Source: Saprospiraceae bacterium
GTDB taxonomy: Bacteria > Bacteroidota > Bacteroidia > Chitinophagales > Saprospiraceae
Length of the DNA stretch: 38,561 nt
Direction: 5' to 3'
NCBI GenBank assembly: GCA_013002995.1
Contig: JABDLO010000454.1
Span: forward strand, 1 to 38,561
The position numbers were made by a program, and so were the translations under genes. Positions 1-38,561 of this stretch are shown here, piece by piece. Within the stretch, counting starts at the first letter, position 1; each line of letters opens with the position of its first letter. The notes beneath the pieces are model-generated. The model had not been told where the DNA came from and searched no databases. It saw nothing but the letters and a program-made list of their open reading frames with translations.

Positions 1-317
1 TCTATATATTCTATGGGTATACACATCTCTTTTCCAGGAAGATAAATTTCATTTTCCATGAGCGAGCAGTCTTCTCGTTCTTCTAATCCTTCTGTTGAAA
101 TGACAAAGAAGTGCTCGTGTTGTGCGTACACGATATGGTCAGAAATTATAATGAGGGTACTATCACTTTCGCAAATGTACAAGCCCTGGTATACGTCTGG
201 AATTTCAATTACTGCCTCTCCTCCTAAAGGTTGGGGCTTGTCAAAAACTACTGGGGGAGTACAATTTGTTAATAATAATACTGTGAAAATGAAGGCAATA
301 CATATCCTGCTATTCAT
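1..317 (-). CDS. Partial lipoprotein of unknown function (N-terminal part)
   Basis: An open minus-strand frame runs from an ATG at 317 to the window edge without a stop, giving about 105 residues. The N-terminus is a lipoprotein signal: Met-Asn-Ser-Arg, a hydrophobic stretch, then LLLTNC with the lipid-modified Cys at residue 19. The mature part (TPPVVFDKPQPLGG onward) has a short beta-rich pattern with motifs such as IPDVYQGLYICESD and HIVYAQHEHFFVIS. The protein therefore probably sits on the periplasmic face of the outer or inner membrane. The start is supported by the signal peptide directly after it and an A-rich leader (AACATAAA). It lies downstream of the patatin gene on the same strand with a 185-bp gap, so it may have its own promoter. 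I do not recognise the family; the C-terminal part is outside the window. Confidence 0.75.
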   Translation of the reverse strand, partial: MNSRICIAFIFTVLLLTNCTPPVVFDKPQPLGGEAVIEIPDVYQGLYICESDSTLIIISDHIVYAQHEHFFVISTEGLEEREDCSLMENEIYLPGKEMCIPIEYI

Positions 318-502
318 TTTATGTTTTTAATATAATATCGCAGAATGAAAGAGCAACTCAGATGATGATTCTTTTCAGGTCAAATGATTTCTCTCATCTC
401 TTCAAGATATGATCTAAATTTCACCTTACTTTAGATTGTTTAGTTTTAAATAATAAGTTGCTGCTTTAGATGCCATCATTCAAAGCAATAGTATCTTAAT
501 AT

Positions 503-1273
503 TCATCTTTCAAGCAGTTTCTTGAATGAATCCTCCATATTTCTGGCAGCTTTGTAACCGACTTCAAATGCAAATTTTCTTTTCTTCATATCAAAGATTC
601 CGATATCAGCCAATTCTGGTGGAGAGAGATAAAGGCTACATATTTTGGACTTCTTCCTGGTCTGGGCATTCATCATGACATTGAAAGATCGTTCAACAAG
701 CGAAAAGCTATTGGTTAGGGATTTCTTATCAATATCGGCTACAAAATTGAGATTAACACCGATGATGTGGTCTACTTCCAGCGGTATGTTTTCAACAGGG
801 AAATTATTGACAATCCCTCCATCAGCATACCAGGCATCTTCTATTTCAATAGGAGAGAAGACCATAGGAAAGCACGCCGATGCAAGCACCGGTTTAATTA
901 ACTCACCTTTAGAAAATATTCTTTCATTAGATGTAAAAAGATTGGTTGCAGTTACATAAAATTTCCTCTTCAAGGATTCGAAGGAATTATGACCGATTAA
1001 ATCAACCAATTCTGTCTCATATTTCATGAGGTCTAGAAAACCCGGCTTACCGAAGCTATAGTTTTTAATGGTCAGGATGGTAGTTCTCAGGAAGTATTCC
1101 AGGATTTCATCTGCATTCATTCCTGAAGCATACATAACACCAACCAGAGCACCAGAACTCGTGCCTGAAACATGGGTAATATTCAAGCCTATCTCTTCTA
1201 TGTATTTTATAACACCGATGTGTGCAAGACCCTTCACACCACCTCCAGATAATACTAAAGCAATATTGGACAT
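503..1273 (-). CDS. Patatin-like phospholipase (RssA/YlaK type)
   Basis: A 256-aa single-domain patatin. The glycine-rich oxyanion motif GGGVKG is at residues 10-15, the nucleophile elbow GTSSG at 37-41 (Ser39) and the DGG motif at 150-152 (Asp150), which together give the Ser-Asp dyad of patatin lipases. It has no signal peptide, so it is probably cytosolic and acts on membrane lipids or acyl esters. The length fits the short bacterial RssA group rather than the long outer-membrane PlpD/BamA-fused group. The start ATG at 1273 places the glycine loop ten residues in, which is normal for the family. A 14-bp palindrome, ATGATTTCAATCAT (1283-1296), lies just upstream. The substrate is not deducible. 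Confidence 0.9.
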   Translation of the reverse strand: MSNIALVLSGGGVKGLAHIGVIKYIEEIGLNITHVSGTSSGALVGVMYASGMNADEILEYFLRTTILTIKNYSFGKPGFLDLMKYETELVDLIGHNSFESLKRKFYVTATNLFTSNERIFSKGELIKPVLASACFPMVFSPIEIEDAWYADGGIVNNFPVENIPLEVDHIIGVNLNFVADIDKKSLTNSFSLVERSFNVMMNAQTRKKSKICSLYLSPPELADIGIFDMKKRKFAFEVGYKAARNMEDSFKKLLER

Positions 1274-1462
1274 GTAATACCTATGATTTCAATCATTAAA
1301 AATTATGCCGGTCATCATTCTTAACACCTGGTGAACCGTTGTATTTTGAATGTTTTATATCCACATTTCAAAATTATCAAAAATTGGAATGATTCACTCA
1401 CTAGTCGTGCCTCATTTAACACGAAGTGACAAATTAATATTTCATCTTTAAAGAGAGAACAA

Positions 1463-1828
1463 ATGAAAATATCAAGAGAACTCAAATTAGAAAATATACA
1501 ACAACAGTTTCAATCTGTATTTCCTCATTTAAAGATTGAGTTTTATTCCCGACCTCATAAGACAGGTGAAGGGTCAGAAGTAAAAACACAAATCAGTAAT
1601 CTTAAAAAGGTAGGGCAGATCTGTGATTTGGATGAAGTTGAAATTCCATTAAACGGTGAAATGACTGTTAAAGAATTTGAATCCATCATGGAAGAAAATT
1701 TTGGCCTTCACGTCCAGGTCTTCAGAAAATCAGCAAATCTGTGGCTTCAAACAGCAGCTACTGACGGATGGACCCTGGATAAACAGGAAGGGAAAGGAGG
1801 CCGTTCTGAGAAGTTTGCAGAAAAATAG
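1463..1828 (+). CDS. Conserved hypothetical protein, 121 aa
   Basis: A small soluble protein with no signal peptide or membrane segment. It is mixed alpha/beta: an N-terminal helix (ISRELKLENIQQQF), beta strands around LKIEFYSRPHKTGEG, a middle acidic stretch, and a C-terminal strand-rich part containing VQVFRKSANLWLQT and DGWTLDKQEGKG. The tail is basic and glycine-rich. From memory I believe similar proteins occur in Bacteroidota near universal stress and oxygen-regulated genes, but I cannot name a domain. It converges on the REC-Crp regulator gene with only 8 bp between stop codons. The start follows an A/G-rich leader (AAAGAGAGAACAA), a plausible ribosome site. Function unknown; a role in the neighbouring redox/hypoxia module is a guess from position only. 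Confidence 0.75.
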   Translation: MKISRELKLENIQQQFQSVFPHLKIEFYSRPHKTGEGSEVKTQISNLKKVGQICDLDEVEIPLNGEMTVKEFESIMEENFGLHVQVFRKSANLWLQTAATDGWTLDKQEGKGGRSEKFAEK

Positions 1829-1836
1829 GAAAACGA

Positions 1837-2880
1837 CTATTGAGGCATATTTTTTAATGCTGCCTCATTCAATATATTGATTTCATTATCAATGATTTCA
1901 ATAATTCCTTCTGATTTAAAATCTGATATCGTCCTTATAACAGTTTCTTTGGCTGTCCCAGCAAGACTTGCAAGATCTTCTCTCAGTATGGCAAATGAAG
2001 GTTGTCCATTTTTATCAGCTAGTGTCAGTAAAGCATTGGCAACTTTTTTCCTTACGGAGCTATAAGCCAAATCCAATAATTGCTTTTCAGTATCAGCAGT
2101 TTTACTGGCCAACATCTTAATGAACTGGGCTGCGAAGTTACGATTGTTGAAAAGCAGCAAATTAAAATCCTCTTCAGGTATAAGCCTTATTGTAGAATCT
2201 TCAAGTGCGATAACAGTATCTTCATACTTTTCTTTCTTTAATAATGGAATATAACCGAAGAAGTCACCAGGAGAAAAAATATTGATGATCAACTCCTTTC
2301 CCCATTCATTAATGTAACATTGTTTTACTTTTCCTTCTGCAACAAAGAACAACCATTTGGGATGTTGACCATGCTCATAAATGATATCCTTCTTGTTGTA
2401 CTTTCTGTATTCCCTGTTCATTGACAGGTTTTCAAATTCCTTTTGTGCTTTCGCTTCATCAAAGAATTTTTGAAGTCCTGACTCAGTACGGTCAAATGCT
2501 CTCTTGATGCGTTCACTCTTCTTTAGTCTTATCTCAATTGCTTCAAGTAATTCAACATCATCAAATGGTTTCGTAATGTAATCATCTGCCCCAAGTCCCA
2601 TTCCTTTTCTGAAGTCTGTCTTCTCACTCTTTGCCGTAAGAAAAATAAAAGGGATATCACTGGTCTTTGGATTTTTATTCAGAATCTTTAATACACCAAA
2701 ACCATCCAATTCCGGCATCATTACATCACAAAGGATAAGATCCACATCTGAAGAAAGAGCAATTTCTACTCCTTTCTTGCCATTTGCGGCAGAAAAAACC
2801 TCATAATCAGAGAGTTCTAGTATTTCACATAGGTTTTCTCTAACCTCCGGATTGTCTTCAATTACCAGTAATTTTTTCAT
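1837..2880 (-). CDS. Response regulator: receiver domain fused to Crp/Fnr transcription factor
   Basis: A 347-aa protein. Residues 1-120 form a CheY-type receiver with acidic pocket Glu8/Asp9, phospho-acceptor Asp52 (ILCDVMMPELDG), Thr82 and Lys104. A helical linker (120-155) leads to a cyclic-nucleotide-binding-like beta-barrel (about 160-250; FSPGDFFGYIPLL at 202-214) and a Crp-type winged helix at about 270-335. The recognition helix GTAKETVIRTIS carries Glu312 and Arg316, the pair that Crp/Fnr proteins use to read the G and C of TTGA/TCAA-like half-sites. No cysteine cluster for an Fe-S centre is present, so it should not sense oxygen itself; phosphorylation by the adjacent kinase is the likely input. 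The ATG overlaps the kinase stop by 4 bp (ATGA), showing translational coupling. Domain logic equals FixJ receiver plus FixK output in one chain. Confidence 0.93.
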   Translation of the reverse strand: MKKLLVIEDNPEVRENLCEILELSDYEVFSAANGKKGVEIALSSDVDLILCDVMMPELDGFGVLKILNKNPKTSDIPFIFLTAKSEKTDFRKGMGLGADDYITKPFDDVELLEAIEIRLKKSERIKRAFDRTESGLQKFFDEAKAQKEFENLSMNREYRKYNKKDIIYEHGQHPKWLFFVAEGKVKQCYINEWGKELIINIFSPGDFFGYIPLLKKEKYEDTVIALEDSTIRLIPEEDFNLLLFNNRNFAAQFIKMLASKTADTEKQLLDLAYSSVRKKVANALLTLADKNGQPSFAILREDLASLAGTAKETVIRTISDFKSEGIIEIIDNEINILNEAALKNMPQ

Positions 2881-4145
2881 AGTTGTTTCGATCGGTACGG
2901 CAATTTTACGAAAAATGATGACCCTTCTCCAAATATACTGGTAAATCTTATTGAACCACCCAATATATCCACATATCTTTTAACGATGTTCAGTCCAAGA
3001 CCTGTTCCTTGAATATTGGTAACATTCCCAGCTCTGAAGAAACGCTCAAACATGTGTTTTTGATCTTCTAGAGGGATTCCAATACCCTTGTCTTTAATTT
3101 CTATTTCAAGTTCTTCTTCTAAAAATTTAATATTGCATTCAATAAGTCCTGATTCATAAGAATATTTTATTGAATTGGAAACAAGATTGAAAAGGATGTT
3201 TTTGATGATTCGTTCATCAGAAATCACAGGTCTCAATGTATTGATAAAATTGACGGTTATAGCTTGACCTGGTTTCATGATTCCTTCAACTTCTTGTTTA
3301 ATTAATTCAATCAATGATTCCAGATTTACTTTATCGTATTTTACATCAATCTTGCCTTCTTCCAATTTACTGATTGAAAGGAAGTCATTGAGAATGCCTG
3401 TGAGGTTGTTTACGGCAGACTTTATTCTCTCAACATGTTTTACTCTTTTCGGTTGATGATTATGTTCTTCATATCTGGATATAAGAGCGGCAGATGAAAG
3501 TATGGTTGCAAGTGGAGTTCTAAATTCATGAGAAGCCATAGAAACAAAGCGTGATTTCAACTCACCGAGTTCTTTTTCTTTTTCAAGACTGAGTTTTAGT
3601 TCTTCCTCCCTGATCATCAACTTGGCCTCAATTGATTTCCGCTCGTTGATTTCCTCTTCCAATTTGGTATTGGTGTCCAACAGTTTGTTAACAACATTTT
3701 CCAATTCATATGTTCTTTTGGAAACTTTGCTTTCCAGTTCCTCATTAAGGCGTAAGATCCTTTCTTCTGCAGCTTTAACGTCTGTCAGATCATGAATGAT
3801 ACCTGTAAAGATGATGCGATCATTTAGAATTACTTCACTTACTGCAAGCCTGAAAGGGAATACACTTCCATCGGCTCTTTCTCCCAGCACTTCTCTTCCT
3901 ATACCTATAATCCGTGGTATTTTAGTACTCAGATACCTGGACATATATCCATCATGACTTGATTTATATGGTTCTGGCATCAGTACATTGATCTTCTTTC
4001 CAACTATGTCAGATTCTGCATAACCAAACATTTGAATAGCTGCCTGGTTAACAGTTTCGATAACACCATGGACGTCAATAGTGATGATTCCATCTATAGC
4101 AGTATCAATAATTGCTTGAATCCTTAAGGCAAAATCATTGCTCAT
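2877..4145 (-). CDS. FixL-like heme-PAS sensor histidine kinase
   Basis: A soluble 422-aa kinase with no transmembrane segment. Residues 5-125 form a PAS domain very close to the heme-binding PAS of rhizobial FixL. His64 in HDGYMSRY aligns with the proximal heme ligand (His200 of Bradyrhizobium FixL), Arg70 with Arg206, and Arg84 in RIIGIGR with the distal Arg220; only the His214 position is changed (Arg78). A coiled coil follows at about 125-195. The HisKA H-box ASHEFRTPL has His206. The HATPase part shows the N-box (NILFNLVSNSIKYS, 316-329), DKGIGIP (352-358) and GTGLGLNIV (380-388). Family knowledge predicts that oxygen binding to the heme inhibits the kinase, so signalling would occur at low oxygen. 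It is co-transcribed with the REC-Crp regulator. Heme binding is inferred from residues only. Confidence 0.9.
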   Translation of the reverse strand: MSNDFALRIQAIIDTAIDGIITIDVHGVIETVNQAAIQMFGYAESDIVGKKINVLMPEPYKSSHDGYMSRYLSTKIPRIIGIGREVLGERADGSVFPFRLAVSEVILNDRIIFTGIIHDLTDVKAAEERILRLNEELESKVSKRTYELENVVNKLLDTNTKLEEEINERKSIEAKLMIREEELKLSLEKEKELGELKSRFVSMASHEFRTPLATILSSAALISRYEEHNHQPKRVKHVERIKSAVNNLTGILNDFLSISKLEEGKIDVKYDKVNLESLIELIKQEVEGIMKPGQAITVNFINTLRPVISDERIIKNILFNLVSNSIKYSYESGLIECNIKFLEEELEIEIKDKGIGIPLEDQKHMFERFFRAGNVTNIQGTGLGLNIVKRYVDILGGSIRFTSIFGEGSSFFVKLPYRSKQL

Positions 4146-4162
4146 TTTTCTTCTTATATCTC

Positions 4163-4171
4163 CAAAGGCTA
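4163..4171 (-). promoter_or_regulatory. Possible -7 element for the FixL-like kinase operon
   Basis: On the minus strand this reads TAGCCTTTG, one base longer than the Bacteroidota TAnnTTTG element. It would put a start site near 4160 and the centre of the FNR-type palindrome at about -42, the class II activator position. Weak alone; listed because the geometry fits. Confidence 0.3.
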
Positions 4172-4194
4172 ATATATGATAAAATGGAAAGCCA

Positions 4195-4210
4195 GTTGAT
4201 GAAGGTCAAC
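4195..4210. promoter_or_regulatory. FNR/FixK-type operator palindrome
   Basis: The 16-mer GTTGATGAAGGTCAAC is an inverted repeat with half-sites GTTGAT and GTTGAC around a 4-bp spacer. It differs from the FNR/FixK consensus TTGAT-N4-ATCAA at one base. It lies in the 130-bp divergent region between the FixL-like kinase operon and the CBS/USP operon, about 57 bp from the kinase start and 66 bp from the preferred CBS start. The obvious candidate binder is the Crp-type regulator encoded at 1837-2880. The palindrome is seen directly; binding is inference. Confidence 0.65.
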
Positions 4211-4234
4211 AGATTAATTGATTCAGATCATAAA

Positions 4235-4242
4235 TACCTTCT
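4235..4242 (+). promoter_or_regulatory. Possible -7 element for the CBS/USP operon
   Basis: TACCTTCT matches the first six positions of TAnnTTTG. A start near 4248 would put the FNR-type palindrome at about -45 and favours the ATG at 4276 over the one at 4252 as the CBS protein start. Weak evidence on its own. Confidence 0.3.
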
Positions 4243-4275
4243 CATGTTTCTATGATCTTGTGTAAAAGTATAGTT

Positions 4276-4719
4276 ATGAACTTGTTAGAATCTGTATCAA
4301 CCATCATGACCAACAACCCTGTAAGGCTATCGCCTTATGATCCATTGGTCAAAGTAAAATCGATTTTTGAAAAAATGAATATCCACCATATTCCTGTAGT
4401 AGACGAAGGGAAATTGGTGGGTATAGTGAGTAAAGCTGACTTCCTTTTCTTTAAAAGAGGCTTTAATAATACCAATGTCATACAGAAAATGGAGGAAATC
4501 AGACTTAATAATTATGTAGTAAAAGACATTATGACTTCAGGTCTGGCTAAATTGGAGCCGGACGATAAAATAAACGTTGCTTTAGAAATATTTAAGAAAA
4601 ATATATTTCATGCTATTCCTGTAGTTAAGGATGGTCGGCTTGTGGGAATATTAACCACCCACGATATCATAAACAGGCTCGCGGACGATAAATCTGCTGT
4701 GTCTGAGTATAAATTATAA
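4276..4719 (+). CDS. Tandem CBS-domain protein
   Basis: A 147-aa protein made almost wholly of a CBS pair (Bateman module). The first CBS covers about residues 3-65, with MTNNPVRLSP, HHIPVVDEGKLVGIVSKADF. The second covers about 80-140, with VKDIMTSGLAKLEPDD and HAIPVVKDGRLVGILTTHDI. Such modules bind adenine nucleotides or related ligands and act as energy sensors. I chose ATG 4276 because the CBS fold begins straight after it; an in-frame ATG at 4252 would add eight residues (MILCKSIV) and would be nearly leaderless if the proposed promoter is right. It is the first gene of a two-gene unit with the USP fusion, 8 bp apart, and is divergent from the FixL-like system behind an FNR-type box. 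This suggests low-oxygen or redox-controlled expression. Confidence 0.9.
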   Translation: MNLLESVSTIMTNNPVRLSPYDPLVKVKSIFEKMNIHHIPVVDEGKLVGIVSKADFLFFKRGFNNTNVIQKMEEIRLNNYVVKDIMTSGLAKLEPDDKINVALEIFKKNIFHAIPVVKDGRLVGILTTHDIINRLADDKSAVSEYKL

Positions 4720-4727
4720 TACTTGTA

Positions 4728-5816
4728 ATGGACATAACAATTTATGGCACTGGTACTTCAGGTACAGAACTGATCAAGTCTGTATTGGACACTTTCTTGA
4801 ACCAGGCCGGGATCGACTTCAATATGAAGGAAGTCAATGATGTGAATGAATTTATGGAGAAGAAGATTCAATCAGTACCTGCTGTAATGGTTGATGACAG
4901 TGAGTTGTATGTGCTGAAGCAGAATGGTAAATTTACTGAGTCTTTAAGAAACCTGATTCAGTCCATATTAAAGAAAAAGGATTATGGTACAATGAATAAA
5001 ATCATTGTACCTACCGATTTTTCAGATACATCTATGAATGCCTTTTCTTTTGCCAATCGATATGCAAAAGACGTCTCTGGTATGATTAAAGTGGTTCATG
5101 TATATTACCCCTCATCAGCTGATATTAACGGAAATGTTTTTGTTGATGTGGGGCTAAAGAATGTAAAACAAGCCTTATTAGATGACTTCGTTAAATCTGT
5201 AAATCAAGACTGGATTGGAGAAGTTATGTCCACTTCATTGATTGACAAGACCTTTGCCGAAGGGTTTCCAGTTCCATCTATTGTTGAAGTCGCAGAAAAA
5301 AATAATGCATCCTGCATCATCATTGGCACTACTGGTGAAGGAGAGACATTCAAGAAAATCTTTGGCTCTGTATCTACAGAATTAGTAAAGAAATCTACTG
5401 TTCCCGTTATAGTTGTACCCCCTGAAGCCGTTTACAAGGGTTTTAAAAAAATCCTGTATGCCAGCCAGGATGCAGACTTGGATAAAAGATGTATGGATAG
5501 ACTTTGTTCATTCAGCCAGATACATGAAGCTGAACTTCACATCGTCCATGTCGCTAAATCAGATGTCGATTCAAGTAATTTTTCCGGCTCTGAAATAGAA
5601 TCATATTGTGACCAGGTTGAAATTAAAGTTTCACTAGTCGTAAATGATGATGTAGAAGAAGGACTACATCAATACGCAGATGATAAAAACATAGACTTAA
5701 TCGTGCTTTCAAGTAAGCGACGATCATTTATTGAAAATATATTTCATAGCAGTGTAAGTAAAAGAATGGCCATGCATACGCATATTCCAATTATGGTATT
5801 GCATGATAATGGCTAA
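4728..5816 (+). CDS. Thioredoxin-like domain fused to two universal stress protein domains
   Basis: A 362-aa soluble protein in three parts. Residues 1-85 look like a small thioredoxin fold (ITIYGTGTSGTELIKSVL, then cis-Pro-like SVPAVMVDD with Pro51), but the usual CxxC position reads GTSG, so it lacks redox cysteines. Residues 89-232 form a USP domain with an intact ATP-binding motif G-2x-G-9x-G-S (Gly200, Gly203, Gly213). Residues about 238-362 form a second USP domain with a degenerate motif (SSKRRSFIENIFHSS), probably not ATP-binding. Tandem USPs act in survival under stress, starvation and hypoxia. An internal ATG exists at the start of the first USP domain (residue 89), so a shorter product is conceivable, but the upstream frame is clearly protein-like. 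An intrinsic terminator follows at 5846. Confidence 0.88.
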   Translation: MDITIYGTGTSGTELIKSVLDTFLNQAGIDFNMKEVNDVNEFMEKKIQSVPAVMVDDSELYVLKQNGKFTESLRNLIQSILKKKDYGTMNKIIVPTDFSDTSMNAFSFANRYAKDVSGMIKVVHVYYPSSADINGNVFVDVGLKNVKQALLDDFVKSVNQDWIGEVMSTSLIDKTFAEGFPVPSIVEVAEKNNASCIIIGTTGEGETFKKIFGSVSTELVKKSTVPVIVVPPEAVYKGFKKILYASQDADLDKRCMDRLCSFSQIHEAELHIVHVAKSDVDSSNFSGSEIESYCDQVEIKVSLVVNDDVEEGLHQYADDKNIDLIVLSSKRRSFIENIFHSSVSKRMAMHTHIPIMVLHDNG

Positions 5817-5845
5817 TTCAGTTCATAACACTTAGAACTTTTGGA

Positions 5846-5880
5846 CCATCCCTTTCATCCGGGATGGTTTTTTTATTTTT
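5846..5880 (+). terminator. Intrinsic terminator of the CBS/USP operon
   Basis: CCATCCC (5846-5852) pairs with GGGATGG (5861-5867) across an 8-nt loop, followed by seven T and a further T-rich run. It lies 30 bp after the USP stop codon and ends that transcription unit. Confidence 0.85.
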
Positions 5881-5917
5881 TCATTTATGCTTTCAAGAAT
5901 AATGAGCAAAGGGTCTT

Positions 5918-5925
5918 TACATTTG
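5918..5925 (+). promoter_or_regulatory. Bacteroidota -7 promoter element upstream of SGNH hydrolase
   Basis: TACATTTG matches TAnnTTTG exactly. It lies 27 bp before the ATG at 5952, placing the start site near 5931. No good TTG is seen at the expected -33 spacing. Its location downstream of the terminator and upstream of 5952 supports the later ATG as the real start of the hydrolase. Confidence 0.5.
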
Positions 5926-5951
5926 TATATATTTTGATATCAAGCAGAAAG

Positions 5952-6560
5952 ATGATCAGATACCTGGCCTTAGGAGATAGTTATACTGTAGGGGAAGAAG
6001 TGAGTGCAGATCAATCATTTCCATATCAACTGCTGTATGGAATGAATGGATTAAAAGCTAAGAATGCTGAATTAAAAATCATTGCAGTAACCGGATGGAC
6101 AACCTCCGATCTCCTTGATGCTACCCAAAAAGAAGACCCAACTCCAGGTACATGGTCATTTGTTTCCTTATTAATTGGTGTTAATAACCAGTATCAGGGT
6201 AAACCATTTGAGTTGTACCAACAGGAGTTTTCAGCTTTATTAAATATAGCGATTGAGCTAATGGAAGGAGATGTCGGAAAAGTTGTCGTTGTATCTATTC
6301 CTGATTATGGTGTAACGCCTTTTGCCCAAGAATCAGATCAAAATAAAATTACGAGTGAAATACATCAGTACAATAGATACGCTCACGATAAAACAATAGA
6401 AGCAGGTGCTCAGTGGATTTATATAACAGATATATCATTACAGGCAGCTGACAATGAGGAGTTGATAACGGGGGATGGCCTGCATCCTTCAGGCATTCAG
6501 TATGGCTTGTGGGTAAAAGAAATTATTCCGGTCGTAAGAAAAATAATTGATGATGAATAA
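5952..6560 (+). CDS. SGNH/GDSL-family hydrolase
   Basis: A 202-aa esterase/lipase-type hydrolase. Block I is LALGDSYTVGE with nucleophile Ser10, block III is LIGVNN, and the C-terminal DGLHPS supplies the catalytic Asp and His. There is no signal peptide, so it is cytosolic. The frame is open further upstream to 5841, but that stretch overlaps the terminator hairpin and the TACATTTG promoter element and encodes implausible residues. ATG 5952 starts the protein two residues before the first core strand, as is usual. Its end overlaps the hydroxylase gene by 14 bp, so the two are translationally coupled. It probably deacylates a lipid or glycan ester; the substrate is unknown. Confidence 0.88.
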   Translation: MIRYLALGDSYTVGEEVSADQSFPYQLLYGMNGLKAKNAELKIIAVTGWTTSDLLDATQKEDPTPGTWSFVSLLIGVNNQYQGKPFELYQQEFSALLNIAIELMEGDVGKVVVVSIPDYGVTPFAQESDQNKITSEIHQYNRYAHDKTIEAGAQWIYITDISLQAADNEELITGDGLHPSGIQYGLWVKEIIPVVRKIIDDE

Positions 6561-7575
6561 ATATGTAGATGGCATTTTAGATGCGTACGGTGGTTATTTT
6601 AATTACCTTTTAAATGAAATTATTAACCCCACCTGGACAAGTTATTTTTATTGGCTGTTATTGGTCTCTCTATTTTTCTTTGTGCTTGAATGGTTGCGTC
6701 CATGGCGTCAGGATCAACCTTTATTCAGGAAAGACTTCTGGCTGGATTTTTTCTATATGTTTTTTAATTTTTTCCTTTTTTCATTAATTATTTATAATGC
6801 TGCATCATTTGTGGTGGTTGAATTATTCAATGATGTGATAATAGGAGTAACCGGGTGGGATTTGCAGGCTTCTAATCCTATGAGATATTGGCCTATGTGG
6901 GCTATCTTAATTACAGGCTTCCTGGTACGTGATTTCGTTCAATGGAATGTGCATCGACTTTTGCATAGGTCTGAGAGGTTGTGGGAATTCCACAAAGTTC
7001 ACCATTCTGTCGAGCAAATGGGCTTTGCAGCTCATCTTAGATATCACTGGATGGAAACGATAGTTTACAGATCTATTGAATACATACCCTTGGCATTGCT
7101 CGGTATAGGACTCTATGATTTCTTTATTATTCACATCTTTACTTTAGCCGTAGGACATTACAATCATTCTAATATTTCGGTGTCCGGAAAAATCACTGGT
7201 GGTTTTATAGGATTATTTATAGGGATTGGTTTTGCTTATGGTCTTGCAGACCTTCCTCAACTAACGGTTCCATACCTTGGAGCTGTAGGAGTAATTCTTG
7301 CGTTTTGTATTATAGGAATAGTGGTCTTAGGACCTATGATGAAAATCATATTCAACTCACCTGAAATGCATATCTGGCATCATGCGGAGCACCTGCCCGA
7401 GGATAAACGCTATGGTGTCAATTATGGGATTACTCTTGCCATTTGGGATTATCTATTTAATACTGCCTATATTCCTCATAGCGGCAGAGATATCAAATTA
7501 GGATTTGAAGGAGTTGAAGAGTTTCCTAAGACATTTGGAGAACAAGTGAAACATGGATTTAAAATCAACAATTAA
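6547..7575 (+). CDS. Sterol desaturase/fatty acid hydroxylase family membrane protein
   Basis: A 342-aa multi-pass membrane protein with the di-iron histidine boxes of this family: HRLLH (HX3H), HKVHH (HX2HH), HYNHSN and HIWHHAEH. Hydrophobic segments lie around residues 33-50, 72-100, 118-130, 178-205 and 220-265. Members hydroxylate or desaturate fatty acyl chains, sterols, carotenoids or alkylglycerol ethers using oxygen and electron donors. In Bacteroidota a role in acyl or ether lipid modification is likely, but the substrate cannot be read. ATG 6547 (or the adjacent ATG at 6550) overlaps the SGNH hydrolase stop by 14 bp. The CAT-like gene follows only 2 nt after the stop. Grouping with a hydrolase and an acyltransferase suggests shared lipid or small-molecule modification. 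Confidence 0.9.
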   Translation: MMMNKYVDGILDAYGGYFNYLLNEIINPTWTSYFYWLLLVSLFFFVLEWLRPWRQDQPLFRKDFWLDFFYMFFNFFLFSLIIYNAASFVVVELFNDVIIGVTGWDLQASNPMRYWPMWAILITGFLVRDFVQWNVHRLLHRSERLWEFHKVHHSVEQMGFAAHLRYHWMETIVYRSIEYIPLALLGIGLYDFFIIHIFTLAVGHYNHSNISVSGKITGGFIGLFIGIGFAYGLADLPQLTVPYLGAVGVILAFCIIGIVVLGPMMKIIFNSPEMHIWHHAEHLPEDKRYGVNYGITLAIWDYLFNTAYIPHSGRDIKLGFEGVEEFPKTFGEQVKHGFKINN

Positions 7576-7577
7576 CC

Positions 7578-8198
7578 ATAAAGACTTATATCGACATAGA
7601 ACAGTGGAATAGAAAGGAGACTTTTAATTTTTATCTTTCTTATGACCAGCCCTGCTTTAATATAACTGCACATATTAAGGTAAACAGTATGTTAAATGAA
7701 AGTAGAACCCAGAATTTTCCACTTGGATTATTGTCATTATACTATATTACCGTAGCCGCCAATCAAGTGGATGCTTTCAGGCTTCGACTTGAAAATTTGA
7801 AACCGGTGCAGTATGATGAAATATATCCCGGATGCACCATATTATATGACGATGAGACATTTGGTTTTGCTTATTTTAAATACTTCCAGGATAAAGCACT
7901 ATTTATATCTGAAGGAAAAAAGGTGATTGAACAACAGAAAAAGAATAAAACGTTTGTCCCAAAAGCTTCAGATAATGGTTTAATTCATTGTTCTATCATC
8001 CCATGGATTAGTTTTACTTCTTTTTCTCATGCTACCTCGAAACATGGTGACCCTTCAATCCCAAAGATCGTTATAGGAAAGATTTATAAGAAAGATGATG
8101 AAAGTTGGATGCCAATTTCTGTAGAAGTGCATCATGCTCTTGTCGATGGGCTTCAGGTAGGAAAATACTTTGAAGTAATGGAAGTATTATGCAGATAG
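7578..8198 (+). CDS. Chloramphenicol acetyltransferase-family acyltransferase with apparent AUA start
   Basis: Homology to the CAT family begins well before the first ATG (7689). The frame from 7578 reads KTYIDIEQWNRKETFNFY, the classic CAT N-terminus. From 7578 the product is 206 aa, close to the usual length of about 210-220. Catalytic HHALVDG gives His186 (residues counted from 7578) with Asp190. No ATG, GTG or TTG occurs in frame between the upstream stop (7560) and 7689, so initiation most plausibly uses the ATA at 7578, 2 nt after the hydroxylase stop and thus translationally coupled. Starting at 7689 would delete 37 conserved residues. A mutated start is the alternative. CAT enzymes are trimers that transfer acetyl from acetyl-CoA; chromosomal relatives need not confer chloramphenicol resistance. 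Confidence 0.8.
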   Translation: MKTYIDIEQWNRKETFNFYLSYDQPCFNITAHIKVNSMLNESRTQNFPLGLLSLYYITVAANQVDAFRLRLENLKPVQYDEIYPGCTILYDDETFGFAYFKYFQDKALFISEGKKVIEQQKKNKTFVPKASDNGLIHCSIIPWISFTSFSHATSKHGDPSIPKIVIGKIYKKDDESWMPISVEVHHALVDGLQVGKYFEVMEVLCR

Positions 8199-8211
8199 TG
8201 TATTTATAAGT

Positions 8212-8862
8212 TTATTCAACAATCCCGTGTCTGAATGCCCAGGCTACAAGTGCTGGTGTATTTTTCGTGTTGGTTTTATCTAAGAGTCGTTGTTTATGGC
8301 CTTCTATGGTTCTTCGAGATCTGAAAATCTTATCGGCGATTTCCTGTGAAGTCAACCCCTGGCATATTAATTCAAGGATCTCCTGTTCAATATCTGTCAG
8401 TGCTTCATTGAGTTTAATGTTTCTTTTCTTTTTTCCTTCATCGGTTGTTAGTCCATGAATCAAGACCTTTGATAATTTGTCATTTACGTAGAAACCGAGA
8501 TCCATCACTTTATTAATTGCAGTATTTAACTCATCAGCATCAATGTCTTTTAATATATAACCATTGGCCCCTTTCTTCATAGCTTGTACAACGAATGGTA
8601 TATCATCATGCATAGATATCACAAGTACCTTTAAATCCTTGTATGTCGGTTTTAGTTTTTCAAGTGCTTCCAATCCTCCCATCACCGGCATCTTAAGGTC
8701 AAGTAGAATCAACTCTACATCTTCTTTTTCTGATAATTTATTGAGTAATTCCTGTCCATTTCCTGCCTGGAATATAACCTGGCAGTCATTAAAAGAATTT
8801 ACAAGTCTTGTAAGTCCGGCTCTGAATAATGTATGATCGTCTACTATTCCGATTTTAATCAT
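8212..8862 (-). CDS. NarL/LuxR-type response regulator
   Basis: A 216-aa regulator. The receiver covers residues 1-120, with acidic Asp8/Asp9 (IVDDH), phospho-acceptor Asp55 (LILLDLKMP) and Lys105 (ILKD). The LuxR-type helix-turn-helix is at about 150-205 (LTDIEQEILELICQGLTSQEIADK, recognition helix around SRRTIEGHKQRLLDK). It overlaps the kinase gene by 8 bp and is the last gene of a four-gene operon, so it is clearly the cognate partner of that kinase. It converges on the CAT-like gene with 13 bp between stops. Target genes are unknown. Confidence 0.93.
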   Translation of the reverse strand: MIKIGIVDDHTLFRAGLTRLVNSFNDCQVIFQAGNGQELLNKLSEKEDVELILLDLKMPVMGGLEALEKLKPTYKDLKVLVISMHDDIPFVVQAMKKGANGYILKDIDADELNTAINKVMDLGFYVNDKLSKVLIHGLTTDEGKKKRNIKLNEALTDIEQEILELICQGLTSQEIADKIFRSRRTIEGHKQRLLDKTNTKNTPALVAWAFRHGIVE

Positions 8863-9640
8863 GATTTGATGGCTTTAACTCATTGATGATCAATTTGGCG
8901 CCATTCCCTATACTGCTTTTAATTGTCAACTCTGCTCCCATTGATTTACATCTCGCTTCAATATTTCTCAACCCTAGACCCTTTGGTTGATCAGAGGCGT
9001 CAAATCCTGATCCATTGTCTGTAATAGTGATTTCGTAATCTGATTGAATGGTATACATTTTTATTTCAATGAAACTTGCTGATCCATGCCTCACAGCATT
9101 ATTAATCGATTCCTGAATGATTCTATAGATAGAAAGAGTTTCCTCAATCTGCAATTGAAAGGACTCAGGAATAGAGATGGCAATTGATATATCCTCATTT
9201 TTTTCAAATCTCCTTTTAAGTTCTTCAAGAGCAGATTTTAGTCCAAATTGGTGCAGGACATTAGGAACCAGATCTCGACTGAAATCCCTGACCTGTTCAA
9301 TATTGTCGTCAAGTGCAACCAGGATGGCTTCTACTTCTTCTTTTTCATCTCCTTCCTTGTGTCTCAATTCATTTTTAAAGTACATTTTAAATGATGAAAG
9401 GAGGGGCCCAATATCATCATGCAGGTTGGCGCCAATTCTCTCTCGTTCATTTTCTTGGGTTGTTAAAGTAGCTTTCAAGAGCTCGGCTTCATTTTTCTTT
9501 CTCATCTGCTGCACCTGCTCATGATATAATCTCTGTCTTTTAGCATAAACGAAGATCAGGTATATCAATGCTGATGCCAGTAAGAAGAATACTGTGGAAG
9601 ATATATATGCAATGGTTTTTATGACGTTTTCATCAACCAT
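8855..9640 (-). CDS. Histidine kinase, DesK/NarX (HisKA_3) type
   Basis: A 261-aa kinase with one transmembrane helix (about residues 9-33), no sizeable periplasmic domain, a coiled coil (38-68), the HisKA_3 H-box ANLHDDIGP with His74, and a HATPase domain with the N-box ESINNAVRHG (178-186), DNGSGF (208-213) and GLGLRN (221-226). Lacking an input domain, it probably takes its signal from the membrane or from a partner; the multi-pass protein encoded directly upstream is the obvious candidate. Start and stop are coupled by the TAATG overlap at 9638-9642. The response regulator follows with an 8-bp overlap. Confidence 0.92.
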   Translation of the reverse strand: MVDENVIKTIAYISSTVFFLLASALIYLIFVYAKRQRLYHEQVQQMRKKNEAELLKATLTTQENERERIGANLHDDIGPLLSSFKMYFKNELRHKEGDEKEEVEAILVALDDNIEQVRDFSRDLVPNVLHQFGLKSALEELKRRFEKNEDISIAISIPESFQLQIEETLSIYRIIQESINNAVRHGSASFIEIKMYTIQSDYEITITDNGSGFDASDQPKGLGLRNIEARCKSMGAELTIKSSIGNGAKLIINELKPSNHD

Positions 9641-10266
9641 TAATTCACTTTTGATTGTCTGAAGAAGAAATATGCAAGTACAATATTGAATATAATGTAA
9701 ACCACCAATTTTAATTTATAAATATCCCGGATTAGGGTTTCATATGCAGCAAATGTAGATATGATAGAACATTGATAAATAAGGATAAGTCCAAATATCA
9801 TCATAGGTGGATTGATTAATTCTTCATCCAGTCTGCTGAATGATACACGTCCAAACATATAATTAAGTGAGATCAAAATACATGCAATTGTTGATATCCA
9901 CGGTACCTGTAATACCATACGTTCATTACTCCATCTCCCCCAGAGAAAATAAATAATCAAGGTTACAGCAATAATGGTGATTGCTCTATTGGCAATGAGC
10001 AATCCTGAGTGTGGTGGTTTTGATTTCTCGTATACCATATGGATAATCGGAACCTGTAAAAGGAAGAACTGATGAACATACGGAAGAGTAGAAATACCAA
10101 TTGATCTGAGATAAAAAGATGCAATATCAATTGTAAGTGACACAACCACAAGTACCATCATCCATTTACAATAAGGCTTAAATTTCCGGAAATAAATAAA
10201 CCCTACAATGAAAGGTATGATGGCACTATACCCAGATATATATGAGAATACCTGAAAGGTGGTCAT
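9640..10266 (-). CDS. Multi-pass membrane protein, putative sensor partner of the DesK-like kinase
   Basis: A 208-aa protein with six or seven hydrophobic helices (about residues 8-26, 34-54, 62-76, 90-108, 120-138, 153-172 and 184-203), short loops and no recognisable enzyme motif. It lies between an unknown 140-aa protein gene (12-bp gap) and the kinase gene (TAATG overlap), so the products are made together. Known two-component systems with an input-less kinase often use a separate membrane sensor; this is my inference here, not something the sequence proves. The family is not recognised. Confidence 0.75.
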   Translation of the reverse strand: MTTFQVFSYISGYSAIIPFIVGFIYFRKFKPYCKWMMVLVVVSLTIDIASFYLRSIGISTLPYVHQFFLLQVPIIHMVYEKSKPPHSGLLIANRAITIIAVTLIIYFLWGRWSNERMVLQVPWISTIACILISLNYMFGRVSFSRLDEELINPPMMIFGLILIYQCSIISTFAAYETLIRDIYKLKLVVYIIFNIVLAYFFFRQSKVN

Positions 10267-10278
10267 TCGACGTATGGA

Positions 10279-10701
10279 TTAAGTTGGATCACAATAGTCA
10301 GGACATGGCATTGAAGCATCAAGGATCAGAGTATGATCAGTCATGTCTGCCCCATCTTTATATACACCAACGATCATCAATTGAGGATGAAATTTCTTTT
10401 TTACTCTTTTCAACCCATAATAGATTCTGATGCCGTGACAGCCGGGCTGAGATATCAATTTCATGACTTCTCCCAGGCCAAATAGGTGGCCACCAACATT
10501 TTCAAATTGTTCAGGTTTGAATGGATTGCACTTTTTGAAATTGGCACGATATTCTTTGAATTCGTCTTTAGAAATGAATCCTCCTACTTCGTAGATCGGT
10601 TTGTCTCCGACTAAATGGAAGGCTCTGCCTTTTTGTTCTTTCCCTTTTTTATATGGGTGGCCTTCTCTATACATTCCTTTCTTTCTTTTCTTTCTTTCCA
10701 T
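10279..10701 (-). CDS. Conserved hypothetical protein with C-terminal CPDYC motif, 140 aa
   Basis: A soluble protein with no signal peptide. The N-terminal 30 residues are extremely basic (MERKKRKKGMYREGHPYKKG). The remainder contains the signature GCHGIRIYYGL, a strand LMIVGVYKDG, and the end ASMPCPDYCDPT with two cysteines that could bind metal or form a disulfide. From memory, proteins with the same core (GIR-Y-GL, GVD-DG-DM, CP-YC) recur in Bacteroidota, but I know no function. It is the first gene of the operon with the membrane protein, kinase and regulator, and so may belong to that signalling system. The lysine-rich start follows an ATG at 10701; the internal Met10 is a possible alternative. 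Confidence 0.75.
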   Translation of the reverse strand: MERKKRKKGMYREGHPYKKGKEQKGRAFHLVGDKPIYEVGGFISKDEFKEYRANFKKCNPFKPEQFENVGGHLFGLGEVMKLISQPGCHGIRIYYGLKRVKKKFHPQLMIVGVYKDGADMTDHTLILDASMPCPDYCDPT

Positions 10702-10788
10702 GTGAATTTGTTCTGTGGTGAGTTAATTTGTTAAATCCTAATAAACTTAATCATTCTAAATTGAAACTCATGGGATACCCTGATGAAT

Positions 10789-10825
10789 CAGGTAAAAATC
10801 TCACTACTATAGGTAAAATTACCTG
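10789..10825. promoter_or_regulatory. Direct repeats spaced like a LytTR-family binding site
   Basis: CAGGTAAAA (10789-10797) and TAGGTAAAA (10810-10818) are 9-bp direct repeats separated by 12 bp, so start-to-start is two helical turns. An inverted copy, TTACCTG (10819-10825), abuts the second. LytTR regulators typically bind two 9-bp direct repeats about 12 bp apart. The site lies in the divergent region between the 140-aa protein operon and a LytTR gene, about 93 bp from the latter. The repeats do not match the classical AlgR/AgrA consensus well. Binding is inferred from spacing and location. Confidence 0.45.
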
Positions 10826-10917
10826 TTCTTAATATCAGGCTGTTTTACTCTAGTTTCATCTGGATATTGTCCTCATATTTGTATCAACTTCAATTAATTA
10901 ATTAAACACAAAACCAG

Positions 10918-11274
10918 ATGATTATGAATAATTCAGCAATATCCGACAACTTTATAGTAGCATTATCTGGTCTCAATGAGTATATCCTGACAACAGAAGA
11001 AGACATTATTTCCTGTCACTCATCCGGAAATTATACAGAAGTTCATCTTAAGGATGGAAGAAGGGTGGTGGTTTCAAAGACATTAAAAGAAGTAGAAAGA
11101 TCTTTAAAGACAAATTACTTCGTCAGAGTTCATCATTCCCACTTAATTAATTTACGACATGCAAAGAAATACCTCAAGAAAGATGGAGCCAGGCTTTTAC
11201 TGGACAACGGGAAGGAGGTATTGGTTTCAAGATCAAAGAAAAAAGACCTCATGAACCGTATAATACAATTATGA
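10918..11274 (+). CDS. Stand-alone LytTR DNA-binding regulator
   Basis: A 118-aa protein consisting of a short leader and a LytTR domain (about residues 20-116: IISCHSSGNYTEVHLKDGRR, then TLKEVERSL, then FVRVHHSHLINL and a basic C-terminal part, LVSRSKKKDLMNR). The HxSHLINL motif is typical of the DNA-binding beta domain. No receiver or membrane domain is present, so control must come from expression level, ligand or a partner. The neighbouring two-component operon is divergently transcribed, and 9-bp direct repeats with LytTR spacing lie between them. ATG 10918 or 10924 could be the start. A hairpin with a T-run ends the gene. Confidence 0.9.
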   Translation: MIMNNSAISDNFIVALSGLNEYILTTEEDIISCHSSGNYTEVHLKDGRRVVVSKTLKEVERSLKTNYFVRVHHSHLINLRHAKKYLKKDGARLLLDNGKEVLVSRSKKKDLMNRIIQL

Positions 11275-11336
11275 AACTTTGAACTACTCCGCCATAAGGT
11301 TATGCCTTATGATACACAACGGAATTATTTAACACC

Positions 11337-11366
11337 AAGAAGGTACGTTCCTGTACCTTCTTTTTT
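11337..11366 (+). terminator. Intrinsic terminator after the LytTR gene
   Basis: AAGAAGGTAC (11337-11346) pairs perfectly with GTACCTTCTT (11353-11362) across GTTCCT, followed by a T-run. It touches the stop codon of the convergent T9SS gene (11365-11367). A second hairpin without a T-run (CATAAGG/CCTTATG, 11293-11311) precedes it. Confidence 0.8.
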
Positions 11367-14300
11367 AGTTTTTAATGAATCTAAAAGTATGTACTCTTCC
11401 TTGTATAGCGAATCTCACTAAGTAAATCCCTGGTTGAAATGCATCAATCTGTATAGGGATATTCAATAGGGTAGGCGATAATATTTTAATTCGCCTCCCT
11501 TGAAGATCAAATATTCCAACCTCATCAATTTCATTTCCGGGAATATCTGAGTGAATATATATCTCTGTTAGTGCCGGGTTAGGGTAAATGTTTACAGAAT
11601 ATGATTGGCCATTATGTTCAATAGTTGAAGTGGTGCAAGCCTCTCCCATAACCCTGTTAATTCTTACTGAATTAGAAACAAGATAACATCCCTCAAGGGA
11701 ATCTATACTTTTCCCGGCTTCCAGACCGGATATATCATCATTATAAGATACAAGATATACTAGACAGGAACCTTCACCTGCATTGTCAAAGTTAAAGACA
11801 GGGGATGGCTGTGTAGCTAATATGATTCCTGTTGTATCGGTTATTGCCCACTCAGATGTCTCTCCTTCATTCTCTGTAGCATTAAGTTCTATATCAAATA
11901 AGTAATCATCATCAAGGCAGATCGTTTTTTCCATAGTTCCATCCATATAAGAGATTTCTCCGGCATTAACATTCTTTCTTATTACTGTCAAAGCATTAGA
12001 AAGACTCAAACATCCTTGTAAAGTTCCTATATTCAGACCCTTAGCGGTTCCTGTTAATTCTCCCTCATATCTGACATGATAAATTTTACATGTACCACTA
12101 CCTGCATTTTCAAGGTTGAAGGGTGGTGTCCTGTTATTTTCAAGAATGATACCTGATTCATCTGTTATGAACCATCTACTCTGACTACCAACAACGCTTG
12201 AAACCTGGATATTGATAAAGTCAGTAAAACCTTCTCCCACACATATTTCAACTTCTCTTTCACCTAATTCATTGGTTAGTATTCCTCCATTTGGGCGATT
12301 AACTATAATAGTAACTGTATTAGAGATATCAAAACATCCCTCTAAATCCTGGACATTGGCTCCAATTTGAAATCCTGTCAGATTGTAGTATGTGATTGAG
12401 CTCACTAAAATATTTCCGTCGGCTTTACCCGTAAAATCTATTTCTGATCCATTGAAGATTTCTCTTACATCACCTTCCTCATCAATTGAAAATAATTGAG
12501 TGACAGGACCTTCGTTATCTGTTACTTCAAATGTGATGATATCACTTACACCATCATTAGAGCAGATTTCTGTTGTTGTTCCGTTGCCGGCAATTCTTAG
12601 TGTTCCAGATGTAACTCTGGAAAGAGAAATAAATAGGGGATTAGAAAGATCAAAACAACCTGTAATATCGCTCACTCTCTTTCCAATCTCTAGATTTCCA
12701 ATCTCACCATTATAGCTGATGTTGTAAATATTCCTGACTCCGGATTCTGAATCTTCAAAGTTAAATACTGGCCCAGTCGGTAAGTCAATTATTTCTCCTG
12801 CTCCATCTGTCAACACCCAATTCCTATTCAATCCAATTACATCATCGAGTAGGACCTCCACAAGATCGGTCGTTCCTTCTCCAATACAAAGATCGAGTGT
12901 TGTCTGACCTTCTACCGTCTGGATATTACCTCCATTTACCGTCTGGATGGAAATACTTACGGGATTTGATAAATCAAAGCATCCTGTGATTTGATTAATA
13001 TTTCCATCAACTTCAATCCCTGAAGTACCTTGTTCATATCCAATATGCCAGATTCCAAAATCACCACTTGTGAAATCATTTAATTGAAATGATGGTGCAG
13101 AGCTTATCTCCAGAATGTTCCCAATTGCGGTAGTTAATAAAAATCGGAATTCATCTCCCTTTTCACCTACTACATTAAGTCCAACAGTAGAAGAATTTGT
13201 GCCTTCTTTACATAATATGGCCTCTGTGGATCCATCACTGCTCAGGGTTAATGAGCCTCCATTTACTTCCTTTTTATTAATATTTATTGGATTACTCAAT
13301 GAAAAACATCCCTGAAGGTCAGTGAGAATGCCACCTTCCTCAAGTCCACTTATTCCTTCTTCATAGCGTATATTTCTTACTGTACAAGTCCCACCGGGGA
13401 GATCATCTACAAAAATTGTACGGCTCAATTGAACCAATATAATGTTGCCGCCTGAATCTGTTACAATCCAATTGGAAATCGTTCCGATTCCGGGAAGTTC
13501 TTCGAATTCAATATTATCACCGCTTCCTTCTCCAACACATACATCGGTCGGATCATTAGTGAAAATCGTCCCAGGAAAAGTACTTCCCTGGTTTTTATCT
13601 ATTAGAATGGGGTTGGATAGGTCATAACACCCAATTATTTCATTGAGTCTACCCCTAAGTTGTAATCCGATAATTCCATCCTCGTAACTAATATGCCATA
13701 ATTTGCAACTTCCTGGTTGAGTAATATTGAAATCAATCTGATCAGTAGTTGAAACCAGTATGATAGAATCTTCGCCTTCAGTAACCACCCATCTTGAATT
13801 AGACCCAAAAGATCCGGTAAGGTTAAGCGGTAAAATATTAGGCGATGAATTACCGACACAAATTAATATTGAGGTGTCACCGCTTGCTAGCATGAGTTGT
13901 CCTCCATTTACACCATTCCTGTCTATCTCTATGCCATTGGAGAGTTCAAAACACCCAATCAAATCATTTACTTTATTTCCTATTTCAATTCCCGAAGTGC
14001 CCTCTACGTAATCAATGTAGAAAATTCTGCATAAGCCAGGTGGGGCAGCTGAGAAATCAAATGGTGGAGAAGAAGGTAATTCTAGGATAATACTATCCTC
14101 ATCTGTAATAATCCAGGCTCCTGTTGAACCGGCTGTCCCTGTCAGTTGAACATCAATTATATCCGGTAGATCATCTCCTGTACATATTGTAGTGTTATCG
14201 TCAGTTGAAATCGATAAACTGTTGACTGTTCCTGCAAGTCTGATGACAGATATTGAATTGGATAAGGCATGACAATCAACTATGTTATCAATATTATTTC

Positions 14301-15591
14301 CTAATTCTAATCCTTGAGGTACAGTGTTATAACTTATGTTGTAGATGAAGCATTGACCAGATTCTACCCCTTCAAAGTTGAAAGCCGTATTAGATGTGAT
14401 GTCGATGATGTCACCGTTTTCATCAGTCAGAATAAACCTGTTAATTGCTCCAATACTACCCATTACCTCAATGGCGACCATATCAGATAACCCATCATTG
14501 GTACAGAATATTAATTCATTAGGTCCATTGATATTGTTTATTGTGCCTCCATCTACCACTTCCAGGTCAACATCCAATGAATTGGAAAAATTAAAACAAC
14601 CTTGTAGGTCACTAAAGATTCTTCCTTCAGTCAGGTTTCTTAATCCATCACTATAAGAAATATGCCAAACAGTTATTTGAGCGTCTTGTATCCCTTCAAA
14701 GTCAAATTGAGGAACCGTCTGTACCCTAAGAATTTCACCGCCTGCACCAGCGACTATGAAAGCAGAATTATCTCCTATTCTTCCTGAAAGATTAACTGTA
14801 AATATATCTGGATTCCCATCCCCACTGCAGAATTGCTGAAGACTATTGGTAGTGATGTTACCACCGTCAACTTCTCCACTTGTTTTAATGACCTGATAGG
14901 GATTTGATAAATCATAACACCCAGAAAGGTCTAAAATGTTGGTTCCGATCTCAAGTCCGGTGATTTCATTAAAAGAGATACTATAAATAATGCTTCTACC
15001 TGGATCTTCGCCTTCAAAACTAAATGGTGGGGCAGGAGGTATGTCCAGAATTGTTCCGGAATCATCTGTAATCAACCATCTTGTATTATCACCAATATTA
15101 CCTTCTAACGTCAGTAATATATTACTGAATTCACCATCATCTACACATACTGCCCTGACCGTTGTATTTTCATCGTCATAAATTACTCCACCTGAAATGA
15201 TATTGACAACAATTGAAATGGGGTTGGAAAGATCATAACAACCATTAAGGTCATCCAGGTCTGTCCCGTCAGAAAAAGAAACTGTTCCATCATGACTAGC
15301 ATGGTAAATGATCACTACACCAGCATCAAATCCTTCAAAGTTGAATTGAGCAGATGTGCCGGTGCTCAATATGATGTCATTCTGATCGGTGAGAATCCAG
15401 AGTGAATTATCCCCGATATTATTAGTAAGATTTACATTTACAATGTCATCTGTATCATCTCCAGAACAAATGACTGTGTTTCCGGAGGGGCTGATAACTC
15501 CTCCATCAACATTACAGTCTTGTGCTGTAACTAATTGATTTACAAATAGTAGTAGTGTAAATATCCACCAGGTGAGTTGCTTCCTATTCAT
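11365..15591 (-). CDS. Large repeat-rich cell-surface protein with type IX secretion (type A) signal
   Basis: A 1408-aa protein. The signal peptide is MNRKQLTWWIFTLLLFVNQLVTAQ. About residues 24-1327 are twelve divergent repeats of about 108 residues, each with a pattern GG, C-GDG--D, W--TD--G-I, F-F, an aromatic I-Y-ISY, GLE-G, and GC-DLSNPI. Each repeat has two conserved cysteines (in IC-GDG and GC-xLSN), which probably form one disulfide per unit. The last 80 residues are a type A C-terminal sorting domain (NIYPNPALTEIYIH, FDLQGRRI, PGIYLVRF, ending RFIKN), so the protein is exported by the T9SS and attached to the surface or released. The repeats are probably beta-sandwich modules of an adhesin or stalk; no catalytic domain is visible. 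A weak TACGTTTT -7 element lies at 15637-15644. Confidence 0.9.
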   Translation of the reverse strand: MNRKQLTWWIFTLLLFVNQLVTAQDCNVDGGVISPSGNTVICSGDDTDDIVNVNLTNNIGDNSLWILTDQNDIILSTGTSAQFNFEGFDAGVVIIYHASHDGTVSFSDGTDLDDLNGCYDLSNPISIVVNIISGGVIYDDENTTVRAVCVDDGEFSNILLTLEGNIGDNTRWLITDDSGTILDIPPAPPFSFEGEDPGRSIIYSISFNEITGLEIGTNILDLSGCYDLSNPYQVIKTSGEVDGGNITTNSLQQFCSGDGNPDIFTVNLSGRIGDNSAFIVAGAGGEILRVQTVPQFDFEGIQDAQITVWHISYSDGLRNLTEGRIFSDLQGCFNFSNSLDVDLEVVDGGTINNINGPNELIFCTNDGLSDMVAIEVMGSIGAINRFILTDENGDIIDITSNTAFNFEGVESGQCFIYNISYNTVPQGLELGNNIDNIVDCHALSNSISVIRLAGTVNSLSISTDDNTTICTGDDLPDIIDVQLTGTAGSTGAWIITDEDSIILELPSSPPFDFSAAPPGLCRIFYIDYVEGTSGIEIGNKVNDLIGCFELSNGIEIDRNGVNGGQLMLASGDTSILICVGNSSPNILPLNLTGSFGSNSRWVVTEGEDSIILVSTTDQIDFNITQPGSCKLWHISYEDGIIGLQLRGRLNEIIGCYDLSNPILIDKNQGSTFPGTIFTNDPTDVCVGEGSGDNIEFEELPGIGTISNWIVTDSGGNIILVQLSRTIFVDDLPGGTCTVRNIRYEEGISGLEEGGILTDLQGCFSLSNPININKKEVNGGSLTLSSDGSTEAILCKEGTNSSTVGLNVVGEKGDEFRFLLTTAIGNILEISSAPSFQLNDFTSGDFGIWHIGYEQGTSGIEVDGNINQITGCFDLSNPVSISIQTVNGGNIQTVEGQTTLDLCIGEGTTDLVEVLLDDVIGLNRNWVLTDGAGEIIDLPTGPVFNFEDSESGVRNIYNISYNGEIGNLEIGKRVSDITGCFDLSNPLFISLSRVTSGTLRIAGNGTTTEICSNDGVSDIITFEVTDNEGPVTQLFSIDEEGDVREIFNGSEIDFTGKADGNILVSSITYYNLTGFQIGANVQDLEGCFDISNTVTIIVNRPNGGILTNELGEREVEICVGEGFTDFINIQVSSVVGSQSRWFITDESGIILENNRTPPFNLENAGSGTCKIYHVRYEGELTGTAKGLNIGTLQGCLSLSNALTVIRKNVNAGEISYMDGTMEKTICLDDDYLFDIELNATENEGETSEWAITDTTGIILATQPSPVFNFDNAGEGSCLVYLVSYNDDISGLEAGKSIDSLEGCYLVSNSVRINRVMGEACTTSTIEHNGQSYSVNIYPNPALTEIYIHSDIPGNEIDEVGIFDLQGRRIKILSPTLLNIPIQIDAFQPGIYLVRFAIQGRVHTFRFIKN
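11610..15520 (-). repeat. Twelve tandem protein-level repeats (about 325 bp each)
   Basis: Twelve units are counted by the recurring GC-xLSN ending (GCYDLSNP, GCFNFSNS, DCHALSNS, GCFELSNG and so on). DNA identity between units looks low, so this is old duplication under protein-level constraint rather than recent expansion. The last unit ends with GCYLVSNSV, before the sorting domain. Boundaries are approximate. Confidence 0.85.
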
Positions 15592-15695
15592 ATAAGCATT
15601 TTAATATGTCGTCCTATTCAACATTAATAAGCATAAAACGTACCATTTTTTGTCCGTTGAGACCATTTAAACGCATTGATCAAACAGTACTGTGA

Positions 15696-15703
15696 TATAT
15701 TTG
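15696..15703 (+). promoter_or_regulatory. Promoter (-7 TATATTTG, -33 TTG) of lipoprotein gene
   Basis: TATATTTG matches TAnnTTTG exactly. A TTG at 15676-15678 lies 17 bp upstream, slightly short of the usual spacing of about 20. The element falls inside the 5' extension of the open frame, which supports ATG 15751 as the start. A TTGATCAA palindrome overlaps the TTG. Confidence 0.5.
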
Positions 15704-15750
15704 TTAGCTTGTTGTTATCTATTATTTACACCATTTTACATCAAGGATTT

Positions 15751-16677
15751 ATGCGCTTATTCTTAATAATTGGTATTCTATTATTCATCTCATGTGAAAA
15801 CTCAAAACCAAATGTCCAATCTGCATTAATGGAGAAAGGTAATGAAGACTCCTTTAAGTTAAATCAATATTGGTACCAGGGTAAGGCTGAGATTACAACT
15901 TATGAATTAAGCCAAAACAGATACAAGGATGTCAATCCCGGAGAGGTCGTTTTAATTTTTGTTACAGAAGACTTTCTTACAGACAAGCAGGTAAAAAATG
16001 ATCTATACCAGAATCCAAATAGTATCAGTATTCTGAAGTCCAATAAAATTAAGAGGTTTACGACGGGTATTTATGATTACTCAGTGATGACATCAACATT
16101 TACACCAGTTGAAAGAAACAAGCACCCACACACCTTAAAAGTTACATGTTCTTCTCAGGACTGGTGTGGACAATCATTTCAACAGGTTAACCTGGAACGT
16201 GATGAATACAAATCTATGCTGCATTCATATTTTGAGAATGAAGCAGATCGAACCAATACCCATGACCTGATCGTGCTTGAGGATGAATTGATGAATATGA
16301 TCAGAATGAATCCCAACCTACTTCCGATAGGAAAGTTTAAAATGATGCCTTCAATGGAATATTTACGGTTGAAACATAAACCATTTCAATCAGTCAATGC
16401 AGAAGCTAGTAATATACCTTATGACAAAGGATACAATGAACAGGAATTGATGAAATACAATGTCCAAATGCAATCAGAAAAGAGAACACTGGAAATTGTA
16501 TATGAATCTTCAGCTCCTTATAAAATTATAGAATGGACCATTGAATATCCTTCAGCTTTTGATGGACAATTGAGAAAAACGATAGCCAGGAAGAAAGGCG
16601 AGCAATATATACCTTACTGGAAAAACAATGGAATATTGGATACGCTTATGAGAAAAGAACTAGACTTGATGTATTAA
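15751..16677 (+). CDS. Lipoprotein, Bacteroidota family sometimes labelled septum formation inhibitor Maf
   Basis: A 308-aa lipoprotein. From ATG 15751 the signal is MRLFLIIGILLFISC with the lipidated Cys at residue 15; an upstream in-frame ATG (15676) would overlap the promoter and bury the signal. The mature part contains QYWYQGKAEITTYELSQNRY, PGEVVLIFVTEDF, SKNKIKRFTTGIYDYSVMTSTFTPV-like and SSQDWCGQSFQQVN. From memory, such proteins are widespread in Bacteroidota. The Maf label seen on some relatives has no basis here, since no Maf pyrophosphatase motifs occur. Two cysteines in the mature part (in VTCSSQDWC) may pair. It probably sits in the outer membrane facing the periplasm; function unknown. 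Confidence 0.8.
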   Translation: MRLFLIIGILLFISCENSKPNVQSALMEKGNEDSFKLNQYWYQGKAEITTYELSQNRYKDVNPGEVVLIFVTEDFLTDKQVKNDLYQNPNSISILKSNKIKRFTTGIYDYSVMTSTFTPVERNKHPHTLKVTCSSQDWCGQSFQQVNLERDEYKSMLHSYFENEADRTNTHDLIVLEDELMNMIRMNPNLLPIGKFKMMPSMEYLRLKHKPFQSVNAEASNIPYDKGYNEQELMKYNVQMQSEKRTLEIVYESSAPYKIIEWTIEYPSAFDGQLRKTIARKKGEQYIPYWKNNGILDTLMRKELDLMY

Positions 16678-16754
16678 ATAGTGCAATGCCTTAATTAAGT
16701 GCCTTTATTTTTTTAAAATTGGTGGAAATTCAAAAATCACTAAAACCACCCAAC

Positions 16755-19700
16755 ATGAGGTATTTAATTTTATTTCTTTCATTATGTTTTTTTTATACTC
16801 CTTCAGAAGGACAAGCTTCATCCGATGAAGATCATCCTGATGAGTTGTCTGCTCATTTTCAGGGATTGAAATTTAGGAATATTGGACCTTACAGAGGAGG
16901 AAGAAGTAACTGTGTAAGTGGAGTGGTAGGTGATCCATTAACCTATTACATGGGAACAGTTGGGGGAGGTGTGTATAAGACAGAAAATGCAGGTAACTCC
17001 TGGGAGAATATTACAGATGGACAACTTGAGACTGGATCAGTAGGTGCTATTGCCGTTTCTGAGTCAGATCCCAATGTCATCTATGTCGGAATGGGAGAAC
17101 ATGCAGTGCGTGGGGTAATGAGTTCTTATGGTGATGGCGTTTATAAGAGTAATGATGCCGGAAAGACATGGAATCATATTGGTCTTCCTGAATCAAGACA
17201 TATCAGTAGGATCAGGATTCATCCTGAAAATCCTGATGTAGTTTATATAGCTGCACAAGGGGCTCTGTTTGGACCAAATAAAGAGAGAGGCATTTACCGT
17301 TCTTTGGATGGAGGTAATTCCTGGGAGCAGGTTCTCTTTGTAGATGAAGGAACGGGAGCATCAGATATCAGTATGGATATGACCAATCCTCGTATACTAT
17401 ATGCCTCAATGTGGGATTACCAGAGGTATCCATGGAAAGTGAGAAGCGGAGGAGATGGATCGGGAATTTATAAATCCTTAGACGGCGGAAATAACTGGGA
17501 AAAACTGGAAAAGGGTCTTCCCAAGAAGATGGGTAAAGTAGCGGTAGACGTATCAAGGGCTAATCCGCAGGTTGTTTATGCTAATATTGAAGCTGATAAG
17601 AGTGGAGTTTACAAATCCACTGATGGTGGGAAAAACTGGAGATTGGTATGTGATGATCGTATTACCATTACAAGATCGTGGTATTACATTGAGATTTATG
17701 CAGATCCAGTGAATGAAAACATCGTTTACGTGATGAATGCTCCTTTTCTGAGATCCATTGATGGAGGAAAAACATTTTCAACTGTTAGAGTACCACATGG
17801 TGATCAACATGATTTATGGATCAATCCGGATGATAATACCAATATGATCAATGCCAACGATGGTGGAGCCAATGTTACATTTGATAATGCCGGTTCGTGG
17901 ACAAGACAGGATAATCAGGTTACAGCTCAGTTTTACAGAGTCATCACTGATAATCAATTCCCTTACAGAGTTTATGGTGGACAACAGGACAATTCTACAG
18001 TCTCTATAGCGAGCAGGACCAATTCAAGGGGAATAGGGAACAAAGACTGGCATAGGGTAGCTGGAGGTGAGAGTGCTTTTATCGCCTTTGATGAAAATGA
18101 TCCACAAAGAGTTTATGGTGGCTCTTACCAGGGCAACATATCTTTTTACGACGTTAATACCCAGATCACCAAGGATATCATGGCTTATCCTGTAATAGGC
18201 CTGGGTACCATTCCTAAAGATATGAAATACCGTTTCAATTGGAATGCTCCAATCATTGCTTGCCCCCAGGATCCGAGTATCATCTATCATGGAGGGAATC
18301 ATGTATTGAAATCTGAAGATTCTGGAATTTCATGGTCAGAAATAAGCCCTGATCTTACCAGGAATGATAAATCCAGGCAAGGACCGGGAGGTGAACCTTA
18401 TACCAATGAAGGTGCCGGCGGAGAAAATTACAATACAATCAGTTACATGGTTTCTTCAGAACACAACCAGGGAACACTTCTTGTAGGGACTGATGATGGA
18501 CTTGTTCATGTGACATCTGATGATGGTGTAACATGGACAGATATTACACCGGAAGGTCTAGAGGAATCACTAATAAACTCAATTGAAGTATCTCCTCATG
18601 ATGCGAGTACCATTTACCTGAGTGTAACCAGGTATAAATGGAATGACTTATCACCAATGATTTTTAAGTCAACTGATATGGGAGAATCCTGGACTAAAAT
18701 GAATGAGGGGATTCATCCACTGGCATATGTAAGAGCTGTCAGGGAAGATAAAAAAGTAAAAGGCCTCTTATATGCTGGAACTGAAAGAGGGTTATATGTG
18801 AGATTTCCTTTACAAAGCGAATGGATGCCCATGCAATTGAATCTACCTGTGAGCCCAATCAATGACTTAACAATAAGAGACAATGATCTGGTAGTAGCTA
18901 CCTCAGGAAGAGCGTTTTGGATACTAGATGATTTATCTGCCATCCAGGGTAAAGCAAAAATGGGAGAAAAGATGGCTATTGTAATATTTGCTCCAAAGCC
19001 TTCTTATAGATATGGATACAATTCACCTTCGAGAGCATTCTCGGGAGTAGGACAAAACCCACTGCCCGGCGTTATTCTGGATTATGTACTTACAGAAGAT
19101 ATGGATTCATCTATTGTCTCTATTGACATTATGGATAATTCGGGAGAAATAATCAGGTCTTATTCAAGTAAGAAAGATATGGATGATCCTCAGGCTCCTT
19201 TACTGTCAACTAAGAAGGGGGTAAACAGGATGAGCTGGAATATGCGCAAGAAAAATCTTCCAAAAGTAAAAGGTTTAAGATTGCTACAGAACCTTGGTGG
19301 ACATGCAGTGTGCCCGGGAAATTACTCGGCCAGACTTGCAGTAGATGGAGATACTTCATTTGTTGATATTACCATTAAAGCATATCCTGGTATAGAGGCT
19401 TCACAAGATGAATATGAAGAGCAATATGAATTCCTAAATTCTATAGAGGATGTTTTTACTGATGTACATTTATCCGTAGAAAAAATGTACAAGATAAAAG
19501 GGCAATTAAAAAATCAGAAAGAATTATTAAAGGACCATAAGGATCTTGTGGCATTAGGCGATAGTACCGTCAAGGAAATTGATGGCTGGATAGAAAACCT
19601 CGTTCAACCTAAGCAGAAGACTTTCCAGGATATTATCAATTTTACCAATCAGCTGAACGCAGAACTTATTGACCTTAAAAGTAGAACTGATGGAATGTAT

Positions 19701-19865
19701 CCACAAGTGACTGCTGGATCAAAGCAAAGATTTCAGGATCTTATGGGAGAATGGACAACGCACAGGCAAGCTATGAATGCGATAATTGAAGGTCCACTGC
19801 AATCTTACAATAATATGTACGTTGAAAAGGGAATTCCGGCAATCATAATGCCTGGTGAAGAATAA
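16755..19865 (+). CDS. Secreted sortilin/VPS10-like BNR beta-propeller protein
   Basis: A 1036-aa exported protein. ATG 16755 gives a good signal peptide (MRYLILFLSLCFFYTPSEGQ); the frame also opens at a TTG (16719), which would add 12 residues and spoil it. About residues 45-700 carry many BNR/Asp-box repeats, for example YKSNDAGKTW, YRSLDGGNSW, YKSLDGGNNW, YKSTDGGKNW and KSTDMGESW, consistent with one or two multi-bladed propellers as in sortilin-type and YCF48-like proteins. The C-terminal part has a beta domain (about 760-890) and a helical segment (about 900-1020). No T9SS sorting domain is seen, so it may remain periplasmic. Bacterial relatives are often called glycosyl hydrolases, but no catalytic site is evident. 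A bidirectional terminator follows. Confidence 0.88.
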   Translation: MRYLILFLSLCFFYTPSEGQASSDEDHPDELSAHFQGLKFRNIGPYRGGRSNCVSGVVGDPLTYYMGTVGGGVYKTENAGNSWENITDGQLETGSVGAIAVSESDPNVIYVGMGEHAVRGVMSSYGDGVYKSNDAGKTWNHIGLPESRHISRIRIHPENPDVVYIAAQGALFGPNKERGIYRSLDGGNSWEQVLFVDEGTGASDISMDMTNPRILYASMWDYQRYPWKVRSGGDGSGIYKSLDGGNNWEKLEKGLPKKMGKVAVDVSRANPQVVYANIEADKSGVYKSTDGGKNWRLVCDDRITITRSWYYIEIYADPVNENIVYVMNAPFLRSIDGGKTFSTVRVPHGDQHDLWINPDDNTNMINANDGGANVTFDNAGSWTRQDNQVTAQFYRVITDNQFPYRVYGGQQDNSTVSIASRTNSRGIGNKDWHRVAGGESAFIAFDENDPQRVYGGSYQGNISFYDVNTQITKDIMAYPVIGLGTIPKDMKYRFNWNAPIIACPQDPSIIYHGGNHVLKSEDSGISWSEISPDLTRNDKSRQGPGGEPYTNEGAGGENYNTISYMVSSEHNQGTLLVGTDDGLVHVTSDDGVTWTDITPEGLEESLINSIEVSPHDASTIYLSVTRYKWNDLSPMIFKSTDMGESWTKMNEGIHPLAYVRAVREDKKVKGLLYAGTERGLYVRFPLQSEWMPMQLNLPVSPINDLTIRDNDLVVATSGRAFWILDDLSAIQGKAKMGEKMAIVIFAPKPSYRYGYNSPSRAFSGVGQNPLPGVILDYVLTEDMDSSIVSIDIMDNSGEIIRSYSSKKDMDDPQAPLLSTKKGVNRMSWNMRKKNLPKVKGLRLLQNLGGHAVCPGNYSARLAVDGDTSFVDITIKAYPGIEASQDEYEEQYEFLNSIEDVFTDVHLSVEKMYKIKGQLKNQKELLKDHKDLVALGDSTVKEIDGWIENLVQPKQKTFQDIINFTNQLNAELIDLKSRTDGMYPQVTAGSKQRFQDLMGEWTTHRQAMNAIIEGPLQSYNNMYVEKGIPAIIMPGEE

Positions 19866-19871
19866 CTTTAT

Positions 19872-19907
19872 AAAATGGGCTGTCTTTTGGAATAGACAGC
19901 CCATTTT
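19872..19907. terminator. Bidirectional intrinsic terminator
   Basis: AAAATGGGCTGTC (19872-19884) pairs with GACAGCCCATTTT (19895-19907) across a 10-nt loop, with T-runs when read in either direction. It lies between the convergent stop codons of the propeller gene and the DUF4097 operon and serves both. Confidence 0.88.
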
Positions 19908-19910
19908 TCC

Positions 19911-20720
19911 TTACTTTTTCCTTAAATAGATTGAGCCCATTTGAGTTTTCATGGTAAGCTCCGGACCTCCTCCATTGATTGTAGCATAAGTCCAGCTATC
20001 AGTGTATAGTTTAAACCCCTTTCCTGTTTCATCTTTTTTAAATTCCGGTTTTTGTTCAACAGGAGTAATGTCAAGGTCACTGTATATGTCGCCCCAGTCT
20101 GTCTTCATCTTAAGAGAAGCGGCATAAGTAGCAGGAAGCGTAATATCCACTTTGCCTGTGTAAGAAATGAATGACATATCTTTTCCAGAAGTGATATTGT
20201 TGAATGTGACTTCAATTTCTCCGGTATAGGTGTTGGCATTGACCACTCCGGAAACATTTTTTGCATACACTGATCCTAGGTAACTGGCTAGATTAAGTTC
20301 ACCGGATACATTTTCAACTTCAACATTTCCACCCATGCCATTATTGATGTCCAGGTCAAAATTCTGAGGGACCTCAACAACCAGGTCAACACCTTTGAAC
20401 CATGTATCGCTTTTGATAATAACTTCACTATCTATTTCTTCAATTTTGAAATCCATTGAGTTGTTACTGATTTTTTTCAATCCTTTCATTTCGGATTCTT
20501 TGTTTTCATCAGATTCTTCATCAGTTTGATCAATGATCTGATATTTAACCAGAACATCTTGTCTTGAAGTACCAATGATTTTTACACTTCCACTCTTGAC
20601 ATCAACATCAAGAACTCCTTTTTCAACTCCTGCTGATAAAGGTACCGTAACTTGTTCCATGTCTTGGCCAAGCAAGGAAACTGCACCGATTATAGATATG
20701 AATAAGATTATATATTTCAT
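19911..20720 (-). CDS. Exported DUF4097-type putative adhesin (second copy)
   Basis: A 269-aa protein with a signal peptide (MKYIILFISIIGAVSLLGQ) and a right-handed beta-helix-like pattern of short strands: GVLDVDVKSGSVKIIGTS, VEVPQNFDLDINNGMGGNVEVENVSGELNLAS, YLGSVYAKNVSGVVNANTYTGEIEVTF and so on. This is the DUF4097/DUF2807 family, whose role is uncertain. A charged low-complexity stretch (DEESDENKESEMKG) lies near residue 70. It is the last gene of the sigma/anti-sigma operon, 22 bp after the first DUF4097 gene, and so is probably under the same ECF control. It lacks a T9SS tail and a lipobox, so a periplasmic location is likely. Confidence 0.85.
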   Translation of the reverse strand: MKYIILFISIIGAVSLLGQDMEQVTVPLSAGVEKGVLDVDVKSGSVKIIGTSRQDVLVKYQIIDQTDEESDENKESEMKGLKKISNNSMDFKIEEIDSEVIIKSDTWFKGVDLVVEVPQNFDLDINNGMGGNVEVENVSGELNLASYLGSVYAKNVSGVVNANTYTGEIEVTFNNITSGKDMSFISYTGKVDITLPATYAASLKMKTDWGDIYSDLDITPVEQKPEFKKDETGKGFKLYTDSWTYATINGGGPELTMKTQMGSIYLRKK

Positions 20721-20742
20721 GATTATGTATTTAAAGTTTTAA

Positions 20743-21585
20743 TTAATTATTATAAGATCTGACAATTGCATCTCCATTAAATGTCTCAAATTGATGCCAT
20801 GCACCTCCTTGCCCCATTTTCATCCTGATGCTTTCAGAAATTTTAAGTTTTAGTCCTTTTGAGTTATTGCTGGTTTTTGTAACAGAAGGAAGTGTCTCCA
20901 GCTCCATATCTGTATAGAAATCCCCGTTGAATGACTTGAAAGAGAAGTTTACATCTGTTCCTGATCGATAATAGGCATTGATGTTACCATTTAAAGTGTA
21001 AAAATCTCCATCATGATTGATCTCATCATCAAAGTATATATCAACATCTCCATTTATGGTTCTGGCCCGTCGTACATCATTGGCTTTATTGATTGAGATT
21101 GATCCATTTATATTATTTACCCATAAAGGAGCCTGATAAGAATCGACTGATAAATCGCCATCGTTTATCGTGGATATTGAAAGTGGAATATCTATTGGTA
21201 ATTGAACTTTCATATCAATTCTGAAATCTGGCATATCTTCACAATTTCCCTGATTCTGCCAGTCGTAAACTGCCCATGAATCCCTGAAGTGATCTTCATT
21301 ATCCCACAACTTCAATCTGGTCAATGGAGACTCTATATAAACAATGAGGGTGTCATTGTACATTACTTTTTTTACAGAAATTTCATCCCTGATTTTTTTG
21401 TCAGCATCGATCGATCCTTTTATTTTAAGTCTTGGTGAATTATTAGGTGTCACTTCGATTCCACCGCTGATATTAGCAACTACAACTGCTTTAACACCTT
21501 TTAAATCAGTAGGTTCGATCAGGTCTTGCCCAATGAGGCTGGATTGTGATAGCGTAAATAGGATTAAATAAAATAGTTTGGTCAT
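20743..21585 (-). CDS. Exported DUF4097-type protein (first copy)
   Basis: A 280-aa protein with a signal peptide (MTKLFYLILFTLSQSSLIGQ), then repetitive beta strands: ANISGGIEVTPNNSPRLKIKG, LSISTINDGDLSVDSYQAPLWVNNINGSISINKAN, ARTINGDVDIYFDD, FYTLNGNINAYYRSG and KSFNGDFYTDM. The recurring NGDxxI/F turn is typical of DUF4097. It resembles its downstream neighbour in architecture but is clearly diverged from it, so the pair is an old duplication. It is co-transcribed with the anti-sigma gene (36-bp gap). In Bacteroidota such genes commonly follow ECF sigma/anti-sigma pairs; the molecular function is unknown. Confidence 0.85.
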   Translation of the reverse strand: MTKLFYLILFTLSQSSLIGQDLIEPTDLKGVKAVVVANISGGIEVTPNNSPRLKIKGSIDADKKIRDEISVKKVMYNDTLIVYIESPLTRLKLWDNEDHFRDSWAVYDWQNQGNCEDMPDFRIDMKVQLPIDIPLSISTINDGDLSVDSYQAPLWVNNINGSISINKANDVRRARTINGDVDIYFDDEINHDGDFYTLNGNINAYYRSGTDVNFSFKSFNGDFYTDMELETLPSVTKTSNNSKGLKLKISESIRMKMGQGGAWHQFETFNGDAIVRSYNN

Positions 21586-21621
21586 TTTAAATATTGTTTA
21601 GAATTAGTAATGGTTTATCTG

Positions 21622-22377
21622 TTATGTCTTTATCAGTTTTAGACCTTCTTCTATACTCCTCACTGTTTGCTCCGGTAAGTCGTCGTTAAGCATGTCTTTG
21701 TATTCATCGATGGGGATATCATTTCCTATAATTTTCAAGGCTTCCGCCAAATTCAGAAGTACAAGTGGTGACTGTTGGTGTCTTACTGCATCTATCATCC
21801 CACTCCTTACAACCTCCAGATCAGCATATTTTAATAATGCTTCAATTGCTGTGATTCTCACATTATCACTTGCATCATTATTCAATGAGAATAAAAGGGC
21901 ATTGATGATTTCTTTTTCAGCTTGAGGAGATTTAGATACCTGTTTCACTGCCATCATCCGATCACTTGTAGACCTTGAGTTTATAAGTGTTGTTAATGAC
22001 TCTTCCTGAGGAGCTGGCACCTGGGGTGATTCCCCAGTTGATGATAATTGACCTATCATAAATCCAGCTAATAATAATAACACAGGCAAAGCATACTGAA
22101 GACCGATCGGTAATCGGTTAAACCAGTTTTTAAGCCAATGTCTTCTTTTCAATTTGGCTTTTTCTTCTCCGAGCATGGTATAAAATTGATTATCCATTTT
22201 TCGGGATGGAGATACATCTATCACAGATGTAAGCTTGTCATCCAATGATTTCAACTCTTCAAAGTCTTCAATTCCCAATTTCCCTTGAGCAATAAGATCA
22301 TTGAGATATTGATCTTCTTCAGGAGTCAACTCGTTTCTTTTATATTTATCCATAATGCGTCTGATCTCTGGATTCAT
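21622..22377 (-). CDS. Membrane anti-sigma factor-like protein with HEAT repeats
   Basis: A 251-aa protein. The cytoplasmic N-terminus (1-85) is helical and acidic (IRRIMDKYKRNELTPEEDQYLNDLIAQG-type helices), one transmembrane helix spans about 92-110 (ALPVLLLLAGFMIG), and the periplasmic C-terminus (about 130-250) has HEAT-like helical pairs (DNVRITAIEALLKYADLEVV, SPLVLLNLAEALKIIG). The gene begins 2 nt after the sigma stop, so it is made in step with the sigma factor. No zinc-binding cysteines are present, so it is not a ZAS-type anti-sigma. The HEAT part may sense envelope proteins. The anti-sigma role is inferred from position and topology. Confidence 0.82.
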   Translation of the reverse strand: MNPEIRRIMDKYKRNELTPEEDQYLNDLIAQGKLGIEDFEELKSLDDKLTSVIDVSPSRKMDNQFYTMLGEEKAKLKRRHWLKNWFNRLPIGLQYALPVLLLLAGFMIGQLSSTGESPQVPAPQEESLTTLINSRSTSDRMMAVKQVSKSPQAEKEIINALLFSLNNDASDNVRITAIEALLKYADLEVVRSGMIDAVRHQQSPLVLLNLAEALKIIGNDIPIDEYKDMLNDDLPEQTVRSIEEGLKLIKT

Positions 22378-22379
22378 GA

Positions 22380-22928
22380 TTAATTTTTTTGCGTTTGATA
22401 CATGGTCTGCAAGGATTTCAATCCTCTGAAAACTTTTACTTTAATGGTCGACTCGTTCATTCCTGTCATTTCTGCTACCTCCCTATATTTCATTTCGTTT
22501 AGCTTTACAAGTACGATCAATTCCCTTGTATTCTGGTCTAGTTGTCCTAATGCTTCTCTCAGCATTTTCTGATCTTCTAGTTTAAGGACTCTGTCATCAG
22601 CTCTTTTTGCTTCTTTCAACTGGTTAGAATAATCTTCAACAGCATAATGAGAATTAGCTTTATTTTTTCTAATGAAGTCAATCAGAGCATTTCTGGCTAT
22701 GGTAAACATCCATGACTTAAAAGTTCCACTACCACTGAATTGATGCTTATATTTTAAAACCTTATAAAAGACTGATTGTACCAGGTCTTCAGAATTAGCA
22801 TTATGTCCCAGGTTATTGTAGAAATAGGCATATAAAACTTTCTTATATCGCTCATAGAGTAAGCTCAAAGCATCGACCTGGCCATTTTGGACCTTTTCCA
22901 TCAAAACCTTATCAGAGAGAATATCCAT
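22380..22928 (-). CDS. ECF RNA polymerase sigma factor
   Basis: A 182-aa sigma-70-family protein with region 2 at about 22-90 (LYAYFYNNLGHNANSEDLVQ, KVLKYKHQF, FKSWMFTIARNALIDFIRK) and region 4 at about 125-178 (LIVLVKLNEMKYREVAEMTG, recognition helix ESTIKVKVFRGLKSLQ). It is the first gene of a four-gene operon with an anti-sigma-like membrane protein and two DUF4097 genes. A GAAAC/GTC arrangement with 17-bp spacing lies 24-47 bp upstream and could be an autoregulated promoter. Confidence 0.93.
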   Translation of the reverse strand: MDILSDKVLMEKVQNGQVDALSLLYERYKKVLYAYFYNNLGHNANSEDLVQSVFYKVLKYKHQFSGSGTFKSWMFTIARNALIDFIRKNKANSHYAVEDYSNQLKEAKRADDRVLKLEDQKMLREALGQLDQNTRELIVLVKLNEMKYREVAEMTGMNESTIKVKVFRGLKSLQTMYQTQKN

Positions 22929-22951
22929 TTATCATTTTTATCAATCAGTCA

Positions 22952-22975
22952 GACTATCAAAAGTTAGAATCGTTT
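22952..22975 (-). promoter_or_regulatory. Possible ECF-type autoregulatory promoter
   Basis: On the minus strand AAAC (22975-22972) and GTC (22954-22952) are separated by 17 bp, resembling the AAC and GTC cores of ECF promoters, 24 bp before the sigma ATG. Short motifs like this occur by chance, so the call is tentative. Confidence 0.25.
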
Positions 22976-23069
22976 CAAGAAATGGAATTTATTTTTCAAT
23001 TTAAGTTGATTTAGCTTTTAATAGGTTGAATATCATTCCTTAAAATGCGAAGAAAAGTTGGTAAAGGAT

Positions 23070-23077
23070 TAAATTTG
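23070..23077 (+). promoter_or_regulatory. Bacteroidota -7 element upstream of the S9 peptidase
   Basis: TAAATTTG matches TAnnTTTG exactly, 65 bp before the ATG. The expected -33 TTG is not at the right distance (a TTG at 23058 is too close), so the promoter is only partly supported. Confidence 0.4.
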
Positions 23078-23142
23078 AGAAAGTTCAATCTCTTTACCCC
23101 ACGGATAATCGTGGATCAAAAGATTAATTAAATTATTACGAT

Positions 23143-25578
23143 ATGAAAAGATTTCTTATTTACATGATTATGATAATGCCATTTTTTGTAGAAGGCCAGG
23201 TAGATCTTGGTTATCAGGTGCCTCACAATGATATTCTGGATCTTGCAGATGCGCCACCACCACCGGCAATAAGGATCAATGAAGCAGGGACCATGGCAGT
23301 AATGCTTTATCGCAAGCCATATAAAAGTATTCAGGAATTATCTGAGAAAGAAATGAGACTTGCGGGATTAAGAATCAATCCAGTTACTAATATAGGAAGT
23401 AGGACCAGGTATTATTTCGATGCTAAGATCCTTGATGTTAAATCACAAAAGGAATTTGATATAGATGGACTTCCGGAAGATGGCCGATTGGCTTACTTCG
23501 GGTGGTCTCTTGATGAGAGTAAAATGGCTTTTACTGTGACGGGAGAAGAAGGAGTATCACTTTGGGTACTTGACATCAGTAAGAAAACAGCCATGCAGAT
23601 TACAGATGAAGTGATCAATGCCAATACAGGAAGGCCTTATGTGTGGAATAATGATAATGCTTCAATGATTGTTAAATTCTTACCGGAAGACCGGGATCCA
23701 CTGGTAGATCGATCAAGTTCAATTCCCAAAGGGCCTACCATCAGTGTCAATGATGGAAAACGCGCACAAAACAGAACTTATCAGGATCTTTTAAAGAATC
23801 CTACGGATGAAAATAATTTTGATCAATTGGCACACTCTGTCCTCTTTAAAGTAAATCTGAATGGAGACAAAATGAAGTGGCAGGAAAAGGCCATCTATAG
23901 AGGAGTATCGAGGTCTCCTGATGGTAATTACTTTATGATTACTAAGGTCATGAGACCCTATTCATATCTCGTACCATATTATAGGTTTCCAAGTAACATT
24001 AGTATATATGACAAAGATGGGAAATTGATTAAGTCACTGCTTGATGTACCATTGGTTGAAGATCTACCCAAAGGATTTATGGCTGAAAGGACAGGCCCAA
24101 GGGACCACGGATGGAGATCAGATCATCCTTCAACCATTTACTGGGCTGAAGCACTGGACGGCGGAGATCCTGCAGTTAAAGTTGAAAAAAGAGATGCTAT
24201 CTATCAGTTGGAAGCACCATTCAATGGTGAAAAACAGATGCTTTTTAAAACCAAGTTGAGGTTCAATTCCATTATGTGGGGGGATGAATCACTTGCAATA
24301 GGCGTGGATTATTGGTGGAATTCAAGAATGATGCGAATGTCTGCCATAGACCCTTCTTCTCCAGGATCTGAACCGGTATTACTATCCGAAAGAAATTACC
24401 AGGATGCGTACAACGATCCGGGCTTTCCGGTAATGGAAAGAAATGAATATGGTCGAAGTGTTGTCATGAATGACAATGGGAATATATACATGATGGGAGA
24501 TGGATGGTCAGATGAAGGCAAACACCCATTCATTGATAAATGGAATATTAAATCTGGTGTAAAGGAAAGGTTGTACCGGGCTGAAAATAATGATATGCTG
24601 GAAGATCTTGCAACAGCAATTGATATGAAGAAGGGCATCGTTCTGACTCGTCTGGAATCAAAGAACAAATTCCCTAACTATTATTTAAGAAATATCAATA
24701 CGGGTAGCCTTACACCTGTCACCAATCATGATAATCCTTTTAAGGCGATTCAGGATGTTCACAAAGAAGTAATTACGTACAATAGAGCAGATGGTTTAGA
24801 ATTGTCGGCAACGCTTTATTTGCCAGTAGGATATGATAAAAGTAAGAAGGAGAAAATGCCCATGCTGATGTGGGCTTATCCGAGAGAATATAAGGATAAG
24901 AGCAGTGCCAGCCAGGTGAGACAATCACCCAATGAATTTACTTATCCATATTACGGATCACCGATCTACTGGGTCAATAGGGGTTATGTTGTGCTGGATG
25001 ATGCCGCTTTCCCTATCATCGGAGAAGGAGATGAAGAACCCAATGATTCATTCAGGGAGCAACTAGTTGCTAATGGACGAGCCGCCATCGATGCCGTTGA
25101 TCAACTTGGTTATGTTGATAGAAATCGGGTCGGGGTTGGAGGCCACAGTTATGGTGCTTTTATGGTTGCTAATCTATTATCACACAGCAGTGATTACGCT
25201 GCGGGTATTGCTAGATCAGGCGCATACAATAGGACGTTGACACCATTTGGATTTCAATCAGAAGAACGCAATTACTGGGAAGCACCAGAAGTCTATTATA
25301 CGATGTCTCCCTTCATGCATTCAGAAAAAATGAAAACACCTTTATTGTTGGTTCACGGAGAAGCTGATAACAACAGTGGAACCTATCCGATGCAAAGTGA
25401 AAGATATTTTAATGCTTTGAAAGGACTGGGAGCAACCGTGAGGTTGGTTATGTTGCCAAAAGAAAGTCATGGATATGCTGCCAGAGAATCTATCATGCAT
25501 ATGTTGTGGGAGCAGGATCAGTGGTTGGATAAGTACGTTAAGAATAAAGGCAAGGAAGGAAAAACGTTGAGACCTTAA
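23143..25578 (+). CDS. Secreted S9-family serine peptidase (glutamyl endopeptidase-like)
   Basis: An 811-aa prolyl oligopeptidase-clan protein. It has a signal peptide (MKRFLIYMIMIMPFFVEGQ), an N-terminal beta-propeller (about 30-530), and an alpha/beta hydrolase domain (about 540-800). The catalytic residues are visible: Ser669 in GGHSYGAF, Asp742 in HGEADNNSG and His776 in ESHGY. GGHSYGAFMVANLLSH, DNNSGTYPMQSERYF and the whole hydrolase region resemble S9D glutamyl endopeptidases (the chloroplast GEP type) more than dipeptidyl peptidase IV. It is expected in the periplasm, degrading peptides; no T9SS tail is seen. It stands alone between its own promoter and an unusual 15-bp inverted repeat. 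The cleavage preference (after Glu) is inferred from family resemblance only. Confidence 0.9.
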   Translation: MKRFLIYMIMIMPFFVEGQVDLGYQVPHNDILDLADAPPPPAIRINEAGTMAVMLYRKPYKSIQELSEKEMRLAGLRINPVTNIGSRTRYYFDAKILDVKSQKEFDIDGLPEDGRLAYFGWSLDESKMAFTVTGEEGVSLWVLDISKKTAMQITDEVINANTGRPYVWNNDNASMIVKFLPEDRDPLVDRSSSIPKGPTISVNDGKRAQNRTYQDLLKNPTDENNFDQLAHSVLFKVNLNGDKMKWQEKAIYRGVSRSPDGNYFMITKVMRPYSYLVPYYRFPSNISIYDKDGKLIKSLLDVPLVEDLPKGFMAERTGPRDHGWRSDHPSTIYWAEALDGGDPAVKVEKRDAIYQLEAPFNGEKQMLFKTKLRFNSIMWGDESLAIGVDYWWNSRMMRMSAIDPSSPGSEPVLLSERNYQDAYNDPGFPVMERNEYGRSVVMNDNGNIYMMGDGWSDEGKHPFIDKWNIKSGVKERLYRAENNDMLEDLATAIDMKKGIVLTRLESKNKFPNYYLRNINTGSLTPVTNHDNPFKAIQDVHKEVITYNRADGLELSATLYLPVGYDKSKKEKMPMLMWAYPREYKDKSSASQVRQSPNEFTYPYYGSPIYWVNRGYVVLDDAAFPIIGEGDEEPNDSFREQLVANGRAAIDAVDQLGYVDRNRVGVGGHSYGAFMVANLLSHSSDYAAGIARSGAYNRTLTPFGFQSEERNYWEAPEVYYTMSPFMHSEKMKTPLLLVHGEADNNSGTYPMQSERYFNALKGLGATVRLVMLPKESHGYAARESIMHMLWEQDQWLDKYVKNKGKEGKTLRP

Positions 25579-25622
25579 GCTTAATATAACAAAGCATAAA
25601 TTCAGATGATATAAATCATACA

Positions 25623-25664
25623 CACCAATAACATGGGCTTGCTTATTATCCCATGTTATTGGTG
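25623..25664. repeat. 15-bp perfect inverted repeat between S9 peptidase and acs
   Basis: CACCAATAACATGGG (25623-25637) is the exact reverse complement of CCCATGTTATTGGTG (25650-25664), with a 12-nt loop. It starts 44 bp after the peptidase stop and ends 32 bp before the acs ATG. No T-run follows, so it is not a standard intrinsic terminator. It may be a terminator stem, an operator, or a 5'-UTR hairpin of acs. Confidence 0.8.
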
Positions 25665-25696
25665 AAATTTACGCTCATAAAAAATCATTTCATCAC

Positions 25697-27598
25697 ATGC
25701 TTACTAGAATAAAAAATTTACAAGAGTACAAGAATGTCTATGCTGCAAGTGTAGATGACCCTGAATCATTCTGGGCTAGCCAGGCTGAATCATTTACTTG
25801 GAGAAAAAAATGGGACAAAACACTTGATTGGGATTTTAATGGTCCTGACATTAATTGGTTTGTCAATGGGAAATTAAATATTACTGAAAATTGTCTTGAT
25901 AGACACCTTGAAACAAGGGGTGATCAAGTAGCCATATTGTGGGAACCCAACGATCCCAATGTACCTACTAAAGAATATACATACAAGGAATTACATGCAG
26001 AGGTGTGTAAAGCAGCCAATGCCTTAAAGTCACTTGGTGTTGGAAAAGGTGATAGAGTATGTTTTTACATGCCGATGGTTCCTGAACTGGCCATAGCAGT
26101 GCTTGCATGTGCTAGAATTGGAGCAATCCATTCTGTAGTTTTTGCAGGGTTCAGTGCTACAGCCCTTGCTGATAGAATCAAAGATGCTACTTGTAAAATG
26201 GTGATTTGCTCAGACTTTAACAATAGAGGTGTCAAGCACATACCTGTTAAAAAGGTAGTAGATGATGCAATGGCAATGGGATGTGACAGCATTGAGAAAG
26301 TAATTGTCCATAAGAATACCGGAGATGACCTCAACATGGTAGAAGGTAGGGATATATGGTGGCATGATCTTGTGGATGGACAGAGTCCTGTCTGTGAGGC
26401 AGAAGAAATGGATTCTGAAGATATCCTATTTATTCTTTACACGTCAGGATCTACTGGTAAGCCTAAAGGTGTAGTCCACACTTGTGGTGGTTACATGGTT
26501 TATACAGCGTTCTCATTTACCAATGTCTTCCAATATGATCCAGGAGATATATATTGGTGTACAGCTGATATAGGATGGATAACAGGTCACTCATATATCA
26601 TTTATGGTCCGTTGTTATCTGGTGCTACTACGATGATGTTTGAGGGAGTACCTACTTATCCTGATGCTGGCAGATTCTGGGAGATTTGTGAAAAACATAA
26701 AGTCAATCAATTCTATACAGCACCTACAGCGATTAGAGCTTTGATGGCAAAAGGGGAGGATTTACCTGCTAAATACGATCTTTCATCGCTTAAAGTTTTA
26801 GGTTCCGTAGGTGAGCCCATCAATGAAGAGGCTTGGAACTGGTACAACATCAACATAGGAAAAGGGAACTGCCCGATTGTCGATACCTGGTGGCAGACTG
26901 AAACAGGCGGTATCCTGATTTCACCACTTCCGGGAATAACAGATACCAAGCCATGTTATGCTTCATACCCACTTCCAGGAGTACAATTGGTGTTGATGGA
27001 CAGTGAAGGTAAGGAGGTAGAAGGTAACAATAAAGAAGGTTTATTATGTATCAAGTTTCCATGGCCATCCATATTAAGAACCACTTATGGTGATCATGAA
27101 AGATGCCGTCAGACTTACTTCTCTGCATATGAAAATATGTACTTTACTGGTGATGGTGCGAGAAGAGATGAAGATGGTCGATATAGAATCATCGGAAGAG
27201 TTGATGATGTAATCAATGTGTCCGGTCACCGAATGGGAACTGCAGAAGTTGAGAATGCAATTAATGAGCACGATAATGTAGTAGAATCTGCAGTAGTTGG
27301 ATACCCACACGAAATTAAAGGCCAGGGTATTTACGCTTATGTCATTGTTAATGATGCGGTTACAGACGATGATGAATTCAGAAAAGAAGTGCTTAAGATA
27401 GTAACCAAAGAAATTGGCCCTATCGCCAAGCCAGATAAAATCCAGATCGTTTCCGGTCTTCCTAAGACAAGGTCAGGAAAAATCATGAGAAGAATTTTAA
27501 GGAAAATTGCTTCAAGTGATGCCTCCAATCTTGGAGATGTTTCTACTTTATTAAATCCTGAGGTAGTAACTGAAATTAAGGAAGGAGCACTGGTATAA
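25697..27598 (+). CDS. acs: Acetyl-CoA synthetase (AMP-forming)
   Basis: A 633-aa enzyme of normal family length. It activates acetate with ATP and CoA to acetyl-CoA in the cytosol. Motifs in order: the N-terminal ACAS segment (WDFNGPDINWFVNGKLN), P-loop-like LYTSGSTGKPKGVVH (about 250-264), WWQTETGG (about 400), the hinge/A8 region YFTGDGARRDEDGRYRIIGR and VSGHRMGTAEVE, and the A10 motif PKTRSGKIMRR with Lys595, the residue controlled by reversible acetylation in other bacteria. The ATG 25697 is consistent with family N-termini (LTRIKNLQEYKNVYAAS). A strong hairpin 32 bp upstream could affect expression. Acetate use fits a heterotroph living on polymer breakdown products. Confidence 0.97.
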   Translation: MLTRIKNLQEYKNVYAASVDDPESFWASQAESFTWRKKWDKTLDWDFNGPDINWFVNGKLNITENCLDRHLETRGDQVAILWEPNDPNVPTKEYTYKELHAEVCKAANALKSLGVGKGDRVCFYMPMVPELAIAVLACARIGAIHSVVFAGFSATALADRIKDATCKMVICSDFNNRGVKHIPVKKVVDDAMAMGCDSIEKVIVHKNTGDDLNMVEGRDIWWHDLVDGQSPVCEAEEMDSEDILFILYTSGSTGKPKGVVHTCGGYMVYTAFSFTNVFQYDPGDIYWCTADIGWITGHSYIIYGPLLSGATTMMFEGVPTYPDAGRFWEICEKHKVNQFYTAPTAIRALMAKGEDLPAKYDLSSLKVLGSVGEPINEEAWNWYNINIGKGNCPIVDTWWQTETGGILISPLPGITDTKPCYASYPLPGVQLVLMDSEGKEVEGNNKEGLLCIKFPWPSILRTTYGDHERCRQTYFSAYENMYFTGDGARRDEDGRYRIIGRVDDVINVSGHRMGTAEVENAINEHDNVVESAVVGYPHEIKGQGIYAYVIVNDAVTDDDEFRKEVLKIVTKEIGPIAKPDKIQIVSGLPKTRSGKIMRRILRKIASSDASNLGDVSTLLNPEVVTEIKEGALV

Positions 27599-27626
27599 AA
27601 GTAAACGGTATAGAATAGTATATTTT

Positions 27627-27681
27627 GAAGGCATCGTTTCATTTAATAATCTTATCTTAAGATATATGAGAAGATGCCTTC
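27627..27681 (+). terminator. Terminator-like hairpin enclosing the next gene's start codon
   Basis: GAAGGCATC (27627-27635) pairs with GATGCCTTC (27673-27681), followed by TTTTTATTTTTATT as in intrinsic terminators, but with a 37-nt loop. The loop holds an inner hairpin (ATCTT/AAGAT, 27649-27663) and the ATG of the T9SS protein gene (27666). It could end acs transcription, attenuate the next gene, or both. Confidence 0.55.
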
Positions 27682-29519
27682 TTTTTATTTTTATTACCCT
27701 TTGCTGGAACTTTAGTTCATCACAAAGCATCTGTGAAGGCAACTTAGGAAATAACATCTTCGAGGGTGGTGATTTCGGTTCAGGAGTTCAGAATGTTCTT
27801 CCACAGGATCCAGGAATAGCTCCAGGATATATTTATACCTTGAGTCCTCCACCAGATGACGGGTTATATACGATTACCAATAATACGGGTGCCTGGCCCA
27901 ATCTTTTTCCTGCCTGGATTGCAACCGGAGATAATAGCTCTGACCCCAATGGATATATGATGGTAGTCAATGCAACCTTTGATCCCGGAAATTTTTATGA
28001 AGAAACCATAACGGGGCTTTGTGAAAGCACATTCTATGAGTTTTCTGCTGATATCATCAACCTCATCATACCCGGTACACCTGATCACATTGACCCTAAT
28101 GTTGATTTTCTTATTGATGGCCAGGTTGTCTATAGCACAGGAATCATTCCTAAGACGGGAGAATGGACAAAGTATGGTTTTACCTTCGAAACGGATGGTA
28201 CTCAAAGTGAAATCACCTTGACTTTAAGAAATAATGCCCCGGGAGGGATTGGCAATGACCTTGCCCTGGATAATATTTCCTTCAGACCATGTGGCCCAAA
28301 ATCATTTATTGACCTGGATAGTGAAGAGACCATTTTTCTATGTGTAGAAGGTCAACCTATTAACATCATTGCTGATATAGTAGCTGCTACAGGCCAGGAA
28401 TTCAGCTTGTTCTGGGAAGAAAGTCTAGATGGAAACAATTGGTCTGAGATGGGGATTGTTAACGAGGATACCATTATGCATGATATTTTTGATCCGGGAG
28501 ATTATTATTATCGATACATTTCAGCAGCTGATGATATAAACCTTAATAATGATAAATGTAGGATTATTTCAGATGTTGTCCACATAGAAGTACTTCCCAG
28601 GTTTTATGATTTTCAAGATACATTGTGTGTCGGAGGCAGGTATGATTTCAATGGTACGGAATTATTTGCAGGTGGAATATATGTGGATACCTTAATGTCA
28701 AGCTTTGGATGTGACAGTGTGATTACATTGACACTGGAGGAGGTACCTGATATTCCCATTGAAGCTGAATTGATGACACTCGATCCCAGTTGCTTTAACT
28801 TTAGTGATGGCATGATCAATTTGGATGGCATTACTGGGGGATATGGAGGATTTACTTATTTACTGGACGGTATGGATGTCAATACATCGATTTCAGGGTT
28901 AGCTAGTGGAGATTATATTCTGGAGATCAATGATCGATTCGGTTGTAATACCAGATTTGATATTAATCTTATTAACCCTGAGCCCTTTACTGTAAAAATA
29001 GGAGATGATCAAAGTATTATTCTGGGGGAAGAAATCCAGATCAATATCAATAGCAGCTACGATATAGAATCATGGTTGTGGTCTCCTAATTCCTATTTCA
29101 GCTGTCAGAATTGTCCTGATCCTGTAGTGTTTCCAACTGAGTCTGGTTATGTTTCTCTTACAGCTTTTAATGAAAATGATTGTATTTCAGTTGATTCCTT
29201 CTTTGTAAATGTAGCCAGAGATAAAGCGGTTTTTATCCCAAATGTATTTTCACCTAATGAGGATGGCAACAATGATAGATTTGAGGTGAAAGCATTTGGC
29301 AATAGCGTAAGAAGTATAGTTTCTTTTCAGATCTTTAACAGATGGGGAAACTTAGTCTATAACAAAGAAAACCTATTACTGGGAGACTTACAGAGTTTCT
29401 GGGATGGGAAAGTGAATGATACATATGCCCCTTCAGGAGTATACACCTATCTTATTGAAGTGGAATATCTGGATGAGATAAAAGAAATAATCACTGGAGA
29501 TGTTACGATCATCCGCTAG
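27666..29519 (+). CDS. Secreted protein with gliding-associated type B T9SS C-terminal domain
   Basis: A 617-aa protein with a signal peptide (MRRCLLFIFITLCWNFSSSQS). Residues about 22-212 look like a jelly-roll, CBM-like domain (NIFEGGDFGSG, WIATGDNSSDPNGYMMVVNA, DLALDNISFRPCG). About 215-310 form an Ig-like segment, about 315-360 carry the Bacteroidota motif DTLCVGGRYDFNGTELFAGG with CDSVITLTL, and about 365-440 are SprB-like (DGMINLDGITGGYGGFTYLLDG). The last 95 residues are the type B sorting domain (FIPNVFSPNEDGNNDRFEV, FQIFNRWGNLVYN, WDGKVNDTYAPSGVYTYLIEV). It is expected on the cell surface or released by the T9SS, perhaps for adhesion or polysaccharide binding. Its first codons overlap a terminator-like hairpin. 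Confidence 0.9.
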   Translation: MRRCLLFIFITLCWNFSSSQSICEGNLGNNIFEGGDFGSGVQNVLPQDPGIAPGYIYTLSPPPDDGLYTITNNTGAWPNLFPAWIATGDNSSDPNGYMMVVNATFDPGNFYEETITGLCESTFYEFSADIINLIIPGTPDHIDPNVDFLIDGQVVYSTGIIPKTGEWTKYGFTFETDGTQSEITLTLRNNAPGGIGNDLALDNISFRPCGPKSFIDLDSEETIFLCVEGQPINIIADIVAATGQEFSLFWEESLDGNNWSEMGIVNEDTIMHDIFDPGDYYYRYISAADDINLNNDKCRIISDVVHIEVLPRFYDFQDTLCVGGRYDFNGTELFAGGIYVDTLMSSFGCDSVITLTLEEVPDIPIEAELMTLDPSCFNFSDGMINLDGITGGYGGFTYLLDGMDVNTSISGLASGDYILEINDRFGCNTRFDINLINPEPFTVKIGDDQSIILGEEIQININSSYDIESWLWSPNSYFSCQNCPDPVVFPTESGYVSLTAFNENDCISVDSFFVNVARDKAVFIPNVFSPNEDGNNDRFEVKAFGNSVRSIVSFQIFNRWGNLVYNKENLLLGDLQSFWDGKVNDTYAPSGVYTYLIEVEYLDEIKEIITGDVTIIR

Positions 29520-29548
29520 GAAAATGTTTAATATTAAAATCTTAAGGC

Positions 29549-30412
29549 ATGGTATTAATTTGTGATGCTGGAACAACAGGTTGCGATTGGCTACTTCTCA
29601 ATCAGGATGGTAATAAAGAGATCAATCGGTTTCATAATCCTGGGATCAACCCCACTTATCAATCTTCTTCTGCTATCCATTCCTCACTACTTTCCAATGA
29701 AGATTTAATCAAAGTATCAAACGAGATTCAGGAAATCTATTTTTTTGGTTCTGGATGTGGTATGCCTGCATCGCAAGAGAAGGTACATATGGTACTCAAA
29801 GATATTTTCGCTAACACAATGCACATCAATGTAAAAGGTGACGTTGAAGGTGCTGTTTATGCGTCGGTTTCAGGGCCAGGAGTAGTAGGTATCCTGGGTA
29901 CAGGTAGTAACATCTGTTATTATGATGGTGCACAAATCCATCTTAAAATTCCTTCTCTGGGATTTCATATTATGGACCAGGGAAGTGGAAATGCCATCGG
30001 ACGTCGATTATTACAAGCTTTTTATTTTAACCAGATGCCAGAGGATATCAAAACATTATTTTCATCAACATATAATCTTGAGATAGAGCGCGTAAAGAAA
30101 GACCTTTACTCTGTTGAGAATGTCAGTAGATACATGGCTGGTTATGCCCGGTTTTTATTTGATAATAAGGATCATGATTATTTACGTAGTTTATTGAAGG
30201 AGTGTCTGGAGGATTATTTTAATACTTCAGTAAATGCTTACCTTAACGAAGCTAAAAAGACGTCTTTAAATATGGTAGGATCCATAGCCCATCTATCAAA
30301 AGGGATCATTTCAGAACTCTGTAATAGTCATGGAATCCAGGTAGGAAATATTGTAGCCCATCCAATTGATCGACTTGCGGAGCAATTAAGTTTATATAGA
30401 ATTATATCATAA
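29549..30412 (+). CDS. BadF/BadG/BcrA/BcrD-family ATPase, putative N-acetylglucosamine kinase
   Basis: A 287-aa protein of the ASKHA fold. The N-terminal phosphate-1 motif is LICDAGTTGCDWLLLN (3-18), with FFGSGCGMP (about 67-75) and the phosphate-2/adenosine region GPGVVGILGTGSNICYYDG (about 110-128), then GFHIMDQGSGNAIGRRLL. Bacteroidota members of this size are usually annotated as NAGK-type sugar kinases phosphorylating GlcNAc. It is the first gene of a likely operon with a sodium:solute symporter and a sugar isomerase-like lipoprotein, which fits amino-sugar or sugar catabolism. The exact sugar cannot be read from the sequence. The start ATG is 29 bp after the preceding stop. Confidence 0.85.
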   Translation: MVLICDAGTTGCDWLLLNQDGNKEINRFHNPGINPTYQSSSAIHSSLLSNEDLIKVSNEIQEIYFFGSGCGMPASQEKVHMVLKDIFANTMHINVKGDVEGAVYASVSGPGVVGILGTGSNICYYDGAQIHLKIPSLGFHIMDQGSGNAIGRRLLQAFYFNQMPEDIKTLFSSTYNLEIERVKKDLYSVENVSRYMAGYARFLFDNKDHDYLRSLLKECLEDYFNTSVNAYLNEAKKTSLNMVGSIAHLSKGIISELCNSHGIQVGNIVAHPIDRLAEQLSLYRIIS

Positions 30413-30461
30413 TCGATCTTCCAAAGGAATATTTCTTTATTTTCCGAAAAATTTAATTCAA

Positions 30462-32228
30462 ATGCAGATTTCAACGTTGGACTGGGCCATAATTGTTGCT
30501 TTCTTTTTGGTGACATTGTTAATAGGGTTATGGGTATCCAAACAGTCAGGAAAGAGTGCCAGAGAATTTTTTCTATCTGGCAGGAATATGCCATGGTGGC
30601 TACTTGGAGTGTCAATGGTGGCTACTACTTTCTCAGCTGATACGCCCAATCTTGTTACAGATATAGTGAGAAAGAATGGTGTGGCAGGAAACTGGGTATG
30701 GTGGGCTTTTTTACTGACAGGGATGATGACCGTTTTTATCTATGCCAAGCTCTGGCGCCGGTCCGGTATTATGACAGATCTGGAATTTTATGAGTTGAGA
30801 TATTCAGGCGGTAGTGCCTCCTTCCTTAGAGGATTTAGAGCCATTTACCTGGGTGTGTTTTTTAATATCATGATCATGGCCACGGTGATGCTTGCTGGTA
30901 TAAAAATAGGAGGGGTCATGCTTGGCATATCCCCGGTACAGACTGTATTATTGGTGTCTTTGATTACTGTTGTTTATGCGACCCTGGGGGGATTAAGGGG
31001 GGTGATATTGACAGATTTTTTCCAATTCACACTAAGCATGATCGGTATGGTGGCTGGTGCAATATATATATTAGGATTACCTGAAATCGGTGGTTTAAGT
31101 AATCTGGTAAGTCATCCTTCAGTATCAGGGAGTTTGTCTTTTCTTCCGGACTTTAATGATATGAATGTTGCAGTGCCACTGTTTTTCTTTCCGATTGCCA
31201 TTCAATGGTGGAGTATGTGGTATCCAGGTGCAGAACCTGGTGGTGGGGGATATATCGCACAGCGGATGTTATCTGCTAGAAATGAAAATGATGCTGTGAA
31301 AGCAACCTTACTTTTTAATGTAGCCCATTATGCATTGAGACCTTGGCCGTGGATCATTATTGCACTGGCTTCATTGGTGGTTTTTCCTGATCTGGAGAGC
31401 CTAAAAGCAAGTTTTCCGGGTATTGATAACAGCATCGTTCAGGATGACTTAGCATTTCCTGCAATGTTGACCATGTTGCCCAAAGGATTGATGGGCCTAT
31501 TGATTGCATCTTTGATCGCTGCACTGATGTCAACCATCAGTACACATCTGAATTGGGGCTCATCTTATGTGGTCAATGATTTCTATGGGAGATTCATTAA
31601 TATAGAAGCCACTGAAAGTCAGAAAGTCAAGGTAGGAAGAATATCGACTGTGATTCTGATGATCCTTTCAGCAATATTTGCACTCTATTTGAGTAATGCC
31701 CTACAGGCTTTTAATATCCTATTACAGATCGGAGCAGGAACCGGATTAATATTTATTCTTAGATGGTTTTGGTGGAGGATCAATGCTTACTCGGAAATTG
31801 CGGCGATGATCATATCATTTGTGATAGCAATATATTTTGAGACCATCTATGACGGGGGAATGGAGCCATATGAGCGGTTTAGTATTGGTGTAGCCATTAC
31901 AACCATCGTATGGGTGGCTGTTACATTCTTAACTCAACCTACGGATAAGAATGTGTTAAAGTCATTTTATACTAAAATTAAACCTTACCATCATGGATGG
32001 AAACCCATCATCAATACGTTAAATAAAGAGGAACAGGAAGAGTTGACACACATCAGTGATTCCAGCCTTGGAAAAGAAATGGGCATGATGTTTTTAGGTT
32101 GTATTTTGGTTTACCTTTGTCTTTTCGGTATTGGATCATTGATCTATGGAAATACGATGATGGGTATGGTTATGTTGATCACATCTGCCTTGGCCGGAAT
32201 GCTACTCTTCAGAGTATGGAAAAGTTAA
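30462..32228 (+). CDS. Sodium:solute symporter (SSS family)
   Basis: A 588-aa inner-membrane transporter with about 13-14 hydrophobic helices. It shows the SSS N-terminal pattern (LDWAIIVAFFLVTLLIGLWVSK, then SAREFFLSGRNMPWW and SMVATTFSADTPNLV), a signature-like segment near YATLGGLRGVILTDFFQF (about 180) and a late cytoplasmic loop before the last two helices. It imports a solute driven by a sodium gradient. Linked genes encode a sugar kinase-like and a sugar isomerase-like protein, so a sugar or sugar derivative is the best guess. The gap to the kinase gene is 49 bp and to the next gene 19 bp, consistent with one operon. Confidence 0.93.
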   Translation: MQISTLDWAIIVAFFLVTLLIGLWVSKQSGKSAREFFLSGRNMPWWLLGVSMVATTFSADTPNLVTDIVRKNGVAGNWVWWAFLLTGMMTVFIYAKLWRRSGIMTDLEFYELRYSGGSASFLRGFRAIYLGVFFNIMIMATVMLAGIKIGGVMLGISPVQTVLLVSLITVVYATLGGLRGVILTDFFQFTLSMIGMVAGAIYILGLPEIGGLSNLVSHPSVSGSLSFLPDFNDMNVAVPLFFFPIAIQWWSMWYPGAEPGGGGYIAQRMLSARNENDAVKATLLFNVAHYALRPWPWIIIALASLVVFPDLESLKASFPGIDNSIVQDDLAFPAMLTMLPKGLMGLLIASLIAALMSTISTHLNWGSSYVVNDFYGRFINIEATESQKVKVGRISTVILMILSAIFALYLSNALQAFNILLQIGAGTGLIFILRWFWWRINAYSEIAAMIISFVIAIYFETIYDGGMEPYERFSIGVAITTIVWVAVTFLTQPTDKNVLKSFYTKIKPYHHGWKPIINTLNKEEQEELTHISDSSLGKEMGMMFLGCILVYLCLFGIGSLIYGNTMMGMVMLITSALAGMLLFRVWKS

Positions 32229-32247
32229 CATCTAAAGTAAAATTCAT

Positions 32248-32664
32248 ATGAAGTCAATCAATAACTACTTGTTTTTTAACGGAAATTGTCGACAGGTCAT
32301 AGAATTTTATAAATCTGTATTCAATGGTGAGATTATATCGTTGATGACATTTGCAGACGGCCCGATGGAAACACCACCTGAAATGGCTGATAAGATCATG
32401 CATGCAACCATGGATGTGTCAGGCAATCATTTGATGTTTTCTGATGGAATGGGGAAACATCATAAAATCGATGATAATATTCAATTGAGCATCAATTGTG
32501 AAAGTGAAGAAGAACAGACTGCTTTATGGAAACAATTAAATGAAGGTGGGCATATTGATATGCCATTGGAGGATACATTTTGGGGAGCAAGATTCGGAAG
32601 TGTTAAAGACAAATTTGGAATCAACTGGATGTTAAATTATGATTATCAGGATAAAGAAAAATAG
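32248..32664 (+). CDS. VOC-family (PhnB/glyoxalase-like) protein
   Basis: A 138-aa protein of the vicinal oxygen chelate fold. It has two beta-alpha-beta-beta-beta units with the PhnB-type N-terminus (YLFFNGNCRQVIEFYKSVFNGE), HATMDVSGNHLMFSDG in the middle and DTFWGARFGSVKDKFGINWML at the end. Such proteins are often annotated as DNA-binding 3-demethylubiquinone methyltransferase-like, but no methyltransferase motif is present. The enzymatic role is unknown. It sits in the sugar operon between the symporter and the isomerase-like lipoprotein gene, 19 and 10 bp from them. Confidence 0.88.
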   Translation: MKSINNYLFFNGNCRQVIEFYKSVFNGEIISLMTFADGPMETPPEMADKIMHATMDVSGNHLMFSDGMGKHHKIDDNIQLSINCESEEEQTALWKQLNEGGHIDMPLEDTFWGARFGSVKDKFGINWMLNYDYQDKEK

Positions 32665-32674
32665 AATTATAAAT

Positions 32675-33586
32675 ATGAAGTACATTAAAAATGTGAGCTA
32701 CATGCTCTTATTGACGGTATTTGCATTTGCATGTAAATCCAATACCACCGGGCAAGAAGCGGTAGAAGAAGGTCCTATTAAAATCAGTCTGGCTCAATGG
32801 TCGTTCAACAAAGAGATTAAAAGTGGTGAGATGAACAACCAGGAATTCATCAGGAAGGCTGCTGAGATGGGTTTTGGTGGGGTTGAGTATGTGAATCAAT
32901 TTTTTAAGGATAAAGCTGATGACTTTATCTTCTTGGACAGTCTTGATGCTGTAGCTGAAGAGGTAGGTGTTGAGCAATTATTGATCATGATTGACGGAGA
33001 GGGATCATTGGCGGATCCTGATCAATTGGTCCGTGCCGATGCAGTGGAGAATCACAAAAAGTGGGTGAGGGCTGCAAGCTACCTGGGTTGTCATAGCATC
33101 CGTGTTAATCTAAATGGCAGTGGCACGAAGGAAGAGATGCGTGACTACGCCGTTGAAGGACTGATTGATATTGGCGAATACGCCGCTGAACAAGGGGTTA
33201 ACATTATCGTTGAAAATCACGGTGGATATTCTTCAAATGGTGCATGGCTGGCTGATGTCATTTATCGGGTGAAAATGGAAAATGTAGGTACCCTTCCTGA
33301 CTTTGGTAATTTCTGTGAAGAACGTGAAAGTGGAAAATGTACTAAGGAATATGACAAGTATCAAGGGGTGAAAGAGTTACTTCCATATGCAAAAGCTGTA
33401 AGTGCCAAGTCCCATGATTTTGATGAAAATGGGAATGAGACTACAATTGACTTTGAGCGTATGATTTCGCTGGTGAAAGATGCTGGTTTTCATGGGTATA
33501 TAGGAGTGGAATATGAAGGGAATGACATATCCGCTGAAGAAGGTATAAAACTTACCAAACAGCTTATTGAAAAGCACCTCAATTGA
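32675..33586 (+). CDS. Lipoprotein sugar phosphate isomerase/epimerase (xylose isomerase-like TIM barrel)
   Basis: A 303-aa protein. From ATG 32675 the signal is MKYIKNVSYMLLLTVFAFAC with Cys20 as the lipidation site; an in-frame ATG at 32639 inside the previous gene would add 12 residues and is unlikely. The mature domain is an AP-endonuclease-2-like TIM barrel: SLAQWSFNKEI, AAEMGFGGVEYV, HSIRVNLNGSG, IIVENHGGYSSNG (Glu180), PDFGNF (Asp209), KSHDFDENG (His247) and YIGVEYEG (Glu279). These four residues look like the usual divalent-metal ligands, so it should be catalytically competent. A membrane-anchored, probably periplasmic, epimerase or isomerase would act on sugars before uptake by the symporter of the same operon. 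Confidence 0.88.
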   Translation: MKYIKNVSYMLLLTVFAFACKSNTTGQEAVEEGPIKISLAQWSFNKEIKSGEMNNQEFIRKAAEMGFGGVEYVNQFFKDKADDFIFLDSLDAVAEEVGVEQLLIMIDGEGSLADPDQLVRADAVENHKKWVRAASYLGCHSIRVNLNGSGTKEEMRDYAVEGLIDIGEYAAEQGVNIIVENHGGYSSNGAWLADVIYRVKMENVGTLPDFGNFCEERESGKCTKEYDKYQGVKELLPYAKAVSAKSHDFDENGNETTIDFERMISLVKDAGFHGYIGVEYEGNDISAEEGIKLTKQLIEKHLN

Positions 33587-33602
33587 AGTTAAGGGACTTC
33601 TT

Positions 33603-34109
33603 ATGACCAGGATCGCTTTAATCTCTGATAATCACAGCCACAATGGTGAGGATATTATGGAATACCTGGATGAGGTAGACGAAGTATGGCATGCTGGAGA
33701 CATTGGTTCTCGTGAAAGCATAAAACACATCAAAGAAATTAAACCGTTTAGAGCGGTTTACGGGAACATCGATACTCCCGAGATCCGGCAGGAATTTCCG
33801 CTCAATCAAATCTGGAAATGTGAAAGTGTTAAAGTGCTAATGACTCACATCGGAGGATATCCAGGCAGATACACCCGAAGGGTGAAAGAACTATTGATAG
33901 AACATCAACCCAAGTTGTATATCTGTGGCCATTCACACATCTGTAAGGTTCAGTACGATCCCACCTTACAAGTGCTTCATATGAATCCTGGATCCTATGG
34001 TTATGTAGGATGGCATAAGGTCAGGACCTTATTGAGGTTTACCATTGATGGAGAGGAAATTAAGGAACTTGAAGTAGTAGAACTTGGTAATCGATGGAAA
34101 TCGAAATAA
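33603..34109 (+). CDS. YfcE/MJ0936-type metallophosphoesterase
   Basis: A 168-aa calcineurin-like phosphoesterase. The metal-binding motifs are complete: ISDNHSH (Asp9, His11), HAGDIGS (Asp33), GNID (Asn55), THIGGYPGRY (His82) and CGHSH (His110, His112). It is cytosolic. The family hydrolyses phosphodiesters or phosphomonoesters in vitro; physiological substrates are mostly unknown. ATG 33603 starts directly with the first core strand (MTRIALISDN); an in-frame ATG at 33567 would overlap the previous gene by 20 bp. It is the last gene of the sugar operon (16-bp gap) and is followed by the convergent arsenic operon. Confidence 0.92.
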   Translation: MTRIALISDNHSHNGEDIMEYLDEVDEVWHAGDIGSRESIKHIKEIKPFRAVYGNIDTPEIRQEFPLNQIWKCESVKVLMTHIGGYPGRYTRRVKELLIEHQPKLYICGHSHICKVQYDPTLQVLHMNPGSYGYVGWHKVRTLLRFTIDGEEIKELEVVELGNRWKSK

Positions 34110-34170
34110 AGGTGCCTTTAGTTCTCAATTATTCTCATTTACTCGATTAAATATTAAATCAAAGTTTGTG

Positions 34171-34887
34171 TTAAAACCCTGATATATCTTTTGTGAATAT
34201 CAGTACATAGTATAGTCCTGCAAGAATAAAAACAATTCCTGCGATGTACCGCATATACTTTTCAACGGTCTGGATTTTCTGATACACTCCACCAATCTTG
34301 TGTGCTGCAAAAGCCAGTAGATAAGTAAATAAAATTACAGGTAATCCGGTACCAATTGCAAATACCAAAGGGAGATACAACCCTGAACTACTCGAAATGG
34401 TCATTGGTATCAACATGCCAAAATACAAGGCTCCACTGTATGGGCAGAAAGCCAGGGCAAATAGAATTCCCAGTATAAAAGCTCCCAAAAGCCCTTTGTC
34501 CTTAAATCTTTCAGAGAACCGTTCCTCAAATGAAGTCTTACCCAGGAAATTTAACCTGATAACATTAAGCATGATGAGACCAATGATGATCAACAGCGGG
34601 CCAAGAAATTTTTCACCATTCTGACTGAAGAATCGCTGGATATGAAATTTACTGGCTCCAAAATATAATACAACTCCTATGACCGTATAGCTGAAAGCTC
34701 GACCTAGAGAATATAATATCCCACTTAATAATACCTTCCTTTTACTGCTGATATGCTTGGATATGTAAGCAGTAGCCGTAATATTGGTAGCTAATGGACA
34801 AGGGCTAATGGCTGTCATTATACCAAGGATAAAAGCAGATAGCAAGGGGATATTATATTGCTCAATCAGCGATTGTAAAAACTCCAT
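34171..34887 (-). CDS. arsG: ArsG-like aromatic arsenical efflux permease (CcdA/DsbD-related membrane protein)
   Basis: A 238-aa membrane protein with about six helices. The first helix has AISPCPLATN (Cys30) and the fourth has LAFCPYSGALYFGMLIP (Cys148), the paired membrane cysteines of the CcdA/DsbD fold. The ISPCPLATNITA signature and the placement directly after an ArsF-like gene match what I know as the ArsG family, reported in Shewanella to export aromatic aminoarsenicals made by ArsEF. It starts directly after the arsF stop, so translation is coupled. The alternative is a cytochrome c/disulfide-type thiol transporter serving the two upstream CxxC proteins. The assignment is from memory of the family, not a search. 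Confidence 0.75.
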   Translation of the reverse strand: MEFLQSLIEQYNIPLLSAFILGIMTAISPCPLATNITATAYISKHISSKRKVLLSGILYSLGRAFSYTVIGVVLYFGASKFHIQRFFSQNGEKFLGPLLIIIGLIMLNVIRLNFLGKTSFEERFSERFKDKGLLGAFILGILFALAFCPYSGALYFGMLIPMTISSSSGLYLPLVFAIGTGLPVILFTYLLAFAAHKIGGVYQKIQTVEKYMRYIAGIVFILAGLYYVLIFTKDISGF

Positions 34888-35319
34888 TTAGAGCGTCTTC
34901 AACTGTTCGTCAATCTTTGCCTTTAATTCAGAATTGAACTCTGCTTCGTCAAAGGCCTTCATAAATGCAAAATCTGTTAAATCAATGTGATGTTCAGTCC
35001 CATCCTTTATCACATTGATAAATAAGGCTGTTCCTCCTGCTTCAAATCGCTCTGCTATTTTATAATTTGATTCTTCATCAACATTTATGGTTTCAAAACT
35101 GAGTGTTCCGGCATCCATCTCCTTTTTAAATTCAGTTTGCAACAACTTCTTGGTATTATCTTCAATTTTAAGGCAGGTCTTACAACGGTGTGTGGTATAA
35201 AAATCGATGACTTTAATTTTACTGCCGGTTTCAGCAGTTGTCAAGGTTTTACTTTTATCCTGAGATTGGCATGAAGCTAATATCAGAAATGCGAGAAATA
35301 GAAATTGAAAAATCTTCAT
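34888..35319 (-). CDS. arsF: ArsF-like lipoprotein with CxxC (putative nitrophenyl-compound nitroreductase subunit)
   Basis: A 143-aa exported protein. The lipoprotein signal MKIFQFLFLAFLILASC places the lipidated Cys at residue 17. The mature domain has a thioredoxin-like start (IKVIDFYTTHRCKTCLKIED) with Cys46 and Cys49, and INVDEESNYKIAERFEAGGT downstream. The wording THRCxTC is characteristic of what databases call ArsF-family proteins, found next to ArsG. The reported role is reducing aromatic nitro-arsenicals together with ArsE; here it would act at the periplasmic face. Seventeen bp separate it from the permease gene upstream. Confidence 0.72.
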   Translation of the reverse strand: MKIFQFLFLAFLILASCQSQDKSKTLTTAETGSKIKVIDFYTTHRCKTCLKIEDNTKKLLQTEFKKEMDAGTLSFETINVDEESNYKIAERFEAGGTALFINVIKDGTEHHIDLTDFAFMKAFDEAEFNSELKAKIDEQLKTL

Positions 35320-35336
35320 TGTTATGTTTTATACTT

Positions 35337-36314
35337 TTAAAAAATCAAATTGAATGTATATCCTGAAATCATGATGCAAATCGTGACTACTGCAAAGAAA
35401 ATCCCGATCAGTTTTAGACTCATGACTTTTTTTAGCAACATGGCTTCAGGTACAGACAAGCCAACTACCGCCATCATGAATGCGATAGCAGTACCTAGCG
35501 GAATGCCTTTACTCACAAGAACCTGTACGATCGGTAATACTCCGGAAGCATTGGAATACATCGGTACGGCTAATATAGTTGCAACAGGAACAGCTATGGG
35601 GTTCTCTTTGGTAAGGTATTTTTCAAAGAATCCTTCCGGAATGTATCCATGCATCAACCCTCCAATGGCAATTCCGACAATTACAAAAGGGACAACTCCC
35701 TTCAATATCTTATATACTTCAGTCCATATGATCGGTAATCGTTGACTGAATGGCGTCTTCTGTGCTTCGAATACTTCACTTTCTCTTTGTGCATTGGCCA
35801 GAACCTCCTTCACCCAGGGTGTTAAAAATCTTTCTAATTTGAATCTGGATAGTATAATTCCTGCAATCATTCCTAGCAACACACCACTTACCACATATAT
35901 GATAGTGGTTTTCATTCCAAACAACCCTACAAAAAGACCAATGGCTACCTCATTAACAAGGGGAGAGGTAATTAAAAATGCAAACGTTACTCCCAAAGGA
36001 ATTCCTCCTTTAACAAAGCCTATGAATAACGGAACTGAAGAACAAGAACAAAATGGAGTCACCACACCAAATGCTGATGCCATAAAATACTCAGCTCCAT
36101 AAAACTTATTGCGGGATAGAAAGTTTCTGACTTTCTCAACAGGGAAATAACTATTGACGATACCCATGAAGAGAATGACGACAAAGAGTAAGATCAATAT
36201 CTTAATACTGTCATAGAAAAAGAAATTCAAGGCTTGTGCCATATGGGAATCTCTAGTCATCCCACATAGATCATACACCAACCAATCCGCAAATTGTTGA
36301 GTCCAGTCAAACAT
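35337..36314 (-). CDS. Permease with CSCSS motif (DUF318/ArsP-related)
   Basis: A 325-aa membrane protein with about eight helices in two similar halves. The hallmark GVVTPFCSCSSVPLFIGF (about 100-117) is typical of the DUF318 permease family, which includes ArsP, a trivalent organoarsenical exporter. Another conserved half-motif is VPMYSNASGVLPIV (about 245-258). It lies between the ArsE-like and ArsF-like genes in one operon (gaps 15 and 17 bp), so arsenic or a related thiophilic substrate is likely. The substrate cannot be settled from sequence. Confidence 0.85.
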   Translation of the reverse strand: MFDWTQQFADWLVYDLCGMTRDSHMAQALNFFFYDSIKILILLFVVILFMGIVNSYFPVEKVRNFLSRNKFYGAEYFMASAFGVVTPFCSCSSVPLFIGFVKGGIPLGVTFAFLITSPLVNEVAIGLFVGLFGMKTTIIYVVSGVLLGMIAGIILSRFKLERFLTPWVKEVLANAQRESEVFEAQKTPFSQRLPIIWTEVYKILKGVVPFVIVGIAIGGLMHGYIPEGFFEKYLTKENPIAVPVATILAVPMYSNASGVLPIVQVLVSKGIPLGTAIAFMMAVVGLSVPEAMLLKKVMSLKLIGIFFAVVTICIMISGYTFNLIF

Positions 36315-36329
36315 CAGCTCATTGGTGGT

Positions 36330-36566
36330 TTACTGTAACAATTCTTTCATCTCATGGATGGAAGGAATACGTCCTTTTACTTTTATATCACCATCAATTA
36401 CGATAGCAGGAGTCGACATCACATCATATTCCATGATTTTCATAATGTCTTCCACCTTTTCGATTTTAACATCTTGTAATCCCAATTCTTGAACCGCAGT
36501 TTCTACCAGGGTTGCCGTCTGTTTACATTTCGGACAACCTGTTCCTAGAATTTTTACATTTTTCAT
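36330..36566 (-). CDS. Small thioredoxin-like protein (redox-active disulfide type; ArsE-like)
   Basis: A 78-aa single-domain thioredoxin fold with KILGTGCPKCKQT (Cys11, Cys14), a cis-proline segment MSTPAIVIDG and a C-terminal helix. It has no signal peptide, so it is cytosolic. It matches the MTH895/redox_disulf_2 type of mini-thioredoxin found next to DUF318 permeases. In arsEFG-type operons a small protein in this position works with ArsF; the name arsE is plausible but not certain. It is the second gene after arsR (47-bp gap). Confidence 0.85.
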   Translation of the reverse strand: MKNVKILGTGCPKCKQTATLVETAVQELGLQDVKIEKVEDIMKIMEYDVMSTPAIVIDGDIKVKGRIPSIHEMKELLQ

Positions 36567-36613
36567 TTTCAGTTTATTTTAATTACAAAACCAGGAAAAA
36601 CCTGAATAATTAT

Positions 36614-36919
36614 TTACTCAAAAAATGCGGCAAACAACAATTTGGCTTTTCTCCAGTTCTCCTGGTTTATGCAATACTTTGTCTTTGGTGGATCAATGGT
36701 TCCTTGTATTAATCCGGCTGTTTTGAGCTCTTTAAGATGCTGTGAAACAGTCGATTGAGCTATAGGCAACACCTCAACTAAATCTCCGGTAAAGCAACAA
36801 CTCTGGGTACTTAATAACCGTAATATTTCCAATCTCGTGGGGTGGGAAAGAGCTTTTGCAAATCTTGCCATCTCGCTTTGAGAATCAATTGAAAAAGTCT
36901 GTTCTGAAATAACTTTCAT
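36614..36919 (-). CDS. arsR: ArsR/SmtB-family metalloregulator
   Basis: A 101-aa winged-helix repressor: ALSHPTRLEILRLLS (24-38), then SCCFTGDL with adjacent Cys41 and Cys42 in the position of the classical ELCVCDL arsenic site, recognition helix AQSTVSQHLKELKTAGL (54-70), wing around GTIDPPKTKYC (Cys83). Two or three thiols could bind As(III) or a trivalent organoarsenical and release DNA. It is first in the operon and has a perfect inverted repeat over its own -7 promoter element, a strong sign of autorepression. The start ATG 36919 lies 13 bp downstream of that repeat. Confidence 0.92.
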   Translation of the reverse strand: MKVISEQTFSIDSQSEMARFAKALSHPTRLEILRLLSTQSCCFTGDLVEVLPIAQSTVSQHLKELKTAGLIQGTIDPPKTKYCINQENWRKAKLLFAAFFE

Positions 36920-36931
36920 AGCTCTTAATCG

Positions 36932-36953
36932 CTTATCGCAAATGTACGATAAG
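36932..36953. promoter_or_regulatory. Probable ArsR operator overlapping the promoter
   Basis: CTTATCG (36932-36938) and CGATAAG (36947-36953) form a perfect 7-bp inverted repeat with an 8-bp spacer. On the minus strand the spacer is exactly the -7 element TACATTTG, so a bound dimer would block polymerase. The size and position are what is expected of ArsR/SmtB operators. Confidence 0.75.
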
Positions 36954-36969
36954 TAAATTTGTAAAGCAA
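36939..36969 (-). promoter_or_regulatory. Promoter of the arsenic operon (-7 TACATTTG, -33 TTG)
   Basis: On the minus strand TTG (36969-36967) is followed after 20 bp by TACATTTG (36946-36939), an exact Bacteroidota -33/-7 arrangement. The predicted start site near 36933 leaves a leader of about 14 nt before the arsR ATG. This is the best-formed promoter in the window. Confidence 0.8.
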
Positions 36970-37037
36970 CTTAATAGTGAGGATTAAACATTGTAAATAT
37001 TGATTTCTTATGAGATTTTTATTTACACAGTCAAGAA

Positions 37038-38129
37038 CTACTCCCAAGGCCCATCCCTTGTTACATTAATAAAGGTTTTACCTTCAAGGCGATAAAGTCC
37101 ACCTCCACCACCTACCCAGAGGCGACCCTCTCGATCGTGAAATATATCTTGTACAGCCCTTACACTAAGGCCTTGATCTTGACTGTAATTACTGAAGGTG
37201 TCTTCACTGTAACGGTACACTCCAAATCCTTCAGAACTAAACCAGATATTCCCAGCCTTATCTTCATAAATGATACAAACTTCATCATCACCAATGCTAT
37301 TCTTGGAGGTATAGTTTGTGAATTCTCCTTGTTCATATCGGCTGACTCCTCCATACCTGGTTCCAAACCACATATTGCCTTTACTATCTTCAATAATAAC
37401 ATCAACATTGTTATTGGTCAGGCCATCATCTTCAGAAAACTGAGTAAATGATTGGTCACCTGTCAGTCCCTTTAATGGATCATATTTAAATGCTCCAAAA
37501 CCATTGGTACTGAACCAGATGTTTCCTTGCCTGTCTTCAGTAATTGACCAGGCAGTTCTGCTGGTGATGAAATCACCTGACACATCCTCAGGGTAGGGTA
37601 ATTCAAATGGTGCCCAGATAAAACCATCAAATCGAAATATCCCTTTCTCAGCTCCTGCCCATATATAACCTTTGCTATCAGCGAAAATACTCCAGAATCG
37701 TTGCCCCCCAAAGTATTGCTGGCTTGGATAGTTGGTGAATTTTTTGCTGCCGTCACTGTTGCTCGACCAATCGTATTTAACAACACCCTGATCTGTTGCA
37801 AACCATATATTTTCTTTAAGATCTTCTGTGATACCGGTGATCTGATAGCCACCGAAGCCTTGCGTAATAGAATAGTAAGAAACGCTATCCTGGTCATAGT
37901 GAGCGGCACCATATCCATTGGTGCCAAACCAAAAGTTTCCATTCTTGTCCTGGAATATGTGTCGTATGTATTCAGCAACTTGTTGATCTGGAGGTGTATC
38001 TGGCATAGAAGGTGCTTCCTGGCTTTTCTGAACATTATCGGATGCTTTTTCTTGTCCTTTGCAGGATGAACAAAAAGTCAAGATAAAAATTGTAATGCAT
38101 GCTGATAGAAATAAAGTCACTTGCTTCAT
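37038..38129 (-). CDS. Lipoprotein beta-propeller of two-component-regulator type (Reg_prop), without kinase
   Basis: A 363-aa exported protein. The signal MKQVTLFLSACITIFILTFCSSC probably ends at Cys23. The rest is a chain of Reg_prop blades: IFQDKNGNFWFGTNGYGAAHYD, ITEDLKENIWFATDQGVVKYD, IFADSKGYIWAGAEKGIFRFDG, ITEDRQGNIWFSTNGFGAFKYD, IIEDSKGNMWFGTRYGGVSRYE, IYEDKAGNIWFSSEGFGVYRY and IFHDREGRLWVGGGGGLYRLEG. That is seven or eight blades, enough for one propeller. In hybrid two-component systems of Bacteroidota such propellers are the periplasmic sensor part; here the membrane, kinase and DNA-binding parts are absent, so it may be a free ligand-binding or decoy protein. It is the only gene on its transcript as far as visible. 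Confidence 0.88.
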   Translation of the reverse strand: MKQVTLFLSACITIFILTFCSSCKGQEKASDNVQKSQEAPSMPDTPPDQQVAEYIRHIFQDKNGNFWFGTNGYGAAHYDQDSVSYYSITQGFGGYQITGITEDLKENIWFATDQGVVKYDWSSNSDGSKKFTNYPSQQYFGGQRFWSIFADSKGYIWAGAEKGIFRFDGFIWAPFELPYPEDVSGDFITSRTAWSITEDRQGNIWFSTNGFGAFKYDPLKGLTGDQSFTQFSEDDGLTNNNVDVIIEDSKGNMWFGTRYGGVSRYEQGEFTNYTSKNSIGDDEVCIIYEDKAGNIWFSSEGFGVYRYSEDTFSNYSQDQGLSVRAVQDIFHDREGRLWVGGGGGLYRLEGKTFINVTRDGPWE

Positions 38130-38452
38130 GCGTTGATTTCTTTTGATTAAAGGTAATTCCAGGTCTTTTTCTCACACTATTTCAAGTGTAAAATGATGTA
38201 ATCGAAATGTAAAAGTTAAAAAATTTTAATGGTCTGGATTTCTTTTAACATACATGAGGGACTTTATTGTATGCCAAACATGACTGCATTAGTTTAATTT
38301 TTTGAGTCAACTTTTTATAAGAACCATTTAATTAATTGGCCTTTGCAAAAGAATAACCATAATACTACTTTAGCTAAATCTTCCTGCTCCAATTCTTATT
38401 ATCATTTATCTTGATTTTGACGAATCATTAATTCAAGTAATAGAAGTGATAA
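38130..38452. other. Intergenic region without recognisable gene
   Basis: About 320 bp of AT-rich sequence with stops in all frames. It should hold the promoter of the propeller lipoprotein (candidate minus-strand -7-like TACACTTG near 38183-38190). An inverted repeat ACACT-ATTTCA-AGTGT lies at 38174-38189. No RNA gene was recognised. Confidence 0.5.
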
Positions 38453-38561
38453 ATAACTGTCAATGATGGAAATGGCCGAGCTGTCAGACTAGCCATGAAT
38501 CTTTTTTTGATGAAGGCTGGTTATCCACCAGCATTTATCCTCACTAAAGATAGAAAGAAGT
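38453..38561 (+). pseudogene. 5'-truncated Fic-domain remnant, running off the window
   Basis: The frame after the stop TAA at 38450 reads ITVNDGNGR, then [17 protein letters not shown] and [10 protein letters not shown]. This is the end of the Fic motif (HPFxDGNGR) and the helix after it, with the typical MNLxLMKxGYPPAFI pattern. The catalytic HPF preceding DGNGR is missing, replaced by ITV just after the stop. No Fic-like sequence is found upstream in any frame. So the 5' half of the gene, including the AMPylation His, is lost or displaced. The first in-frame ATG is 38495. The downstream part is outside the window, so the remnant could be longer. Confidence 0.65.

Follow-up and report, generated by a model that had tools for sequence, protein, structure and literature searches.

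The window, a stretch of 38,561 nucleotides on contig JABDLO010000454.1 of a Saprospiraceae genome, carries a two-component gene pair on its minus strand. A sensor histidine kinase and a response regulator that joins a receiver to a Crp/Fnr module (REC-CRP) overlap by ATGA, and both open reading frames were confirmed where the first-pass annotation had placed them (Table 1). In the full 422 aa of the kinase, the domain search detected no domain besides PAS, HisKA and HATPase. The fusion protein beside the CBS gene comprises a Thioredoxin_3 fold without CxxC and two Usp domains, and similar fusions adjoin the pair in Saprospiraceae relatives (L083, L081 and L237-L239). The small protein at 1463-1828 matched no Pfam or NCBIfam family. 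A second two-component pair lies a few kb off at 8212-9640 and was read by eye as a LuxR-type regulator with a NarX-like kinase.

Table 1. Genes, domains and candidate operators at the kinase/REC-CRP locus (window positions)
Feature	Position	Strand	Basis
FixL-type PAS sensor histidine kinase, 422 aa	2877..4145	-	Domain search, FixL sequence match
Heme-PAS-like domain, aa 8-121; H64 codon 3954-3956, R84 codon 3894-3896	3783..4124	-	Domain search, alignment, structural overlay
HisKA dimerisation/phosphoacceptor domain, aa 197-264; H206 codon 3528-3530	3354..3557	-	Sequence SHEFRTP
HATPase_c catalytic domain of the kinase, aa 310-418	2892..3218	-	Domain search
REC-CRP/FNR response regulator, 347 aa, ATGA overlap with kinase	1837..2880	-	Domain search, orthologs
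Regulator receiver domain (Response_reg), aa 5-116; D52 codon 2725-2727	2533..2868	-	
Regulator cNMP-binding-fold domain (cNMP_binding), aa 159-245, without cAMP-pocket Arg-Ser	2146..2406	-	
Regulator Crp-type HTH (HTH_Crp_2), aa 279-344; E312 codon 1945-1947, R316 codon 1933-1935	1849..2046	-	
Candidate tandem operator TGATGAAGGTCA-N10-TGATTCAGATCA, divergent region between kinase and CBS genes	4197..4230	.	
Candidate single perfect operator ATGATTTCAATCAT, between patatin-like gene and small ORF	1283..1296	.	
CBS-domain protein (two CBS), divergent, sharing the tandem operator with the kinase side; neighbour kept in relatives	4252..4719	+	
Thioredoxin-fold and tandem universal stress protein fusion, conserved neighbour	4728..5816	+	
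Small conserved protein, neighbour in 13/78 loci, operator upstream in 9/13	1463..1828	+	
Patatin-like gene	503..1273	-	

FixL-like PAS domain of the kinase

The kinase PAS domain showed 43-47% identity to the heme domains of rhizobial FixL. Alignment with FixL structures, a check suggested in the first-pass annotation, was ungapped for both Bradyrhizobium FixL 1dp6 (E 1e-31) and Sinorhizobium FixL 1d06 (E 2e-31). An AlphaFold model of the domain (pLDDT 89.6) was superposed on O2-bound BjFixL 1dp6 with Z 19.8 and 1.3 Å over 116 residues, also without gaps, model residues 18-133 corresponding to chain residues 154-269. The other heme PAS domains FG214 and DosP scored approximately 3 Z units below BjFixL. 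Because the overlay is ungapped, H64, R70 and R84 correspond to H200, R206 and R220 of BjFixL. The FixL hallmark, a proximal His200 and a distal Arg220, is present as H64 and R84, and the histidine and two arginines first read from the letters fell on their FixL counterparts. Against the NCBIfam rhizobial FixL equivalog NF041777 the kinase reached 152 bits, missing the cut-off of 850. By its sequence, it is FixL-like and stands outside the rhizobial equivalog.

Among 61 paired kinases with the same PAS, His64 was present in 58, Arg84 in 35 and Arg70, the most variable of the elements described, in nine; His64 was also frequent in other PAS domains of the loci (18/22). The canonical FixL form IIGIGRE was found mainly in Saprospiraceae kinases. 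A second form, RxMGxGxDL, matched the heme domains of DosP and FixL. In L113, L122, L131 and other loci this form keeps H64 and has Met, Leu, Phe or Arg as its distal residue, so that selectivity for gases or redox state may vary. The heme-PAS fold is shared with E. coli DosP and further heme-PAS sensors, whose output domains are different; the distal ligand of DosP is Met. The paired kinases of Pontibacter and Adhaeribacter gave no match to this PAS.

A genuine heme-PAS kinase might instead sense NO, CO or heme redox, with the regulator still driving a respiratory regulon. Many paired kinases of other families carry M, L, F, I or V at the R84 position, and their PAS fits DosP as well as FixL. 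The PAS of the source kinase, however, has the full FixL set with O2-bound FixL as its best match, and the predicted targets are micro-oxic cbb3 genes. A ligand other than O2 was therefore considered unlikely for this kinase, and oxygen is the preferred signal.

Architecture of the REC-CRP regulator

The regulator consists of a receiver, a cNMP fold and a Crp-type HTH. Its receiver has a complete catalytic set with the acidic pair E8/D9, D52, T82 and K104. D52, K104, E312 and R316 were invariant in 27 orthologs, and D9 and T/S82 were also conserved. The only cysteines are C18 and C51 in the receiver and C188, so the regulator lacks an FNR-type 4Fe-4S cluster. The initial description of Asp52, of Glu312/Arg316 in the recognition helix and of missing Fe-S cysteines thus agreed with the ortholog set. 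The E..R recognition helix is common to REC-CRP and FNR (GTAKETVIRTISDFK versus GTATETTIRLLSEFK). FNR-type traits of the regulator are this invariant helix and, by sequence statistics, a TGA-N6-TCA operator. Fold searches with full-length REC-CRP matched receiver domains only, leaving the Crp half uncovered, and the full-length model (pTM 0.39) does not reliably position one half against the other.

The PF00027 match and its cyclic-nucleotide label would fit a cAMP-type CRP with an added receiver. The phosphate-binding cassette, however, reads FFGYIPLLKKEKYEDTVIAL without Arg-Ser, which was conserved in none of the 27 orthologs. With the cAMP pocket residues missing, cAMP control was rejected, and a cAMP-type CRP is very improbable.

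Conservation, cbb3 neighbourhood and operator

Regulator orthologs were collected from 120 genomes of the order as full-length matches at E<=1e-60. They were present in 62 genomes, or 63 including G239, a true ortholog with 37% identity that was skipped by the cut-off and placed in the REC-CRP group for later tests. Most sampled genomes of the class held an ortholog; none was seen in the genomes sampled from the remaining classes of the phylum. Among the 80 named loci are those of Saprospiraceae, Chitinophagaceae, Hymenobacter, Spirosoma, Pontibacter, Dyadobacter and Reichenbachiella. The kinase was located immediately upstream of the regulator in 69 of 78 named loci and 43 of 48 others; some of the closest relatives have the two genes kilobases apart. 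The pair is a conserved class-wide family, not a special feature of the source genome. Recurrent neighbours were the ccoNO fusion, ccoP, ccoG, FixH-like (ccoH-like) and FixI-like (ccoI-like) genes as well as a TauE/SafE-like gene, hemN, Usp, CBS and Hsp20. The ccoN, ccoG and hemN neighbours exceeded NCBIfam cut-offs. The survey of Bacteroidota proposed at the outset accordingly found a widespread pair with cbb3-related neighbours.

When the intergenic DNA of 78 loci was searched for spaced palindromes in an unsupervised scan, ATGAT-N4-ATCAT (21 versus 0.55 expected) and ATGAC-N4-GTCAT (15 versus 0.22 expected) were the top results. The relaxed form TGAY-N4-RTCA occurred 249 times between genes, compared with 7-33 times for other spacings, and coding DNA of the loci showed no excess of TGAY/RTCA pairs at N4. 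A site was located upstream of 55% of paired kinase genes versus 15% of other genes. Two sites lay no more than 80 bp apart in 55 cases, and in 43 of these the spacing was 22-23 bp, corresponding to two helical turns and suggesting two dimers side by side. The rhizobial FixK box is TTGAT-N4-ATCAA (PMC7888657). Its form TTGAY-N4-RTCAA was rejected as the family consensus, TTGA-N6-TCAA being unenriched in the 78 loci. Whole-genome counts of single ATGAYN4RTCAT sites in the 120 genomes could not be related to the regulator because the coding background was too noisy, and the tandem form was therefore used. The reversed control of the tandem pattern had 0 matches in all 120 genomes. Nine tandem sites were counted in the source genome, some of them preceding the kinase/REC-CRP operon, ccoNO, cytochrome genes and the gene of a ccoI-like ATPase. 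A TAGCCTTTG box at 4163-4171, picked out by eye on the kinase side, deviates from the TAnnTTTG consensus; with this box, a putative transcription start would lie ~41-45 bp downstream of the near operator.

Proposed exchange with Fe-S FNR and a putative oxygen switch

Several genomes of the order with tandem sites and without REC-CRP carried an FNR with N-terminal cysteines (4-Cys) beside the cbb3 operon. In these FNR-carrying relatives without the pair, the same operator occupied the same place at cbb3. Among 40 FNRs, the cysteine cluster was retained in most and absent in a few. The 71 genomes with cbb3 comprised 39 with REC-CRP only, 21 with FNR only, seven with both and four with neither, a near mutual exclusion with a Fisher p of 1.5e-8 that is uncorrected for shared ancestry. 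Ten genomes carried both regulators, and seven sampled families included REC-CRP-only as well as FNR-only genomes. The tandem operator was present in 64 of the 93 genomes that carry at least one of the regulators versus 3 of the 27 with neither, likewise uncorrected for shared ancestry. A site upstream of ccoNO was found in 29/38 REC-CRP-only, 16/19 FNR-only, 7/7 double and 1/4 regulator-free genomes. These sites mostly lay at -220 to -300 from the start codon, alike in the REC-CRP-only and FNR-only groups.

The idea of an operator specific to REC-CRP was dropped because REC-CRP-negative genomes with FNR had the same sites; the operator cannot separate the two regulators. Another Crp/Fnr protein could bind TGAY-N4-RTCA, the REC-CRP pair only lying nearby. 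FNR genomes without REC-CRP use the same operator, and the source genome has further Crp/Fnr paralogs, two of which (L003 and L009) have E..R helices and may also bind TGA sites. On the other hand, no close FNR was detected in the source genome at E<=1e-30, REC-CRP has the FNR recognition helix, operators are rare where both regulators are absent, and likely autoregulatory sites precede the pair. Binding by another protein was rated quite unlikely, and REC-CRP is the favoured candidate to bind the operator.

The tree built from Crp/Fnr modules united REC-CRP in a single clade (support 100/99) nested among FNRs and adjoining a Bacteroidota FNR group (94/88). Some deeper support was moderate in this tree, E. 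coli rows formed long branches and FixK was left out. Most simply, a single fusion would have put a receiver where a Bacteroidota FNR had its N-terminal Fe-S segment. The existing FNR regulon would therefore have passed to the heme kinase. It is fairly probable that this replacement happened once in Bacteroidota and that the phosphorylatable FNR repeatedly displaced Fe-S FNR in different families. The often-tandem operators and the cbb3 regulon would have been kept and sensing moved from the Fe-S cluster to the heme kinase, with no rewiring of promoters.

A two-component oxygen switch is the likely function of the pair, with a heme-PAS kinase phosphorylating REC-CRP to control a TGAY-N4-RTCA/cbb3 regulon inherited from FNR. 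We infer heme binding, O2 control, phosphotransfer, DNA binding and the direction of regulation as follows. The kinase PAS would bind heme via H64, and bound O2, sensed via R84, would hold the kinase off. In FixL, O2 on the heme switches the kinase off. A drop in O2 would allow autophosphorylation at H206, from which the phosphate would pass to residue D52 in the receiver. Phosphorylation of D52 may favour a REC-CRP dimer or tandem binding. The phosphorylated dimer would occupy TGAY-N4-RTCA, often as two dimers side by side at 22-23 bp, and activate its own operon, the cbb3 oxidase, assembly genes, hemN, Usp/CBS and cytochrome genes.

The first-pass annotation had described the FixJ and FixK steps as collapsed into one low-oxygen switch protein. 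Neighbourhood (cbb3/hemN/Usp), operator and FNR exclusion support its core, the idea that a FixL-type kinase directly targets a Crp/Fnr-type factor. A receiver added to FNR is a better account than a merger of FixJ and FixK because the Crp/Fnr half groups with Bacteroidota FNRs in the tree without FixK. The system resembles FixL-FixJ-FixK of rhizobia in its FixL-type heme-PAS kinase, cbb3 oxidase output and TGA-N6-TCA operator type. Rhizobia, however, have a separate FixJ, a receiver with a LuxR-type HTH, and FixK, a stand-alone Crp/Fnr protein without an Fe-S cluster; here one protein has a Crp HTH and an N-terminal receiver. The hFixL-FxkR-FixK system of Rhizobium likewise combines FixL-type sensing with an alternative response regulator, but FxkR still works through induction of a separate fixK (PMC7888657). 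FNR/FnrN, a direct 4Fe-4S oxygen sensor, shares the core, the E..R recognition helix and the operator and adjoins the same cbb3 genes in relatives, whereas REC-CRP has a receiver where the N-terminal Fe-S cysteines were and sensing would have moved to the kinase.

No account of a receiver-Crp/Fnr oxygen regulator from Bacteroidota turned up in text searches covering part of the literature. New here are the cbb3/hemN/Usp/CBS neighbours, the tandem operator, the FNR with the same operator, the near exclusion and the single REC-CRP clade. Induction of the high-affinity cbb3 oxidase in Bacteroidota is poorly known, and a candidate sensor, transcription factor and operator can now be named for many genera. 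A study of F. psychrophilum found strong induction of cbb3 when oxygen was limiting; its main text contains none of the terms fnr, crp and response regulator (PMC9723704). If correct, the proposed switch would be a clean natural case of a regulon that changed its sensor and kept its DNA sites, and would make a phosphorylation-controlled FNR core available for mechanistic work.

The source genome also encodes another cysteine-rich FNR-like protein (L007, G000:C510; CEGTSFCDSCQHSKNPC). Its recognition helix NISNAIRNL lacks E, so it probably uses another operator. In genome G149 (L280), FNR, cbb3 and the REC-CRP pair are located on one contig, and the 14 tandem operators of this genome are the maximum of the sample. 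A similar, putatively MiaE-like gene lies near the cbb3 operon or FNR at L230 5939-6523 and L232 5767-6420, one being a REC-CRP and one an FNR genome.
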